Below, in pieces: positions 1-64,000 of a stretch of DNA of 64,000 bases. The notes beneath the pieces were generated by a model that was given only the letters and a program-made list of their open reading frames with translations, did no database searches and was not told where the DNA came from. Where the stretch lies: positions 186,001 to 250,000 of the forward strand of contig PAJV01000058.1 in NCBI GenBank assembly GCA_002706765.1, given 5' to 3'. Origin of the DNA: Gimesia sp. Lineage in GTDB: Bacteria; Planctomycetota; Planctomycetia; Planctomycetales; Planctomycetaceae. Position 1 is the first letter of the stretch. Each line of letters starts with the position of its first letter. Position numbers and translations under genes: made by a program.

Positions 1-165
1 TAACAATTATCCCGCTTTACTCTGCCAGCGACACACGTTAGATACCTGCACAAATACTTGCGTGATATTCCTCACATCAGCTCAGAACCTGCTTGCTCCT
101 GCCATTCCCCGACCTAAGTTTTATTTACGTAAACTCAATGTAGATCGCTTTGTGGAATCAATGCA

Positions 166-3018
166 ATGCAGACATCCTCGACAGAGGAATCAGGGGAGCA
201 AAAAAATCATTCACTCCCTGAGCCCGCTGATCAGACACAGGTTTCAGCCCCTATCGTCCCATCTCCTCCAACACAAGGCGGGGAAACCGATCCCGTTACG
301 ATTGGTAAGTATCCTGTAATTCGCAAGCTGGGCAGCGGAGGCATGGCGAACGTTTATCTGGCGATCAATCCGGCAGATCATTCAGAAGTTGCCATTAAAG
401 TTCATCTGGAGTCGATGGAATCGAATCCCCATCTGGTAGAACGTTTTCAGAAAGAGACGCGGCTGCTGGCTGAAATCAACCATCCCCACGTCACCAATTT
501 ACTGGAAGCGGGGGAATATCAGCAGAAACTTTACCTGGCCATGGAGTATGTGCCCGGCATCGACCTCAAACAGTTACTCAGACTGCAGAAGCGACTTCCC
601 GAAAAAGCGGCATTGAAAATCATTCGTGATATAGCAGATGCCCTCAGCTTCGCACATCAAAAAGGCATCGTCCACCGCGATATCAAACCCGCGAACGTGT
701 TACTGGGTGATTTCACAAACACGACGGAGTCTGGCGCAGATACATTCTGCAAGATGATTTCTGATGATCAACATCCCATCGTCAAACTTACGGACTTTGG
801 TCTGGCCAGGCATATGAACCAAAGCGAATCACTGGCATTAACCAAAACCGGGGCAATGCTGGGGACCCCTTATTACCTCGCACCCGAGCAGTGCATGGAT
901 ACTGCTCCCATCCAGCCGACTACAGATATTTATTCGCTGGGTATTACCCTGTTTGAACTTCTCGCAGGTCGCCCCCCCTTCCTGGCTCAGGATTCGGTGA
1001 AGCTGATCACCATGCATTGTTTCGAGCAACCCCCTGATCTGAAAAAACTCAACCCCGAAGTCAGCGACGCGGTAGCGGCCCTGGTGGAACGCTGCCTGCA
1101 AAAACGACCGGAAGCGCGATTTGCAGACGGAGAACATTTACGCGATGAAATTGAACGGATCCTGGCAGGTGAATTAACACCTGTGCCACAGCATCCTCTC
1201 ATTCCTGCCAGCAAAACCAGCTTAATGGAAGCCAGCTGGGAATGGGAATTGTCCTGCACTCCCGAGCAACTCTGGCCTTTTGTCTCGAATACAGAGCGGA
1301 TCAATAATGCAATCGGGCTGCCTCCCGTCGAATATACGACCGGTCGCGATGAACATGGCGCGATTTCCAAAACCGGCTCCTTTCGACTGGGTTGGGCCAG
1401 ACTGGAATGGCGGGAACACCCGTTTGAATGGATCGAAGGCAAGCGACTGGGTGTGATTCGCGAATTCACGACTGGTCCCTTTCAGTGGTTTTCCAGTGTT
1501 GTCCAACTGCATCCATTACCGCAGGGCGGGACACGCCTGGTCCATCAGGTAAAAATAGCACCACGGGGACTACTGGGTCGCCTGCTGGCTTTCCTCGAAG
1601 TCAATGTGAATGGTCGCAAGAAACTGAATCTGATCTATCCACGAATCGATCAGATCATTTCGAAACAGAATTATCAGCAGGCTCAGCTGGACCCGTTCCA
1701 GGTATCTGCCCCCGTCAAAAAACGAATTCAGTCACGCCTGAGCGAGCGTATCAGCCAGATCCAGCAACAAGGTGCAGACGACACCTGCACCAAAGTTCTG
1801 GAAAAGTTTATTAATACTGCAGCAGCACAGGAGATCGCCCGAATCCGGCCGTTGGCTCTGGCTGATGCAGTCGATTGCCAGCGTGAGCCACTTACTGAAA
1901 CCTGTCTGCATGCCTGCACCCAGGGAGTTCTGCAACTGCACTGGGACATCCTCTGCCCGACCTGTCGTATTTCCACTACCGTGCGTGACACACTGGCTGA
2001 CATCAAAAAACATGAATATTGCGAAGCCTGCGACCTTGACTTCGAAGTCGATTTTCAGAACGCCATTGAACTGATCTTTCAGGTTCATCCGGAAATCAGA
2101 AAATCCGATCTCAGCACCTATTGCATTGGTGGTCCGGAACACGCGCCGCATGTCGTATCACAGTTGAAGCTGCAGTCAGGTGAAATTCTGGAACTGGACC
2201 TGGAACTCGATTCCGGCAGCTACACGATCCGCGGCCCTCAGCTCCCTTATACGATCCCCGTCTGCATCAGTTCTGAGTCCCCGATAAATACACTGAGGCT
2301 GAATCTTTCCACGGGAGATCAAAAACAGTCCCTGATCCCGTTGAGCCCGGGAAGACAGCGGTTGATTCTGAAAAATGAGTATAACATTCCGATTCTACTT
2401 CGACTGGAACGCAGCATTCGAAAAAATGATGTACTGACTGCCGCTGATGCCAGTCGTATTGAACTGTTCCGCAAACTGTTTCCTGAGCAGGTTCTCTCCA
2501 GTCAACAACTGATGGATTTCTCGACCTGTACGATTCTGGGAGCCCAGATCGCGGGGGTCGAAGAACTGTTCTCACTCTCAGGGGATGCCACAGCTCTGCA
2601 GAAAATTGAAGCTGAAATGAAATACCTCCGTCAACTGGCGGAACTGCATGGAGGGGAAATTGCCAAAGCCCAGGAGGACCGGACACTGATCATCTTCAGT
2701 GACTCGACTCACGCCATTCAACTGGCCGCAAAGCTGCTCGAGAGATCTGCGAATGCCAAAGACGCATTACCGCTTGGGTTGGCGCTGCACCGGGGAAATG
2801 CACTGGCAAAAACCATGAATGGCAAAATTGATTATTTCGGAAAAGCAGTCACTTCGACTGGCATTCTGCTGCAACGTGCTGCCGCTCACAGCCTGCTTCT
2901 GTCAGACGAATGTCAGACAGACAAAGATCTCATACTCGCGTTAAACGAAGCCAACCTGACTGCATATGAAAACGCCGGTTCTTACCGGAATCCCAGGCAG
3001 TCAATGGAAGTACAATAA
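166..3018 (+). CDS. Ser/Thr protein kinase with START-like, DUF5939-like and cyclase-like domains
   Basis: Residues about 45-335 form a complete Hanks-type kinase: glycine loop LGSGGMANV, VAIKV lysine, catalytic HRDIKPAN (D172), DFG (D210) and GTPYYLAPEQ. Residues about 354-495 look like an SRPBCC/START-type ligand-binding fold (inference from pattern). Then comes a DUF5939-like module with a likely zinc knuckle, C597/C600 and C619/C622. The C-terminal 170 residues resemble a class III nucleotide cyclase homology domain, but the usual metal Asp, substrate Asn and transition-state Arg positions are substituted, so it is probably a sensor or scaffold. No transmembrane segment is obvious, so it is probably cytoplasmic. 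The ATG at 166 has GGAA at 154-157. The next gene encodes an FHA protein on the same strand, a likely phosphothreonine reader. Confidence 0.9.
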   Translation: MQTSSTEESGEQKNHSLPEPADQTQVSAPIVPSPPTQGGETDPVTIGKYPVIRKLGSGGMANVYLAINPADHSEVAIKVHLESMESNPHLVERFQKETRLLAEINHPHVTNLLEAGEYQQKLYLAMEYVPGIDLKQLLRLQKRLPEKAALKIIRDIADALSFAHQKGIVHRDIKPANVLLGDFTNTTESGADTFCKMISDDQHPIVKLTDFGLARHMNQSESLALTKTGAMLGTPYYLAPEQCMDTAPIQPTTDIYSLGITLFELLAGRPPFLAQDSVKLITMHCFEQPPDLKKLNPEVSDAVAALVERCLQKRPEARFADGEHLRDEIERILAGELTPVPQHPLIPASKTSLMEASWEWELSCTPEQLWPFVSNTERINNAIGLPPVEYTTGRDEHGAISKTGSFRLGWARLEWREHPFEWIEGKRLGVIREFTTGPFQWFSSVVQLHPLPQGGTRLVHQVKIAPRGLLGRLLAFLEVNVNGRKKLNLIYPRIDQIISKQNYQQAQLDPFQVSAPVKKRIQSRLSERISQIQQQGADDTCTKVLEKFINTAAAQEIARIRPLALADAVDCQREPLTETCLHACTQGVLQLHWDILCPTCRISTTVRDTLADIKKHEYCEACDLDFEVDFQNAIELIFQVHPEIRKSDLSTYCIGGPEHAPHVVSQLKLQSGEILELDLELDSGSYTIRGPQLPYTIPVCISSESPINTLRLNLSTGDQKQSLIPLSPGRQRLILKNEYNIPILLRLERSIRKNDVLTAADASRIELFRKLFPEQVLSSQQLMDFSTCTILGAQIAGVEELFSLSGDATALQKIEAEMKYLRQLAELHGGEIAKAQEDRTLIIFSDSTHAIQLAAKLLERSANAKDALPLGLALHRGNALAKTMNGKIDYFGKAVTSTGILLQRAAAHSLLLSDECQTDKDLILALNEANLTAYENAGSYRNPRQSMEVQ

Positions 3019-3081
3019 TTTTTTTCAGCGGGTATCAAATCCGAATTGCGCTCAATCACAGCAATTCACAGGATCAATCTC

Positions 3082-4212
3082 ATGGTAAAGTTAAATCAAC
3101 AAAACACGACCAGTGAAAAAACACACAGCCCGTCCCGTGAAACCTGCTGGTTTCTTGAAGGCTGCTGCTCTCACGACGCCAATGCGACCAGAACAATTCT
3201 ACGCAGTGAGACCTTTAAACTGGGCCGCAGTCCGGAAGCAGATCTGATCTTAAATGCCAATGATATTTCCAAGTTTCATGCGGAAATCATAGCCGTGGGC
3301 CAGGTCGTCATTTTAAAAGATCTGGGCAGTACCAATGGCACTTATGTGAATGGTCTTCGCATTGCAGAACCAACGCCGGTTGGCGAAGGCGACCTGCTGC
3401 AGTTTGCATCACTGGAATTTCAGCTGGGCCGCACGGAAGCACTGCCGGAGCCTGATTACAACACTTGTGAAGTCGACGGGATGGAATCCCGCTGGATGAT
3501 CACGCAGATGCATCAGATTTTAAATCAGCAGCAGTTCTGGATGGCTTATCAGCCCATTGTCAGTGCAAAGGACCTGAGCCGCCACGGTGTCGAAGCACTC
3601 ATCCGCTGTGACATTCCCGGTCTGCAATCACCCTTTCAGCTGTTTCAGACGGCGACTCAACTGGGACTGGAAACGAACCTCAGTGAAGCATCGCGAGTTA
3701 AAACAGCAGAAGAATTAGCACCGTTTTCTGCCCAGAGTCACATTTTCGTCAATACGCATCCCCATGAATTATTGGATTCCAGACTCATTGAATCTCTGGA
3801 TCAGATCAACCAGTTGCTGGGAATCTGGAAACTGGTCGTTGAGATTCATGAAGCAGCCGTGCCAGACCTGCAGACAATTCGCGAATTCAAACAGTCCCTG
3901 CATGCTCTGAATGTCGAATTGGCTTATGACGATTTTGGAGCCGGGCAGTCTCGCTTGCGGGAACTGGTCGAAGTCCCTCCTGATTACCTCAAATTTGATC
4001 GAGCCATGGTAGCCGGTCTGGCAACAGGCAGCAGTCGTCAGATCTCGATTGTGGAATCACTGGTTCAATTCTGTCGCGAGAATCAGATTCAAACAATCGC
4101 GGAAGGAATTGACGATGAGCAGGACGGCAACCTTTGTCGCGAAATCGGATTTGATCTGCTACAGGGCTTTTTCTATGGACGACCCGAGAAGCGGGAAATC
4201 ACTCTTCCTTAA
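3082..4212 (+). CDS. FHA domain plus EAL domain protein
   Basis: An N-terminal forkhead-associated domain (residues about 40-115; LGRSPEADL, ISKFHAE, LGSTNGTYVNG) binds phosphothreonine peptides and is followed by an EAL-type domain (about 145-370). Of the c-di-GMP phosphodiesterase signature, the EAL Glu, the Asn of IFVNTHP, the Glu of VEIHE, DDFG, the Lys of LKFDR and the Gln of LLQGF are visible. The normal AEGVE is AEGID, so one glutamate is an aspartate. The domain may therefore be active, weakened or only c-di-GMP binding. A TTG at 3046 would add 12 residues; the ATG at 3082 has AGGA nine bases upstream and is preferred. It follows the kinase gene by 63 bp, so the FHA domain may read that kinase's products (inference). 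Confidence 0.85.
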   Translation: MVKLNQQNTTSEKTHSPSRETCWFLEGCCSHDANATRTILRSETFKLGRSPEADLILNANDISKFHAEIIAVGQVVILKDLGSTNGTYVNGLRIAEPTPVGEGDLLQFASLEFQLGRTEALPEPDYNTCEVDGMESRWMITQMHQILNQQQFWMAYQPIVSAKDLSRHGVEALIRCDIPGLQSPFQLFQTATQLGLETNLSEASRVKTAEELAPFSAQSHIFVNTHPHELLDSRLIESLDQINQLLGIWKLVVEIHEAAVPDLQTIREFKQSLHALNVELAYDDFGAGQSRLRELVEVPPDYLKFDRAMVAGLATGSSRQISIVESLVQFCRENQIQTIAEGIDDEQDGNLCREIGFDLLQGFFYGRPEKREITLP

Positions 4213-4236
4213 TATATAGTATTGGCTCAGTCGCTA

Positions 4237-4324
4237 AACTGTATCCAGTTTTACTGTAGCGTCTCCAGGCCCATTTGGTCCGAGTATATTAGATTGAGAG
4301 GCACTATGATTAAACGTGATGCGA
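4237..4324 (-). repeat. Structured intergenic repeat, copy 3
   Basis: On the minus strand this shares CGCATCAC, the run CTCTCAATCT, AAATGG and CGCTACAGTAAAAC with copies at 27913-28003 and 50084-50170. It ends in a hairpin, AACTG with loop GATA and CAGTT. It begins 11 bp after the antiporter stop codon and reads in the same direction, inside the gap between two convergent genes. There is no T-run after the hairpin, so it is not a standard intrinsic terminator. See findings. Confidence 0.75.
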
Positions 4325-4335
4325 TCTAGATATCA

Positions 4336-6156
4336 TCATTCTGATTCAGAAGACGGTACAATCATTTTTTTGGCAGCCAGCGCCATAATTTTCCAGCCGG
4401 CTTTGGGCGTAAAATCAGGCTGGGCTGTGAAGACATGCACGGCTGCGTTGGTATCAATCGCAAACAGGGAAACACGTGCGGTTCCCTGCTGTTCCAGGTA
4501 GTCTTCAAAGGTGAATTCGTCGGTCAGCAGAGTGGTTTTCATCTCTGCCCCCTGCTGCAGTAACTGTTCCAGATCCTGATAGGTGATTGAATCACCAAAC
4601 AGGATTCGGCCACTGTACCGGAAAGCCGCTTTCGCTTCCGATGCACCACTGTTGGGCTGTGAATTGCGAATGGTAAAGATGTTCGCGGGGGCAAACTCCA
4701 GTCGATAGTATTGAGCCGCCAGTGCATTCAATTCGACATGCGGAGACATTGCCAGCAGATTTCCGATCCCCATCAGATCCATATTCCGTTCCGCATGCTC
4801 TGAAACCGGATTCCCCCAGTATGCAGCCAGGCCTTTCAGCTTGGCCTCGGTAACGGCCGACCAGTTCTGATCCGTCAGCAGAGTTTGAATATTGTTTTTC
4901 TTTAATTCTTCAGCGATGACTTGCGCGACCCGATTTGCCCCGAGGATCAGGAAGCCTTCATTCTCGGGTTCAGCGACTTTAAGAAATCGGGCCAGTGGTC
5001 CCGCCGTCATACTCTGCAGCAGAACCGTGCCGATGATCACCAGAAAGGTCAACGGCACCATTTGGGCCGCATCCTGGTATCCCAGGTATTCCAGACGAAT
5101 TGAAAACAGCGCAGAAATGGCAGCAGCCACAATTCCCCGCGGCGCGATCCAGGACAAAAGATGTCGTTCATTCATCGTCAACTTGGAGCCCAAAGCACAG
5201 AGATGGACGCTTAACGGGCGGATCACAAATTGAATCACGGCAAAAACGGCCAGGGCCGGCCACCCCAGATCAATGAATTCACTGATATTCATCCGGGCGG
5301 CCAGAATGATAAACAACATGGAGATCAGCAGGATACTCAGGCTCTCCTTGAAGTCCAGAATATCATCCAGTTCGAGTCCTTTACTGTTGGCCAGCCAGAT
5401 TCCCATAATGGTCACCGAAAGTAATCCCGATTCGGGTTCAAGGACATTGGAAACCGCAAACACCACACAGACCAGCGCCAATGCGGAGATGTTATGCAGA
5501 TAGTGTGGAATCAGGTACTTTTTCAGGAGAAAGCCAAACAACAGGCCTCCCGCTGCGCCAATCAGGATCCCGATCAGGATCATCTTCCCGAAGATCAGCA
5601 GGCTGGCGGCAAATCCACCTTCTACTCCCCCGGAAACAATAAATTCGAATACCAGCACTGCGAGGATCGCCCCGAGAGGGTCAATCAGAATCCCTTCCCA
5701 CTGCAGGGTACTGGCTACATTTTCTTTCGGGCGTACGGTCCGCAGAAGCGGCATGATCACCGTTGGCCCGGTCACGACCATGATCGCACCAAACAGAAAT
5801 GAGACACTCCAGGAAAAGTCCAGCAGCGTGCGGGTGGCCAGTGCAGTAATCATCCAGGTGATGAAGGCCCCGATCGTAATCAGGTTCCGGATGACCCGTT
5901 CCAGCCCCGGAATATCCTGAATTTTTAAGGTCAGGCTTCCCTCGAACAGAATCACGGCGACCGCCAGGGAGACGAACGGAAACAACAGATCCCCGAATAA
6001 CTCGTCCGGGTTTAACCACTGCGTTACCGGCCCGGCGACAATACCGGCAGCCAGCAGAAATATAATCGCGGGAAATTTCACCCGCCAGGCAATCCACTGG
6101 CACAACATGCCTGCCAGTAAGATAAAAGACAGGGAAAGCATTGCGTGTTCGCTCAT
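4336..6156 (-). CDS. CPA1 (NhaP-type) cation/proton antiporter with RCK domain
   Basis: Residues 1-385 are a chain of about a dozen hydrophobic segments typical of the Na+/H+ exchanger family, with polar stretches such as LFEGSLTL and VTGPTVIMPLLR that match the NhaP signature. Residues about 395-500 are an RCK/TrkA-N-like nucleotide-binding domain (FLILGANRVAQVIAEEL), followed by a short cytoplasmic tail. The role is proton-coupled sodium or potassium efflux at the inner membrane, probably gated by a nucleotide or ligand. A longer reading frame begins at 6276, but the ATG at 6156 starts directly before the first membrane helix and has a GGAT-containing leader. That leader (GAGCTGGATATCA) also precedes the next upstream gene at 8247. 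Confidence 0.85.
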   Translation of the reverse strand: MSEHAMLSLSFILLAGMLCQWIAWRVKFPAIIFLLAAGIVAGPVTQWLNPDELFGDLLFPFVSLAVAVILFEGSLTLKIQDIPGLERVIRNLITIGAFITWMITALATRTLLDFSWSVSFLFGAIMVVTGPTVIMPLLRTVRPKENVASTLQWEGILIDPLGAILAVLVFEFIVSGGVEGGFAASLLIFGKMILIGILIGAAGGLLFGFLLKKYLIPHYLHNISALALVCVVFAVSNVLEPESGLLSVTIMGIWLANSKGLELDDILDFKESLSILLISMLFIILAARMNISEFIDLGWPALAVFAVIQFVIRPLSVHLCALGSKLTMNERHLLSWIAPRGIVAAAISALFSIRLEYLGYQDAAQMVPLTFLVIIGTVLLQSMTAGPLARFLKVAEPENEGFLILGANRVAQVIAEELKKNNIQTLLTDQNWSAVTEAKLKGLAAYWGNPVSEHAERNMDLMGIGNLLAMSPHVELNALAAQYYRLEFAPANIFTIRNSQPNSGASEAKAAFRYSGRILFGDSITYQDLEQLLQQGAEMKTTLLTDEFTFEDYLEQQGTARVSLFAIDTNAAVHVFTAQPDFTPKAGWKIMALAAKKMIVPSSESE

Positions 6157-6333
6157 TTGATATCCAGCTCGTTTATTTTTAAATCGGCTCAATGGAGGCA
6201 AGCCGTTTGTCAGTATTGTTTCAAATATTAAGGACCGGTCTGCCGTAGATCGGAAGCGATAAACCTGGAATTGCAATCAGGTCGAGGCGCCGTCCCGCCA
6301 GTATCATTACCGCCGCGACTCAAAAAGCAAGTG

Positions 6334-8247
6334 TCAGTTCTGCTGATTGGGTTCGATACTGACGGCGGTCCCGATTCCCGTTCTGCCATAACCGTTCCCG
6401 CAGTAGAACAGGCGTAACCGCTTGCCTTCGCGTATGACCGAGGGATACTCTACCATCTGGCTCTCCCAACCGGAACCGGTGGGGGTGAGTTGCAGATTAT
6501 CTCCCGACTCGGCCCCCCGGGTCCAGAAGACCCCATCCTCTGATTCCGCGTAGCAGATGCAATAATACCCCCAGCGGGATCCAATCGCGGAATACCACAT
6601 CTGAAATCCGCCCCCTTCACGCTGCAAAACAACGGGGCCAGCGACTCCCACATTTTCATAATCTCGTTCGGGATCACGCAGCATGATGGCGCCCTGCTTT
6701 TCCCAGTGAATGCCATCTTCAGACACCGCCAGACAGATAGTTTTCTGCTGATTGAGCAGGTGGGCTTTTCCAGTGGTAGGGCATCCCGTGTAATAAAAAC
6801 GCCATTCCGAAGTCCCATCACTTCGCTGCACCTTCAATACGGAGCCGCCGGCAATGCCGATCGCATCGGGGCTTCCCGGTTCACCACTCCGCGCCAGCAC
6901 CGGCTGAGTACTGAAACGGGACCAGTCTCTTCCTTCCTGGCTTGTCGCGAGACCGATTCCCGGAAAGGAACTGAGCCCCGTGCCCTTGCCGCTGTTTCCC
7001 GTGTAATACAAGTGCCAGCGATCGTCTGCCATTCGAATCGCATGCGGCAGGACACACCAGCGTGCATCAAATGCGCCCGGCTTGCCTTTGTCGAATAAAG
7101 GTCCACTCCGATCCCACTGTGTGAGCTGATCGGTTTTTGCTGTCACCATTCCTAACCGATGCAGACCATCGTCATCACCGCCGGCGTAGAACAGGTGGTA
7201 CTCGTCAGCCTGCCTGACGACCCAGGGATTCATGCAACGTGTGGAATCGAAATTTCCCGCTGCGCGTGGCGGCAGAATGGGATTTTGTACGTCGCGTTTC
7301 CATTGAATGCGATCGCGAAGTGCTTTGAATTCCGCGGAATGGGTCAGTCTCAGCTTTACGACTTCTTTTGAACGTCGCACGATGCCCCAAAAAGTGCCAA
7401 TATCACTCTGATCCCAGGCAATTCCCTGCCCGGACAGTGGCACAGCCAGCGTCTCCACATGCACCAGTTCACCAGGAGACTCTGGAACTTTCAGGACATA
7501 GACTTCCCCATGATCGTGACCGGTGGCATACAGCAGTCCGTTGGGTCCAAATGCGCCTCCCGAATTACTGTGGGGTAAAAAACGTTTCACGACGGAATCA
7601 GGAAATGTCCACTCCGCTTCCGGCTGCCATTCATCATCGTAGCGCACGATCCTGGTTTTGCGGACGTTTTCGATCTCACCATAAAATGCATAACAGACCC
7701 ACCACTTCCCCCCGCGCCTATCAACCCAGTTGATGGCTCCTGCTGTCTCCGGAAACGTTAATGTCTCCAGATGTTCCAGAGTCTTCGGCTGAAAGACTTC
7801 GATCGTATTCTGAAGCGGGTTTTGAGGCCAGTTGGAATGGGCACAGTAAAGTTTTCCTCCCGTCACAATCCCGCTGTTCAAATGCCTGATGTGGGAGTCT
7901 TTCGGGCCTGTCCAGTATGCCAGCTGTTTTCCAGTAGCTTTATCGTACCGGGCCACTGCACGGCTTGAGATCGCATAGAATGCAGCTTCATCAACGGCGA
8001 CTGCCTGATGTGCTTCTGATGCTTTGAATCGATCTAATTCCCGAAATCCACGTTCCGGCTTCTGGTTCGCCTGGAGGGATGCAATCTGGCTGACAAAAAC
8101 GATAATCATCATCCAGAAATATCGTAGGGGAATCTTTTTCAAACGAAAGCTCGGTCTGCTCAAAGTGATATAAAACATAATTGAGTTCAAATACAATTTA
8201 ATACTGGTATCTCCGCGCAGGAAGGTAACACTTCGTAGACTTAACAT
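6334..8247 (-). CDS. Secreted beta-propeller protein, GH43-like C-terminal half
   Basis: A basic and hydrophobic N-terminus (about residues 35-60, ending near SLQA) looks like a long signal peptide. Residues about 70-300 read as a repeated-strand propeller (phrases like SGIVTGGKLYCA, GLLYATGHDHGEVYVL). From about 320 on, the sequence has the repeated WHLYYTGN, WRFYYTGC and QMWYSA blades typical of five-bladed glycosidase folds (GH43/GH130-like). No catalytic acid trio could be assigned, so activity is unknown. Planctomycetes carry many such proteins, often linked to polysaccharide handling. The first ATG at 8247 has GAGCTGGAT upstream; a second Met at 8178 lacks a ribosome site. Confidence 0.7.
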   Translation of the reverse strand: MLSLRSVTFLRGDTSIKLYLNSIMFYITLSRPSFRLKKIPLRYFWMMIIVFVSQIASLQANQKPERGFRELDRFKASEAHQAVAVDEAAFYAISSRAVARYDKATGKQLAYWTGPKDSHIRHLNSGIVTGGKLYCAHSNWPQNPLQNTIEVFQPKTLEHLETLTFPETAGAINWVDRRGGKWWVCYAFYGEIENVRKTRIVRYDDEWQPEAEWTFPDSVVKRFLPHSNSGGAFGPNGLLYATGHDHGEVYVLKVPESPGELVHVETLAVPLSGQGIAWDQSDIGTFWGIVRRSKEVVKLRLTHSAEFKALRDRIQWKRDVQNPILPPRAAGNFDSTRCMNPWVVRQADEYHLFYAGGDDDGLHRLGMVTAKTDQLTQWDRSGPLFDKGKPGAFDARWCVLPHAIRMADDRWHLYYTGNSGKGTGLSSFPGIGLATSQEGRDWSRFSTQPVLARSGEPGSPDAIGIAGGSVLKVQRSDGTSEWRFYYTGCPTTGKAHLLNQQKTICLAVSEDGIHWEKQGAIMLRDPERDYENVGVAGPVVLQREGGGFQMWYSAIGSRWGYYCICYAESEDGVFWTRGAESGDNLQLTPTGSGWESQMVEYPSVIREGKRLRLFYCGNGYGRTGIGTAVSIEPNQQN

Positions 8248-8481
8248 GATATCCAGCTCACCAGGAATTGTCTAAGTACAGCTGTCTCGATCCAGAAAAC
8301 ATCTCTCAAACTCTCTGCAGCATTCGCCTGTGTGGTTTCACTCAGTGACGACGCTGCTTTTCGATCAGTACAGCCTTTGGAATGCGTGTCTTGAACTCAC
8401 ACTGGCAATGCGGTAAGTTGCTTCTTTCGTATTCAAGACTCTTTTGCGCGGAATCTGGTCCGCATTGGCAGGGAACATTTA

Positions 8482-9921
8482 ATGGACGCAGCCACGATCG
8501 CGGTGCTGATTCATATTTCGCTTGAAATCCTGGTGATCATGCGCGTCATTCTGAGGCCGCATCGTGAACCGACATCGCGGCTGGCCTGGATCGTTGTTGT
8601 CGTCACATTGCCTGTTATTGGCATCCTTGCCTACCTGCTGCTGGGAGAAGTCAATATCGGACGCCGCCGCGTCGCCCGCATGCAGAAGGTCATCGACAGC
8701 CTGCCAAAATTAAGCAACGACACCTGTCCTCAGGAAACATTGCAGGCACAGATTCCTGATATCTATGACCATCTGTTTCGTGTCGGACGTTCCATCAGTG
8801 GCTATTCCCCGGTGGGGGGAAATAGCGGGCAACTGTTGGCGGATTCCAATACCACGATCAACAGGATGGTGGAAGATATTGATTCCGCGCAAGACCACGT
8901 GCACCTGCTGTTTTATATCTGGTTACCCGATCAGAACGGCTGTAAAATTATCGACGCGCTGAAACGCGCGGCTGAGCGTGGTGTGAAATGTCGCGCCATG
9001 GTGGATGGACTGGGTTCCCGGATCCTGATTAAATCACCTTACTGGAATGAAATGACAGCCGCCGGCATACATACCGCGGTCGCCTTGCCGATTGGAAATC
9101 CCCTGCTCCGTCCGTTTGTGGGACGCATCGATCTGCGTAATCACCGTAAAATTGTGGTCATCGATCACAACATCACCTACTGTGGAAGTCAGAACTGCGC
9201 CGACCCGGAGTTTCGCATCAAACCCAGGTACGCCCCCTGGGTGGATGCGGTCATTCGGTTTCAAGGCCCCGTAGCGCGTCAGAACCAGCATCTGTTTATC
9301 AGCGACTGGATGACGTACGTTGACGAAGACCTGTCTTCACTGTTAAGCACTCCCATCACGCCGGCGGAAACAGGATTGCCGGCCCAGGTAGTGGGGACCG
9401 GGCCCACCGTTCGCTATTCTGCAATGCCCGAACTGTTTGAATCGCTGATTCATTCGGCGCGTCGCGAACTGGTTATTACCACGCCTTATTATGTTCCGAA
9501 CGAATCGATGCAGGATGCCATCTGTGCAACCGCATACCGGGGAATTGATACGAAAATTATTTTCCCGGCACGCAATGATTCGCGGATCGTCGGTGCTGCC
9601 AGCCACAGTTATTATGAAGAACTGCTGCAGGCAGGGGTAAAAATCTATGAATATGAGGGGGGGCTGCTGCATACGAAATCATTGACGCTGGATGGCGATG
9701 TCACTTTAATCGGTTCTGCAAACATGGATCGTCGCAGTTTTGACCTCAATTACGAAAACAACATTCTGTTTTATGATCCCGCCTTGACCCAAAGTATCCG
9801 GGAACGTCAGCAGGAATATATGGCCGCTTCAAAAGAAGTCACAGCAGAAGCAGTCGCCGCCTGGAGTATGGCACGTCGCCTCAAAAATAACGCCATCGCC
9901 ATGCTGGGACCGGTTCTGTAA
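8482..9921 (+). CDS. cls: Cardiolipin synthase (phospholipase D family)
   Basis: Two N-terminal transmembrane helices (residues about 3-20 and 35-55) are followed by two phospholipase D domains. The HKD motifs are plain: H221 in HRKIVVIDH, followed by GSQN, and H397 in HTKSLTLDGD, followed by GSANMDRRSF. The enzyme joins two phosphatidylglycerol molecules to cardiolipin at the membrane. Length (479 residues) matches bacterial ClsA. It stands alone, divergent from the propeller gene and convergent with the permease. Confidence 0.93.
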   Translation: MDAATIAVLIHISLEILVIMRVILRPHREPTSRLAWIVVVVTLPVIGILAYLLLGEVNIGRRRVARMQKVIDSLPKLSNDTCPQETLQAQIPDIYDHLFRVGRSISGYSPVGGNSGQLLADSNTTINRMVEDIDSAQDHVHLLFYIWLPDQNGCKIIDALKRAAERGVKCRAMVDGLGSRILIKSPYWNEMTAAGIHTAVALPIGNPLLRPFVGRIDLRNHRKIVVIDHNITYCGSQNCADPEFRIKPRYAPWVDAVIRFQGPVARQNQHLFISDWMTYVDEDLSSLLSTPITPAETGLPAQVVGTGPTVRYSAMPELFESLIHSARRELVITTPYYVPNESMQDAICATAYRGIDTKIIFPARNDSRIVGAASHSYYEELLQAGVKIYEYEGGLLHTKSLTLDGDVTLIGSANMDRRSFDLNYENNILFYDPALTQSIRERQQEYMAASKEVTAEAVAAWSMARRLKNNAIAMLGPVL

Positions 9922-9958
9922 CAGATCAGAACCAGCGGCTTCGAAAAACAGAATTGCA

Positions 9959-11173
9959 TTAACCGATCATTCGAAGCCAGATCCAGGCCACTGCTAACGT
10001 GATGATCGTCACCGGGACTCCCACACGTGCATGAGTTTTGAAGTCAATCTTAATCCCCGCCAGTCGGGCCGATTCGACAACGATGATATTCGCAACACTG
10101 CCCACGATAATAAAATTGCCCGCCAGGGTACTGCTCAATGCCAGTACAGGCCCCATTTCCGCGCCAGGTGACAACGGCAACAGCAGCATGATCGCGGGCA
10201 CATTCGAAACCAGGTTGCTCAAAATCGCAGTCGAAAGAAATAGCGTCGCGGGATTTTCCAGTGAGATCCCGGCCGCGTGCGAACGTGCCATCATCCACTC
10301 CATCCCCCCTGCCAGTTGAAAAGCCTGGTTGACTATGAACAGACTGATAAACAGCACCAGCAGCGGCCAGTCAACCAGTCCCATCACATTGCGGGAATAA
10401 AACGTGCGGCTGAATAATAGAATTCCCGCCGCCCCCAAAGCCAGTAATTCGCGAGGCCAGGGAGCCAGCATGAACCCCAGCACCAGCAGAATTAACACCA
10501 CCAGCCCTTTTCCGGTCTGCCAGGAATTAAACGGATTCTCGACTTCCTCCGAAACCGCTGCAGACTCGATATACCATTGCCCCTGGTACTGGTAAACGAT
10601 CACAGCCCATAAGATGATCAGGCCCAGCAGACAGGGAGGGAATGCCGTCAGCAGATAGCCGTTGAATGACAGGTTTAACGATTCACCGATCAGGATGTTC
10701 TGCGGGTTCCCGATTAAAGTCGCCGCACTCCCGATATTCGCAGCACATGCCAGCGCGATCAGAAAGGGGATCGGATTCAGTTTTTTTCTCAAGCAGAGTT
10801 GAGACAGAATCGGCGTCACCGCCAGGCAGACAACATCATTAGTAAGGAAGGCACTCAAAGCACCTGCAAAACCAGTCACAGATGCCAGCAAGAGAGGCGG
10901 AGACAGGTCATGCATCACGATTCGGTTCGTAATATGACCATAAAAGCCGCCCAGCCTGAGTTGAGCCGAGATCACCATCATGCCAAACAAGAGGGCCAGC
11001 GTCGGCACATCAATCGACTCAAGCGCCTCCTGTTCGGTCAGACCTTTCGCCGCCAGCAGAATGAGAGCCCCCAGTAAGGCGGCCCCCGTCCGATCCACTT
11101 TTAAACCGGGAATTCCCCCCAGCAGCATACTGAGATAGACGCAGACATAGATCGCGATAATCAATGCATTCAT
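9959..11173 (-). CDS. SLC13/ArsB-type anion permease
   Basis: About ten to eleven hydrophobic helices span the 404 residues. Phrases such as FLTNDVVCLAVTPILSQLC and NIGSAATLIGNPQNILIG are hallmarks of the ion transporter superfamily that includes CitMHS, ArsB, NhaD and the SLC13 carriers; the two N-rich hairpins form the ion site. The substrate cannot be read from the sequence (a divalent anion, arsenite or sodium are all possible). The gene follows a DUF1501 gene by 120 bp on the same strand. Confidence 0.8.
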   Translation of the reverse strand: MNALIIAIYVCVYLSMLLGGIPGLKVDRTGAALLGALILLAAKGLTEQEALESIDVPTLALLFGMMVISAQLRLGGFYGHITNRIVMHDLSPPLLLASVTGFAGALSAFLTNDVVCLAVTPILSQLCLRKKLNPIPFLIALACAANIGSAATLIGNPQNILIGESLNLSFNGYLLTAFPPCLLGLIILWAVIVYQYQGQWYIESAAVSEEVENPFNSWQTGKGLVVLILLVLGFMLAPWPRELLALGAAGILLFSRTFYSRNVMGLVDWPLLVLFISLFIVNQAFQLAGGMEWMMARSHAAGISLENPATLFLSTAILSNLVSNVPAIMLLLPLSPGAEMGPVLALSSTLAGNFIIVGSVANIIVVESARLAGIKIDFKTHARVGVPVTIITLAVAWIWLRMIG

Positions 11174-11293
11174 TGCAGAGAGGGGCTCCGTCCGGGATCA
11201 GATACAGCAGGCGCAACACGTGCGCAGATTATAAGCCGCAGATTATAAGCCAGAAACGGCGCAGCAATCAACCAGCGTCAATCACGATCAGGT

Positions 11294-12718
11294 TTAACCA
11301 ATCAACTCCGGAATCGGTTTACCCTGATCGGCAATAATAGGAGTCGGACGACCATTAAAGTCTTCGATAAACACACTGGAGGAATCGATGCCCAGATGAT
11401 GGTATATGGTCGCCAGGAAATCACCCGCGCCACAGATCCGTTCAACGGAATCTTCGCCCAGTTTGTCACTCGCACCGATAAAGCGTCCGGTCTCAATACC
11501 GCCGCCTGCCCAGATATTCGAAAAAGCACGAGGCCAGTGGTCTCGACCAGGCTGTTTCGTCCCGGCTGGAGCACTGGCATTGCCTTCCCCGGTACTGGGC
11601 TGATAATTCACTTTCGGAGTCCGTCCGAATTCACCCGTGACGACGACCAGCACACGCTCATCCAGCCCCCGGTCATAGATATCTTCGATCAACGCCGAGA
11701 CCGCCTGATCGTAGGCTTGCGAACGGAACCGCATCGCATCAAACACGTGATGATTCACGGCGTGATCGTCCCAGTTCTGCACCCGACCACACAACGGTCC
11801 ACTCAAACTGGTGGAGATCACATCCACGCCTGCTTCCACCAGACGTCGTGCCATCAGTAACTGCTGCCCCCAGGTGTTGCGGCCGTAGCGATCTCGGGTA
11901 CGGTCATCTTCCTGGCTCAAATCAAATGCATCTTTTGCTTTGGGGTTGGTCAGCAATGTCATGGCCTGCGTTTCAAACTCATCCAGTGCCTGCAGTTCCC
12001 CTGCCTGGTCGAACGAGCGTTCCAGGGTATCAAGCTTCTGCCTGAGTGTCGCGCGACGATCGAGCTGCTTGACTTCGGCCTGATTCGACAGACCAATATT
12101 GGGAACCGTAAAGTTTGGTTGATTGGGATCCCCGGAAACCGTGAAAGGACCGTAGGCATCCCCCAGGTAGGCTCCCCCTACACGTTGAGATGAAAAGTTG
12201 ATGCCCACATAAGGTGGCAGCGGATTTTTGCGCGGACCTTCTTTGGAACGCAGATAATTGGTGACCGACATCCAGTCTGGATATTTGGGAATTTCCTTGT
12301 CGCGACGGTCAGTATCACCGGTCAGCATTCGCAGTGTTCCCGCGGGATGCCCGGGACTGTCATGACGCATGGAACGCAGCACGGTAAACTTATCAGCAAT
12401 TTTTGCCTGCATCGGCAGCAGCTCGGTAAAGTTCATCCCCGGCACATTGGTCGGGATCATCCCGAACGGGCCCCGGTATTCAATGGGAGCGGCTGGCTTG
12501 GGATCATACGTATCGATGTGAGAACAACCGCCCGGTTGCCAGACCATAATGACGGCAGTCTTTTTCTTTTGATTGGGCAGAGGATTCGCTGCCTGCAATC
12601 GCAGAATGCCGGGAAGACTGAGGGAAGCAAAACCAGCCAGGCCCATTTTGAGAAAGCCACGACGAGTTTCCGGCCCCGGACACGGATGAACTGTGGATGC
12701 ATGAAACGGATCGGTCAT
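11294..12718 (-). CDS. DUF1501 family exported protein
   Basis: The N-terminus has TRRGFLKMGLAGFASLSLPG, a twin-arginine type signal. The rest is a DUF1501 protein, related to the alkaline phosphatase/sulfatase fold: WQPGGCSHIDTYDPKP, LPMQAKIADKFTVLRSM, VVVTGEFGRTP and the late His-rich GRDHWPRAFSNIWAG. Members are very abundant in planctomycetes and usually lie beside DUF1549/DUF1553 genes; their reaction is unproven. A GTG at 12721 overlaps the upstream stop; the ATG at 12718 is preferred because AAGGCG lies just upstream. It is translationally coupled to the PPC-domain gene. Confidence 0.88.
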   Translation of the reverse strand: MTDPFHASTVHPCPGPETRRGFLKMGLAGFASLSLPGILRLQAANPLPNQKKKTAVIMVWQPGGCSHIDTYDPKPAAPIEYRGPFGMIPTNVPGMNFTELLPMQAKIADKFTVLRSMRHDSPGHPAGTLRMLTGDTDRRDKEIPKYPDWMSVTNYLRSKEGPRKNPLPPYVGINFSSQRVGGAYLGDAYGPFTVSGDPNQPNFTVPNIGLSNQAEVKQLDRRATLRQKLDTLERSFDQAGELQALDEFETQAMTLLTNPKAKDAFDLSQEDDRTRDRYGRNTWGQQLLMARRLVEAGVDVISTSLSGPLCGRVQNWDDHAVNHHVFDAMRFRSQAYDQAVSALIEDIYDRGLDERVLVVVTGEFGRTPKVNYQPSTGEGNASAPAGTKQPGRDHWPRAFSNIWAGGGIETGRFIGASDKLGEDSVERICGAGDFLATIYHHLGIDSSSVFIEDFNGRPTPIIADQGKPIPELIG

Positions 12719-12720
12719 CA

Positions 12721-14958
12721 CTATTTCGCCTTCTTAGCTGGATTGACGCGAATGGAAATCGGCCTGGAAAAGATGATATCAACAATGTCTTTCGGCTTGG
12801 CTTTAGCAGTTGCTCGCTGTAACTGTTTATCGGCTTTTGTCACCGCCGCCTGAGCTGTTTTTGCTTTCGCAACCGCTTCTTTGGCTGCTGCATCGCCTTG
12901 CTTCTGCAATTTCTCGGCTTCGGCAGCCAGAGTGGTCGCCGCCTGTTGTGCCTGTTTCAATTCTGTTTCTGCCAGGGCAACTGCATTCGGGTTATCCCGA
13001 TATTTCACCACCGCATATCCGCCGAAAGCGATTTTGTATTCACCGGGAGGCGTTTTCAGAGTCGCCAGGTCCAGAACTGCTTCGGACGCGTCGGCCTTTA
13101 ACGGAGCATCGAAGGCTTTATTTCGGTCAAAACCTTCGCCATAGGTATTCAAGGTGATATTGGCACCCGAAAATTCGCTGCGGCGATCATGCTTGAGCGG
13201 GATGGTCAGCTTTTCACCGGCTGTCACTTCCCAGACTTTCTCTTCCGCAGGAGCGATGGTGATCGGTGCCTGTTCTGAAGTGCAGACAGAAACGGGTACG
13301 TCGGCCATCAGGCGTGGGCTGGGGACTTCGCTCCAGGCATTTTTTACAGGCCACTGCATGGAAGCCAGGGCACACGGACGTGTAACGACCTGATCATTGA
13401 TGGTGGCCCGACCGAAGAATTTCGCGCTGGTTAAACCCCGGGGCGCCCCTGCGGCTGCAGAGATCAGCATGGTGCCTCTTGATTTTCCCTTACCAATCTT
13501 CAGCCCGGTCGCAGTCACACCCTCTGGCAGATTTTCCATGAACAGTTCTATTTCCCCGTCGAAGCCATCACGCCGAACCACAACCACTTCCAGAGGCATG
13601 GTAGCGCCGCCCCGTAAGGCAATTGGCTTGGAGAGGGCATTCCGGTCGCCATTTCGCAGGTTCATATGCAGCGCCCAGCCCACCAGGGCAAAATCGGGAG
13701 CCGCCTTGCGGATCACGAGTCGATAAATATTTTTCGCATCGTTACGGGTCCCACCAAACAGATCCCGGATCTGCAGATGATGTACCCCGTCCTGCTTAAT
13801 TTCGACTTTCCCGATGATATCTGAGGACCCGGCATTATAAGGAGGGCCGTTATAGGAATAGCCATTACTGGAAACCTTGACCGGGCTGGGGATGTCGCTG
13901 AGTTCTACGAGATCGGTAATTTTCAGTTCCGATCCCGTCCCGCTGACATGCTGTACCACAATCGATGGATCGGTGGGACGACCCAGTCGCTCAGAGGCGA
14001 CTTCGACCCACCAGACTTCCCCTTTTTTCGCGGTAAATTCAAAAGTATCGACGTCGGCAGCGGGAAAGAAACTGCCACTGATATCACAGGGCAGAGTGAT
14101 TTTTTGTGCTTCCGCGCGGGCATTATTCGGTTCCGTTTCCGGTTTGAGCGTTTCATCTGTCAGCCCGGCAGGAGGCCATGAGAAAGCGCTGACTTCTTTG
14201 ATGGAAGGCATGCGGGGAACAATCTCATCGCGGGCGACATTCTTCACTGCCAGGCGATAAAAATGAAAAGGGCCGCCATCATAGGTTAAACCGTGTACCT
14301 TAATCACGTATTTGCCGGACTCGGGAACCTTAAAATCAAGCATTCCGCCACGTCGTTCTACCACCAGATCCATTCCACGCTCATCGGCAATGATTACTAC
14401 CGGATCGAGTTTGGAATCGATGCCTTTCGCGGCACAGTCGACAATCACACGTTGATCCTTACCGGCTTCAAACGTGTAATGGTCGATCTTCTGTCTGGAC
14501 ATGACCGCGTTGCAGATCGAATTCAGTTCCAGCTTCTTTGCGGTTTCCAATGTGGTATTCGCCGCAGTCTGTGACGTTTCAGGCAGACGGCCGACATTGA
14601 ACGCGCGGCAGGAGGAAACGCCGAGCCGCGTCATCACGCGGGCTTCATGGATTCCCAGTGGAAAGTCCTGGGCAATGGTAATGGTATATTTATTGGGGAC
14701 CGGTAAACCGTCTTTGTCCACACTCGGGACTGCCGTGATTCCCGGATGCGAGAAACTGAGCTCATCGGCATCCTCAATGTCTTCGCCTGAAATGGTCACT
14801 TCAAAGGTGGTCCCCGCCTGCCCTCCCATGGGCATCGTCGTCAATAACCGGGGCGCGGGTAGACAGACCAGTTGTGCCTGTGCCGTCGCTGAAACCAGGC
14901 AAAGCACTGCCAGGCAGACCCCTGTCACAAGTGAGAACTGCAGTCGAACGTATTTCAT
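12721..14958 (-). CDS. Secreted PPC (pre-peptidase C-terminal) domain protein
   Basis: A signal peptide (cleavage near TAQAQ, residue 29) precedes an IPT/Ig-like domain (about 35-120) and two pre-peptidase C-terminal beta domains (about 130-245 and 270-420, with DHYTFEAGKDQRVIVDCAA and DVDTFEFTAKKGEVWWVEV). More beta-sandwich sequence follows. Residues about 660-735 are an alanine/lysine-rich likely coiled coil. Such proteins are periplasmic or surface partners of the DUF1501 and DUF1549 proteins encoded on either side; the stop abuts the DUF1501 start. A structural or binding role is inferred. Confidence 0.8.
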   Translation of the reverse strand: MKYVRLQFSLVTGVCLAVLCLVSATAQAQLVCLPAPRLLTTMPMGGQAGTTFEVTISGEDIEDADELSFSHPGITAVPSVDKDGLPVPNKYTITIAQDFPLGIHEARVMTRLGVSSCRAFNVGRLPETSQTAANTTLETAKKLELNSICNAVMSRQKIDHYTFEAGKDQRVIVDCAAKGIDSKLDPVVIIADERGMDLVVERRGGMLDFKVPESGKYVIKVHGLTYDGGPFHFYRLAVKNVARDEIVPRMPSIKEVSAFSWPPAGLTDETLKPETEPNNARAEAQKITLPCDISGSFFPAADVDTFEFTAKKGEVWWVEVASERLGRPTDPSIVVQHVSGTGSELKITDLVELSDIPSPVKVSSNGYSYNGPPYNAGSSDIIGKVEIKQDGVHHLQIRDLFGGTRNDAKNIYRLVIRKAAPDFALVGWALHMNLRNGDRNALSKPIALRGGATMPLEVVVVRRDGFDGEIELFMENLPEGVTATGLKIGKGKSRGTMLISAAAGAPRGLTSAKFFGRATINDQVVTRPCALASMQWPVKNAWSEVPSPRLMADVPVSVCTSEQAPITIAPAEEKVWEVTAGEKLTIPLKHDRRSEFSGANITLNTYGEGFDRNKAFDAPLKADASEAVLDLATLKTPPGEYKIAFGGYAVVKYRDNPNAVALAETELKQAQQAATTLAAEAEKLQKQGDAAAKEAVAKAKTAQAAVTKADKQLQRATAKAKPKDIVDIIFSRPISIRVNPAKKAK

Positions 14959-15123
14959 ATTTCCCGGCCTCTATTGTACTGGTTTCAAATTCGTTGATCG
15001 TGAGAGAAATTATGCTTTATCAAGCTGGATACTGAGAGTCAGGGGTGTTGTTTACGTGCTCCGTTGTCGCACTCTCGTAATATCTGTCAACCCAAAATTT
15101 AAAAATGACACTCCACTAAATGA

Positions 15124-17370
15124 TCAGTGATTAAACAAAAATTCCTTGGTATTCATCAGAGCCCAGATCAGGTCCTGGTAGTCTTTTGAAGTCGGTGTTT
15201 TCTTCGCATCCGGTTTCGTTTTTTCGTCAGCAACCGGCGTCGTCAGAAACTGCACTGCTGTCTGTAATTCTTCGGGCTGTGGCTTGCGGGCAAAAGCGAT
15301 GAGATACAACTCGTTGACTTTTTGCTCCACAGGTTTATCAGCTTCTTTCGCCAGTTGAGCGGCACGACCATTGGCGGCCGCCAGCTTGGATTTCATCTCG
15401 GAGGAGTTAATCAGATGCAGACTCTGCGCCAGACTCGAAGACTGCACCCGCTCGCATTCACAGACGCTGGCACTGTTGGGACGGCCAAACACCTTCAGAA
15501 ATGCCGAAGCGTTCGTGTAGCTGTTATCCGGCAAGGCGATCGCACGAGTTCCCGGAGGCAAATTTGCAAACGCGGTTGTCGAGCCAGCCAGCTGATCGAC
15601 CGAGTCCAGCAGGACTTCCGCCTGGAGACGACGAGGATAGAACCGCGAATAATTCTGGCGATCCTGCAGGTTATATTCATTCGGCATTGAACTCAGCTGA
15701 TAGGTATGCGACTGCGTAATCAACTTAATCAGTTGCTTCAGATCAAAGCCCGAGTTGATAAAATGCTCTTCCAGGGCCGCCATCAGTTCCGGATTGGAGG
15801 GGGGATTCGTATCCCGGATATCATCTTCCGGTTCGATCAATGCCCGTTTGAAAAAATGTTTCCAGTAGCGGTTCACCAGGGCTTTGGCAAAGAAGGGATT
15901 GTCTTGGGAACTCATCCAGTTACCCAATCGCAGCCGGGGATCTTCATCGGGAGAAATTTCGCCGATGTCATCGCCCAGTGCCATCGGTTTGAGCATCTCA
16001 CCCGATTTTACGTTCTTTGCCTGGGCAACACCGCGCTGATGAAAGATCAGATCTTCCCCCTGGGTTCCGGTCGGCTTGCGTCCAATCTGTGAGAAGAAAG
16101 CAGCCAGACTGTAATAATCATCCTGGCTCCAGCGTTCAAAGGGATGGTGATGGCATTGTGCACATTGCATCCTCACTCCCAGAAACAGCTGGGCAATATC
16201 TTCCAGCTGATCTTTGGGATCTTTCACGCGTTTGTACCAGGCAACAGGTGGATTTGTGACAACGGTTCCGGTCGCTCCCAGCAGCTCGCGAACCAGTTGG
16301 TCATAGGGAACATTGGCCAGCAGGCTGTCACGAATCCAGGCATGAAATGCGAAGTTGGAAGTGATATCGTTAGCGGCATCACGACGATTTTTCAGGAGCG
16401 GTGTCCACTTGGAAGCGAAGTAGTCTGCATAGTTGGGACTTCGCAGCAGACGTTCCACAACCTCATCCCGTTTTTTGGGATCGGTACTTGCCAGAAACGA
16501 TTCGGTTTCTTCCCGGGTAGGAAAGCGACCACAAATATCCAGAGTCACGCGACGTAAAAATGTCTGATCATCACAGACCGGTGAGGGGGGAATTCCCAGT
16601 TCTTTCAGATTGGCGAAGACATGACGGTCGACCATATTCTTTTCCGTAGGCACTTCCTGAATCGGTGCCCCCAGTGGAATTGACGCTGTGAAAACCGCAA
16701 TCTTCCCCTGGTAGCGAACCATCACCGCCACCTTACCGGGAATGTCATGAACTTTGACAACACCTTCCTCGGTCGCTTCTGCCATCGACTTGATGTTCGA
16801 TTCATAGAGCGCGACTTCAGTCACATCACGAACACTGCCGTCCGAGTATTTTGCGATCGCCTTGAGCTGGCGGGTCTCACCCATATTGACGACACCACGT
16901 TCGGGCTCCACTTCTACCGATTCCAGTGTCGGCTCGTTCCCGGTTGAATAATGAGCCCCCTCTGCGATCCAGCGCTGGATCACCTGGTAACCTTCTGAAT
17001 CGCGCGGAAGACGAATGCCGCCACCATGGGGCGTTTCGTTCGATGCTTTCGTCAGCAGCAGGCTCTTTTCAGGAACCGAGGGAAACAGCCGACGCCCCTG
17101 CGCTTCCTTGACCAGGCTGTCATAATCATCCAGGGTTTCAAATCCCAGCAGGGACAGTTGAAAGCCATTCTGCCCACCACCGGCTTTCGCGTGACAGACA
17201 CCCATATTGCAACCCGCTTTAGTCAATACAGGTACAACATCATTGACAAAACTGACCGGGGAGTTTTTTTCTTCTGCTTTTAACGCGTCCGTAAAACAGC
17301 TCAGAAGAATTACAACCGGGAAGCAGAAAACGAACAGACGTATTGAAGCAGTATTATGCAATGTGTTCAT
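15124..17370 (-). CDS. DUF1549/DUF1553 protein with Ig-like domain
   Basis: A signal peptide is followed by a short cytochrome-like region in which the first motif is a spaced CX4CH (VCHAKAGG) rather than CXXCH. Next is a Big2-like Ig domain (about 155-235), then DUF1549 (about 245-445, containing a proper CAQCHHHPFERW) and DUF1553 (about 475-740, VNRYWKHFF, ALPDNSYTN, MNTKEFLFNH). This family is a planctomycete speciality; a haem or metal role is suspected from the Cys/His motifs but unproven. It is the first gene of the run reading on through the PPC and DUF1501 genes. Confidence 0.88.
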   Translation of the reverse strand: MNTLHNTASIRLFVFCFPVVILLSCFTDALKAEEKNSPVSFVNDVVPVLTKAGCNMGVCHAKAGGGQNGFQLSLLGFETLDDYDSLVKEAQGRRLFPSVPEKSLLLTKASNETPHGGGIRLPRDSEGYQVIQRWIAEGAHYSTGNEPTLESVEVEPERGVVNMGETRQLKAIAKYSDGSVRDVTEVALYESNIKSMAEATEEGVVKVHDIPGKVAVMVRYQGKIAVFTASIPLGAPIQEVPTEKNMVDRHVFANLKELGIPPSPVCDDQTFLRRVTLDICGRFPTREETESFLASTDPKKRDEVVERLLRSPNYADYFASKWTPLLKNRRDAANDITSNFAFHAWIRDSLLANVPYDQLVRELLGATGTVVTNPPVAWYKRVKDPKDQLEDIAQLFLGVRMQCAQCHHHPFERWSQDDYYSLAAFFSQIGRKPTGTQGEDLIFHQRGVAQAKNVKSGEMLKPMALGDDIGEISPDEDPRLRLGNWMSSQDNPFFAKALVNRYWKHFFKRALIEPEDDIRDTNPPSNPELMAALEEHFINSGFDLKQLIKLITQSHTYQLSSMPNEYNLQDRQNYSRFYPRRLQAEVLLDSVDQLAGSTTAFANLPPGTRAIALPDNSYTNASAFLKVFGRPNSASVCECERVQSSSLAQSLHLINSSEMKSKLAAANGRAAQLAKEADKPVEQKVNELYLIAFARKPQPEELQTAVQFLTTPVADEKTKPDAKKTPTSKDYQDLIWALMNTKEFLFNH

Positions 17371-17686
17371 GTCGATTCTGATTGAGGTGGGAAGGTTTCG
17401 TAGGGGGGATACTAAAATAGCGTCATCTCTATCTATAATATATATAAAACCATACAGATACGACCGGCTGTTGTCAATAAATAAGTTTCATTTAGGTACA
17501 GGGTGCGTGTCCATGCTTCCACCACATCAAACCTGTTATTTATGGCAGATTTAAGATATTACATGCCATCCTCTGTCTTGATGGAAATCCCTGATTCAGC
17601 GGCTTTTTGTTTGTGAGTTTGGTTTTAAAAGATACCATATCTTTTGCTGAACCAGCCGTTTATCCAGAGAAATATGGTGAGATTAC
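17371..17686. promoter_or_regulatory. Divergent intergenic region
   Basis: This is a gap between divergently read genes and must hold both promoters. It is AT-rich near 17420-17460, with a run of TATA steps. No hairpin terminator or known operator was recognised. Confidence 0.35.
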
Positions 17687-18556
17687 ATGATCAGTTGCCC
17701 CACCGTTCAAAAAAACGTCATTCGCAGCCATTACAATCTGACGACACTCTTCTATCGCCTCCTCTGGGGACGCCACATTCATCATGGATTGTGGGACGAG
17801 CCTGACAGTGCCTCAGAAAGTCAAATTGATTATGGAAAATCTTCTGCGATCGCCCAGCAACAGTTAACCGAAACACTCGCGGAGCTGCTGGCTGTTCAAC
17901 CAGATGCAGACCTGCTGGATGTGGGCTGTGGTATGGGGGGCTCGTCAATTCATCTGGCCAAAACCTTCGGCTGCCAGGTGACTGGCATCACTCTCAGCCC
18001 GGTTCAGCGCCGCTGGGCTGCGCTGGAAGCACGCTGTCGAGGTCAACAGCAACGGACGCAATTCCTGTGTCAGGATGCTGAAACCGCAGTCTTTCCTGAA
18101 GCCTCCTTTGACCATGTCTGGAGCATTGAATGCACAGAGCATCTGTTTGATAAACAGGCCTTTTTCAATAAAGCAGCCAGCTGGTTGCGACCGGGGGGCA
18201 GCATGGCGATCTGTGCGTGGCTGGCGGGAGATCAACTGGAAACAGAAGAAGCGCGACAGCAGGTTTATGATGTCTGTGAAGGATTTTTCTGTCCTTCGCT
18301 GGGAAGCGCCGCTGATTATCAGTCCTGGATGGAAAATGCGGGACTGGAATTCCAGGCATATCATAACTGGACCACTCGCGTCGCCCAGACCTGGGAAATC
18401 TGTCAACAGCGTGTGCAGAAAACCGGTGTCCGCTGGCTGGCTCGACTCATTGATCGCAACACGGTGATGTTTCTGGACCGTTTTGAAACCATTTTAAAAG
18501 CCTATGAATCGGGGGCAATGCAATATGGATGCTTTATCGCCCGCAAGCCGTTGTGA
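17687..18556 (+). CDS. SAM-dependent methyltransferase beside type III PKS
   Basis: A class I Rossmann methyltransferase of the tocopherol/sterol C-methyltransferase-like group. Motif I is LLDVGCGMGGSSIHLAK (about residues 69-85), followed by the acidic VWSIECTEHLFDK and LRPGGSMAICAWLAG. The N-terminal HYNLTTLFYRLLWGRHIHHGLW matches the substrate-lid segment of gamma-tocopherol methyltransferase-type enzymes. It ends 25 bp from the convergent polyketide synthase gene and likely methylates its phenolic product or a quinone (inference). Confidence 0.85.
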   Translation: MISCPTVQKNVIRSHYNLTTLFYRLLWGRHIHHGLWDEPDSASESQIDYGKSSAIAQQQLTETLAELLAVQPDADLLDVGCGMGGSSIHLAKTFGCQVTGITLSPVQRRWAALEARCRGQQQRTQFLCQDAETAVFPEASFDHVWSIECTEHLFDKQAFFNKAASWLRPGGSMAICAWLAGDQLETEEARQQVYDVCEGFFCPSLGSAADYQSWMENAGLEFQAYHNWTTRVAQTWEICQQRVQKTGVRWLARLIDRNTVMFLDRFETILKAYESGAMQYGCFIARKPL

Positions 18557-18581
18557 GTTTGAATGTGCTGACTGACAGAAA

Positions 18582-19685
18582 CTATTTCACCAGGGCCGCT
18601 TCAATCGTCAGGCCGGGGCCAAAACCCAGCATCACACAAGGACGTGCTGCCTGAGCCGCCTGCAGACGCTGCAGAATAAACAGCACCGTCGGCGAAGACA
18701 TGTTGCCGAACTCGGAAAGGATCTCGCGCGAAGGCGCCAGCTTCTCTTCCTCAAACCCGACCGCGTCTGCTACCACCGTCAGAATGCGGGGGCCCCCCGG
18801 ATGAATGGCCCAGCTGCCAACCTCTTCAATTCGGATCCCCTGACCGGCCAGCCAGTTCTCCAGCCAGGGACGTAATCGAGCCTTGATCAGATCCGGTATC
18901 TGGGGAGACAACGTCATTTCAAATCCATGATCTCCAATCCGCCAGCTCATCATCTCTTCGGAATCCGGAACCACAGTAGAACCGGAGGCAACTAACTCCC
19001 ATTGTTCGCCGGAACGGCTTTGTGACTGTTTCCCGACCACAGCGGCCGCTCCATCTGCGAACAGGGCATTCGCCACGATTTTATCAGGACACCAGCCATA
19101 CTGCTGATGCAGGCTGCAGACCTCGACCGCACAGACGACCACACAGGCTGAAGGGTCGTTATCCGTAAACGACTTTGCCACACGCAATCCATTCAGCGCG
19201 CCATGACAGCCCATAAAGCCAATATGCGTCCGGGAAACATCGGGAGAAAATCCAGGCTGCTTCAATACCTGCAGATCAAAACCCGGGGCGCTGAAACCAC
19301 TGCAGGACACAGTCACCAGTTGAGTCACTTCAGCCGGATCGACATTCGCAGAATTCAATGCTCGCTCGACAGCTTCTCTCGCAAGAGTCGCCGCATGTTT
19401 TTCGTATTCCTGCATGCGCTGCGAAGTGGCGGGCCCCAGATCAACGGGAGAATCGGCTGGCTGATAAAATGTCTGCCTGACAGCTTCTTCACCGGAGCTG
19501 TTTTCCAGAACAACGCTGTGTCGTCTCTTGACTCTCGCGCGTCGATAAAGCACCGGCAGCAAACGCCGCTGCTGTTCTGTGGATTCAGAATGACAGGAGA
19601 GCGCCTGGGCGTGAACTGCCGCCTCCGACTGCAAAATCGAATGCTCTGGATTCGTCGTTCCAATTCCCAATATTTCAAAACTCAT
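18582..19685 (-). CDS. Type III polyketide synthase (chalcone/stilbene synthase family)
   Basis: A thiolase-fold homodimeric ketosynthase that extends acyl-CoA starters with malonyl-CoA. The catalytic triad is visible: C160 in MGCHGALNGLRVA, H295 in WAIHPGGPRIL and N328 in EFGNMSSPTVLFIL. The length, 367 residues, is typical. It lies 28 bp downstream of an FAD oxidoreductase, which itself overlaps a methyltransferase gene. That PKS/methyltransferase/flavoprotein trio is the layout of the Streptomyces srsABC alkylresorcinol/alkylquinone pathway, so a long-chain alkylresorcinol or alkylpyrone product is likely. The starter and product cannot be read from sequence. Confidence 0.93.
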   Translation of the reverse strand: MSFEILGIGTTNPEHSILQSEAAVHAQALSCHSESTEQQRRLLPVLYRRARVKRRHSVVLENSSGEEAVRQTFYQPADSPVDLGPATSQRMQEYEKHAATLAREAVERALNSANVDPAEVTQLVTVSCSGFSAPGFDLQVLKQPGFSPDVSRTHIGFMGCHGALNGLRVAKSFTDNDPSACVVVCAVEVCSLHQQYGWCPDKIVANALFADGAAAVVGKQSQSRSGEQWELVASGSTVVPDSEEMMSWRIGDHGFEMTLSPQIPDLIKARLRPWLENWLAGQGIRIEEVGSWAIHPGGPRILTVVADAVGFEEEKLAPSREILSEFGNMSSPTVLFILQRLQAAQAARPCVMLGFGPGLTIEAALVK

Positions 19686-19713
19686 AAATGCTCTTTAGAT
19701 ACGGTCAGATTTT

Positions 19714-20877
19714 TTAATGATTCAGGCGGGCGACGATCGGTCGCGCCATGCCGGGAAACAGATGAAACAGTCGCACTCCCCAGCTCACAGCACTGGGCGA
19801 TCGCAGCAGGCGTGCCAGCCAGCGACACCAGAACAGACGGTCATCCGTCAGCGCAGCATGGGTGCGTAACCATTTTTGTTCCAGCGTGGAATTCCAGTGA
19901 GCCAAGCCTTCCGGCACCAGTTGTGCGACAGCCATGCCTTCCGTGATCGCGTTCGCCATCCCTTCTCCGGTAAACGGTTCCAGATAACCGGCGGCATCTC
20001 CCAGCACAAACAACCGGTCACCCACCGGGCGCAGGGTTTTCCGGGTAACAGGCAGTGTTCCCTTGAAACTGCACTGATGCATCTCCGGCAAAATGGCAGA
20101 ACCGGACTCTCTCAGGATCTGTAACACCGCGTTTGCAGGACCGGCACATTGTTTGATAAAATCCCGATCAATGGCAGCTGCCAGGTTCAGGTTCTCGCCT
20201 TCCACTCGCACCAGGCCTGCATAACCCGACCTGTGGATCGCCATGTGAATCATCCCCGCCGGATATGCTGCATGATCTTTCACAGTAAATGCGGCACCAA
20301 CGCCGATCCGCGAATCCGGGGCGACCTGCATGTCAAAGCCCGCACAGTTTTGCAGACTGGGATGTCCCAGCCCGTCTGCGGCCAGAATTATTTTTGCAGA
20401 CGCTGAACCGGCGGTTTGTCCCTGGCAACAAAGTTCGACGGTTCGCGATGTCTGATTTTCTGAAGTACCGACCAGCATCGCGGAGGTCTCCTGTAAAAAT
20501 TCAGCGCCTGCGTCGATCGCCGACTGAACCAGTTGCGTATCGAAGACTTCGCGCGAGACCGCCAGCCCCCCTGGCAACGTTACGACTGCATCACGTCCCT
20601 GGTACTGCATACGGAATTGGGTTAAAGGCACAGCTCCCGCAGATGACAGCAGATCACCCAGACCGATCTGCTGCAACGCAGTGATGGCCCGCTGATTCAG
20701 ACAACAGCCACACACTTTGTACCGGGGAAAAGTTTTACGTTCGACCAGAAGAATCCGCAGATTCTGTCGTGCCAGCTGTAACGCCGCCACTGCGCCAGCA
20801 GGTCCTGCACCAATCACGATGACATCCCAGTTCTGCCTGCAGGCTGCCTCCAGGTTGAGAGAGCTGGTCAGAATCAT
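19714..20877 (-). CDS. FAD-dependent oxidoreductase/hydroxylase
   Basis: The N-terminal VIVIGAGPAGAVAALQLAR is the FAD dinucleotide motif, the ERKTFPRYKVCGCCL stretch is as in geranylgeranyl reductase and aromatic hydroxylase families, and FVLGDAAGYLEPFTGEGM is the second FAD contact (about residue 285). It probably oxidises the aromatic ring made by the adjacent type III PKS. A GTG at 20889 is in frame, but the ATG at 20877 gives a classic ATGA overlap with the upstream methyltransferase stop and has GTGGAG as ribosome site, which decides the start. Confidence 0.87.
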   Translation of the reverse strand: MILTSSLNLEAACRQNWDVIVIGAGPAGAVAALQLARQNLRILLVERKTFPRYKVCGCCLNQRAITALQQIGLGDLLSSAGAVPLTQFRMQYQGRDAVVTLPGGLAVSREVFDTQLVQSAIDAGAEFLQETSAMLVGTSENQTSRTVELCCQGQTAGSASAKIILAADGLGHPSLQNCAGFDMQVAPDSRIGVGAAFTVKDHAAYPAGMIHMAIHRSGYAGLVRVEGENLNLAAAIDRDFIKQCAGPANAVLQILRESGSAILPEMHQCSFKGTLPVTRKTLRPVGDRLFVLGDAAGYLEPFTGEGMANAITEGMAVAQLVPEGLAHWNSTLEQKWLRTHAALTDDRLFWCRWLARLLRSPSAVSWGVRLFHLFPGMARPIVARLNH

Positions 20878-21581
20878 ATTCGACTCCACTTCAGCAACCA
20901 GCGTTGAGGCCAGTGAGAGGTGATCTGAAAACCGGTCAGCCCCGCCTTTTCAGCCAACGCCGTGACTTCAGCCTCCGTAAACGCGCCTGCCACTGAGAGC
21001 GGCCCATCAGTATGAACGACCGGGGATCGTGTTAATATTCGGCAGGCACTCCAGGCCAGAGAGTATCCGAGCCGCGACCGCCGAAGATCATTCACCAGGA
21101 TCAATTCCCGGGTGGAACGCGCCATGATTTCCAGAAGCTGTTGCGCAGGCTCTTCATCCAGATGATGCAGAAACAGCGAGCACATTACGACGTCATATTG
21201 TTTATCCAGAGATTCCGAGAGCACATCGCATTCAAAAAAACGGACCTGCTTCAATCCCCGCTGTGCTGCCTGCTGTGTGGCATACCGGACCGCGAACGGA
21301 CTGATATCGCAACCATCAACTTCAACAGGAATACCCGCGCGTTCCGCCCGGGCAGCGATGCTGAGCGCAACATCTCCCCCACCGCTGGCAATATCCAGTA
21401 TCTGCAGGGGTTTTCCCGCTCGGTTTCCGGCCAGTTCAAGAATGGCGGGCCACACGATTGCGTCACTGCGGCTCCACCAGTTGATTCGCCTCAATCCCGC
21501 TAAAGCACGGCAATGCTCGTCTTCAGACAGTCCGGGCTGATCCATCAATTCCGGTTCTCTCTGGCGAATTTGAAATTTCAT
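20874..21581 (-). CDS. SAM-dependent methyltransferase, type III PKS operon
   Basis: A class I methyltransferase; motif I is ILDIASGGGDVALSIAARA (about residues 58-76), with CDISPFAVRYA and the post-motif CSLFLHHLDEE. It is the first gene of a three-gene minus-strand unit whose stop overlaps the next start by four bases. By analogy with srsB it may O- or C-methylate the resorcinol (inference). The initiator may be 21581 or an in-frame Met at 21545. Confidence 0.85.
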   Translation of the reverse strand: MKFQIRQREPELMDQPGLSEDEHCRALAGLRRINWWSRSDAIVWPAILELAGNRAGKPLQILDIASGGGDVALSIAARAERAGIPVEVDGCDISPFAVRYATQQAAQRGLKQVRFFECDVLSESLDKQYDVVMCSLFLHHLDEEPAQQLLEIMARSTRELILVNDLRRSRLGYSLAWSACRILTRSPVVHTDGPLSVAGAFTEAEVTALAEKAGLTGFQITSHWPQRWLLKWSRI

Positions 21582-21905
21582 GAGCTGGTCAATTCATGTC
21601 GACTTCTGATCTCTGACGTTCCGTGAAAACCTGATCACAGGCTCTGTAAACTCAAGTTATTCTGTCATGCATCCTGAGCCGACATCATAGAGCACAAGAC
21701 ATTTTCAGGACAATCCTCTTACTCGAGAATCTGGGCGAATACCCCGAACTGAACCGGGATCGAAACGAATACATAAGAGCTGGTCTACGGGTCAGCCCAG
21801 CCAGTTTGTCGCACTCATCAGAAATCCTGTTACTCGGTGGTCTATTTCACCCGCTTAACCCAGGTCCGGAAGTACGCATCAGGGAATGCTGGAGAGATTC
21901 AAACG
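21582..21905. other. Intergenic region, nothing recognised
   Basis: This is the 324-bp gap between the PKS operon start and the end of the next DUF1501 gene. It should carry the PKS operon promoter, but no clear -35/-10 pair, hairpin or repeat stands out. Confidence 0.3.
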
Positions 21906-23345
21906 TTAACTCATGATTTCAGAGACGATCCGTGCCGGGCGACCGCTGGTAATGATTTGCTCCTGGCCGTTATGGTGATAGAGCAACTGCTGATAATCGA
22001 GCCCAAACAGACGCATGACGGTGGCCTGGAAATCATTGGGGGTCACTATATTTTCTACCGCCTTATGACCGAACTCGTCTGTTTTACCGAAGGTCATTCC
22101 GCCTTTAATTCCCCCTCCCGCCAGCCAGATACTGAAACCCTGACCGTTATGATCACGGCCCACAGTTTTAGGATCTCCCAGGCTCTGGGTCACAGGCAGT
22201 CGTCCAATTTCCCCACCCCAGTGCACCAGTGTCGTCTCCAGCATACCCCGTTGTTTCAGGTCTTTTACCAGGGCCGCCGCTGGTTGGTCGGTGCGTTCAC
22301 AAATCGCAGGTAAACCGGTCGTGAGATGATTATGATTATCCCAGGGCTGGCCTCCCAGAAAGAGTTGCACAAACCGCACTCCGCGTTCCACCAGACGTCG
22401 CGCGATCAGGCAACGTGTTCCGTACTCCTGAGTTTTGGGATTATCCAGTCCATACAACTCCTGAGTCGCTTTGGTCTCCTGCGACAGATCGAGTGCTTCA
22501 CGGGCAGAAGTCTGCATCCGCGCCGCCAGTTCATAACTTGAGATTCGCGCTTCGAGATCCGATTCGTGAGGATGCTGCTCGTAATGTCGCCGATTGAGCG
22601 TCTGCAGCAGTTCCAGATTCTGCTGCTGCAGGGAACCCTGGAGATGTGCCGGCGCATCCAGGTTCAAAATCCGGGGCTCTTTAGGTCGCAGTACGGTCCC
22701 CTGGAATAGCGACGGCATGAATCCGTTTGACCAGTTCGTGACACCATCCACGGGCAGTCCCCCCGGATCGGTTAATACCATATAAGCCGGAAGATTTTGT
22801 GATTCCGAACCTAATCCGTAAACCAGCCACGATCCCAGGTTCGGCCGCCCCAGGACACCCGGGATCCCCCCGTGAAAATAACGGATTGAGACTTCATGAC
22901 CATTCGCCCCCGTCTGCATGGAACGGATCACGCACACATCGTCCACGACTTCCGCCAGACCAGGAAGTAGCTCAGACAGCTCGGTTCCACACTCACCATG
23001 TTTGCGAAACTTCCAGGGACTGCCCAGTAACGCTTTGCTGGCCTGTTTAACAAAGCTGTATTGAATATCGCCTTTAAATTCCGTGCCGTCATATTTGGTG
23101 AGTTCCGGCTTCGGATCTGTCAGATCCATATGCGAAGGGCCGCCATGCTGAAATAGCGAGATCATGGCTTTGGCCTGTGGTACAAATGGCGCCTGCTTGG
23201 GAGTCAGATCGAAATGGGGCTGTTTGACAGGGACATTCTTAGGGCGTGCCAGAAGTTGGTCCTGCTTGAGTAACCAGGCCAGTGCGACAGTGCCAATGCC
23301 CATCGCGTTTTCTGCCAGAAACTGTCGTCTACTGAAATGTGTCAT
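21906..23345 (-). CDS. DUF1501 family exported protein
   Basis: A Tat-like signal SRRQFLAENAMGIGTVALAW starts the protein, followed by a DUF1501 domain: LFQHGGPSHMDLTDPKPEL, LPGLAEVVDDVCVIRSM, FVQLFLGGQPWDNHNH, VHWGGEIGRLP and a late GRDHNGQGFSIWLAGGG. The Asp/His-rich positions resemble the metal sites of the alkaline phosphatase superfamily. It lies 75 bp downstream of the large PSCyt1/DUF1553 gene on the same strand, the usual partner arrangement in planctomycetes. Its biochemical role is unproven. Confidence 0.88.
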   Translation of the reverse strand: MTHFSRRQFLAENAMGIGTVALAWLLKQDQLLARPKNVPVKQPHFDLTPKQAPFVPQAKAMISLFQHGGPSHMDLTDPKPELTKYDGTEFKGDIQYSFVKQASKALLGSPWKFRKHGECGTELSELLPGLAEVVDDVCVIRSMQTGANGHEVSIRYFHGGIPGVLGRPNLGSWLVYGLGSESQNLPAYMVLTDPGGLPVDGVTNWSNGFMPSLFQGTVLRPKEPRILNLDAPAHLQGSLQQQNLELLQTLNRRHYEQHPHESDLEARISSYELAARMQTSAREALDLSQETKATQELYGLDNPKTQEYGTRCLIARRLVERGVRFVQLFLGGQPWDNHNHLTTGLPAICERTDQPAAALVKDLKQRGMLETTLVHWGGEIGRLPVTQSLGDPKTVGRDHNGQGFSIWLAGGGIKGGMTFGKTDEFGHKAVENIVTPNDFQATVMRLFGLDYQQLLYHHNGQEQIITSGRPARIVSEIMS

Positions 23346-23420
23346 CAGTCATTTACCAGAGTAAAAGAAACTCGAATGTCTTTCGCGAGAGGGTTTCAGA
23401 GTAAAGCCTCACCGCAATCA

Positions 23421-26400
23421 CTAATCGACATATAAAAATTCGTTGGAACTCATCAGCGCCTGGCACAGATTCGTCATCACCTGTCGCCCGGGAGTCACGT
23501 CTTTGGGAAGCTGTTCGGGATGCTGTTGCAGATAGACGAGCTGACTGTTGATAAAACGGGTTACCAGCAGCAGTTCCTCTGGCGAGGGTTGTCGACACAG
23601 AGCCAGCTCAAATGCATAAGCTGCCTGGGCCGACAGGTTTTTCTGTTCTGGTTCCGGGCCTCGAAAATCAGCCGCAGAATCCCACTTGTGGACTCCCCCC
23701 TGCTCGTTCTGCAAAGAGACTTGAACCGTCCAGGAAAAAGAGTCAAAACCCACATCGTTCTGTTTGCAGTCTGCGATGAAGTCAATCGTATCGCCCTGTT
23801 GTACGGCAAGAGAACTGACGGTGGTATCCACAGACTGATTTTTAATCTCCCACTGTCCGGCCAGTCCCGAACGGCTGGAAAGGACCAGCGCCCGCACGCC
23901 ATTCCCATGGTCGCTGCCATGTTGAAATTTTCCTGCGACAGTCAATGTTCCTGAGGCAGGTGCCGTCCAGCGACGGATGGCAACATACTGGCTCGCAGGA
24001 TGCCCGCCCCCCGCATTCAACGTCACCCAGCCTAATGCCGGATCCGGAAGTTGCGGACCGCCCTGCCAGCTGGAACCAGTCCAGTGGGGCAGCGCTGTAT
24101 AAGCAAGCTTCGGCGTTGCCGATTCATCCAGTTTCCCATAACCATAACTCCACACCGGTCTGACGGACGGCGGGATTCCAGGCAGCGATGCCAGCACATC
24201 CGGCTTGAGTTCCGGTGCTTCCCGCGACAGTCGTTCCGCCAGCTTCGCGGATTGTGAAAGGATAAAACTGCCGTTCATCAGCATCAGAGACTGGGTAGCA
24301 ACAGTCGAACTGGAACGCCGCTCACAGTTGATCTCCATCACCGGTGCATCAAATGTCTGCAGCATCCCTACCGGCTGACTGCGACGCGCCTGGATATACA
24401 GACTCCGACGGAGTTGATCGCCGGAAACGACAACCTGACCGAAATCGTCTTCTTTAATTTCCACCGGGGCACCATATAATTGTGGGGCCAGCACACCGGA
24501 AGCGGCCAGCATGCGATCTCGCAGTGTTTCTGCTTCCAGGCGGACAATTGGTTTACGCCAGTAGAAATTGTTTTCCGGGTCAATCGATTCCTTACTCGGA
24601 TCCGGCGCGCCTGCCTGTCGGTATGCCGTCGATAACATGATCGTGCGATGCAGTTTTTTCAGGTCCCAGCCCTGCTGCATGAATTCTGATGCCAGCCAGT
24701 CGAGTAACTCCGGATGGGTGGGAGTCGAACCCAGCTTGCCAAATTCACCAGGCGTACTGACAATCGCCCGCCCGAAGTGGTGTAACCAGATCCGATTCAC
24801 CAGCACACGCGCCACCAGTGGATGTTCTCCGTTTGTCAGCCAGCGGGCAAACGCCAGCCGGCGTCCCGTTGTAGGCAATGCTTCATCATTGACGGGGAAT
24901 TTCCGGCGTTCTCCTTCCGGGGAGACAACACTCAAGGCAGCCGGCTCGATCACCTGTCTGGGCTGGCGGTAATCACCGCGGTAAAACAGTTTGGTCACCG
25001 GCAGATGATTGGCGGGTTCCACGGCGACGCGGAGAAATTCTTCGACCGGCTTTTTACTTCGGATCTCTTCAATCTGCTTATCAAATTTCTTCAGATCTTC
25101 TACCGCGTCTGGCAGATATTCATAAAGCACACCTGGTGAAATATTGACACTGGGATATTTCTTCAACAGCGCGGCCTGCTCGGGCGTGCGTTTATCAGCG
25201 GGCGTCTGGTAGGCGGAGTTTAATTGATCCCGTAACGGCTGCTCGTATTTCAACAGTTCTTTTTCCAGCGCTTCAGCCAGGTACTTTGTCTGTTTTTCAC
25301 CTTTTGCAGCTGCTATTTTCTGTACCTCAACTTCGATTTCTGCTGCTTTCACCCGATCAGCGGCAGTATAAAGTGAGACCTGCCTCTGGGAGGGTGTCTG
25401 CCACTGCTGCCAGTCAAATGCCGGCTCAAAAATGGCCCGCATCGCAAAGTAATCTGCATGTGGAATCGGGTCATAGCGGTGGTCGTGGCATTGGGCACAA
25501 GCAACGCTGACCCCCATTAACGAACTGCTGACAATCTTCAGCGTATCGGCGATAACCTGGTTGCGCGCTTCGGGAGTATTACTGCCACTCCCTGTCCCGT
25601 CAGCCGCCATCCGCAGGAATCCGGTCGCCGTCAACAGTTCAATCTGCTTTTCTGTTAAATCGCCTTCGCGTTTCCCGGCTAATTCATCCCCGGCTAACTG
25701 CTCCACAATAAACTGATCGAAAGGCTTATTTGCATTCAAGGAGCGAATCACGTAGTCCCGGTATTTCCAGGCCCAGGGTCGGACGACATCGTTGACGGTG
25801 TAACCTTCGGAGTCAGCATATCCGGCGACATCCAGCCAGTGACGCGCCCAGCGTTCGCCATAATGCGGTGATTGTAACAGTTCATCCACATATCCTTCGT
25901 ACCAGTTGGCTGACTGATCTGCCATCACCCGGCGGATCTGTTCCGGGCCGGGTGGCAGGCCGGTGAGATCAAAACTGGCCCGTTTGATCAGCGTCAGCTT
26001 TTCCGCGTCGGGAGAAAAGGACAGACCTTCCGGCATTGCTTTTAACAGCAGCGCGTCAATGGGCGTGCGAACTCCCGGCCTGTTTTTAAATTCCTCTGAG
26101 ACTTCCGGCCGTTTCACCGGTTGGAATGCCCAGTAGGCCCGTTCTTCCGGCGTGATTCCCAGCCCCGGTTCAATCGTCGCTGGTTCCGGCCGTGCTGTCT
26201 TCGCGCCTGCAGCAATCCAGCGTTTCAGAGTGGCAATCTGATCCTGGGGAACCCGCGCTTCGCCGGGCGGCATATCACCACTCTCGATGCGTTCGATCAG
26301 ATAACTTTCGTCCGGTTTCCCTGAAATAATGGCTTCGCCCGATTCCCCCCCTTTGGTCATGAACCGGACCAGGCGCAAATCCAGGCCCCCCTTCATCTCC

Positions 26401-26564
26401 TCGGTGGCACCGTGACAGTCAAAACAATGCGCACGGAAAATCGGTCGAATGTGCTCTTCGTAGGTTAAAGTTTCCGGTTTTACTTCTTCCGCAGCGATTC
26501 CTGCGCGAAGCACACAGGCACAGATCAGTAGCATCAAACTCAAGTGTTTGAACAGGGTCGCCAT
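23421..26564 (-). CDS. PSCyt1-DUF1549-DUF1553 protein with beta-sandwich insertion
   Basis: After a signal peptide come a planctomycete cytochrome-like domain (RPIFRAHCFDCHGATEEMKGG, a CXXCH motif, about residues 40-130), DUF1549 (about 165-370, with CAQCHDHRYDPIPHADYF) and DUF1553 (about 580-800). About 150 residues (roughly 805-955) then read as a beta-sandwich, rich in W, G and T, interrupting the DUF1553 C-terminus, which resumes at LSAQAAYAFELALCRQPSPEEL. The insertion may bind carbohydrate (inference). An in-frame ATG lies at 26576; the ATG at 26564 is preferred because GGAG lies seven bases before it. Confidence 0.87.
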   Translation of the reverse strand: MATLFKHLSLMLLICACVLRAGIAAEEVKPETLTYEEHIRPIFRAHCFDCHGATEEMKGGLDLRLVRFMTKGGESGEAIISGKPDESYLIERIESGDMPPGEARVPQDQIATLKRWIAAGAKTARPEPATIEPGLGITPEERAYWAFQPVKRPEVSEEFKNRPGVRTPIDALLLKAMPEGLSFSPDAEKLTLIKRASFDLTGLPPGPEQIRRVMADQSANWYEGYVDELLQSPHYGERWARHWLDVAGYADSEGYTVNDVVRPWAWKYRDYVIRSLNANKPFDQFIVEQLAGDELAGKREGDLTEKQIELLTATGFLRMAADGTGSGSNTPEARNQVIADTLKIVSSSLMGVSVACAQCHDHRYDPIPHADYFAMRAIFEPAFDWQQWQTPSQRQVSLYTAADRVKAAEIEVEVQKIAAAKGEKQTKYLAEALEKELLKYEQPLRDQLNSAYQTPADKRTPEQAALLKKYPSVNISPGVLYEYLPDAVEDLKKFDKQIEEIRSKKPVEEFLRVAVEPANHLPVTKLFYRGDYRQPRQVIEPAALSVVSPEGERRKFPVNDEALPTTGRRLAFARWLTNGEHPLVARVLVNRIWLHHFGRAIVSTPGEFGKLGSTPTHPELLDWLASEFMQQGWDLKKLHRTIMLSTAYRQAGAPDPSKESIDPENNFYWRKPIVRLEAETLRDRMLAASGVLAPQLYGAPVEIKEDDFGQVVVSGDQLRRSLYIQARRSQPVGMLQTFDAPVMEINCERRSSSTVATQSLMLMNGSFILSQSAKLAERLSREAPELKPDVLASLPGIPPSVRPVWSYGYGKLDESATPKLAYTALPHWTGSSWQGGPQLPDPALGWVTLNAGGGHPASQYVAIRRWTAPASGTLTVAGKFQHGSDHGNGVRALVLSSRSGLAGQWEIKNQSVDTTVSSLAVQQGDTIDFIADCKQNDVGFDSFSWTVQVSLQNEQGGVHKWDSAADFRGPEPEQKNLSAQAAYAFELALCRQPSPEELLLVTRFINSQLVYLQQHPEQLPKDVTPGRQVMTNLCQALMSSNEFLYVD

Positions 26565-26863
26565 ACAGCACTCCATCAGAAGTAAATTTCACGGACCTCA
26601 GCAGAGGTATCGTAAATCACGCCCCTGAAACATTCAAGGATTTAGATATTTCGATATCTGCGGTCCGTGCTCTTTTATTTTCGCATGCAGATTCGCTTTG
26701 ACAAACCTTTAAATCCGGTTTTACCAATGATTTGTAAAAAATCGGAGTCCGAGACCGGTTCGCAATAGCAATCCACAGTCCTTAACCGTTAGTTTATACC
26801 TTTACCGCATGAAACAGAGACGCTGAATACCTTTACTACATCGACAATTTGGGACAGAACTTA

Positions 26864-27757
26864 ATGGAAGTCGATCAGTTACGCTATTTTTTACGAGTTG
26901 CCGAACGGGGAAATTTCACCCGGGCCGCTGAAGAACTGATGATCTCACAACCGGCTCTCAGCCGTTCCATCCAGAAACTGGAAGAAGAACTGGGACAACC
27001 GGTTTTTGAACGAAAAACCCGTTCGGTCGCCTTAACCGAAGCAGGCAAGCTGCTCCAGTCCCGTGCCCAGCAGGTTCTCACGCTGATTGCCGACACCAAG
27101 GCAGAAATTTCAGACGATGGTCAAAGTGGTCAGATTCGCGTGGGTGCCATCCCGACGATTGCTCCTTTTTTTCTACCTGATTTGTTACGACAGTTTTCTG
27201 CGGAGTTTCCCAAAGCCTCGCTGATCGTTCAGGAGGATACCACCGACCATTTAATCAAACGTTGTACCCAGGGTGAAATTGATCTCGCAATTATCGCTTT
27301 ACCGGTTCCGGCCAAATACCTGGATGTAGAAGAACTGTTCGAGGAAGAGTTGTTCCTGGTTCTGCCACCTGACCACCCACTGGTGGATAAACCTCAAATC
27401 CGCCTGAACGATATCAAAACCTATCCCTTCGTCCTGCTGGATGAAGCACACTGCCTGTCCGACAATATTGTTTCTTTCTGCCGTCAACGCTCGTTCCACC
27501 CTGTCGCGGTAGAGCAGACCAGTCAACTGGCGATGGTCCAGGAACTGGTTTCTCTCTCACATGGAATTTCCATGATTCCCGAGATGGCGCGACGACTCGA
27601 CAAGACAGACCGTCGCGTCTATCGCTCGATCAGCGGCAAAAGTCCCACTCGAAAAATCGCTGTGGTCTGGAATCCCTATCGTTTTCAGAGTCGACTGTTG
27701 CGCGAATTCCGGAAACGACTTCACGAGTATTCACAGACCCAGTGCTCACAAAGTTAA
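26864..27757 (+). CDS. oxyR: OxyR-type LysR family peroxide sensor
   Basis: An N-terminal winged helix ([32 protein letters not shown]) is followed by a LysR substrate domain. C197 and C206, in [12 protein letters not shown], are spaced exactly as the redox cysteines C199 and C208 of E. coli OxyR, and the segment after them ([18 protein letters not shown]) also matches. It is thus a peroxide-activated regulator rather than a generic LysR protein. It reads toward catalase 264 bp downstream, its likely target. A TTG five codons earlier is a poorer start. Confidence 0.9.
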
Positions 27758-27912
27758 ATTCATCACCATGCACCCGAGGTATGACTGCTATCCAATGATT
27801 GCATTAGACATCCTGTCGACAGATTCCTATAGTCTTAAACAGAACAGCGAAGCGCGAATTTACTCACATCACTCGAATGACTGCGACTGAAACTGATGTA
27901 GCCTCCGATAGA

Positions 27913-28003
27913 GCGCATCACATTTAACCATAGCGTCTTTCAATCTATTATACCTGGTCGAAATGGCCCGGAAGACGCTACAGTAAAACTGGACATAGTC
28001 CAG
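27913..28003 (+). repeat. Structured intergenic repeat, copy 1 (catalase leader)
   Basis: The outer stem is AGCGTCTT (27932-27939) with AAGACGCT (27972-27979), perfect over 8 bp. Inside, GGTC (27956-27959) pairs with GGCC (27965-27968). A separate hairpin, CTGGAC with loop ATA and GTCCAG (27989-28003), ends 18 bases before the catalase start and just before its AAGGA ribosome site. It shares CGCATCAC, AAATGG and CGCTACAGTAAAAC with the copies at 4237-4324 and 50084-50170. Confidence 0.78.
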
Positions 28004-28021
28004 CCACAAGGAACAGATTCA

Positions 28022-29461
28022 ATGACCGAAAAGCCCACACTGACAACAACCGGCGGCGCCCCCGTTCCCGACAATCAGAATTCCATCACTGCCGGACCGC
28101 GTGGACCGCTGCTGATGCAGGATTACCAGTTAATTGAAAAACTGGCGCACCAGAATCGGGAGCGGATTGCAGAGCGGGTCGTGCATGCCAAAGGCTGGGG
28201 CGCGCATGGGACACTGACGATCGAGAACGACATCAGTAAATATACGAAAGCCAAAGTGCTGCAGCCAGGCACCAGAACGGAGATGATCGCCCGCTTCTCC
28301 ACAGTCGCCGGCGAAGCAGGAGCCGCCGATGCCGAACGCGATGTGCGCGGCTTCGCCCTCAAATTTTATACCGAAGAAGGCAACTGGGATCTGGTCGGCA
28401 ACAATACGCCGGTCTTCTTCGTCCGCGATGCCTACAAATTCCCCGATTTCATCCACACTCAGAAACGTCATCCCAAAACCAACCTGCGTTCTCCCACCGC
28501 CATGTGGGATTTCTGGTCCCTCTCCCCTGAATCACTGCACCAGGTGACCATCCTGTTTTCTGACCGGGGTCTACCGGTGGGCGTTCGTAACATGAACGGT
28601 TACGGCAGTCACACTTACAGTCTCATCAACCACAATAATGAACGGTTCTGGGTAAAGTTCCACTTCAAAACTCAGCAGGGTCACAAGCACTGGACCAATG
28701 CGGAAGCAGAACAGGTCGTGGGAAAAACTCGCGAGAGCACTCAGGAGGATCTGTTCTATGCGATTGAAAAAGGGGAGTTTCCCCGATGGAAGATGCAGGT
28801 TCAGATCATGCCGGAAACGGATGCCGACCTCACGCCCTACAACCCATTTGACCTGACCAAAGTCTGGCCGCACGGCGATTACCCCTTAATTGACGTAGGG
28901 ACAATGGAACTGAATCGCAATCCGGAAAACTACTTTGCGGAAATCGAACAGGCGGCCTTCTCCCCTTCGAATAAAGTACCCGGCATCGGTTTTTCACCCG
29001 ATAAAATGCTGCAGGCCCGCGTCTTCGCCTATGCCGACGCCCACCGGCACCGGATTGGTACCCACTACGAAGCACTGCCGGTAAACGAACCAAAGTGCCC
29101 CGTGCATCACTATCACAAAGACGGCGCGATGCACTTCAAATCAAACGGCTGCCCCGTGGACGCCTACTACGAACCGAACTCCTTCAACGGCCCCGTAGAG
29201 AAACCGGATGTCGCCGAACCACCGTTGAAAATATCCGGAGACGCCGCCCGCTACGATCATCGGGAAGGTAATGACGATTACTCACAGCCTCGCGCGCTGT
29301 TTAACCTGTTCGACGACGGACAGAAAGCCCGGCTGTTCTCCAACATCGCCGCCGCCATGCAGGGCGTGCCCGAAGAAATTGTAGAACGCCAGCTCAAACA
29401 CTTCGAGCAGATTGACCCCGCCTATTCTACAGGAGTGCGAGCAGCGTTGAATGCTTCCTGA
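28022..29461 (+). CDS. katA: Haem catalase, small-subunit clade
   Basis: Splits hydrogen peroxide into water and oxygen. Distal haem residues are visible: H55 in [12 protein letters not shown] and the Asn of [11 protein letters not shown]; the proximal ligand is Y337 in [16 protein letters not shown]. The length of 479 residues fits the small-subunit (clade 3) KatA enzymes, which often bind NADPH. No signal peptide, so cytoplasmic. It lies downstream of oxyR on the same strand and AAGGA precedes the ATG. The structured repeat at 27913-28003 lies in its leader. Confidence 0.95.
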
Positions 29462-29484
29462 TCGTGAGCAGACTTAAAAATAGA

Positions 29485-29528
29485 AACTTCCCTCCCGACA
29501 GTCTCCCGTCGGAAGGGGAGTTTTCTTT
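29485..29528 (+). terminator. Intrinsic terminator after catalase
   Basis: An imperfect hairpin of about 15 bp (AACTTCCCTCCCGAC with GTCGGAAGGGGAGTT, several G-U pairs) is followed by TTTTCTTT, 24 bp after the catalase stop. It lies just before the convergent RNA ligase gene's stop and may serve both. Confidence 0.75.
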
Positions 29529-29533
29529 GCCTA

Positions 29534-30310
29534 CTACTTTTTACCAGCCGCCCGTTTCTGATGACGCTGGTAATCTTCGTAGCGAATCTTAGCGATCCGA
29601 CTGCGGTCTGCAGTACGCACTACCAGACCTTCAGGTCTGCCGCCAGCAGAATCGTCCAGGGCAACCAGCGTCGTGGGAATCATGGACTCCAGCCACGCAT
29701 GCGTTTCTACAATCGTCGCTGGCAGCGTCTTCCGGATTTCAAGTCGGGGCGTCAACTCCAGTTGCAGTGAATCGATCAGTTCGATCAATTCCTGTTCCCG
29801 CAGAAATGACTGCCCGCCATTCTCGCGCCAGGCAGCGATCGCTTCACGACTGGCGTCCAGATGCTCCAACGCGATGCGGCTCACGTCGAACACACGATAG
29901 CCAAACTCGCGCTGGCTCGTGTACTGTTTCGCAGCCGCGGTTGTTTTACCACCATATGTTTCCAGATAGACGACTGTGATGACATCAGCGGGTGTAAACA
30001 CACCGTCAACAATCCGTTCAGCGGTCTGTTTGAGCGTATCTACGATGCCCAGCGCGGGATTGTGAATCAAGTCGCCCCGCGCATACAGCAGTTCTTCACG
30101 GCTGCCGATCAGGTAGCATCCATCCGGCATCAGAATGATCCGGCTGTTGGTGCCATCCACTTTTTCTGTCACAATCAGTGTCTGTCCATCAAAGTTGACA
30201 TGTTCTGCCAGCAGCGCCCCCCGTTCCCCCAGTGCATGGTACGTGGGGATTGAAGGGTACTTTGTCGCGCTGTTCAGTTTTCCCAGATCCAGATCTCTTG
30301 TTGATCGCAT
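29534..30310 (-). CDS. ATP-dependent RNA ligase (Rnl2-like nucleotidyltransferase)
   Basis: Motif I TEKVDGTN places the adenylated lysine at K50. GSREELLY, VYLETYGGKT, motif IV EGLVVR (E227) and motif V AKIR (K241) complete the covalent nucleotidyltransferase set. At 258 residues it is a compact catalytic module without a large C-terminal domain. Such enzymes seal nicks in RNA, including cleaved tRNA. It lies 47 bp downstream of the last of 13 tRNA genes on the same strand, so tRNA repair is the natural inference. A longer frame starting at 30415 would overlap tRNA-Ala; the ATG at 30310 with AGGAG seven bases upstream is the true start. Confidence 0.85.
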   Translation of the reverse strand: MRSTRDLDLGKLNSATKYPSIPTYHALGERGALLAEHVNFDGQTLIVTEKVDGTNSRIILMPDGCYLIGSREELLYARGDLIHNPALGIVDTLKQTAERIVDGVFTPADVITVVYLETYGGKTTAAAKQYTSQREFGYRVFDVSRIALEHLDASREAIAAWRENGGQSFLREQELIELIDSLQLELTPRLEIRKTLPATIVETHAWLESMIPTTLVALDDSAGGRPEGLVVRTADRSRIAKIRYEDYQRHQKRAAGKK

Positions 30311-30357
30311 TATTACTCCTGTTATACAGAATATGATTCTGTGTTCTATGCATAAAG

Positions 30358-30430
30358 TGGACCGGATGGGAATCGAACCCAACACACCGACTTTGCAAGA
30401 GTCAGTCGCCCCCAAGGTACATGCCAGCCC
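30358..30430 (-). tRNA. tRNA-Ala (TGC)
   Basis: The acceptor stem is GGGCTGG with CCGGTCC and discriminator A, and the anticodon loop is CTTGCAA. No CCA is encoded. The T stem has one mismatched pair. It is the last tRNA of the array, next to the RNA ligase gene. Confidence 0.88.
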
Positions 30431-30455
30431 TTAAAATAATAAACCGTCGAATCAA

Positions 30456-30524
30456 TAGCAGAGCCCGGAATCGAACCGGGTGCACCAACCTTATGAGAGT
30501 CGGCCGGGCACCTGCCCCTCTGCG
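30456..30524 (-). tRNA. tRNA-Met-like (CAT), shortened
   Basis: The anticodon loop is CTCATAA on a stem with two G-U pairs, and the T arm is intact (CCCGG, TTCGATT, CCGGG). The acceptor is CGCAGAG with CTCTGCT, leaving a C-U mismatch at the end. It is only about 69 bases long because the D arm is cut down. The three G-C pairs of an initiator anticodon stem are absent. The CAT anticodon could also be an Ile2 tRNA modified by TilS, which is encoded at 62319. Confidence 0.75.
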
Positions 30525-30535
30525 TCAGTAAAAAG

Positions 30536-30618
30536 TAGCCAAGGCGAGATTCGAACTCGCAATCCCTGAGGGAACGACTTTCTGAGAGTCGCGCGTCTAC
30601 CAGTTTCGCCACTTGGCC
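30536..30618 (-). tRNA. tRNA-Leu (CAG)
   Basis: A class II tRNA with a long variable arm; acceptor GGCCAAG with CTTGGCT (G-U at the end), anticodon loop CTCAGAA, T loop TTCGAAT. No encoded CCA. Confidence 0.9.
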
Positions 30619-30629
30619 ATGTTGATTTT

Positions 30630-30679
30630 AATAAAAGGTGTCAGGAACCTTATATTTAAGGTTCCTGACACCTTTTATT
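30630..30679. repeat. Long palindrome in tRNA array, copy 1
   Basis: Perfect 23-bp arms around the four-base loop TATT; the core is AGGTGTCAGGAACCTTA. It lies between tRNA-Leu(CAG) and tRNA-Tyr. Near-identical palindromes lie at 30977-31032 and 31795-31846. Confidence 0.93.
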
Positions 30680-30695
30680 TCATGTTGATATATAA

Positions 30696-30777
30696 TGCGT
30701 CGGGACGGAGTTGAACCGCCACAGCTATTAAGCGGGTGGGTTACAGCCACCGGGGCTCGCCAATGCCCAGCCAACGC
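30696..30777 (-). tRNA. tRNA-Tyr (GTA)
   Basis: Acceptor GCGTTGG with CCGACGC, discriminator A; anticodon arm GGTGG, CTGTAAC, CCACC; a long variable arm as expected for bacterial Tyr. No CCA encoded. Confidence 0.92.
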
Positions 30778-30811
30778 GTGTTTTTATTTTCTGTTTATTG
30801 AATTCTGACAG

Positions 30812-30889
30812 TGACACGGGCGGGAGTCGAACCCGCAGACAATCACGAAATTTTAAGTTTCGTTGCTTTACCAGTTTGCATACCGTGTC
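30812..30889 (-). tRNA. tRNA-Leu (TAA)
   Basis: Acceptor GACACGG with CCGTGTC, discriminator A; anticodon arm CGAAA, CTTAAAA, TTTCG; T arm with GCGGG and CCCGC. The variable arm is short for Leu. No CCA encoded. Confidence 0.9.
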
Positions 30890-30899
30890 TGACGTTAAG

Positions 30900-30974
30900 C
30901 GTCCCCGATGGGATTTGAACCCACGACCTTCTGCGTGACAGGCAGACGAGCACTCCGAACTGCTCCACGAGGAC
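30900..30974 (-). tRNA. tRNA-Asp (GTC)
   Basis: Acceptor GTCCTCG with CGGGGAC and discriminator G; anticodon arm TCTGC, CTGTCAC, GCAGA. No CCA encoded. A palindromic repeat starts three bases upstream. Confidence 0.92.
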
Positions 30975-30976
30975 GT

Positions 30977-31032
30977 GAGAATAAAAGGTGTCAGGAACCT
31001 TAAATATAAGGTTCCTGACACCTTTTATTCTC
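30977..31032. repeat. Long palindrome in tRNA array, copy 2
   Basis: Perfect 26-bp arms around the loop AATA, with the same core as copies 1 and 3. The last 17 bp (31016-31032) are duplicated directly at 31033-31049, so one half-arm is repeated in tandem. Confidence 0.93.
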
Positions 31033-31049
31033 TGACACCTTTTATTCTC
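31033..31049. repeat. Tandem duplicate of palindrome end
   Basis: An exact 17-bp copy of 31016-31032, lying between the palindrome and tRNA-Trp. It suggests slippage or incomplete excision and re-insertion of the palindrome. Confidence 0.9.
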
Positions 31050-31052
31050 AAG

Positions 31053-31123
31053 CACGCCCCCAGGGATTTGAACCCCGATCGACCGGGTTGGAGCCGGTCA
31101 TGCTGCCGTTACACCAGAGGCGT
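31053..31123 (-). tRNA. tRNA-Trp (CCA anticodon)
   Basis: Acceptor ACGCCTC with GGGGCGT, discriminator G; anticodon arm ACCGG, CTCCAAC, CCGGT; T loop TTCAAAT. No 3' CCA encoded. Confidence 0.9.
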
Positions 31124-31159
31124 CTGTTTTGAAATGGAAGACGATGACTTCCATCAAGC

Positions 31160-31232
31160 TGCGGTGGCAGGAATCGAACCTGCGTCAAGACGATTAACAG
31201 TCGCCCACCCGTACCAGCACGAGTACCACCGC
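31160..31232 (-). tRNA. tRNA-Asn (GTT)
   Basis: Acceptor GCGGTGG with CCACCGC, discriminator A; anticodon loop CTGTTAA on a GGCGA/TCGTC stem; T arm GCAGG and CCTGC. No CCA encoded. Confidence 0.9.
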
Positions 31233-31272
31233 ATTATTATTTTTCTCTTACATCTTCCCGTATTTGGCATAG

Positions 31273-31348
31273 TCAGGGTGACTGGATTTGAACCAGCGAT
31301 CTCGTGCTTCCAAGGCACGCGGTTTAGACCAGACTTCCCCACACCCTG
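31273..31348 (-). tRNA. tRNA-Pro (TGG)
   Basis: Acceptor CAGGGTG with CACCCTG, discriminator A; anticodon arm CGTGC, CTTGGAA, GCACG; T arm CTGG and CCAG. No CCA encoded. Confidence 0.92.
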
Positions 31349-31357
31349 TTTAAAAAG

Positions 31358-31428
31358 AGCGCCCAGCGGGAGTCGAACCCGCACTTCCGCCATGGCAAGA
31401 CAGCAGGCTGCCGCTACATCATGGGCGC
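31358..31428 (-). tRNA. tRNA-Gly (GCC)
   Basis: Acceptor GCGCCCA with TGGGCGC, discriminator T; anticodon loop TTGCCAT on a stem with two G-U pairs; T arm GCGGG and CCCGC. No CCA encoded. Confidence 0.88.
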
Positions 31429-31459
31429 GAATCAGTTTCATTTGATTTAATTTTGCAAG

Positions 31460-31532
31460 AGCACCAGGTGGGATTTGAACCCACATGACCGCGTTACAAA
31501 GGCGACGTCTTACCAGGTTAGACGACCGGTGC
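31460..31532 (-). tRNA. tRNA-Thr (TGT)
   Basis: Acceptor GCACCGG with CTGGTGC, discriminator T; anticodon loop TTTGTAA on a stem with one mismatch next to the loop; T arm GTGGG and CCCAC. No CCA encoded. Confidence 0.85.
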
Positions 31533-31552
31533 GTTTGATCTCACAATAAAAA

Positions 31553-31624
31553 TAGGGCCGGAGGGAATCGAACCCCCACCTGACTGGTTAAAAGCCAGTA
31601 ATGCAACCGTTACACCACGACCCC
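31553..31624 (-). tRNA. tRNA-Lys (TTT)
   Basis: Acceptor GGGGTCG with CGGCCCT (G-U end pair), discriminator A; anticodon arm ACTGG, CTTTTAA, CCAGT. No CCA encoded. Confidence 0.9.
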
Positions 31625-31695
31625 GAATGGAAGTGGGGGGCGTGCGTTTAGAACAAAATAATGTAACCATAATTGAAGCTCCTTAAATGTTTTAA

Positions 31696-31768
31696 TGACC
31701 CGTGTGGGAGTCGAACCCGACCTGCCCGGCTTGAGAAACCGGTGACCTCACCCGAAGTCGAACGGGCC
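31696..31768 (-). tRNA. tRNA-Glu (CTC)
   Basis: Acceptor GGCCCGT with ACGGGTC, discriminator A; anticodon loop TTCTCAA on CCGGT/GCCGG. The T stem holds only three pairs (GGG/CCC), two outer pairs being mismatched. It is the first tRNA of the array. No CCA encoded. Confidence 0.82.
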
Positions 31769-31794
31769 TTGTTTCAGTACGTACCTGGATCGGG

Positions 31795-31846
31795 GGATAA
31801 AAGGTGTCAGGAACCTTATAATTAAGGTTCCTGACACCTTTTATCC
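31795..31846. repeat. Long palindrome in tRNA array, copy 3
   Basis: Perfect 24-bp arms around the loop TAAT, with the same core as the other two copies. It lies just upstream of tRNA-Glu and so marks the 5' boundary of the array. Confidence 0.93.
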
Positions 31847-31864
31847 ACCGTTTGATGGAGACGC

Positions 31865-31894
31865 AAAAAAACCCGCTGCCTGATGACACCGGGT
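31865..31894 (-). terminator. Probable intrinsic terminator upstream of tRNA array
   Basis: On the minus strand, ACCCG pairs with CGGGT around an inner TGTC/GGCA helix with loop ATCA, followed by seven T. It would stop read-through from the SHC-repeat gene before the tRNA array and would help isolate the array as its own unit. Confidence 0.55.
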
Positions 31895-32231
31895 GATTTC
31901 AGAATTCTAAAGATCAACCAGATGTCAACAGCGCAAATTCAGCGCGAGCGTATCCTCAGCCGGGAGGCCGGCCTCGAGATTGCCTGCGGGTTTGGTACTT
32001 AAACTGATTGTCAACAGATAAGAAATCATGGAAGATATAATTCCGTTTTTTAAATGTGATTAAAATTAAGCCAACGTGTCTGTCAGATGAACTGACTGTT
32101 AACTAAGAGGCGCTTCAATAGAAACGGTTCGCTGTTTTTTCGAGAAATATCCACATCTTTTCAGATGCGCAATGAAACGAATTTATTTCGTTCTTGATAC
32201 ATTTCCTGCTGAATAATCTGAAAATAAGTAT
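31895..32231. other. Intergenic region, nothing recognised
   Basis: An AT-rich gap after the SHC-repeat gene. No convincing reading frame, hairpin or repeat was seen. The tRNA array promoter could lie anywhere from here to 31790. Confidence 0.3.
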
Positions 32232-33329
32232 TCAGCGCATCGCCAGCAAAGGCACATTGCCATAAGGAAACTGCAGCACAATCAACGCCATTGCCGTCGC
32301 GTATTCATCACCAATATTCGCATCGTGCCAGTCACCTCTGGTTGACTGTTGTGATAAAAGTTCGTCGCGGACCATTGGATACCAGCGATCCCATTCCGGT
32401 TTGCCCGCCTGCCAGGCGGCGTGCGTCGCGTAGAATCGCCCATAGAAATGGTACTCCGCCAGTTGTCCCGGCGAGAGTTCCAGCGGGGGATGTGGCTGCT
32501 GCAGATATTCGCGCCCGTGCTGTACTGTAGGGTCCCGTTCCAGGCCGGCACAGGTGAGTGCCACCACCGCGGCCGCCGAACGGGGAAACAGCGATTCGGG
32601 AGGATCGTCCAGACGATAACGGAATCCGCCATCCTCGTTCTGAGCCTGTTTGAGAAAATCGACACTCCGCTCGATCGCTTCCCGCGGCACACCAACGCCG
32701 GCCTGACGCGCTGAAAAGAGTGCCAGCATCTGGCAGGTGGTGATCGATACATCCGCGTCTTTGGGATCGGAAGTATAACTCCAGCCCCCCTGCTCGTTCT
32801 GTAGATTCAAAATCAGTTGAGTGGCTGCTTTCAACGCTTCACGAACGCGCGGATCAAACGACTCGCCGAAGACCTGCCCCAGGAACATCGTCGCGTAGCC
32901 ATGACCATATAACGGCGCATGCGTGCGAACGTCTGCTTCGACGATGAACCCGTTCTCCTGTGATCGGCCCAGCAGATAACGAATGCATTCCTGAATGGAA
33001 CGCCGATACGAGCCGGTCATGCCGCGGTGTGCCAGAAACGCCGTCCCCGCCAATGCGCAGACGCCGACATTCCGCGCATATGAACCGCTGCTGCCGAACC
33101 CGCCATCTGTCACCTGCCGGGATGCGAGCCATTTCAAGCCGCGTTCGATGGCCGCTTGTGTCTGTGGAGTGACAAATTCCGGAGGCGCAAGTAAGCCCGC
33201 CTGCAGTGGAGTACCACGCCACCAGTTGCGCAGCGCGGCCAATGTGCTGATAACCGCCGCGCCTAATGCACCGCGGCGGGAAAACTCCGGTTCTATTTTC
33301 GAGGCAGATTCGTCTTTCGACATTCTCAT
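32232..33329 (-). CDS. Exported squalene/hopene cyclase-repeat protein
   Basis: A twin-arginine-like start (SRRGALGAAVISTLAAL) precedes repeated alpha-toroid motifs of the prenyltransferase/squalene-oxidase repeat: GLKWLASRQVTDGGFGSSG, NEQGGWSYTSDPKDADVS and AQNEDGGFRYRLDDPP. The protein has 365 residues, about half of a true squalene-hopene cyclase, and lacks a DXDD acid motif, so terpene cyclisation is unlikely. Related planctomycete proteins are annotated only by this repeat. It may bind a ligand or peptide (inference). It is divergent from the NHL protein gene. Confidence 0.82.
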   Translation of the reverse strand: MRMSKDESASKIEPEFSRRGALGAAVISTLAALRNWWRGTPLQAGLLAPPEFVTPQTQAAIERGLKWLASRQVTDGGFGSSGSYARNVGVCALAGTAFLAHRGMTGSYRRSIQECIRYLLGRSQENGFIVEADVRTHAPLYGHGYATMFLGQVFGESFDPRVREALKAATQLILNLQNEQGGWSYTSDPKDADVSITTCQMLALFSARQAGVGVPREAIERSVDFLKQAQNEDGGFRYRLDDPPESLFPRSAAAVVALTCAGLERDPTVQHGREYLQQPHPPLELSPGQLAEYHFYGRFYATHAAWQAGKPEWDRWYPMVRDELLSQQSTRGDWHDANIGDEYATAMALIVLQFPYGNVPLLAMR

Positions 33330-33524
33330 TACTTTCAGAGAAACAATTCAGGTCTGTCTCCATTCTATCCTGCCGGTTGACTGCACGGCACTGTTTTTTA
33401 GCAGGAATTCCACTTGCCTCCGAATCTCTTTGCTCGAACCAACTCACTCGGGTATGATCGTTTGAGTCCCAGACCTCTCTCCCGTAGAAAGTAAACTGAT
33501 TTGTTTTGCTCATTGGAAAAGACA

Positions 33525-34547
33525 ATGCTGAAACACGGTCTGCTCTGTTGCCTGTGCCTGCTGATGGCCCACAGCACACTTCCCCTCGTGGCTGCTGAAG
33601 AAGAAACTCCGACGATCCGGTTCCTGAAAACCTGGGGACAGCAGGGTGACGAGCCCGGCGAACTGCATTTTCCGATCGACATTGTAATCAACACCACCGA
33701 TGAAATTTTCGTGACCGATCACTTGAATCACCGTGTGCAGAAATTTGACCTCGAAGGAAAACTGCGGGCCCACTTTCCGGTACTGCCCAATCCGGGAGGG
33801 ATCGCGCTCGACAAACAGGGTAATCTGGTTCTTTCCCACACCCTGGCATCGGGATCGAGCAAACATAAAATCGCCGATCAGATTTCGATCTATTCCCCCC
33901 AGGGAAAGCTCATTCGCCAATGGGGTCAGCCGGGGAAAGGACCGGGAGAATTCAACTGCCCGGGAGGAATTGCCGTCGCGGCAAACGGAAATATCTATGT
34001 CGCCGATCAGACCAATCACCGGGTGCAGGTGTTTGATCCCACGGGCCAGTTCCTGTTTGAGTGGGGTAAATATGGCAACCAGCCAGGCGAGTTCGGAGGC
34101 AAAGCGACGCCCAACTCGCGTGTGGGCGGTCCACAGTTTCTGGCCTTCGATTCAGAGGGGAATCTCTGGACGACCGAAGGGGCGAACTGCCGGATCCAGA
34201 AGTTTACGGCAGAAGGAAAACTGCTCCAGCACTGGGGGACAGCTGCGGACGCACCAGGTGGTCTGGGAGGTTATTTCAGCGGTTTTGGCGGCAAGCCGGT
34301 AAAAAGTCTCACCGGACCGATCGCGGTCTGCATCGATTCCCGGGATCGTCTCTGGATCTCTGCCGTCAGCGGCCGCGTGCAGCAGTTCTCAACAGCAGGA
34401 AAATATCTCCGCGGCTTCGGCATGGAACAGGGTGACGACCCCGGTCAGTTCTACGCCCCGCACGGCATGGCGTTCGACAGCCAGGGGAATCTGTACGTTG
34501 TCGATGCCTATAATCATCGGATACAGAAGTTTGCGGTGGGACGCTGA
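33525..34547 (+). CDS. Secreted NHL-repeat beta-propeller protein
   Basis: A signal peptide (MLKHGLLCCLCLLMAHS, cleavage near VAAEE) is followed by about six NHL blades with the recurring pattern GxxPGEF, a proline or glycine, IAVAANGNIYVADQTNHRVQ and FDPTG. The final blade reads GNLYVVDAYNHRIQKF. Such propellers mediate protein or glycan binding outside the cytoplasm. The frame can extend to a TTG at 33501, but the ATG at 33525 with GGAAAAG upstream begins the signal peptide. Confidence 0.85.
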   Translation: MLKHGLLCCLCLLMAHSTLPLVAAEEETPTIRFLKTWGQQGDEPGELHFPIDIVINTTDEIFVTDHLNHRVQKFDLEGKLRAHFPVLPNPGGIALDKQGNLVLSHTLASGSSKHKIADQISIYSPQGKLIRQWGQPGKGPGEFNCPGGIAVAANGNIYVADQTNHRVQVFDPTGQFLFEWGKYGNQPGEFGGKATPNSRVGGPQFLAFDSEGNLWTTEGANCRIQKFTAEGKLLQHWGTAADAPGGLGGYFSGFGGKPVKSLTGPIAVCIDSRDRLWISAVSGRVQQFSTAGKYLRGFGMEQGDDPGQFYAPHGMAFDSQGNLYVVDAYNHRIQKFAVGR

Positions 34548-34593
34548 AGAGTTTTTTATGAAACAGAATCTGGATCATCGCTTAGATTAAAGG

Positions 34594-34905
34594 ACGACCA
34601 CCATCGGCTGGGCAACCCATTACATTGAATGTCTGAAAGCAGGCGAAACCGTTTCTTTCCGTCCGCGGGGAAATTCAATGAAAGGCAAGATTGAATCGGG
34701 GCAGCTCTGCACCGTGGTTCCGGTCGACGAAGCAGATCTGGAAAAAGGTGATATCGTCCTCTGTAAAGTGAACGGAAACGAATATCTGCATCTGATCAAG
34801 GCCATCCAGGGTAAACGGTTCCAGATCGGCAATAACATCGGTCGGATCAATGGCTGGATTACGTTTCACTCAATTTATGGTAAGCTGATGAAAGTCGAAC
34901 CGTGA
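34594..34905 (+). CDS. Small S24/S26-like protein with damaged start
   Basis: The readable frame gives IGWATHYIECLKAG, then FRPRGNSMKGKIESGQLC, a serine-methionine segment like the LexA/signal peptidase fold, then VVPVDEADLEKGDIVLCKV and a conserved tail ending LMKVEP. The expected initiator codon at 34594 is ACG, and a TAA lies two codons before it. The first ATG (34678) falls inside the SM motif. It is therefore either a gene started at a rare codon or a recent pseudogene. A truncated relative lies at 40556-40718. Confidence 0.5.
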   Translation, partial: TTTIGWATHYIECLKAGETVSFRPRGNSMKGKIESGQLCTVVPVDEADLEKGDIVLCKVNGNEYLHLIKAIQGKRFQIGNNIGRINGWITFHSIYGKLMKVEP

Positions 34906-34975
34906 CCTGCTCCGTGAGAAACATGTCCAATAATAATATTCCAGGAACCAGAAACCGGTTAGCACCAGATAATTA

Positions 34976-35315
34976 ATGAAATATGATCAATATCTTCCCG
35001 ATGCCAATCATTTTAAAGGTTATGGAATTGATCAAGAAGATGCTGATGTAATCGACATGCATTTTGAGAGTCAGCGACTCTCTGGAAAATGGACACCAGT
35101 TGAACTGCATGGGTTTGATGATAATTCCGGACAGGGAGATTCAGTGGTTTGAAGTCAGAAGTCAAAATGAGGGGGTGGGGTTTCATTTCGCATTGGCCGT
35201 CTACGCGAGTTATCATCTACGGTATATCGGCGGACCGCGCATCCGCAGCATTCACTTAATTGCTAATTTAGAATCAAATTTTAATCGCGCTGAGAGTTCT
35301 ATTTTTTCGTTTTGA
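34976..35315 (+). pseudogene. Small hypothetical gene, probably frameshifted
   Basis: An ATG at 34976 opens a 58-residue frame (MKYDQYLPDANHFKGYG, rich in acidic residues) that stops at 35152. The protein-like reading continues in another frame (IQWFEVRSQNEGVGFHFAL up to 35315). Together they look like one small protein of about 110 residues broken by a frameshift near 35100-35140. No family was recognised. Confidence 0.4.
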
Positions 35316-35435
35316 AGTTAGCGTTTATGAAATGAAAAGTAAGCTTAACCCATGGTATATTTTAATCACCAGCAGAAGTGACGGTTTTACGACCTCCGCG
35401 AAAGTGAAGCACAATTTTATATAGAGGACATCTTC

Positions 35436-35768
35436 ATGTCTGAGCAACTGGTTCCCATCTTTCGCGTCACTGATGCCCGTGTCACCGCCAAATGGTATGA
35501 ACGCCTCGGCTTTGATCTTGAAGGGGAACATCAATTCGCTCCGAACCTTCCCATCTACGCATTCTTGAGGCGTGGAGACATCCTGCTTCATCTATCTGAA
35601 CACAAGGGGGATGCAACTCCGCATTCCCTCGTTTACTTTTATGTGGACGACGTGGATGCAATCGCTGAAGAGTTTGGGGTTGCGGTCACAGAGCAGCCAT
35701 GGTGCCGTGAAGTATCACTTACCGACCCGGACGGAAACCGCCTGCGTGTGGGGCAAAAATTGAATTAA
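35436..35768 (+). CDS. VOC family protein, bleomycin-resistance-like
   Basis: A 110-residue vicinal-oxygen-chelate fold: VPIFRVTDARVTAKWYERLGFDLEGEH, then YAFLRRGDILLHLSEH, VYFYVDDVDAIAEEFG and VSLTDPDGNRLRVGQ. The arrangement matches small bleomycin-binding or glyoxalase-related proteins that act as dimers. The true substrate is unknown. It stands alone at the edge of the repeat-rich region. Confidence 0.85.
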   Translation: MSEQLVPIFRVTDARVTAKWYERLGFDLEGEHQFAPNLPIYAFLRRGDILLHLSEHKGDATPHSLVYFYVDDVDAIAEEFGVAVTEQPWCREVSLTDPDGNRLRVGQKLN

Positions 35769-35797
35769 CATGAATAACGGTCCAAGAACCAAAAAAC

Positions 35798-35927
35798 CTC
35801 GCCAGGCGAGCCGACACATGGGACGGCCCCTACGTTGAACGGGTGGGATTTATTGTTCTGGATTGTGTGCTTGCCCTGACGGTTTCCTGTTGTCGGCGAC
35901 AACCCCGGATTGCATCCGGGCTTACCC
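35798..35927 (+). repeat. Partial copy of the 288-bp repeat core
   Basis: It matches the first 130 bp of the segment at 36020-36150 with about a dozen differences. It contains a CCCGGATTGCATCCGGG hairpin near its end. Together with 35988-36275 it fills most of the 790-bp gap between the VOC gene and the first paralogous secreted protein. Confidence 0.8.
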
Positions 35928-35987
35928 ATTTTCTTATGGCTGGTTTCGGGTTTTTCGTGGTCGAAAATTCTGATGGGGATGTTTCAT

Positions 35988-36275
35988 CTGTTCCCATTGT
36001 TCGCGATGCCGGGTTGAGACTCGCCAGGCGGGCCGACACATGGGACGGTCCCTACGTTGAACGGGTGGGATTTGTTGTTCTGGATTTGTGTGTCTGCCCT
36101 GACAGTTTCCTGTTGTCTGCGACAACCCCGGATTGCATCCGGGGCTACCCGGGATCTGTGTTTAGTGATTCGGGATTTTCATCTGCGGACGTGGGGACAC
36201 TTCTTTTATAATGCTTTGTGAAATATGAATAGGGACGTTTACACAAGCACTGTCGGGCAAGCCGACAGATGGCAC
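35988..36275 (+). repeat. 288-bp direct repeat, left copy
   Basis: It matches 39321-39608 over the same length with few changes. It carries two hairpins: CCCCGGAT, loop TGC, ATCCGGGG, and CTGTCGG, loop GCAAG, CCGACAG. The right copy is in the same orientation, and three paralogous genes lie between them. No open reading frame in it looks like a protein. Confidence 0.85.
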
Positions 36276-36276
36276 C

Positions 36277-36348
36277 CGCCGAACATTTTTGGGGTAAGTT
36301 AAAGGTGGCATTCGCACGGGTGAGAAGACATTGAATTTTGTTATTGTT
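36277..36348 (+). repeat. 72-bp repeat shared with 40070-40141
   Basis: The segment from CGCCGAACA to TTATTGTT recurs at 40070-40141 with a handful of changes. It directly follows the 288-bp repeat here, whereas at the other site a 230-bp tandem repeat has been inserted between the two parts. Confidence 0.75.
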
Positions 36349-36558
36349 GCATAAATCAGGGTTCCTGGAACCAAAAACATTCAACCTGGCTTTACTGAAA
36401 CTCAATCGATTGAGCCCTCGGAACTCAAACAGGACATTAACAACAACTATTTTATAGGTGAACCAGAACATCGCAGTAATCATTTTTCGGATCAAGTATG
36501 TTATAGGAAATAAATGATTGACAAGAATGGATGTGAACTACCGGCATGCTGAATGCTG

Positions 36559-37347
36559 TTATTGATTATTTTTCTCTTTTGCCATTTTGTCCGCTCTCAC
36601 TCTTGCTGCCTCTACTTGCTCTTGGAATATCTTTTCACCAAGCTTAGACCGTTTCTCCTCGGCTTTTTTAACTTCTTTGGACTTCACGTCAATCCATACG
36701 GTTGCTTCATGCTCTTCTGACTCGGCTAATATACTAAGCTTTAATAAATTTTTGTCCCATTGAAACTCTGTCACAATTGGCCTCGGAGGTCCGGAACCAT
36801 TCCAACCATCTCTAAATACTCTTGAATCTTTGATCACACCTTCTAAATTTGTCCGTCCTTTACAAGCTACGTACAAAGAACCGCCCGTGACTTCTTTCTC
36901 AAAACGATTGGTGAAATCAGGTGAAGTCGATTTCGGGTCATGATTCAGACTACTCTCAGACCAATAAATATGAAATTCGATGAGGCGAAAACCCAGAATA
37001 TTATTTTCAATCTCCAGGTATCCATCCTGTTCAGGTCCCCCCCAGATACTCCCTGATTCTGAATCGGAGAATGCGGTCACCATTAGTGCCGTAAAATGTT
37101 TTGAATCATCAATTAATTCGTATTTCGTACTTTTCGCATTGATAACAACTGCCGGCTGCTTACCAGATCGAAGTAACCTGGCTTTCGAAGCTTCCCACTT
37201 TCCAACTTGCTTCTTTTTAATTTTTTCCGGGTTCCTAAAGGGTTTGTCCAGTTGTGCATTCTCCTTCTGCTCACTCGACTCGATTGCAGACGCTGCAAGT
37301 AACACAAGCATCAGGGCACACCAGGTTAGTGCATGCGAGAAAGTCAT
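36559..37347 (-). CDS. Secreted protein of unknown family, paralogue A
   Basis: The signal peptide MTFSHALTWCALMLVLLAAS is followed by a conserved region shared with the next two genes: RLLRSGKQPAVVINAK, AFSDSESGSIWGGPEQ, GYLEIENNILGF, FQWDKNLLKLS and VWIDVKSKEVKK. The C-terminus is a charged helix, probably a coiled coil. No known domain was recognised. The frame runs upstream to 37422, but the ATG at 37347 has GGAG eight bases ahead. Confidence 0.7.
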   Translation of the reverse strand: MTFSHALTWCALMLVLLAASAIESSEQKENAQLDKPFRNPEKIKKKQVGKWEASKARLLRSGKQPAVVINAKSTKYELIDDSKHFTALMVTAFSDSESGSIWGGPEQDGYLEIENNILGFRLIEFHIYWSESSLNHDPKSTSPDFTNRFEKEVTGGSLYVACKGRTNLEGVIKDSRVFRDGWNGSGPPRPIVTEFQWDKNLLKLSILAESEEHEATVWIDVKSKEVKKAEEKRSKLGEKIFQEQVEAARVRADKMAKEKNNQ

Positions 37348-37440
37348 AGAATCACTCCATTCAAGATTAAATTGCCGGGGGAAGCATGCTGTATGAAATA
37401 AATAATTGTGAACTACCGGCATGCTGAACTTTGTTATTGA

Positions 37441-38232
37441 CTATTTTCCTTTTGGGGCGTTTATTGCCTGGTATAATTTTTCTCCAAGCTTAGTCAGTTT
37501 CTCCTCAGTTTTCTTAACCTCTCTGGACTTCACGTCAATCCATAAGATCGCTTCATGCATTTTTTCCGGGTCTGTTAAACTAAGCTTTAATAAATCTTTG
37601 TCCCATTGAAATCCTGACACCATGGGCCTCGGACCTCCGGAACTACCATAACCATTACCAAATACAATTGAATCTTTGTTGATATCCAACAAGTTTGTCC
37701 GTCTTTTATTAGCTCTGTGCATACCCAGGTAAAAAGAGCCGCCCGTGACATCTTGCTCAAAACGATTGGTGATCTTTGTGATATCGGGTAAAGTCGATTT
37801 CGAGTCACGATCCAGAATACTCTCAGTCCACATAATTCGATATTGGATGACAAAAAAACCCAGAATTTTATTTTCAATCTCCAGGTATCCACTCTGCTCG
37901 GGTCCTACCCAGATATTCCCTGATTCTGAATCGGAGAATGCGGTCACTGGTGTCGTAAAATGATCTGAACCATCACTTAATTCGTAATTGGTTCTTTTCG
38001 CATTGATAGCAACTGCGGACTGTTTACCAGATCGAAGTAACAAGGCTTTCGATGCTTCCCACTTACTAACCTGTTTCTTTTTAATTTTTTCCGGGATTCC
38101 AAAGCGTTTGCTCATTTGTGCCTTCTCTTTCTGCTCACACCCTGTGAGCAATACAAACATGAGGGCACACCAGGTTAGTAAATACGAGACGGAAATAGAA
38201 TCACTCCTTTCAGATTGAAATTGCGAGTTCAA
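37441..38232 (-). CDS. Putative lipoprotein of unknown family, paralogue B
   Basis: It aligns with paralogue A along its length and ends its signal with VLLTGCEQ, a lipobox, so it is probably an outer lipid-anchored protein. Where paralogue A has its GGAG and ATG, this gene has the same GGAGTGATTCT followed by ATT (38194-38196); the in-frame TTG at 38232 has no ribosome site. Either ATT initiates poorly or the upstream TTG is used. Function unknown. Confidence 0.6.
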   Translation of the reverse strand: MNSQFQSERSDSISVSYLLTWCALMFVLLTGCEQKEKAQMSKRFGIPEKIKKKQVSKWEASKALLLRSGKQSAVAINAKRTNYELSDGSDHFTTPVTAFSDSESGNIWVGPEQSGYLEIENKILGFFVIQYRIMWTESILDRDSKSTLPDITKITNRFEQDVTGGSFYLGMHRANKRRTNLLDINKDSIVFGNGYGSSGGPRPMVSGFQWDKDLLKLSLTDPEKMHEAILWIDVKSREVKKTEEKLTKLGEKLYQAINAPKGK

Positions 38233-38295
38233 GTATGTTGATTGAAATAATGGATTTTCGAGAAGAAACGTGAACTATCTGCATGTGGAACGCTG

Positions 38296-39081
38296 TTATT
38301 GATTGTTCGCTTTTGTTTTTGCATCTCCAAATTTTTTATAAAATTCTTCATATGTCCATGGTTTCTCAAAGACTTTCTTGATCTCTCTGGACTTCACATC
38401 AATCCAGACCGCCGCTTCAAACCGTTTTGTCTGGTCTGTTAAACTAAGTTTCAATAAACCTTCGTCCCATTGGAATTTTGTCACAATGGGGGGCGCATAA
38501 TGAGCGCTAAAATGACCATCGGTAAACATTGATCTATTCTTGATGTGAGAGCCAAGTCTTGTCGGTTTTTCTTCAGCTAAACGTTCATTTGAAGGTGCTG
38601 CTGCACAGAGCAAAGAGAAGCCAGTGACATCTTGGTCAACACGATCTGTGATATCAGGTAAAGTCGCTTTGGGGTCATGCTTCAGTAGACTCCTGCACCA
38701 TCTGATTTTTTTTCCACTGAAACGAAAACCAAGTATTTTTCCTTGCATCTCCAGATATGCATCCTGTTCAGGTCCCACCCAACTGGTTCCTGATTTTAAA
38801 TCGGAAAATGCAATCACTGTGATGATCTGTTTTCTTGATCCATGTCGGATTTCATAGACCGCACGTTTCGCATTGATGACAACTGACGGCTGCTTACCAG
38901 ATCGAAGTAACCTGACCTTTGAATCTTTCCACTTCTCGACTTGCTTCTTCTCTACATTTTCCGGAAACCCAAGATATTCGTTCCTCTGTGCATTCTCCTT
39001 CTGCTCACTCGACTCGATTGCAGACGCTGCCAGCAATACAAAAATCAGGGTTAAATAAAATAGATTTTGTGAGAAGATCAT
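38296..39081 (-). CDS. Secreted protein of unknown family, paralogue C
   Basis: Signal peptide MIFSQNLFYLTLIFVLLAAS, then the same conserved segments as A and B (RLLRSGKQPSVVINAK, WVGPEQDAYLEMQGKILGF, FQWDEGLLKLSL, VWIDVKSREIKK). It is the most divergent of the three in the middle. All three share short spacers with TGTTATTGATT near their stops, a sign of tandem duplication. Confidence 0.68.
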   Translation of the reverse strand: MIFSQNLFYLTLIFVLLAASAIESSEQKENAQRNEYLGFPENVEKKQVEKWKDSKVRLLRSGKQPSVVINAKRAVYEIRHGSRKQIITVIAFSDLKSGTSWVGPEQDAYLEMQGKILGFRFSGKKIRWCRSLLKHDPKATLPDITDRVDQDVTGFSLLCAAAPSNERLAEEKPTRLGSHIKNRSMFTDGHFSAHYAPPIVTKFQWDEGLLKLSLTDQTKRFEAAVWIDVKSREIKKVFEKPWTYEEFYKKFGDAKTKANNQ

Positions 39082-39320
39082 CTTCTGAGTCCTGAATCAC
39101 CGAAATTGACAGAGAAAGGTCACCATGGCAGGCTGTGAGTGTAACATAAATACAAGTTCCAGGTACCAGAAACAGGTTCGAAACCAGTCAGCCCGGGTGA
39201 GAAGATGGTCCAGACACGAATGGCACTAACCGGCCCGAGTTGCGTTCGAGCTTACCCGGTTCTTTCTTTCGTGTGGTTTCGAGTTTTTCGTGGTTGTTAA
39301 ATAAAGATAGAAGGTTTTAA

Positions 39321-39608
39321 CTGTTCCCATTGTTCGCGATGCCGGGTTGAGACTCGCCAGGCGGGCCGACACATGGGACGGCCCCTACGTTGAACGGGTG
39401 GGATTTGTTGTTCTGGATTGTGTGCTTGCCCTGACAGTTTCCTGTTGTCTGCGACAACCCCGGATTGCATCCGGGGCTACCCGGGATCTGTGTTTAGTGG
39501 TTCGGGATTTTCATCTGCGGGGGGGTGGGGGACTTCTTTTATAATTCATTGTGAAATATGAAAGGGGACGTTTGCACCAGCACTGTCGGGCAAGCCGACA
39601 GATGGCAC
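39321..39608 (+). repeat. 288-bp direct repeat, right copy
   Basis: The counterpart of 35988-36275, same orientation and same length. The pair brackets the three paralogous secreted-protein genes over 3.3 kb. Equal lengths and high identity point to a fairly recent copy event or ongoing gene conversion. Confidence 0.85.
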
Positions 39609-39613
39609 ACGCA

Positions 39614-40073
39614 CGTCTGATTTTGCAGGAGACATTGCCATTAAGATATGAGGTTTCCGGGTGGCATGGCCGGCTTGTCCGGTCGTGCGAAGTGAGTAGG
39701 GGAAGCCTGGTTCTGGGAGGAACGCGGTAGCTGCGACCTCCTGCTCGCTGCGCTCGGCCCGAATTGTATTCGGGCTCACCCTTTTTCTCTGAATTGGGAG
39801 GTGACTCAAAGCACTGTCGGGCAAGCCGAACTGTGGCACGCGCCGTCTGATTTTGCAGGAGACATTGCAATTAGGATAAGAGGTTGCCGGGTGCCATGGC
39901 CGGCTTGTCCGGCCGTGCGAAGTGAGTAGGGGAAGCCTGGTTCTGGAAGGAATGTGGTAGCTGCGACCTCCTGCTCGCTGCGCTCGGCCCGAATTGCATT
40001 CGGGCTCACCCTATTTCTCTGAATTGAAAGATGACTCAAAGCACTGTCGGGCAAGTCAATGGTGGCACGCGCC
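39614..40073 (+). repeat. Two tandem units of 230 bp
   Basis: The unit starting CGTCTGATTTTGCAGG at 39614 is repeated from 39844. Each unit holds a GCCCGAAT, short loop, ATTCGGGC hairpin and a GCACTGTCGGGCAAG motif. The second unit has lost the CCGACAG arm near 40055. No protein-like frame crosses both units. Confidence 0.85.
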
Positions 40074-40141
40074 GAACAGTTTTGGGGTAAGTTAACGGTG
40101 GCATTCGCACGGGGGAGAGGACATTGAATTTTTTTATTGTT
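40070..40141 (+). repeat. 72-bp repeat shared with 36277-36348
   Basis: The partner of the segment at 36277-36348, placed after the 230-bp tandem units. Both copies are followed by unrelated sequence. Confidence 0.75.
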
Positions 40142-40555
40142 ACTGGGTTCGATCTTGTGTTCAATTTTTGGTTCTATGGTTCTGGTTTCTGTGTTCCGTT
40201 GCATGGTGGATTATTTTGTGGAAAGGCGTGAGGAGGTCAAGAGGGATGAACAATCAAATGTGGCGATACGGGTTGACAGCGAACCGACGTGCTGCGACGT
40301 CGGGGCGGTGCCGGGACGAAAGGCTGCGATGTGCGGCGACCCGCAGGCATACATCACGAACTGGTGTGGTTTCGGGCAGTGCAAATCGGGAAAAAACAGG
40401 CTTTATTTTAGTGAAGATCGGAAACGAGTGGCCCGTGTTTCAGTGCACTGTAAACTGGGCACGCGCGCGACTCAAAACAGCGCTTATCGCCGGCGGCGCA
40501 GCGGGGTCAAGTGCAATTTATGCAGAGGGAGTGCGGGAATGTGTAGCAGCAGGTG
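40142..40555. other. Degenerate region without a convincing gene
   Basis: Short frames cross this stretch, one of them giving GFILVKIGNEWPVFQCTV and ALIAGGAAGSSAIYAEGV, which look somewhat protein-like. They run straight into the damaged S24-like fragment. It is probably the remnant of an unknown gene joined to that fragment by deletion. Confidence 0.35.
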
Positions 40556-40718
40556 TGAAAAAGGGGATATCTTCCCGGGTAGAACCAACGGAGACGCATA
40601 TCTGCACCTGATCAAGGCTATCCAGGGGAACCGATTTCAAATCGGTAAGCTCACCGGTCGCATCAGTGGCTGGATTACGTTTCCCTTGATCTATGGTAAT
40701 CTGATGAAAGTCGAACCG
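40556..40718 (+). pseudogene. Truncated paralogue of the 34.6-kb S24-like gene
   Basis: One frame gives AYLHLIKAIQGNRFQIG, GRISGWITF and IYGNLMKVEP, matching the C-terminal half of the protein at 34594-34905 almost residue for residue. The N-terminal half with the serine motif is missing and the stop is lost, so it is a relic. It lies 58 bp from the aspartate kinase stop. Confidence 0.7.
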
Positions 40719-40775
40719 GGGCCTGTTATGAAAATGCTCTTCGCGAGAAAGTATCGATTCAAACACTCAGATTCC

Positions 40776-42140
40776 TTACGAACCGGCGATCAATACCCGA
40801 TACAGGAGTCGCAAGGCATCGTCGGCGATTGCCTGGCTGACGCCGATGTGGAAACAGATTTGAGACGGGCTCTGGTCGATCATTTCGATCGGTATGTGAT
40901 GTTCGCCGAGTGCATTGATGGCATCCACCATCGGGTACGAGTTGCGTTTCAGCCCGAGTCCGACCGGAGTAATGATCGACAGATTGTAGACCACGTCCAT
41001 GAAATCTGGCTTGAGCTGTTTTTCGATAGACCGTCTGAGGTCGTTGATGCTGCCTTTCAGGTCGTCCTGCTTCACCAGCACGGCGATATCATCTTTGTCG
41101 GTGGGATAATGGTAGGTGTTGATTCCGTAGTTCTGGAAGATGGTCAGCAGAGTCGCTGTAAAGCCGACCTCTTCACAGAGCATGTCTTTTTCCAGATAGA
41201 TGTAGGCCATGTTGTCCAGCCGGGCGATACCGACCACGCCTTCTTCGGGCACGCGTTCGTTGAGAATCTGCGTGCCGGGATCATCAGGGCGATTAGTATT
41301 GCGGACGTGAATTGGAATTTTCCGTTTGCGGCAGTTGAGCATGGCATCCAGGTGGAACACGTTCACACCTTTGGACGAGAGGAGTCGAATTTCTTTAAAC
41401 GTCAGCCTCGGGATCGCGCGGGCGGCGGGGATGATGCCGGGATCCGATTCCAGCACCCCATTTACGTCGGTCCAGTTTTCGTATTTGTCTGCATCGATGG
41501 CATACGCGATTTCGCCTCCGGTGAGATCGGAACCGCCACGCGAGAAGACAGCGATTTCGCCATTCTCTGTCACGCCATAAAACCCGGGGACAACGGTGAT
41601 CATCTCCGTGCCATCCAGGGCCGCGATATTTTCATAGGCAATTTCTTCGACTTTGGCATCCAGAAAACTCTCTGTCACCAAGAGACCGAAATCCTCTGGC
41701 AGACTAACCCGGGACTCCATCCCCTGTTTTTGAAAATAAGCAGCGATAACACGAGCATTGTAGTGCTCTCCGCGAGATGCCAGAAATGCGATCTGGCGTT
41801 CGCCCTCCAGCTTCGTCTCGAGGTCCTGTTTGAGCGATTCGAGCAATTTTTTGCCATCAATTTCCAGATCATTGATGATACTGGTAAATCGATCTATCAC
41901 TGCCAGCTTGCTGTCGCTTGCGGTAACAGTCTTACGTTTTTCCTGGAAGTGTGTTCCATTCGAGGCAATATTCAGCAGGTGATCTGTAATTTTTTCTTCG
42001 CTTTTATGGATACGCCCTGGTGCGGAGACAACTACGAAGCGACGCTGAGAATTGGCTGTAACAATTCGTCGCACTTTTTCGATCTGATCTGCGTTTGCTA
42101 CGGAGCTGCCACCAAACTTACAGACTACACTATTTGTCAT
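40776..42140 (-). CDS. lysC: Aspartate kinase
   Basis: It phosphorylates aspartate, the first step to lysine, threonine, methionine and diaminopimelate. VVCKFGGSSVANADQI at the N-terminus is the kinase ATP motif, FSRGGSDLTGGEIAYAI and ENWTDVNGVLESDPGI follow, and two ACT domains fill the C-terminus (about residues 310-450), so feedback control by lysine or threonine is likely. At 454 residues it is a stand-alone enzyme, not fused to homoserine dehydrogenase. It lies next to the repeat region and no pathway partner is adjacent. Confidence 0.92.
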   Translation of the reverse strand: MTNSVVCKFGGSSVANADQIEKVRRIVTANSQRRFVVVSAPGRIHKSEEKITDHLLNIASNGTHFQEKRKTVTASDSKLAVIDRFTSIINDLEIDGKKLLESLKQDLETKLEGERQIAFLASRGEHYNARVIAAYFQKQGMESRVSLPEDFGLLVTESFLDAKVEEIAYENIAALDGTEMITVVPGFYGVTENGEIAVFSRGGSDLTGGEIAYAIDADKYENWTDVNGVLESDPGIIPAARAIPRLTFKEIRLLSSKGVNVFHLDAMLNCRKRKIPIHVRNTNRPDDPGTQILNERVPEEGVVGIARLDNMAYIYLEKDMLCEEVGFTATLLTIFQNYGINTYHYPTDKDDIAVLVKQDDLKGSINDLRRSIEKQLKPDFMDVVYNLSIITPVGLGLKRNSYPMVDAINALGEHHIPIEMIDQSPSQICFHIGVSQAIADDALRLLYRVLIAGS

Positions 42141-42658
42141 TCTAACCGGTTTCTCTCTTTAAACTTTGTCGTGATTCATTCACTGCTGTTTACATCTGGT
42201 CGATAACAGAAGGTCTAACTGTGGAATTTCATTATTGTGTATGAATATGTTATTTAAAAGCAGACGGAGTCGTTTCTCGATTCGACGTCAATGGTTATCT
42301 GCCCGGTATTATCTGCCTGGAGATGATCAGCCAGGGGATACAAGGGCTTTGAGTTCACGAATTCAGGGACAACACGTGTCGTCAAACCGTCATCGGAATT
42401 CACAGGGAGTCATTTCAAACGAGATGACACATCGACTGGATAAATTAACAATATACGAATGACGATCCCATCGCAACTGTATGAATGCTGTTCTACAGCT
42501 AAGCGCTTGCCCATCATACGCATCACAGCATCACTCAAACCTGTTTGATCAATAAAATTCAGGGGTCAAAGTGAAATTAGTTGTTTTTTGAAAATTATGA
42601 CACTACTCTGAATTTCTGATCGCATAATTATTAATATGATCGCATTCTAAGGACTTTG
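42141..42658. other. Intergenic region, no convincing gene
   Basis: A 518-bp divergent gap between aspartate kinase and the small membrane protein. A frame at 42235-42462 encodes a basic peptide without recognisable features and is not supported. An AT-rich stretch near 42560-42650 probably contains the promoter of the downstream gene. Confidence 0.3.
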
Positions 42659-43189
42659 ATGAATACAATGATCCGACTCGTACTGGAAAACTTCACCCTC
42701 AGCTTCCTGGTTTTGGGGCTACTCGTTTCTGGCATTTCCCTCTGGAAACAGAAACGTCCGTTGAGCGCCTCGATTATCATCGAAGCGCTGTTTGCTTACT
42801 TTCTTCTGTTCTCGATTGGTTGTTCCTTTTTCTATAACTTCATGATGCATTCTTTTTTCGGCGAGACCGCGGCCCGGTATATTGGCTGGGAGCAGAGTCC
42901 GTTTCAGTTCGAGGTGGGGACTGCCAGCCTGGGTTATGCCGTCGTGGGTTTTCTGGCATTTCGTGGAAGTTTCGGCATGCGGGCTGCGGCAGTCGTGGGG
43001 CCGTCGATGTTCCTGCTGGGCGCTGCGGGCGGCCACATCTACCAGATGATCACAGCACACAACTTTGCCCCCGGAAATGCCGGTGTGATTTTTTATACTG
43101 ACCTCCTGATTCCACTCATCGGATTTGTACTGCTGGGACTGCAGTGGCGGTATCAGAAAGCCGCTAAAGCTTCTGCCAATGATCAATAA
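42659..43189 (+). CDS. Small four-helix membrane protein, DUF6790-like
   Basis: About five hydrophobic segments in 176 residues: FTLSFLVLGLLVSGISLW, ALFAYFLLFSIGCSFFYNF, ASLGYAVVGFLAF, GMRAAAVVGPSMFLLGAAGG and LLIPLIGFVLLGL. The central WEQSPFQFEVGTASLGYA and GGHIYQM match what I recall of DUF6790 membrane proteins; function unknown. The ATG at 42659 follows AAGGA; a TTG one codon earlier is possible but less likely. Confidence 0.7.
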   Translation: MNTMIRLVLENFTLSFLVLGLLVSGISLWKQKRPLSASIIIEALFAYFLLFSIGCSFFYNFMMHSFFGETAARYIGWEQSPFQFEVGTASLGYAVVGFLAFRGSFGMRAAAVVGPSMFLLGAAGGHIYQMITAHNFAPGNAGVIFYTDLLIPLIGFVLLGLQWRYQKAAKASANDQ

Positions 43190-43258
43190 CAGGCCTGAAA
43201 TAAAAAATTCTAGATCTGTTTAATCTGCATTCGGCCTGCTGACGTTTGTCACTATTAC

Positions 43259-45664
43259 ATGAAACTTCTTACTACGGAAAACTTCAGGCATTTAAAAGCA
43301 AACTGGCCTCAGCTGTTACTGCTGGGGATGCTGGTATTACTCAGTCTGCGTCTGATTGTGGTTGTCAGCAGTTCCCCTGCCGGCTGGCGGTCATTCCGGA
43401 ATGACTGGAAAGTCCAGATACTGCGACTGTTTGACCAGCCGACATCAATTGGAGAGGAAACGCCCGCTGTTCAGGCGGAATACTGGCTGGATCAGATCAA
43501 CCGGATCCCGTCGGCACAGACCGATCCCCAGGTCGCACTGGGAGCGGCCTGGATGCTGTCCAATCCACAGTATGGGTTCCTCAAACGAAATATCAAATCC
43601 AACCAGGACCTGCAGGAACGGTCTAAGGAAATTGTTTTTACATACGATCAATCCCAGGCGGAATATCGGTCCATCTGCCGCGCTGCGTGTCTGGAACAGG
43701 CAGCCATCGCCACGCGTCTGGCCCCGGAGGATGTCGACTTCTGGAGACAACGCGCATTGCTGCTGTTTGCGGTCCGTGAAAAATCAGAACGAGAGCCATA
43801 TCCTGAAGACTGGCTGCAGGTGCTCGAAGACGGAGCGGCTCACGATCCGGAAAATGCCCTCTATGACTACCTGGTGGCGCTGCAGTACTATCAGCAGTCA
43901 GCTGAACCGGAGTGGGATGAGGAACATCGACTGACTCTGAAAATCACCAATCCCCAGATCTACGCACAGGCTGAGCAACGGCTGCAGGCAGGATTGAAAA
44001 AACCAATCCTGGATGTGGGCACGATCACCTGGACAGCCACACTGGCATTCTTAAAACAGACAACGCTGCCCCTGGAAAATCAGATTAAAGCTGCTGAAGA
44101 GAGGAATGCCTCTTCCCCAGCTCTCAGTTTCGTCGCTCAACTGTCTCGCTGGTTGCTCTATGCCTGCAAATCCGATCTGCGACAACAAAAGTATGATACG
44201 GTGATCAAGAATGCGGACCGTGAACTGCGGATCGCAGAGCAATTAACGGGCAAACAGAATTTCTACGAGCAGACATTCTTCAAATTTAGCTTCCGCACAT
44301 CAGGACTGGGGCAATTATTCAAGGTGCTGCAATTACATCCGGAATCGTTCAAACCCGCGGAAAGAGAAGAACTCAAGCAAGACCTGCAACAGGCCTGGTT
44401 GCAGCGGAACATCTTTAGGGAAGCCGTGGATCGATACCAAAAACAGAAAGATGAGCAGCCTGCTGTTGAAGTGTCCCCCGCTGTCGTACTGATAGATCCT
44501 TCTCAGCGATTCATCATCTACCTGCTTCCGCTGTCGCTGCTGTTGATGCTGGCAGGCTCTTTGACCGGTCAACCAGCTGACAACACCGCGCCTCGGCCGG
44601 GCTGGTGGAGAACCCTGTTTGCCTGGTTCACTGGAGTGAGTCTGAGCCTGTTTATCTGGGGTGTGATCCCGGCTGATGTGCTCTCGAAACAGTTAGGGAA
44701 CGGTTTGCTGCTGGGCCTTTGCTGGCTGAGCCTGATCCTGGTTTTGACGGTTTCTCTGTGGCTGATCCGCCGGCAAAATAACCTGTCCTGGTGGCAGTTG
44801 ATTTCGCTGCTGCTGGTCCTGGCGGTTCCGGTCCTGCTCTATTTTCAATTCACGTCCCTGCTGGCATTCGTGGAACAGAACTGGATACACGCATCCCTGG
44901 CGCTGCTCATCCCGGTTTCACTGCTGCTCGTGGTTATCTACGGAGTTGCAGTATTCATTGTGATTCGTTTTTTACGTTCCTCCGAGCAGTCTGCACGTCG
45001 AAAGCTGACTGCCTGCGGTCTTGTTTTCCTGGTCACTCTGCTCACCGTTCCCACCGGTGCAGAAGTCCTACGGGCCACCCTGAATCCTACGGAATTGCAA
45101 ACCTGGTTCGGCAGAGAGATTTCCGTGGCAGATGCAGATCTATCTCAAGCACTGGCCGCCTGGATTAAACAATCACAAAAGCAGCTACCCACATGGATCT
45201 GGATTTATCCGCAATGGACGGCCCGACATGGTGAAGGATTCGCCGTTCTGCTGTCTCTTTCTATTCTTCTCATCTGGTCTCTGCTGCGCTGGTCACGTTC
45301 TCCCAACGACCAGCAGCCTGGTTCTGCTGATGACAGTTCGCGACCGAGCAACTGGCGGGCGGGAGTTCGCCTGCTGAGGCGTTCCAGCCTGATCGCCCTG
45401 CTGGTCGTGACGATGGTTTACCTGGCTGCCCTCCCCTCTCTGATCAAGGCAGAGAACCGGGATCACCGGAAACGATATCAAGCCCTGTCAGATCCATTTG
45501 CGCCACTACAGCAAGTCGACCAGATCAAAGCGGAGATCAAAAATGATCGGGCGCTGATGCGATCGTTTGAGGAACAGATCCAGGAGATTCAACAGCGGTT
45601 GGTTGAAGAGGTGAAGCAGATGAATCATCGTACGACGGAAGCACCGCCAGAACAAATGGAATAG
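43259..45664 (+). CDS. Large membrane protein of unknown function
   Basis: One helix near the N-terminus (LLLGMLVLLSLRLIVVVSS) is followed by about 370 residues of helical, TPR-like extracytoplasmic sequence. Five or six membrane helices then lie between residues about 420 and 640, one more near 660, another near 710, and a C-terminal coiled coil (EIKNDRALMRSFEEQIQEI). I do not recognise the family. It lies between the small membrane protein and the hybrid kinase on the same strand, with 300 bp before the latter. Confidence 0.6.
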   Translation: MKLLTTENFRHLKANWPQLLLLGMLVLLSLRLIVVVSSSPAGWRSFRNDWKVQILRLFDQPTSIGEETPAVQAEYWLDQINRIPSAQTDPQVALGAAWMLSNPQYGFLKRNIKSNQDLQERSKEIVFTYDQSQAEYRSICRAACLEQAAIATRLAPEDVDFWRQRALLLFAVREKSEREPYPEDWLQVLEDGAAHDPENALYDYLVALQYYQQSAEPEWDEEHRLTLKITNPQIYAQAEQRLQAGLKKPILDVGTITWTATLAFLKQTTLPLENQIKAAEERNASSPALSFVAQLSRWLLYACKSDLRQQKYDTVIKNADRELRIAEQLTGKQNFYEQTFFKFSFRTSGLGQLFKVLQLHPESFKPAEREELKQDLQQAWLQRNIFREAVDRYQKQKDEQPAVEVSPAVVLIDPSQRFIIYLLPLSLLLMLAGSLTGQPADNTAPRPGWWRTLFAWFTGVSLSLFIWGVIPADVLSKQLGNGLLLGLCWLSLILVLTVSLWLIRRQNNLSWWQLISLLLVLAVPVLLYFQFTSLLAFVEQNWIHASLALLIPVSLLLVVIYGVAVFIVIRFLRSSEQSARRKLTACGLVFLVTLLTVPTGAEVLRATLNPTELQTWFGREISVADADLSQALAAWIKQSQKQLPTWIWIYPQWTARHGEGFAVLLSLSILLIWSLLRWSRSPNDQQPGSADDSSRPSNWRAGVRLLRRSSLIALLVVTMVYLAALPSLIKAENRDHRKRYQALSDPFAPLQQVDQIKAEIKNDRALMRSFEEQIQEIQQRLVEEVKQMNHRTTEAPPEQME

Positions 45665-45966
45665 CCGTTTCGAAGCTTCATTCTCGATTCGACACAGTGG
45701 TTGGATACCCCTGCTGAAATTCGCTTTCTGTTGAGTCCGATTCTCCTCATCATGACTTTGATAACGGTTCTACGATCTTTAACGCAGTGAGGAATCTCCC
45801 TGCAACTCAGGTGAAGGCCGCGGTTTTTCACTCAACTTCATAGAAATCTGACCTAAGTTTCAGAGGCGGTTCATGCATCCCACGGGGATCTGATTATCTG
45901 CCCGCAGCGATTCTGCCTGGCACAGCAGCATCACTGGCTCCTTTCATCACTGTATGAGATCAGATT
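45665..45966. other. Intergenic region before hybrid kinase
   Basis: This 302-bp gap must carry the kinase gene's promoter. No hairpin terminator for the upstream gene and no known operator was seen. Confidence 0.3.
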
Positions 45967-48900
45967 ATGTGTTCGAAAATTGTACTGAAAGTTCGCGCCA
46001 GACGAATTGGAATTGCGTGCCTGTCAGGCTTGATCCTGACCGGGATTTACGGTTCTTTGATGGCCGCAGAAGTTGCACCTTCCGCTGCCATTAAGAGTTG
46101 TCCCGATGGTCGTTGTGCTCAGAAGACCGCAAAACCGGAACTGCAGGCAGAGGGGCCCGCTGTCTTTTTTTCCAATCTGTTTGACACCAGCAGCTTTCCC
46201 CAGCGGTGGTACTGTGGTACGTGGTCAACTGATGTGGGCTGGTTGCATATTATTTCTGACATTGCCATCTTTGGTGCCTACTTTGCGATTCCCGTTGTGC
46301 TGCTCTACTTTCTTCTGCAACGAAAAGATCTGCCATTTCCCAAAATCATCTGGCTGTTTGCTGCCTTCATTCTGTTTTGTGGCTTTGGTCATTTAATAGA
46401 AGCCGGCATCTTCTGGTGGCCCATCTATCGGTTCTCCGGATTGATCAAGGCCTGCACCGCCATCGTTTCCTGGATCACGGTATTTGTTCTGATCCGCCTG
46501 GTCCCTGAAGCCCTGAAACTGCCTTCGACGGCACTGTTAGCGCGGGAGTTGCAGCAGAGTAAAGCACGCCTGGATTTTGCGCTGGAATCAGGTCAGATTG
46601 GAGTCTGGGAATGGAATCTGAAAACGGACACACTCTTGTGGGATCGACGAACGAGGGAAATTTTCGGTATAGAACAGGAAGCGACGGACCTCTGTTTCGA
46701 GGACTTCAGCCAGCGTCTGCATCCTGACGACCGTGACTATGTAAAAAAGCTGTTTGATGAGTGTATTGAATCGGGTGAGCCTTATCACGCACAGTACCGT
46801 GTCATTCACGCTCATGGTTCCGTGCATTACATCGAGTTGCAAGGTCGTGTGGTGTTTGGAGAGGATGGTGTTCCGGAACAGTTTATCGGCGTCTGTCATG
46901 ATTTCACGAATAAACAGCTCCAGGAAAATGCCCTGACTGAAAGCGAATTGAATTTCCGCAGCACTTTTGAGCAGGCCGCGATGGGAATTGCTCATGTTTC
47001 TCCCGATGGTCGATGGCTGCGAGTCAATCAGGGATTCTGCAAAATTGTCGGCTACCAGAGCGAAGAACTGCTCAAACTGCGAATCCATGAACTGTCACAT
47101 CCGGATGAACTGGATGCAGACCTGGAAAACATGAAACGCATGCTTGCCGGAGAGATTGAATCATACACAATTGAAAAACGCTACCTTACCAGGGATCGTA
47201 CCGCCGTCTGGACCAACATGACTGTCTCTCTCCTCCGTCATCAGTCGGGAGAGGCCCAATACTTCATCTTCGTCATCGAAAATATCCAGGGGCGCAAGGA
47301 AGCCGAAAAAGCGCTGCAGATGTACAATCGAAAGGTGAAAAAACTCTCCCTGGTTGCCAGTAAAACCAAGCACTCTGTCATCATTTCCGATGCACACGGC
47401 CATATTGAATGGGTAAACGATGCCTTTACCAGCCTGACCGGTTATACGCTGACTGAAGTCATGGAAAAGAATTTGTGTGAAATCATCCAGGGACCGAATT
47501 CCGATCCTGAGTCAATCGCCGTGATCAAAGAACATCTGGACCGCAAGGAAAGTATTGCCACGGAGCTTCTCCATTATGATCGACTCGGACAGGAATACTG
47601 GATCGAATTGAAAATTGACCCGGTGCTGGATGATGATGACATTTTGCTGAACTTCATTGCCACCCAGGTGGATATCACCGCCAGAAAGCACTCGGAACTG
47701 GCTCTCAGAAAAGCCAACGTTCAATTTAATAAATTACTGCAGGCAGACATTCTGGGAATCATGACCTGCCACTTCGACGGGACAATCGAACAGGCCAATC
47801 ACGAACTACTGAGAATTCTAGGCTACACCGCGGACGATCTGGAAGCCGGACTGATTAATGGTAAAGAACTGACTCCCCCCGAATGGCGGGAATGCGATCA
47901 GAAGATGATTGACGAAATCACCAGAACCGGTTCTGTAAAACCACTGGAAAAGGAATATTTCCGTAAAGATGGCTCACGGGTCCCCGTCGTACTGGGTATG
48001 ACCCGCCTGGAAGAAGATGAAGATTTATGCCTGTGCTTTGTGCTGGATGCTACCACACAGAAGGAAGCGGAAGAAAAGCTCAAAGCAGCAAAACAGACTG
48101 CAGAAGAAGCCAGTCAGGCCAAGAGTGAGTTTCTGGCAAACATGAGCCACGAACTGCGTACGCCACTGAATGGAGTCATTGGCATGACAGAACTGCTGGC
48201 TGGAACCCATTTAAATCAGCGTCAGCAGGAGTTTGTCGATGCCTGCCGGAACAGCGGTGAGTCGCTGCTTAATCTGATTAATGACATCCTGGACTTCTCT
48301 AAGATCGAGGCGGGGAAACTGGATCTGGATCTGCATGATTTTGATCTGGAAAACGTGCTGATGGATACGGTCAGTACCATGGTGTGGCGTACTACTGAAA
48401 AAAATCTGGAACTCCCCTGCTTTGTCGATCCGGAATCGCGGTTGATGCTGAAGGGTGACAGCTACCGCTTAAGGCAGATCCTGGTCAACCTGATCGGGAA
48501 TGCGATTAAATTTACCGACTCGGGTGAAGTCGTTGTACGTACCAGAACGGTTGCACGCCAGCATGAACAGATTCGGATTCATTTTTCAGTAACAGACACA
48601 GGGATCGGTATTTCCCAATCCAAACTGAATCGACTGTTCCAGTCCTTTTCACAGGTAGATGCTTCCACTACCCGAAATTACGGGGGCACAGGACTTGGGT
48701 TGGTCATCTCACAAAACCTGGTGGAACTCATGGGGGGCACCATCGGAATTGAGAGCCAGGAAGGAGTCGGTTCCACCTTCTGGTTTGAAATCCCCTTTGA
48801 AGTAGTGTCTTCCGGATCGGTACCATCGCAAATAAAGAATCAGCTTGAAGGCAATCGCGCCCTGGTTGTCGATGACAATCAGACCAGCCGCACAATCCTG

Positions 48901-50082
48901 ATCGAGTATCTCCGGGAATGGGGACTGGAAACGGTTGCGGTCTCGTCTGTGTCCGCCGCTAAAGCTGCCATTCAGAGAGCCAGTAACCGGCGCACGCCTT
49001 TTGACATTATCGTGACTGACTTTGAAATGCCAGACCAGAACGGACTGGAAACGGGACGCGCTCTGAGACGTTCAGACATACCGATCATCCTGCTGACCAG
49101 CTCACCAGATACGCAATTGGACCCTGACGAGTTGCAGGAATGTCATATCACACTCACTATGAGAAAACCGGTACATCGCCACAAATTGTTTGACACAATT
49201 TACCAACTGCTGGGTACTCCGATAAATGAACCACCCAAAAGCAGTTCCGGTTCTTATCAACAAAAGCAGATTTGCTCTCAAGGCAAACGCGTCCTGCTTG
49301 CGGAAGATAACAGAATCAATCAACTGTACGTGACGGAACTAATTAAACAACTGGGTTGCCAATGCGATACCGTTTTGAATGGTCAGCAAGCAGTTGATGC
49401 CGTGCTGCAGAATGATTATGACCTGGTATTGATGGATTGCCAGATGCCGGAACTGGATGGTCTGGAAGCAACGCGACGGATTCGCGAACTGGAGAAACAG
49501 GGACTGCTGAAGAATAAACTGCCCATCATTGCACTCACAGCAAATGCGATCAAAGGTGACCGGGAACGCTGCCTGGAAGCAGGCATGGATGAATATCTGA
49601 GTAAGCCAGTTCAAAGGGACCAGATCAGCATGGTGATGGAACAGTTTCTGCAGCAGAATCGAGCAGTAGAGACGAAACCACATTCAGCAGACCATCCTCC
49701 AGGAGCGGAAACGCATCAACCCGGCATTGATACACTCGCATTAACTAAATTCTGCAGTGGAAATCTGGAATTAATCAACTCCCTGCTCGATGAACTGGAA
49801 TTATCGGGGGAAGCACGCGTCACACAAATCCGTAAATCAGCAGAACAATCTGATGTCAGAGGCGTTTCTGATGCAGCACATTCTCTCAAAGGGGCGACGA
49901 GTATCCTGTGTGCCACCAGGCTCCAACAGCTCTCCAGTGAAATTGAACAGGTGGGAGAGATATCAGATCTGAGAGAAATTGCGAACCTCATTGACGAAGT
50001 GACGCAGGAAATGCAGCGCTGCCTTGAGGAAATCCCCCGAATCAGGACAGAATTGGAATTCATGGATTCGGATGCACTCTAA
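45967..50082 (+). CDS. Hybrid histidine kinase with ethylene-receptor-like N-terminal domain
   Basis: After a signal-like helix (residues 14-33), three membrane helices (about 93-117, 124-146, 153-177) match the ethylene-binding domain of plant ETR1. D98, Y105, P109, I135, C138 and H142 correspond to ETR1 D25, Y32, P36, I62, C65 and H69 with identical spacing, so a Cu(I)/ethylene-type site is predicted. Then come four PAS domains (about 195-315, 325-450, 455-575, 580-690), HisKA (H728 in [11 protein letters not shown]), a HATPase, two receivers (D1018, D1157) and an HPt domain (H1305 in AAHSLKGA). A full phosphorelay is therefore encoded in one chain. No response-regulator gene is adjacent. 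Confidence 0.9.
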
Positions 50083-50083
50083 C

Positions 50084-50170
50084 GCGCATCACATTTTTGC
50101 ATAGTGACTCTCAATCAATTGTACCTGGCTTAAATGGCCCTGAAGGCGCTACAGTAAAACGGGTTTCTGT
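50084..50170 (+). repeat. Structured intergenic repeat, copy 2
   Basis: It fills almost the whole gap between the kinase stop (50082) and the convergent methyltransferase stop (50175). The inner stem is GGCT (50127-50130) with GGCC (50136-50139), and the final hairpin ACGG, loop GTTT, CTGT (50159-50170). It shares CGCATCAC, AAATGG and CGCTACAGTAAAAC with the other copies. Confidence 0.75.
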
Positions 50171-50174
50171 CGAA

Positions 50175-51278
50175 TCAGAATGAGGAATATTCTTTCGCTG
50201 CAGAAACACTATTTGTTTTTTCTGCAGACTGTGGTTCCAGCAGATAGTGCGATACATACCATTCCATCCCCTCGCGATATCCAAACAACTCTGCAACGGC
50301 CATAAAGAATAACCGCCAGCGAATCAGCCAGCGTGCTGCCTGCTTTTTTCCATATGTCGCAGCCAGAACCGGGATGATCATCTCGCGCTGCTGATCCAGT
50401 TTTGAGAGCCATGCTTCGGCTGTTTTCGCATAATGTCGACCTTCCCAGCGCCATTGTTTTGCCACACGCATCTGTTCGGAAAACTCTGTCAAGAGCTGAT
50501 CGCTGGGCATGATCCCCCCGGAAAAGAAATGACGTGCCATCCAGTCATCGGCATTTTCATCATTGAATTCATAGGCAAATTCCCGATGGCAAAAAATGTG
50601 TACCAACAGTTTTCCCTGCTCATTTAACCAGCCGGAAATCCGCTGCAGGAGTCGTTCATAATTCCGCATATGCTCAAACATCTCAACGGATACGATACGA
50701 TCATAAGTATTCTCCGGTTTAAAATCATTCATATCGGCGGTGATCACGGTGACTCGGTCCGCGACTCCTCGAACTGCTGCCTGTTGTTCAATAAACTCTT
50801 TCTGAGAACGAGAATTCGAGACGGCAGTAATTCGAGAGGCGGGATAGTTTTCCGCCACCCATAACGTCAATGAGCCCCAGCCACATCCCAGTTCAAGAAT
50901 GGACATCCCATCCTCAATCTCGGCATGCTGACAAGTCATTCGCAGTGCGGCTGCTTCTGCTTCGTCCAATGTCTCCACGCCTTCCGGCCAGTAACAGCAA
51001 CTGTACTTGCGATGACAGCCTAAGACGTGTGTATAAAATTCAGCGGGAACTTCATAATGCTGCTCGTTGGCTTTTTCCGGCACCAGGGCAATCGGGCTCT
51101 GTCGACTGGCGGCGAGGAAGTGCTCCTGTTGTATCCTGTTTGATTCCGGCTCACCCTGATCGAGGTTAACCAGCCGCTGAGTGCACAACTTTCTAATGGC
51201 ACGTCGAATAATCGCATCTGGTATCCAGCCCCGCTCTACCAGTTCAATTCCCACGTTGGTCATTAGATCATGTTTCAT
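50175..51278 (-). CDS. CFA-synthase-like SAM methyltransferase
   Basis: Class I methyltransferase of the cyclopropane fatty acid synthase clan: MSILELGCGWGSLTLWVAE is the SAM loop (about residues 120-138), and YDRIVSVEMFEHMRNYERLLQRI is the typical acidic loop. The N-terminal region is shorter than in classic CFA synthases and the C-terminal helical part differs from the synthase two genes upstream. It is the last gene of the minus-strand operon, overlapping the previous gene by four bases. It probably methylates a fatty acyl chain, as an accessory to cyclopropane or furan fatty acid formation (inference). Confidence 0.83.
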   Translation of the reverse strand: MKHDLMTNVGIELVERGWIPDAIIRRAIRKLCTQRLVNLDQGEPESNRIQQEHFLAASRQSPIALVPEKANEQHYEVPAEFYTHVLGCHRKYSCCYWPEGVETLDEAEAAALRMTCQHAEIEDGMSILELGCGWGSLTLWVAENYPASRITAVSNSRSQKEFIEQQAAVRGVADRVTVITADMNDFKPENTYDRIVSVEMFEHMRNYERLLQRISGWLNEQGKLLVHIFCHREFAYEFNDENADDWMARHFFSGGIMPSDQLLTEFSEQMRVAKQWRWEGRHYAKTAEAWLSKLDQQREMIIPVLAATYGKKQAARWLIRWRLFFMAVAELFGYREGMEWYVSHYLLEPQSAEKTNSVSAAKEYSSF

Positions 51279-52069
51279 GAAGTCACCTGCTTTGTTCTGG
51301 GTGGCCAGGGAAAAAAGGCACTTGTCGTCTGTTGATATTCCCGATAAGCAGCGCCACGACTTTTAATCGCCTGCGCTTCCGTCGGAGGAATACCCGTCAC
51401 TTTCAGAATGAAATACAACATCAGAATCGGCCCAAACAGCGTCAGCCAGCCCCAGGGAGCACTCAAGGCCAGGCAGACATACGCCCACCAGTGCAGCCAT
51501 TCAAAAAAATAATTGGGATGCCGCGAATAGTTCCAGAGCCCTTCTCGACAGACCTGTCCTTTATGATCCGGACTGCTGCGAAAGCGCGACAACTGTCTGT
51601 CGGCGATCAACTCACCACAAATGGCGATCAGCCAGATCAGAACCCCCAGTAAATCCATCAGACCAAAAGGCGACGTTCCTCCGGCAGCGATTAACATCGG
51701 TAAAGCAAACAACAGACTCCCCAGCGCCTGGAGTTGATAGAACCAGAACATGCGGGATTGTGCTGCGGGTCCCCACTTTTCTTTCAAAGTCTGGTAACGG
51801 CCATCTTCGGGCATCGTCAAAACTCTCCAGAGTACATACCCACTCAGTCGCAGCGCCCAGATCATTGCCAGCACCGCCAGTACGATGCGTCTCGTCAGAT
51901 CTCCGTCATCACGGCCCCACACAAAAAAAACGGTTAACAGGCCCACCCCCATCCCCCAGGCTACATCGACAATACCGGCATCACCGGTTTTTCGCTGCAC
52001 GAGCCACAACACGCCCATCACTGCAGACATAGCCAGCCAGCCGGACAGGATCATTAACCAGGGACTCAT
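51275..52069 (-). CDS. DUF1295 membrane protein (steroid 5-alpha-reductase-like)
   Basis: About six to seven hydrophobic helices and the C-terminal signature GLWNYSRHPNYFFEWLHWW followed by LKVTGIPPTEAQAIKSRG, typical of DUF1295, a relative of 5-alpha-reductases and isoprenylcysteine methyltransferases. A lipid reductase role is inferred. Overlaps its neighbours on both sides by four bases, so it is cotranscribed and translationally coupled with the two lipid-modifying enzymes. Confidence 0.87.
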   Translation of the reverse strand: MSPWLMILSGWLAMSAVMGVLWLVQRKTGDAGIVDVAWGMGVGLLTVFFVWGRDDGDLTRRIVLAVLAMIWALRLSGYVLWRVLTMPEDGRYQTLKEKWGPAAQSRMFWFYQLQALGSLLFALPMLIAAGGTSPFGLMDLLGVLIWLIAICGELIADRQLSRFRSSPDHKGQVCREGLWNYSRHPNYFFEWLHWWAYVCLALSAPWGWLTLFGPILMLYFILKVTGIPPTEAQAIKSRGAAYREYQQTTSAFFPWPPRTKQVTS

Positions 52070-53379
52070 ACAGAGACCTCCATTTCAGCCAAGGAACGCG
52101 TCTCATCTGACTGCATGAGTTGAGAGTCGAACCGACAATCAGGTCGGGCAAACAGCATCTGCACGGTATTGCATTGCCGTTCTTCAAAGGCCGCTTCACA
52201 ATAGCAGAAGTAATAATCCCACATCCGGATGAAGGACTCGGAATAACCCAATTCACGCACCTCGTTGAGTCGGTTGTAAAACTGATTGCGCCAGCAACGT
52301 AAAGTCCGGGCATAATGCGGAGCGATGTCATCCAACCTTAACAGACGCAGATCGGTCACCCGGGCGGTGGTCTCTAAAATCGTAGCAACGGAAGGCAGAC
52401 AACCGCCGGGAAAAATATAGCGCCTGATAAAATCAACGCTCTTGAGATATTCATGAAACCGCTGATCTTTGATCACAATACTCTGTAGAAACATCATCCC
52501 ATCGGGGCGCAGCAGATCACAGCATTTTTGAAAATAGGTCTCAAAGAACTCGGCTCCTACTGCTTCGATCATTTCGATCGATACCAGTTTGTCATACTGT
52601 CCTTCCAGGTCACGATAATCGGTCAACAACAGATGCACTTTACCCGACAGTCCTGCCGCATCGATACGCTCTGCTGCCAGATGATACTGTTCACGAGAAA
52701 TCGTGGTGGTCGTCACACGACAGCCATAATTCTGAGCTGCATGCAACGCTAGTCCTCCCCAGCCCGTCCCGATTTCCAGCAGATGATCCTCCGGCTGCAG
52801 GTTGAGATGACGACAAACCCGGTCCAGTTTTGCCAGCGAGGCCTCCTGCATTGTTGCATCAGGGTGTTCAAAAACACCACAGGAGTAACTCATTGTCTCG
52901 TCAAGAAAAATCCGGTAGAAGTCATTTCCCAGGTCGTAATGCTCATGAATATTTTGAGCAGCCCCGATCCGCGTATTCCGCCTGATCCAGTGTCCCAGCC
53001 GGGCGGCTAACTGACGAAAGCGGGCCAGTCCCCGGTCGAACTGATCAGTCACTTCCAGGTTCCGGATAAAGATCTGTACCAGTGCCGTCAGATCGTCAGT
53101 GGACCAGTCTCCATCGATTAAAGACTGCGCAATTCCCAGACCGCCCCCCTGAACGGCAGCCCGAAAGAAGCGGGGGTGATAAACCACAACTTCTACCCGT
53201 AAATCAGCCGCAGCATTTCCCAGAAGAGTAACCTGCGTCCCTTCCCTCAACGTAATCTGACCGTGGACCAGCCCGCGCAGTTTCTTTAACAATAACTGGC
53301 GACAGACTGAATTCAACATTCCGATACGGGCAGGTGAACCTGTCTTCTGCTGTTCTGCCTGATGATTTTGTAACATCAT
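52066..53379 (-). CDS. cfa: Cyclopropane-fatty-acyl-phospholipid synthase
   Basis: 437 residues with the N-terminal lipid-binding region (VVVYHPRFFRAAVQGGGLGIAQSLIDGDW), then NIHEHYDLGNDFYRIFLDETMSYSCG, the SAM loop HLLEIGTGWGGLALHAAQ and the acidic loop VSIEMIEAVGAEFFETYF. These are the standard CFA synthase landmarks. It adds a methylene from SAM to membrane unsaturated acyl chains. Coupled by four-base overlaps to DUF1365 and DUF1295 genes, the usual companions in stress-induced lipid operons. Confidence 0.93.
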   Translation of the reverse strand: MMLQNHQAEQQKTGSPARIGMLNSVCRQLLLKKLRGLVHGQITLREGTQVTLLGNAAADLRVEVVVYHPRFFRAAVQGGGLGIAQSLIDGDWSTDDLTALVQIFIRNLEVTDQFDRGLARFRQLAARLGHWIRRNTRIGAAQNIHEHYDLGNDFYRIFLDETMSYSCGVFEHPDATMQEASLAKLDRVCRHLNLQPEDHLLEIGTGWGGLALHAAQNYGCRVTTTTISREQYHLAAERIDAAGLSGKVHLLLTDYRDLEGQYDKLVSIEMIEAVGAEFFETYFQKCCDLLRPDGMMFLQSIVIKDQRFHEYLKSVDFIRRYIFPGGCLPSVATILETTARVTDLRLLRLDDIAPHYARTLRCWRNQFYNRLNEVRELGYSESFIRMWDYYFCYCEAAFEERQCNTVQMLFARPDCRFDSQLMQSDETRSLAEMEVSV

Positions 53380-54158
53380 GGTGTCCTTGCGCTTTTACTT
53401 TGTCCTGAAGACTTACTCTGTTTCGGATGCGGATAAAAGGGCACCCGTTTCAACCATAATCTCAGCGCCTGCCAGTAAATGGCGGCAAATACATACCACG
53501 TCATGAAAGGATAGAAAAACAGGCAACGCAGCAGGTTTTTTGTGGTGATCTCCCGTCGCTGCAGGCTCATCGTGACATCAAACATACATTGTCGACTCTG
53601 ATAATTTTCAATGTGGACAGTCAATCTTTCTTCCGGAACTGTCAACTGCCACAAGTATTGCATCTCCATGGGGAGAAACGGGGAGACATGAAACTCTTTA
53701 TTTGTGAACTGCTTCTCCAGGGGATTGTCAAACTGCTCCTGACCGATGACATAGATGTGCCGCTCTCCCCAGGGAGTGTTATTCACCTCAGCTACAACTG
53801 TTTGCAGCTTTTCATTCTGTTGATCAAAGCAGAAGTAAAATGAAACCGGATTCATCACAAATCCAAAATATCTCAAATGTGTTAACAGTCGAATTGCCCC
53901 TTCAGGTCGGGGGCGACCTGACTGAGTCACAAAGTCTCTCACAGATTCATCAAGAGGTACCCGCGGATCGCCGAGATGGTCTTCTCGACGGAAACGGGCT
54001 AATGCCATGCGCTGCGCGGACCAGCAAAAACGACCTTTGAAAACGGAGCCGAGTTCAGCCAGATCCAGATACATCAGGAAGATTCTGTTGCGAAAGCTGT
54101 GCTCGACGGGAGCATGGCGTCTGTGCCGAACCCAGCCTGTATAGATACCACTTTCCAT
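53376..54158 (-). CDS. DUF1365 protein
   Basis: Starts with IYTGWVRHRRHAPVEHSFRN, the standard DUF1365 opening, followed by MYLDLAEL, LTHLRYFGFVMNPVSFYFCF and WGERHIYV. DUF1365 proteins almost always lie beside an FAD amine-oxidase-like protein and a CFA synthase; their activity is not settled. The start at 54158 is well supported by the family N-terminus, which means that the upstream FAD gene overlaps it by 85 bases, an unusually large overlap. Confidence 0.88.
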   Translation of the reverse strand: MESGIYTGWVRHRRHAPVEHSFRNRIFLMYLDLAELGSVFKGRFCWSAQRMALARFRREDHLGDPRVPLDESVRDFVTQSGRPRPEGAIRLLTHLRYFGFVMNPVSFYFCFDQQNEKLQTVVAEVNNTPWGERHIYVIGQEQFDNPLEKQFTNKEFHVSPFLPMEMQYLWQLTVPEERLTVHIENYQSRQCMFDVTMSLQRREITTKNLLRCLFFYPFMTWYVFAAIYWQALRLWLKRVPFYPHPKQSKSSGQSKSARTP

Positions 54159-55408
54159 AGATCTGTAATTCCCATTAATTCACGACAGACAGCCATGGCA
54201 CTGTTCACGCCATCTTCGTGGAAACCATTTCCCCAGTATGCACCACAAAACGATGTGGAATTCTGATTGATCACTTCAGTCTGCCTCTGCTGCGCTGCCG
54301 CCCGTTCACTGGTAAAGATGGGATGCGCATATTCGATTTCGCGAATCACCTGCGCGGGATCAACCCGATCCTGACCGTTCAGAGTCACACAAAAAACCTG
54401 CTGCGACTGAATTCCCTGCAGCAGGTTCATCTGATAAGTGACGGTTGCTTTCCGGTTTTCTCCGCGAGGCATAAAGTAATTCCAACAGGCCCAGGCGCGT
54501 GGCGAGACAGGCAGCACTGATCGATCCGTATGTAGTTGAGCGATATTTTTCTCGTAGGGAAAAGCAGACAGAAGTTCCCGTTCAACTGGCGATGCCTGAT
54601 TTCCTAATATGCGTAACGCCTGATCGCTATGGCAGGCAAAGATCACATGGTCAAACCGTTCGATCAATCCATCCCGCAGATAGACTTCGACCTGACTCTC
54701 ACTGCGTGTCACAGAATTAACAGGTGAATTTAATCGAATGGAATTCGCAAACCCGGCCGTCAGTGATTTGACATACTGTTTCGAGCCACCACAGATGACA
54801 CGCCATTCAGGTCGATTGCGAATCGCCAGAATGCCATGGTTCAGATAAAATTCGACGATGAACCGGACAGGGAAATTTTCAAACGTCCCGACCGGACAGG
54901 ACCAGATTGCCGATCCCATAGGCAGAAAGTATTGATCAATAAATTCTGGAGAGTATTTATTGGCTGCTAAATACTCTCCCACGGTCAGTTGATCTGCATC
55001 AGACTGTAATAATTCGACAGACTGGCGATTAAACCGGAGAATATCGGCCAGCAAGCGATAAAACCGGGGGTTGATCAGATTTCGGCGCTGCGAAAAAAAA
55101 CCATTCAAGTCAGCGCCACGATATTCCAGCCCCGATCGATCACACTTCATACTGAAGCTCATGGCAGTCGGTTGAGACTTGACCTCCAGTTCATTCAACA
55201 TTCGGGTAAAGTGGGGATAAGTCTGATTGTTGAAGACAATAAACCCCGTATCGATTGCGTATTCCTTTCCCTCAATTTCGACATCAATCGTATTTGTATG
55301 ACCGCCCACATACTGATTGGCTTCAAACAACGTGATCTCATGCTGGCGATGTAGAAAATACGCAGCAGTCAACCCCGAAATACCACCACCAATAATGGCA
55401 ATCTTCAT
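54074..55408 (-). CDS. FAD-dependent oxidoreductase (amine oxidase-like)
   Basis: KIAIIGGGISGLTAAYFLHR is the FAD fold, ITLFEANQYVGGHTNTIDV is the second strand, and HVIFACHSDQALRIL and VSIQAGFGTDA complete it. The sequence belongs to the desaturase/amine-oxidase-like flavoproteins that accompany CFA synthase and DUF1365. A longer frame starts at 55444; the ATG at 55408 has GAGG and overlaps the DCC stop by four bases. The C-terminus runs 85 bases into the DUF1365 gene. Confidence 0.88.
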   Translation of the reverse strand: MKIAIIGGGISGLTAAYFLHRQHEITLFEANQYVGGHTNTIDVEIEGKEYAIDTGFIVFNNQTYPHFTRMLNELEVKSQPTAMSFSMKCDRSGLEYRGADLNGFFSQRRNLINPRFYRLLADILRFNRQSVELLQSDADQLTVGEYLAANKYSPEFIDQYFLPMGSAIWSCPVGTFENFPVRFIVEFYLNHGILAIRNRPEWRVICGGSKQYVKSLTAGFANSIRLNSPVNSVTRSESQVEVYLRDGLIERFDHVIFACHSDQALRILGNQASPVERELLSAFPYEKNIAQLHTDRSVLPVSPRAWACWNYFMPRGENRKATVTYQMNLLQGIQSQQVFCVTLNGQDRVDPAQVIREIEYAHPIFTSERAAAQQRQTEVINQNSTSFCGAYWGNGFHEDGVNSAMAVCRELMGITDLWKVVSIQAGFGTDAMLPSSTAFATESS

Positions 55409-55821
55409 GAACGTGCCTCGGACTTCTGAGAAGAGATACTGCAACTTGAGTCATCACTCTGACATCGCCCCGTCAGGCTCAATCTTTTCTTCGCGAAGAC
55501 GCCGTAAAGATAATCTAGACCCTGTGAAATACCGGGTAGGCGCGAGGGCCAGACAAGAAAACGAAACCCGACAGCCGCATAGAGACGCCGAAAGACTTCG
55601 ACACCCGTAACCCAGGTGTCGTCTGGCAGCCTGGCATGCATTTCCTGCATGAACTCCTGCTGCGTTTTGCCATATTCTTCTGCTTTAAAACCGGGGCTGG
55701 AGATATCAGTGAATAGAATCCTGCAGTGACGGTCGAGACGCTTCAACATCCTGACTTCCCGCAAACAGAGAGGGCACGCTCCGTCATAGAATGCTTCCAG
55801 TTCATAACATGTATTTCGCAT
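55405..55821 (-). CDS. DCC (DUF393) thiol-disulfide oxidoreductase-like protein
   Basis: EAFYDGACPLCLREVRML, with CPLC near residue 18, is the signature of the DCC family, a small thioredoxin-like group; the fold continues through LFTDISSP and YAAVGFRFLV. A redox role in the lipid operon is inferred. It follows the sigma factor gene by 33 bp and overlaps the FAD gene by four bases. Confidence 0.87.
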   Translation of the reverse strand: MRNTCYELEAFYDGACPLCLREVRMLKRLDRHCRILFTDISSPGFKAEEYGKTQQEFMQEMHARLPDDTWVTGVEVFRRLYAAVGFRFLVWPSRLPGISQGLDYLYGVFAKKRLSLTGRCQSDDSSCSISSQKSEARS

Positions 55822-55854
55822 CCGGCTTTTCCTCAGAATTAGAGTTGAATGAAC

Positions 55855-56799
55855 TTAATCGCAGACCAGTTCACGAATCAGATCCAGACGACTCCCCTCT
55901 GCGATGACTTTGAGCTTGGCGACTGCCCGCTGTTCCAGTTGTCTCACTCGCTCTTTGGAAATACCCAGTTGATCAGCCAGTTTCTGAAAAGTCAGAGTCT
56001 TGCGATGCTTGCCCAGAGCAAACCGGCTTTTCACAATCAACTGCTCGCGTTCGTCCAGAGTATCAATCGATTCATTCAGCAATTCCGAGAGCTCATCCCA
56101 GGTTTCAGTTCCCATCAGGGGATTTTTTACGGCCCCTGTTTCTTCCATGGAGCGTTCCGGAGGCAGTTGCTTATACTGTGCACGTTCTTTTCTGCGATTC
56201 GCAATTTTTCGATAGGCATAATTTGATACCGCATGATAGGCGTACGTGCTGAATCGAAATCCCCGTGAATAATCGAACTTGTCAATCGCTTTTAATAACG
56301 TCAGACAGCCATCACTAAACAGCTCGTCAAAAGAGACACCAGCAGTCATGCATTTTTTTACGATCGAGACGACCAGCCGCATATTGCGACTCAGTATTTC
56401 ATCTCGCGCCAGTTGAGCCTGATGCAAGAGCTGTTCAATCTGGTTGAGCTGATCCTCAGTGACCCACTCGGGATCTAACTGCGACCGATACCGATTCGCT
56501 TTATATTTCAGATAATTAAAACAGCGAAACAGTCTTTGCTCCTCTTCAGCAGAAAGCACTTCGGCTCGACACAGTCGTGAAATTGTTGTCGAGGAACCAG
56601 AAGCAGAGCTCACCCGTGAAGAATCCAGATAAGATTCCGGGGAGCGAGACGCCATTCCATTCAGAATTTCCGATTCTGCAGCAGCATCTCCGAAACAGGG
56701 ATTGGAAATAAACTCAATCTCCTGATCCAGCAGCTTGCGGGCTCGCAAGGCTAACGAATCAATACTACAAATATCATCTTCTTTTGAACATACGATCAT
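55855..56799 (-). CDS. RNA polymerase sigma factor, sigma-70 group
   Basis: Contains region 2 (LARDEILSRNMRLVVSIVKK, VSFDELFSDGCLTLLKAIDKFD, GFRFSTYAYHAVSNYAYRKI) and region 4 (LDEREQLIVKSRFAL, LTFQKLADQLGISKERVRQLEQRAVAKL). The N-terminus is short and unusual, with no full region 1.1, so it is an alternative sigma factor. It heads the lipid-remodelling operon and likely drives it. No anti-sigma gene is adjacent. The ATG at 56799 has GGAAGA upstream; a TTG at 56817 is a poorer start. Confidence 0.9.
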   Translation of the reverse strand: MIVCSKEDDICSIDSLALRARKLLDQEIEFISNPCFGDAAAESEILNGMASRSPESYLDSSRVSSASGSSTTISRLCRAEVLSAEEEQRLFRCFNYLKYKANRYRSQLDPEWVTEDQLNQIEQLLHQAQLARDEILSRNMRLVVSIVKKCMTAGVSFDELFSDGCLTLLKAIDKFDYSRGFRFSTYAYHAVSNYAYRKIANRRKERAQYKQLPPERSMEETGAVKNPLMGTETWDELSELLNESIDTLDEREQLIVKSRFALGKHRKTLTFQKLADQLGISKERVRQLEQRAVAKLKVIAEGSRLDLIRELVCD

Positions 56800-57044
56800 G
56801 TTTTTCTTCCAACACAAGAGAAATCGTCATTACGTTCTTTTCAAACTATATGCATTCTCTCGATGGAAAACAACACAAAATTCGTTCATAACGTTCATTT
56901 TGGGATATCTCGTTCTATCTCCAGCAACAACAAATACTTATAAATGTAACTCTTGTCAGATCCCTGTGTGTAAACTAAGATTTGAGTATCCAATTAAATA
57001 AACATGTGTCAAAACGACCATATCGTTCAAACGAAGATGGTAAA
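56800..57044. promoter_or_regulatory. Divergent control region between sigma operon and LitR-like gene
   Basis: An AT-rich 245-bp gap holding several CGTTC words, among them a direct pair CGTTCAT at 56883-56889 and 56892-56898, a third CGTTCTAT at about 56911, and CGTTCAAACG near 57024. The spacing suggests operator half-sites for the divergent regulator, but this is inference. Confidence 0.4.
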
Positions 57045-57923
57045 ATGAGCGAATTTTTAACTCCGAAACAGGTATCCCGGGCGATCCAGGTCAGTGAATC
57101 GTCGGTCAAACGCTGGTGTGACAAGGGAATCATTCCCACACAGTACACCGCAGGAGGCCATCGCCGGATTGCACTCTCAGAACTGGTCGAATTCCTCAGA
57201 TCCAGTAAATACCAGTTGGTTCGACCGGAAGTGCTGGGCCTTCCCGCAACGACCGGGCAGACGGTCTGGGTCATTGACCGAGCGGCCGCCCATCTGACTG
57301 AGGCACTCCTCAGCGGAGATGAGGAACAGTGTCGTCAAATCATTCTCGATCTCTATCTGGCAGAGCATTGCATCAGTTCGATCTGTGATCTGGTTTTCGC
57401 AAGAGCGTTCAGCGATATCGGTGATCGCTGGCAATGTGGCGAAGCAGAGGTCTTCCAGGAACGGCATGGCTGTGAAGTTTCCTTACGGGTACTTCATGAA
57501 TTGCGGATATTAATCCCCCCGCCTCCACCAGGTGCGCCTGTAGCAATCGGCGGGACGCCTGAAGGTGACCAGTACAGCCTGCCGACCACGATGGTTGAGC
57601 TGGTATTGAGGGACTCGAAATGGAATGCCGTCTCACTGGGAACAAACCTGCCCTTCCCGACCCTGCGCGCGGCAATCCTGCAGCATCGACCACGCATCTT
57701 CTGGCTCAGTGTCAGCCATATTAAAAATGAACCGGAATTCATCCGCGAATACACAGAGCTTTACGATGAATTTGGCCTGGATGTGGCTTTCGTGGTGGGA
57801 GGCCGTGCCATGACAGAATCAATTCGTCAACAGATCCAATATGCTGCCTTCTGCGATAACGTCCGGCATCTCGAATCATTTGCGCAGACCATTAAAAATG
57901 CTACGGAAAAAAAAGCGGATTGA
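57045..57923 (+). CDS. CarH/LitR-like MerR regulator with altered cobalamin domain
   Basis: An N-terminal MerR helix-turn-helix (LTPKQVSRAIQVSESSVKRWCDKG, TAGGHRRIALSELVEFL) is followed by a four-helix and a cobalamin-binding-type domain. W129 and E139 match the light-sensing CarH pattern, but the following residue is R140 with the His one place on. The lower-ligand histidine of the GDxHxL motif is replaced by Y177 in GDQYSLP. Cobalamin binding as in CarH is thus doubtful, and a B12-independent mode is possible. It is divergent from the sigma/lipid operon, which it probably represses. Confidence 0.85.
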   Translation: MSEFLTPKQVSRAIQVSESSVKRWCDKGIIPTQYTAGGHRRIALSELVEFLRSSKYQLVRPEVLGLPATTGQTVWVIDRAAAHLTEALLSGDEEQCRQIILDLYLAEHCISSICDLVFARAFSDIGDRWQCGEAEVFQERHGCEVSLRVLHELRILIPPPPPGAPVAIGGTPEGDQYSLPTTMVELVLRDSKWNAVSLGTNLPFPTLRAAILQHRPRIFWLSVSHIKNEPEFIREYTELYDEFGLDVAFVVGGRAMTESIRQQIQYAAFCDNVRHLESFAQTIKNATEKKAD

Positions 57924-58139
57924 AAGCAGTCACTTCGATGATTTCCATACACGTAAACGGCTCCGCAAATCGCCTCCCCTAAAAGTAAGCAGTCTTCAAT
58001 CGACGTCATTTTTCAATTTTCTGATACTCCCCTCGGACGCGTTATATTATAATCTGTGATTGATAGCGTTATTCAGAGTCACTCAAGAATAAGCGGTTTC
58101 CAAAATCAACTTCAGTCAACGCCGAACCGGAGATGAAAG

Positions 58140-58592
58140 ATGGCAATCCCCCATGTCCCTGAAGGCTATCATTCCGTCACTCCCTACCTGCTCGTTGAGG
58201 GGGCAGCAGAGCTGATCCAATTTCTGGAACCCGTATTTGAAGCCACACCGGTTCTCATCTCTTACCATGATGACAAAATCGGTCACTCCGCATTGCAGAT
58301 CGGTAATTCCATGCTGGAATTGGCAGACACCTGCGAGGAATGGGGACAGAATTCTGCTGCCATTCCTTTCTATGTACCAGACTTGGATGCGACCTGCCAG
58401 AAAGCGTTAGCTGCAGGCGCAACAAGTTTGCGTGAGCCCGCTGATATATTGTACGGAGAACGGGGCGCCTCGGTCAAAGACCCCTTTGGAATTCAATGGC
58501 ACATTGCGACTCAGACAGAAGAACTCTCCACCGAAGAACTGCATCGCAGAGCAGAAGAGTTCAAAGCACAACAGGCTCAGCAGCAACAATAA
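58140..58592 (+). CDS. VOC family protein (PhnB/glyoxalase-like)
   Basis: Two beta-alpha-beta modules: HSVTPYLLVEGAAELIQFLEPVF, then IGHSALQIGNSMLELADTCEEWG and IPFYVPDLDATCQKALAAGAT, ending SVKDPFGIQWHIATQ. The fold matches PhnB-like VOC proteins. A glutamine-rich tail of about 15 residues closes it. Substrate unknown. Confidence 0.87.
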   Translation: MAIPHVPEGYHSVTPYLLVEGAAELIQFLEPVFEATPVLISYHDDKIGHSALQIGNSMLELADTCEEWGQNSAAIPFYVPDLDATCQKALAAGATSLREPADILYGERGASVKDPFGIQWHIATQTEELSTEELHRRAEEFKAQQAQQQQ

Positions 58593-58597
58593 TCCAC

Positions 58598-58963
58598 TCA
58601 GGCATCTTTGTCTGATACCGGGATATATTTATTAAACAGCTCAGCGTAGTCTTCACGGACCGGACTGAACACATCCAGCACCACAGCAGGCCCGTCAACA
58701 GCGACTGCCTGATGAGGCATGTTGGGAGGAATAATAAACATCGCACCCGCTTCGACAACCCGGACTTCGTCTCCCATCGTCAGTTCCAGCTTGCCTTTCA
58801 ATAACATTCCTCCCTGCTCGTGAGGGTGATGATGCAGGGGGACGACAGCGCCTTCATCCATTTCCAGATAGGAGAGCATCAGATTTTCCCCAAATGGTGT
58901 GCGCATTTTACAGCCGGGAAGGACTTCCAGGGGCTTTACGGATTTGATATCAATGAAGGGCAT
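58598..58963 (-). CDS. Cupin domain protein
   Basis: A single cupin barrel of 121 residues: VVPLHHHPHEQGGMLLKGKLELTMG contains the metal-binding histidines and glutamate, and AGAMFIIPPNMPHQAVAVDG is the second motif with its histidine. A metal-dependent small-molecule binding or oxygenase role is typical. Convergent with the VOC gene, with five bases between stops. Confidence 0.9.
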   Translation of the reverse strand: MPFIDIKSVKPLEVLPGCKMRTPFGENLMLSYLEMDEGAVVPLHHHPHEQGGMLLKGKLELTMGDEVRVVEAGAMFIIPPNMPHQAVAVDGPAVVLDVFSPVREDYAELFNKYIPVSDKDA

Positions 58964-59132
58964 GTCAGAATCACTCCTTTATTCAATAGGATAACTGCTG
59001 TTCTGAAAGTCAGATCTACTTTCAAAATAAAGAAAACGTATCGGAATTGGTAGTCTGCTGAACCTGCTCTTACCTTTCTCTGTCTTTAACGGCTGACAGT
59101 CGACTTTTAATCTATCCCTGCAGGATTATACC

Positions 59133-59783
59133 ATGTATGTACCTTCCTCGTTCGCAGAAACAGATCTGAAAACGCTGCATCGATTTATCGAGCAGCACAG
59201 CTTTGCCACCCTGGTTACCAACGCAGATGGCTCTTGTTTTGCCAGCCATCTGCCACTGCTGCTGGACCGCTCAGAGGGAGAATTCGGGCAGTTAACCGGC
59301 CATCTGGCAAAAGCCAATCCACAGGCGGGTCAACTCCAGAGCCAAAACCTGCTGACGATCTTCCAAGGGCCGCACGCCTACATCTCCCCGACCTGGTATG
59401 AATCGGAACATACTGTTCCTACCTGGAATTATCAGGCGGTACACGTTTATGGTTCCTGCACGCTTGAGACTGATCCTGGTCAACTGAAACAGATTCTCGA
59501 ACAATACGTTGACTTCTATGAATCAGTCCAGACAGTACCCTGGTCGATACCCGATGCGGACACCGACTTCATCGATTCGTTACTATCGGCAATCGTCGGT
59601 TTCAGGATACAGATAGAGCGGATCGAAGGAAAATTCAAACTCAGTCAGAACCATACCGCAGAACGCCAGCAAAAAGTCATCAAGGCACTACAACAACAGG
59701 CCGGCGAAAACCAGCGGGCGATCGCTGCCCGGATGCAGGCCAACCTCCATCAAAACGGAAACGATTCGTCGGCCCGCTCCTAA
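59133..59783 (+). CDS. FMN-binding PaiB-type protein
   Basis: A split-barrel FMN-binding protein of the PaiB family: [69 protein letters not shown] and the later [20 protein letters not shown]. In Bacillus PaiB affects sporulation and degradative enzyme genes. Here it probably acts as an FMN protein in regulation or redox (inference). It overlaps the convergent RNase Y stop by four bases. Confidence 0.9.
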
Positions 59784-61327
59784 CGTGCGTACTCCACGGT
59801 GCGTGCTTCCCGCATCACCGTCACGCGGATCTCTCCCGGATAGGTCAGTGTGTCCTCGATGGCTTTGGCGATATCCTTACACATCTTTGCCGCCTCACGG
59901 TCATTCACCTGATCAGAATCAACGATGACCCGGACTTCACGGCCCGCCTGAATCGCATAGGTATGATCGACTCCCGGAAAACCACAAACCAGGGTTTCCA
60001 GCTCTTCCAGACGACGCACATATTTTTCAAGCGTATCACGTCGCGCACCGGGACGAGATGCGGAGCACGCATCCGCTGCAGCCACCAGTACGGTATAGAT
60101 ATAGTCCGGGCGGATATCATCGTGATGCCCAGCTGCCGCATGCACCACTTCCTGCGATTCGCCATAGCGTTTCAGTAACTGCGCCCCGACAGCAGGATGG
60201 CCGCCCTCCATCTCATGGTCCGCCGCTTTGCCGATATCATGAAACAGTCCACACCGCCGGGCGATGGTGCCATCCAGCCCCAACTGCTCTGCCATCATGC
60301 CGGTGAGGGCCGAAACTTCAATGGAGTGCCTCAACACATTCTGGCTGTAACTCGTGCGGAAATGCAGTCGCCCCAGCAAGTCGATAATTTTGGGGTTCAC
60401 TCCCGAGATATTCACTTCCTGGCAGGCGTTCTGGCCCATCGTCAGTATGTATTCTTCGAGTTCCTTCTGGGTTTCTTCGACGACTTCTTCAATTCGAGCG
60501 GGGTGAATTCGCCCGTCATTGACCAGTTTCTGCAACGACATTTTACCGATCTGGCGGCGAACATTATCAAACGCAGAAACGACCACCACTCCGGGGGTAT
60601 CATCCACGATCACATCCACGCCGGTCGCTTTTTCAAAGGCACGAATATTACGCCCTTCCCGGCCGATAATCCGCCCTTTCATTTCTTCTTCAGGCAGCTC
60701 AACGGTAGAAACGGTTGTTTCCGCCACATGCCCGGAAGCGAAACGCTGTACCGCCATGCCAATCGTCTCGCGAGCGATTTTATCACAGGTCTGTTTCAAT
60801 TCGTTCTGATGCTTCATGATCAATGCACCAGTTTCATTTTTGAGATCATTATCCAGTCGATCCAGCAGCATCCGGGAAGCGGTCTCACGGTCCAGGCCAC
60901 TGATCTTGAACAGTTCTTCCTGTTGTTTCTTCAGCCCCCGTTCCAGTTCCTGTTCGCGCGCTTCGACCGCTTTGGAGCGGGAGGCAAGCTTCGACTGTGT
61001 GGTCTGAATCATTGCTTCTTTTTTGAGATAATCAGCCTGCTGGTCTTCCAGAGCATTCTCGCGTTTGCTGAGTTTTTTCTCGACAGACCAGAGTTCTTCG
61101 CGCTGCTTGTTGATTTCTTCTTCCAGCGCTTCGCGACGCTTGAGCAACTCTTCTTTGACTTCCAGCTTCTGGCTTTTCAGCAGATTTTCCGAGTCGAGCT
61201 CAGCCTGTTTCAGAATCTGAGCATATGACTGGTAGGCAGATCCGCGACGGATCCGGTCAATGAAATATCCAATAATGACCCCGACAATGAACGCCAGGGT
61301 CGCTCCGACAGCGACTTCGGTTAACAT
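59780..61327 (-). CDS. rny: Ribonuclease Y
   Basis: An N-terminal membrane anchor ([20 protein letters not shown]), a long coiled coil (about residues 30-190), a KH domain ([20 protein letters not shown]) and an HD hydrolase domain ([18 protein letters not shown], then [19 protein letters not shown]). This is the endonuclease that starts bulk mRNA decay at the membrane. The length of 515 residues is as expected. Confidence 0.97.
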
Positions 61328-61625
61328 ATCTCAGGTGCTTCCTATGCGCCTATAGTGAAAGTCCCTTTCCTGCCAGATACCATTTGGCGTTAGTATGTGA
61401 CAGAGACAAAATTGCATCTCCCTGATTTCACCTGTAATCGGTGCTGATCAGATCAATGCAAATCATGTTGTCAGGAATTTCATGAGAATGACAGGAGCGT
61501 CAGAGAGTCCCACAATTTGTCATGCCAGATAATAGAAATGAATTCAAAGGCATGCCGAAATCTCAAGCAGTCCAGAAAAAAGATCGTTCGCTCTCAACAA
61601 ACAGTATGGCCCGTGCTTTTCCTGC

Positions 61626-61883
61626 TTAACGACGCTTAAAGCACCATCGGTCAGAGCGCACCTTGACTGGCACACGTAACCGCTGTTCTATCCCCAGACA
61701 AGACAAGACTCGACGCATCATTTCACTCACTTCTGTCTGCTGAGTCAGAGACTCAACCTGTGGATAGAAATCTCTCGCAGAGCGGGTCGATTTCTGTGGA
61801 TGCATCAGCGTCGGCAATACGCGGACTGCTCTCGTGAGCAGGGCGTAAATTGCTAGAATTGTCTCATTGAGAATACCAAACAT
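61626..61883 (-). CDS. Small hypothetical protein
   Basis: 85 residues beginning MFGILNETILAIYALLTRA, a hydrophobic helix, then a basic, polar half. GGAG lies nine bases before the ATG, which supports a real gene. No relation to a known family was recognised. It lies alone between RNase Y and tilS. Confidence 0.45.
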   Translation of the reverse strand: MFGILNETILAIYALLTRAVRVLPTLMHPQKSTRSARDFYPQVESLTQQTEVSEMMRRVLSCLGIEQRLRVPVKVRSDRWCFKRR

Positions 61884-62318
61884 TGTTGATTCTCCAACTC
61901 AACTAAAACCGGGACTACGTTAGAAACTCTTAAATCACAAAGAGTACTCCACTTGAAGTCAAGTGTGATTACCCGCTTGTGACAATGCTCCCTGTCAAAC
62001 TTTGAAATGCCGAAAGGAAACCTAAAAATAAATAAACAATGAAACTATTATGAAAAGCTGACTCCAGAACATCCAGAAAAAAACGACAAACATCTGCCAA
62101 TTCGTCAAGTTCAATAACCATCGAATCGGGATCTGAGTGTGCGTGTAACTTGAATGACAGTGGAAACTTCTCGTAAAATTCCAATTTTATGGTAACAAGA
62201 CATTTCCAGTTTCGATAGTATATAGTCAGAAATATTGTCCGAAAGTCCAATCTCGAACCGACACCTGCGGGGTGCCCCGCTTCCGGCTCCAACCCGCTTT
62301 GCAGAATTCCCGTTTCCG
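61884..62318. other. Intergenic region, one weak frame
   Basis: A minus-strand frame at 61969-62292 (with VIELDELADVCRFFLDVLE and a hydrophobic tail) has no convincing ribosome site. It could encode a small membrane protein, but support is weak. The tilS promoter should lie in this gap. Confidence 0.3.
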
Positions 62319-63383
62319 ATGAATCAGTTTATCCAGGCAGTGAAACGCGGATTAATTACCTGCCGGATACGAATTCAGAATGCTCCAGACTCTGCCTCGA
62401 ACAGTCATCCCGGGCATCATTTCCCTCCGCAACGCCTGCTGCTTGCAGTGTCCGGGGGAGCAGACAGCATGGCATTGTTACGCGCCCTGGAGTGTCTGGC
62501 CCGGTCATCAGAAACCCTGGTCTCCCCCAAAGAACTGGTGGTAGCCCACTTGAATCATGGCCTGCGAGGGACCGCCTCTGACAGGGATGCTGAGTGGTTG
62601 AAGCAGGAATGCCAGCGACTCTCAATCCCCTGTATCACCGAGAAACAGGAATTGAACCAGGGACCGGATACCGGCCTGGAAGAGCAGTGTCGCAAAGCGC
62701 GTTATGATTTTCTCACCCGGGTCGCCACAGCAGAACAGTGCTCACAAATTGCGGTCGCGCATACCCTGGACGATCAGGCAGAAACCGTTTTGCATCACAT
62801 AGTTCGCGGAACGGGAATCACAGGCTTGAGTGGAATTCCACAAACCAGAGCGTTACAGCAGGGCCTGCATCTGATTCGCCCCCTGTTGCAGATCAGCCGC
62901 GAAGAAGTACTTGTATTTCTGAACGCATGTGGTCAGGAATTCCGGCAAGATGCAAGCAATTCAGATACCAGCTTCACCCGCAACCGGATACGGCATCAAG
63001 TGTTGCCTTTATTAAAAAAGGAATTCAATCCTAACGTCGTACAGTCTCTCCAGCGTCTGTCACTTCAGGCTGAAGAAGTGACCGGCGTCTTCAATTCCCA
63101 GGTCGACCAGCTCCTCACTGCAGCCACCCTGGATCGAAACCAGGAAACCTGGCGGCTGGACTGCCTGGTCTTGAACGACAGTTCCGATTACCTTGTCCGC
63201 CAGACTTTCCTGAAAATCTGGCGGGAAATGAACTGGTCCCGCAAACGGATGGGCTTTGATCACTGGCAGCGGTTACTGGAGCTTACCCAGACTGGCCAGA
63301 AGTTAAACCTGCCCGATCAGATTGAAGCGGAACGCCGAGATCGACTGCTGATTTTACGCAAACAAAATAGCGATCAGCGGTGA
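62319..63383 (+). CDS. tilS: tRNA(Ile)-lysidine synthase
   Basis: LLLAVSGGADSMALLRALE is the PP-loop ATP motif (about residues 43-62). VAHLNHGLRG, HTLDDQAETVLHHIVRGTG and FTRNRIRHQVLPLLKKEFNP are standard TilS landmarks, followed by a C-terminal domain. It modifies C34 of the CAU tRNA-Ile so that it reads AUA. A longer frame begins with TTG at 62235, but the ATG at 62319 is preferred. The shortened CAT tRNA at 30456 is a conceivable substrate. Confidence 0.9.
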   Translation: MNQFIQAVKRGLITCRIRIQNAPDSASNSHPGHHFPPQRLLLAVSGGADSMALLRALECLARSSETLVSPKELVVAHLNHGLRGTASDRDAEWLKQECQRLSIPCITEKQELNQGPDTGLEEQCRKARYDFLTRVATAEQCSQIAVAHTLDDQAETVLHHIVRGTGITGLSGIPQTRALQQGLHLIRPLLQISREEVLVFLNACGQEFRQDASNSDTSFTRNRIRHQVLPLLKKEFNPNVVQSLQRLSLQAEEVTGVFNSQVDQLLTAATLDRNQETWRLDCLVLNDSSDYLVRQTFLKIWREMNWSRKRMGFDHWQRLLELTQTGQKLNLPDQIEAERRDRLLILRKQNSDQR

Positions 63384-63665
63384 TGCGCAGGGAATCTGAT
63401 AAACATTCACATTCCTGCATACGTATTGTGGAAATCTCGATCCGGGTTGGTTAGAATCTGGCGTTGCTGATAACTGTCTGTTCATTGATTGATTTTCATT
63501 CCGATTTACAGTCACTGTCATTGTAAGCTACTGTCGTGTAATCAAGACCATTCAAAGTATCCATTCCTGATCCGCATTCGATCGATCTGCCTTTGAATTA
63601 TCAACTCTTGCAGAACACGTTGCACCTGAATCACTCGCCCTCATTCATTCAAAGAAGTCGCAACT

Positions 63666-64000
63666 ATGAACAACAATAAACCACTGTTTATTGCGAGTTT
63701 TATGACGCTCATCGCCGCCGGCGTGGGATTTGCCATTCGTGGAGGTATCCTGGGAGACTGGGGAGCCCAATACGGTTTCACCAAATTCGAACTGGGAACG
63801 ATCACCGGGGGTGGACTGGTTGGTTTCGGCATCGTGATTCTGCTGGCCAGCTTGATTACAGACAATGTCGGCTATAAACCGATCCTGTTACTGGCCTTCA
63901 TTCTGCATGTGTTATCTGCTTTGATCACATTTGCAGCTACTCCCGTTTTTGAAGCCGCCGGAAAAGATGCGACTTACTGGTGCCTGTATGTCGGCATGTT
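63666..64000 (+). CDS. MFS transporter, cut off by window end
   Basis: The first 111 codons encode three membrane helices (KPLFIASFMTLIAAGVGFAI, GTITGGGLVGFGIVILLASL, PILLLAFILHVLSALITFA) with a loop ITDNVGYKP between helices 2 and 3, a major facilitator signature. The substrate is unknown. The 3' end lies beyond 64000. Confidence 0.75.
   Translation, partial: MNNNKPLFIASFMTLIAAGVGFAIRGGILGDWGAQYGFTKFELGTITGGGLVGFGIVILLASLITDNVGYKPILLLAFILHVLSALITFAATPVFEAAGKDATYWCLYVGM

Follow-up and report, generated by a model that had tools for sequence, protein, structure and literature searches.

Why would a planctomycete chromosome carry a second set of tRNA genes, and when would such a set be expressed? 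The purpose of tRNA arrays and the timing of their expression are largely open, and planctomycete arrays have been called degenerate. I analysed one of them in the window, a stretch of 64,000 nucleotides from contig PAJV01000058.1 of Gimesia sp. (assembly GCA_002706765.1). A preliminary description had listed thirteen tRNA genes on one strand, followed by an ATP-dependent RNA ligase gene. Twelve of them were called by ARAGORN on the minus strand at positions 30456-31768, with the anticodons of that list except Ala-TGC. The thirteenth element is weak (Table 1), while a TGC anticodon is visible in it and in two relatives (G026 and G027) ARAGORN calls a tRNA-Ala(TGC) at the corresponding place. 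The key element was found upstream, at positions 31865-32029, beyond the interval described before. It suggests an emergency tRNA operon controlled by a translation-coupled transcription attenuator, a reading to which I assign a probability of about 0.7. The operon would run in the order of leader ORF, alternative antiterminator and terminator, tRNA array, RNA ligase, and terminator.

Table 1. Features of the locus in window coordinates, listed from upstream to downstream on the minus strand.
Feature	Position	Strand	Basis or remark
Leader ORF, 34 codons and TGA, MISYLLTISLSTKPAGNLEAGLPAEDTLALNLRC before the stop	31925..32029	-	Length and Leu-Arg-X-stop conservation
Antiterminator strand GACATCTGG, overlapping the leader stop codon	31918..31926	-	Complementary to the terminator 5′ arm
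Antiterminator pairing partners GACATCTGG/CCCGGTGTC			
Intrinsic terminator ACCCGGTGTC-ATCA-GGCAGCGGGT and T run	31865..31894	-	Pairing over 26 sequences
50-nt palindromic repeat	31796..31845		Between terminator and first tRNA (tRNA-Glu)
tRNA-Glu(CTC)	31696..31768	-	ARAGORN; sole called array anticodon without a housekeeping copy
tRNA-Lys(TTT)	31553..31624	-	ARAGORN, Rfam scan
tRNA-Thr(TGT)	31459..31532	-	ARAGORN, Rfam scan
tRNA-Gly(GCC)	31357..31428	-	ARAGORN, Rfam scan
tRNA-Pro(TGG)	31272..31348	-	ARAGORN, Rfam scan
tRNA-Asn(GTT)	31158..31233	-	ARAGORN, Rfam scan
tRNA-Trp(CCA)	31052..31123	-	ARAGORN, Rfam scan
Palindromic repeat	30980..31029		Site of tRNA-Leu(TAG) in most relatives
tRNA-Asp(GTC)	30899..30974	-	ARAGORN, Rfam scan
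tRNA-Leu(TAA)	30811..30889	-	ARAGORN, Rfam scan
tRNA-Tyr(GTA)	30696..30777	-	ARAGORN; below Rfam gathering score
Palindromic repeat	30630..30679		Between tRNA-Tyr and tRNA-Leu(CAG)
tRNA-Leu(CAG)	30535..30618	-	ARAGORN, Rfam scan
tRNA-Met(CAT)	30456..30524	-	ARAGORN; below Rfam gathering score
Probable tRNA-Ala(TGC), weak	about 30359..30430	-	19.5 bits as tRNA-Sec, below gathering score; no ARAGORN call
ATP-dependent RNA ligase, 258 aa, Rnl2-like nucleotidyltransferase fold	29534..30310	-	ATG start; PF09414, E=2.8e-13
Terminator-like hairpin 3′ of the ligase	29490..29517	-	Terminator scan

Are these tRNAs needed for ordinary translation? Housekeeping copies exist for 11 of the 12 called array anticodons, and 44 RF00005 matches above the cut-off lie outside the two arrays of the genome; the array tRNAs are thus supplementary. 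A tRNA array unit is a dense group of roughly 20 tRNAs or more. With 12 tRNAs in 1.3 kb, the window array has the density and the housekeeping redundancy of such a unit but not its size (12-13 tRNAs), which is reached by larger arrays of relatives (30 tRNAs in G162 and 40 in G049). The lack of an encoded CCA, pointed out earlier, is not peculiar to the array, since only 4 (Tyr, Ala, Ile, and Leu-TAG) of the housekeeping tRNA ends listed have the letters CCA.

Such clusters might be decaying, horizontally acquired junk, as the accessible text of PMC4807772 suggests for planctomycetes. Array tRNAs score low in covariance searches compared with housekeeping tRNAs (9 of the 13 in the window reach the Rfam gathering score), one was missed by ARAGORN, the gene in the Lys position has an unassigned anticodon in 4 genus genomes, and tRNA-Leu(TAG) has been lost from the window array. 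The weakened stems noticed at the outset are real for single genes. Across the genus, however, 98.3% of the array tRNA stem cells hold standard pairs, a figure biased by the entry of ARAGORN-called genes only, and compensatory types occur at 38 of 270 stem pairs, whereas slid partners give 5.7. Moreover, the array was detected in all 17 genus genomes, in the same gene order in the stretches examined, which excludes chance, and the regulatory leader is conserved in many genera. Decay is thus improbable. Selection acts on the array tRNAs and also on the ligase, whose dN/dS is 0.10-0.16 in 10 genus pairs.

What lies ahead of the array? From 5′ to 3′, the leader ORF is followed by the antiterminator strand overlapping its stop codon, the intrinsic terminator, and the array. 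The leader has 34 codons in all 15 genus main arrays with sufficient upstream sequence, and the distance from the stop to the terminator pattern is 29-30 nt in all 11 measured leaders. The same layout is found ahead of small arrays and in other genera, where the Leu-Arg-X-stop ending is retained. Five of 38 leaders (G031, G039, G037, G025m, and G038m) have no assigned stop because the automatic duplex search took another pairing or because sequence is missing; inspected separately, G031 and G039 agree with their relatives in ORF, stop, and antiterminator. The terminator was not obtained in 2 of 39 loci, one at a contig start (G034m) and one where an unrelated tRNA came first (G087, added later). 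An Rfam scan of the leader region gave 12 matches, all below the gathering score and mostly on the palindrome.

Over 26 sequences, the terminator helix is paired in 92.7% of cells and the antiterminator helix in 82.7%, compared with 29-51% in slid controls for both, although the seventh antiterminator pair is missing in 21 of the 26 rows. The covariation score of each helix was matched by none of 500 shuffles. When transcripts end before the 3′ arm, the antiterminator core (at least 5 of 6 pairs) folds in 23 of 26, while masking of the stop region lets the terminator (at least 7 of 10 pairs) fold in 24 of 26. The terminator and the antiterminator are mutually exclusive structures. Since the terminator usually wins in the full-length leader (at least 6 terminator pairs in 22 of 26), the switch would depend on kinetic folding during transcription; four of the 26 full leaders form a terminator only if masked.

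Is the element common? A covariance model of the leader, R1, was trained on 26 leaders including that of the window, which as a training sequence scores 74.6 bits at 31864-31951. R1 matches were found in 95 of 170 family genomes (E<=0.01) and in none of the other 75, and several weak matches near E 0.01 span only the terminator half. Forty non-training matches were fetched, three of which run into a contig end; a same-strand tRNA lies within 500 nt downstream in all 37 with at least 300 nt of downstream sequence. R1 was also run on 392 genomes of the phylum (E<=1e-4), and all eight matches in other families precede tRNAs. The element thus recurs before tRNA arrays in many genera, and R1 can serve as a marker for finding such operons.

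The end of the leader is conserved at the level of amino acids. In 48 leaders outside the training set, codon -3 is Leu in 46, by means of five codons, and codon -2 is Arg in 44 (CGC, AGG, CGT, and CGA). Leu-Arg-X-stop is preserved through synonymous codons, in matches partly selected for those codons because R1 spans the last codons of the leader. An ATG ORF of at least 16 codons is present in all 48. The 15 codons before the stop are open in 48 of 48 in frame versus 41 and 33 in the other two frames, so an open frame by itself says little about coding; the leader is presumably translated.

Could the leader ORF instead be an unrelated small-protein gene and the hairpin an insulating terminator behind it, with the array promoter farther downstream? 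The terminator lies 91-240 nt from the first called tRNA in the genus main arrays, and GTACGTACT is conserved immediately before tRNA-Glu in 6 of 8 aligned ones, which would give room for a promoter. In 14 of 15 genus small arrays, however, the gap is 10-19 nt and leaves no such room, and the complementary strand over the stop codon covaries with the terminator arm, which makes an insulator unlikely. The attenuator reading presumes a promoter as well; a simple sigma-70 scan of the minus strand (29450-32300) gave no promoter-like site.

How would the attenuator work? During normal translation, a ribosome finishing the leader ORF would occupy the stop codon and mask GACATCTGG, leaving the terminator hairpin free to form and the array unexpressed. 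If ribosomes stall within the leader or do not load, GACATCTGG would pair with the terminator 5′ arm, and RNA polymerase would read through to produce a second, sequence-divergent set of tRNAs. Candidate triggers are tRNA cleavage, tRNA starvation, and ribosome-targeting antibiotics. Where the ligase is co-expressed, as presumably in the window, it could reseal broken RNAs. The palindromes, one between the terminator and tRNA-Glu and two inside the array, might cut transcription short. The leaders listed have no control-codon run of a single amino acid, and a general translation sensor would need none. A conserved switch that apparently reads translation offers a specific, testable trigger and would account for the silence of a spare tRNA set. 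It is reasonably probable that this previously undescribed element, a Leu-Arg-X-stop leader peptide with a stop-overlapping antiterminator, is a general sensor of ribosome failure governing emergency tRNA sets throughout a planctomycete class; Leu-Arg-X-stop may be read by the ribosome, perhaps through a termination pause, and RNA-repair genes such as the ligase would have been recruited behind it. Among the literature matches listed, from a search covering few subscription papers, no description of the attenuator or of the ligase-array link was found.

The ligase assignment was borne out, together with its intact K50, E227, and K241. E49-K50, G53, E117, F141-D142, E227-G228, and K241 are invariant in a 62-row family alignment including the window ligase and correspond to the nucleotidyltransferase motifs. 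A PDB sequence search with the single sequence gave no match and a profile search only weak ones, so the identity was settled by a fold search: the predicted structure (pLDDT 94.4) matches T4 Rnl2 best (Foldseek E 8.6e-9), the top entries being 2hvr, 1s68, and 2hvq. T4 Rnl2 has a C-terminal domain, which is lacking here as the chain stops 17 residues past K241.

Does the ligase belong to the array? In the window, it starts 48 nt after the Ala element, and the terminator scan detected nothing terminator-like on the minus strand from the last tRNA to the ligase. The ligase was found in 5 of 17 genus genomes and 8 of 170 family genomes, always with an array tRNA within 1.6 kb (8 of 8). In contrast, 12 of the 17 genus genomes have the array without a detected ligase, two of these 12 assemblies being less than 80% complete. 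Three of the eight ligase-bearing genomes (G029, G030, and G037) have two opposite-strand genes between the main array on one side and tRNA-Met with the ligase on the other. Together with the sparse occurrence, this indicates that co-transcription with the array is not general and that the ligase is an accessory. Thus, the proximity proposed in the preliminary description stands, but the ligase and the array are not one obligate cassette.

A T4-like repair cassette, in which both parts jointly counter anticodon nucleases of host or invader through resealing of cut tRNAs by the ligase and cleavage resistance of the array tRNAs, is a tentative alternative that I consider doubtful. The proximity in all eight ligase-bearing genomes fits it, as do phage ligase relatives near tRNAs (Streptomyces phage JustBecause and a viral contig with 30 tRNAs), but at least three tRNAs lie on the ligase strand within 5 kb in only 5 of 44 viral ligase loci, and most genus arrays come without a detected ligase. 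The anticodon loop is unlike that of the housekeeping copy in 10 of 16 array tRNAs, which may be drift. The genome encodes a protein of AAA_13, the family of PrrC and RloC, that matches the candidate defence family PDC-S06, and a Hen1/Pnkp operon elsewhere, with its own ligase, could heal ends; none of the six scanned window neighbours is an end-healing enzyme, nor was one found in relatives by reading ORFs only, and the padloc defence library gave no match for the ligase. Across the ligase family, neighbourhoods of five ORFs on each side have no common partner beyond small groups of related loci (the biggest cluster has 7), which marks the link to arrays as a trait of planctomycetes and, in part, of phages. 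The locus may protect against anticodon nucleases, but the attenuator upstream suggests that the trigger is broader, namely failing translation.

The suggestion of a recently captured phage module fared worse. The ligase has relatives in phages, with 42% identity for the best annotated one, but in a tree omitting loci below 39% identity, the short proteins L139, L143, L146, and L186, and L064/L066 (located at the same sites as L070/L073), the planctomycete ligases form a clade (100/98) whose neighbours are chromosomal Nostoc ligases (90/75); the phage ligases branch elsewhere. Ordinary genes flank the array, and its synteny holds across the genus; the six flanking proteins scanned are a catalase, a LysR regulator, and cyclase-like, NHL repeat, glyoxalase-like, and planctomycete cytochrome proteins. 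R1 had no convincing match in L071, L072, or seven phage loci (best E 0.35 among the latter). A recent capture is therefore very improbable.

Upstream of cyanobacterial ligase relatives, 5 of 11 regions outscore all 118 controls for TrcR-like operators; two pairs are near-copies, and the best site precedes L143, itself a partial ligase match. These predicted operators may tie several relatives to a published translation-stress regulon. With the planctomycete ligase, they would link RNA repair to spare tRNAs within a single stress response shared by two phyla.

How does the locus compare with known systems? The planctomycete "degenerate tRNA gene clusters", described in the available part of PMC4807772 as partially degraded and possibly dispensable, are very likely the same kind of object, whereas the arrays studied here have a conserved leader and selected tRNA stems. 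The tRNA array units in mycobacteria and in mycobacterial phages and plasmids are redundant tRNA sets with an internal HNH gene; as far as the accessible texts go (PMC5966550, PMC12803027), they are carried by mobile elements or are strain-variable, unlike the chromosomal array syntenic in a genus, and the word "ligase" is absent from both main texts. HNH was rejected as a cassette gene here, being present in 165 of 170 family genomes and thus generally housekeeping; copies sit among tRNAs in G049, G082, G087, and G043.

The window ligase shares the nucleotidyltransferase fold with T4 RNA ligase 2 and Pnkp1-Rnl-Hen1, but its identity to the T4 enzyme is about 15%, and it has 258 residues versus 317-319 in the full-length matches. 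Unlike in Pnkp1-Rnl-Hen1 repair, it lies outside the Hen1/Pnkp operon of the genome, and whereas T4 Prr-type repair pairs a kinase/phosphatase with a ligase, no end-healing enzyme was found among its six scanned window neighbours. Classical leader-peptide attenuators (trp, his, and pheS type) have a leader ORF, an intrinsic terminator, and a competing antiterminator, as does the planctomycete element; unlike them, it precedes tRNA genes, lacks a control-codon run, and has an antiterminator strand overlapping the leader stop after Leu-Arg-X.

The Anabaena trn operon is a supplementary array of 26 tRNAs, normally repressed and induced by translation-targeting antibiotics, and the TrcR regulon includes an HNH endonuclease, the RtcB ligase, and a slipin, according to the available text of PMC10272220. 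No ATP-dependent ligase is named in that text, while the planctomycete locus has one. Both arrays are supplementary, and some planctomycete arrays have neighbours of the same kinds (HNH and slipin in G049 and G082). Control differs: a DNA-binding repressor acts in Anabaena, and a leader ORF with an RNA attenuator is proposed here. If this is true, the element would be an RNA-based counterpart of the cyanobacterial TrcR control of tRNA arrays.

It was found by ARAGORN that 12 tRNA genes lie on the minus strand of the window at 30456-31768, and nine of them pass the Rfam gathering threshold. The preliminary description had counted 13; the last one, Ala-TGC, scores below the threshold in the window, though ARAGORN calls it at the same part of the array in two relatives (G026 and G027). 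Do the array anticodons recur elsewhere in the genome? A housekeeping copy exists for 11 of the 12 called anticodons, the exception being Glu-CTC. In this 7.9-Mb genome, 58 RF00005 matches lie above the cut-off among the 150 of 313 candidates that were scored: 10 in the window array, four in a small array on contig C71 (by ARAGORN: His, Ser-GCT, Ser-TGA, Glu-TTC, and Phe), and 44 elsewhere. Identity between array tRNAs and their housekeeping counterparts is 59-76%, and the 7-nt anticodon loop is unlike the housekeeping one in 10 of 16 comparisons (window and C71 arrays). The small array ends at an HNH endonuclease gene, and the two arrays together look like one larger cassette, as in a relative's genome (G049).

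The array is present in all 17 genus genomes. The gene order in the genus stretches examined is Glu-Lys-Thr-Gly-Pro-Asn-Trp-Leu-Asp-Leu-Tyr-Leu-Met, though individual genomes lack some of these genes or have them uncalled. When 13 tRNA types of the genus are taken together, standard pairs occupy 2697 of 2744 stem cells and compensatory types occur at 38 of 270 stem pairs, versus 5.7 with slid partners; these figures are biased toward pairing because only ARAGORN-called genes were included.

By aligning the DNA upstream of the first tRNA, I found a conserved terminator preceded by an ORF. This leader ORF has 34 codons in each of the 15 genus main arrays whose upstream sequence is long enough, and its stop codon lies 29-30 nt from the terminator pattern in all 11 measured. 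The strand overlapping the stop codon is the complement of the terminator 5′ arm; thus, the terminator and antiterminator helices are mutually exclusive. The same layout exists upstream of small arrays and other genera's arrays in 38 of 39 loci, the 39th beginning at a contig end. Among 26 leaders, 92.7% of the terminator cells and 82.7% of the antiterminator cells are paired (slid versions, 29-51%), and the covariation score of either helix was matched by none of 500 shuffles, although related sequences can beat such shuffles without any structure, as the tool warns. Matched changes were found, for example, in G162 (terminator arm CTCGG, strand CCGAG), G152 (GATGT, ACAT), and the small array of G035 (GGTGC, GCACC). 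The antiterminator core folds in 23 of the 26 transcripts when they end before the terminator 3′ arm, and masking of the stop region, which mimics a terminating ribosome, gives a terminator of at least 7 pairs in 24 of 26. In unmasked full leaders, the terminator (at least 6 pairs) folds in 22 of 26; thus, the attenuator model requires co-transcriptional kinetics. In the window, the place of Leu-TAG is taken by a 50-nt palindromic repeat, which has more copies elsewhere in the genome and genus and is MITE- or REP-like. These palindromes share GGTGTC/GACACC with the attenuator's core, probably by chance.

Features of the array region and of related loci (L-handles, single fetched loci; G000, the window's own genome; C-handles, its contigs)
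Feature	Location	Strand	Remarks
Leader ORF	31925-32029	minus	TGA overlaps GACATCTGG
Antiterminator strand GACATCTGG	31918-31926	minus	overlaps leader TGA
Terminator	31865-31894	minus	window
RNA ligase, 258 aa	29534-30310	minus	PF09414, E=2.8e-13
Three near-identical 50-nt palindromes (AAAAGGTGTCAGGAACCTTA...)	30630-30679, 30980-31029, 31796-31845		window
Second small tRNA array (Phe, Glu, Ser, Ser, His)	L043 8883-10081, G000 contig C71		own leader and terminator
RNA-repair operon	L049 8553-16540, G000 contig C77		NIF-type phosphatase, second PF09414 ligase, HD/AAA_33 protein, Hen1 (PF12623), Pnkp (PF16542)
AAA_13 protein, 880 aa	L257 325-2967, G000 contig C10		matches candidate defence family PDC-S06, E=2.4e-199
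TrcR-operator-like palindromes	L074, L075, L079, L141, L143		30-60 nt upstream of ligase start; Nostoc-type cyanobacteria

Is the leader ORF translated? R1, a covariance model built from these 26 leaders, has matches in 95 of 170 family genomes (E<=0.01), several of the weak ones, near the E limit, spanning the terminator half only, and in 22 of 392 phylum genomes (E<=1e-4), seven of which belong to two other families of the class. Of 40 non-training matches fetched, mostly the strongest, 37 are followed by 300 nt or more of sequence, and in all 37 a same-strand tRNA begins within 500 nt; the remaining three lie at contig ends. The eight loci from the other families (seven genomes) are all upstream of tRNAs. 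In all of these 48 leaders, an ATG-started ORF of at least 16 codons precedes the stop codon (47 TGA, one TAA). Leu occupies the third-last position in 46 (CTG, TTG, CTC, CTA, CTT) and Arg the second-last in 44 (CGC 37, AGG 5, CGT 1, CGA 1), the matches being in part selected for these codons because R1 covers their positions. An earlier set of 33 leaders keeps Leu in 30 and Arg in 27, with TGA (24), TAA (6), or TAG (3) as the stop. Since synonymous codons exchange, AGG for CGC included, the sequences argue for a leader that is translated, beyond RNA structure alone. A caution is that 15 codons are also free of stops in the two alternative frames, in 41 and 33 of the 48 leaders.

Attenuation by translation is the simplest reading of the leader. 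A ribosome at the leader stop would cover the antiterminator and keep the array off, and slow or absent ribosomes would let the antiterminator form and turn the array on. The wide differences in composition among the leaders fit a general translation sensor better than one for a single amino acid. Once on, the array would provide new tRNAs that are perhaps resistant to nucleases, and the ligase would be made together with them. A scan of 29450-32300 for terminator-like sites on the array strand found one after the ligase and none between the last tRNA and the ligase; the same scan found no sigma-70-like promoter on that strand. I infer the direction of the switch, the co-transcription of the ligase, and its substrate.

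An array tRNA lies within 1.6 kb of the ligase in all eight family genomes that have it (of 170, window included), but the ligase is carried by only 5 of the 17 genus genomes. Its predicted structure (pLDDT 94.4) has T4 RNA ligase 2, Naegleria RNA ligase, and trypanosome REL1 as the best solved relatives by fold, and its dN/dS is 0.10-0.16 (10 genus pairs). The ligase position varies. It is immediately after the array in the window, after one intervening same-strand gene in G024, and inside longer arrays or close to their ends in G152, G162 (30 tRNAs), and G049 (40 tRNAs). In G029, G030, and G037, it lies behind a tRNA-Met and two further genes, this tRNA-Met being separated from the main array by two opposite-strand genes. 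A DUF4291 gene is beside the ligase inside the G049 array (L066 7282-7878), and a Band 7/slipin gene lies right behind this array (L066 10868-11974); a slipin gene is behind the G082 array, too (L253).

A scan of genome contigs gave 80 ligase-family loci and one of viral contigs 44. At least three same-strand tRNAs lie within 5 kb of the ligase in three of the 80 (all planctomycete) and five of the 44; many loci are short. In the ligase tree, one clade (100/98) has 11 rows, planctomycete except one unclassified MAG, and nine of them have arrays. A Nostoc clade neighbours it (90/75, under the star threshold), and the ligases of phages are spread over the tree, with their largest group beside Actinomycetota. 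Away from the ligase, Nostoc genomes G172, G173, and G174 have tRNA clusters of at least 5, 7, and 7 matches within 2.4-3.4 kb, and the planctomycete G170 has one elsewhere (at least 4 within 2.3 kb) and none at its ligase locus. In Streptomyces phage JustBecause (L067 10326-14413), tRNA genes come before a ligase relative and a Ro-like RNA-binding protein comes after it; viral contig L154 has a ligase amid a run of 30 tRNAs (11 upstream, 19 downstream).

PMC10272220 describes TrcR as the repressor of the 26-tRNA trn operon of Anabaena and of RtcB, an HNH gene, and a slipin, with operator sites ATACTACACTTGTATTAC and TGTAGTAT, and reports that translation inhibitors induce the trn operon. Similar palindromes precede several Nostoc ligases; 5 of 11 cyanobacterial loci, two near-copy pairs included, score above all 118 controls (ORF starts out of the same loci). 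Among the 11, no such site was found upstream of the ligase at L077, L086, and L092, and little at L076. Contig C77 of the window genome encodes another PF09414 protein, with the HD/AAA_33 protein, Hen1, and Pnkp following it, and contig C78 encodes RtcB.

Neither the array-ligase link nor the leader attenuator was found in the literature searched, and the leader had zero matches at gathering in Rfam 15. Planctomycete tRNA clusters are already in print, as degenerate, in PMC4807772, and mycobacterial tRNA arrays containing HNH genes are known from PMC5966550 and PMC12803027. The leader would be leader-peptide attenuation as known, here applied to tRNA arrays, but the planctomycete leader differs from the known cases in its unusual stop-overlapping strand and Leu-Arg-X-stop motif.
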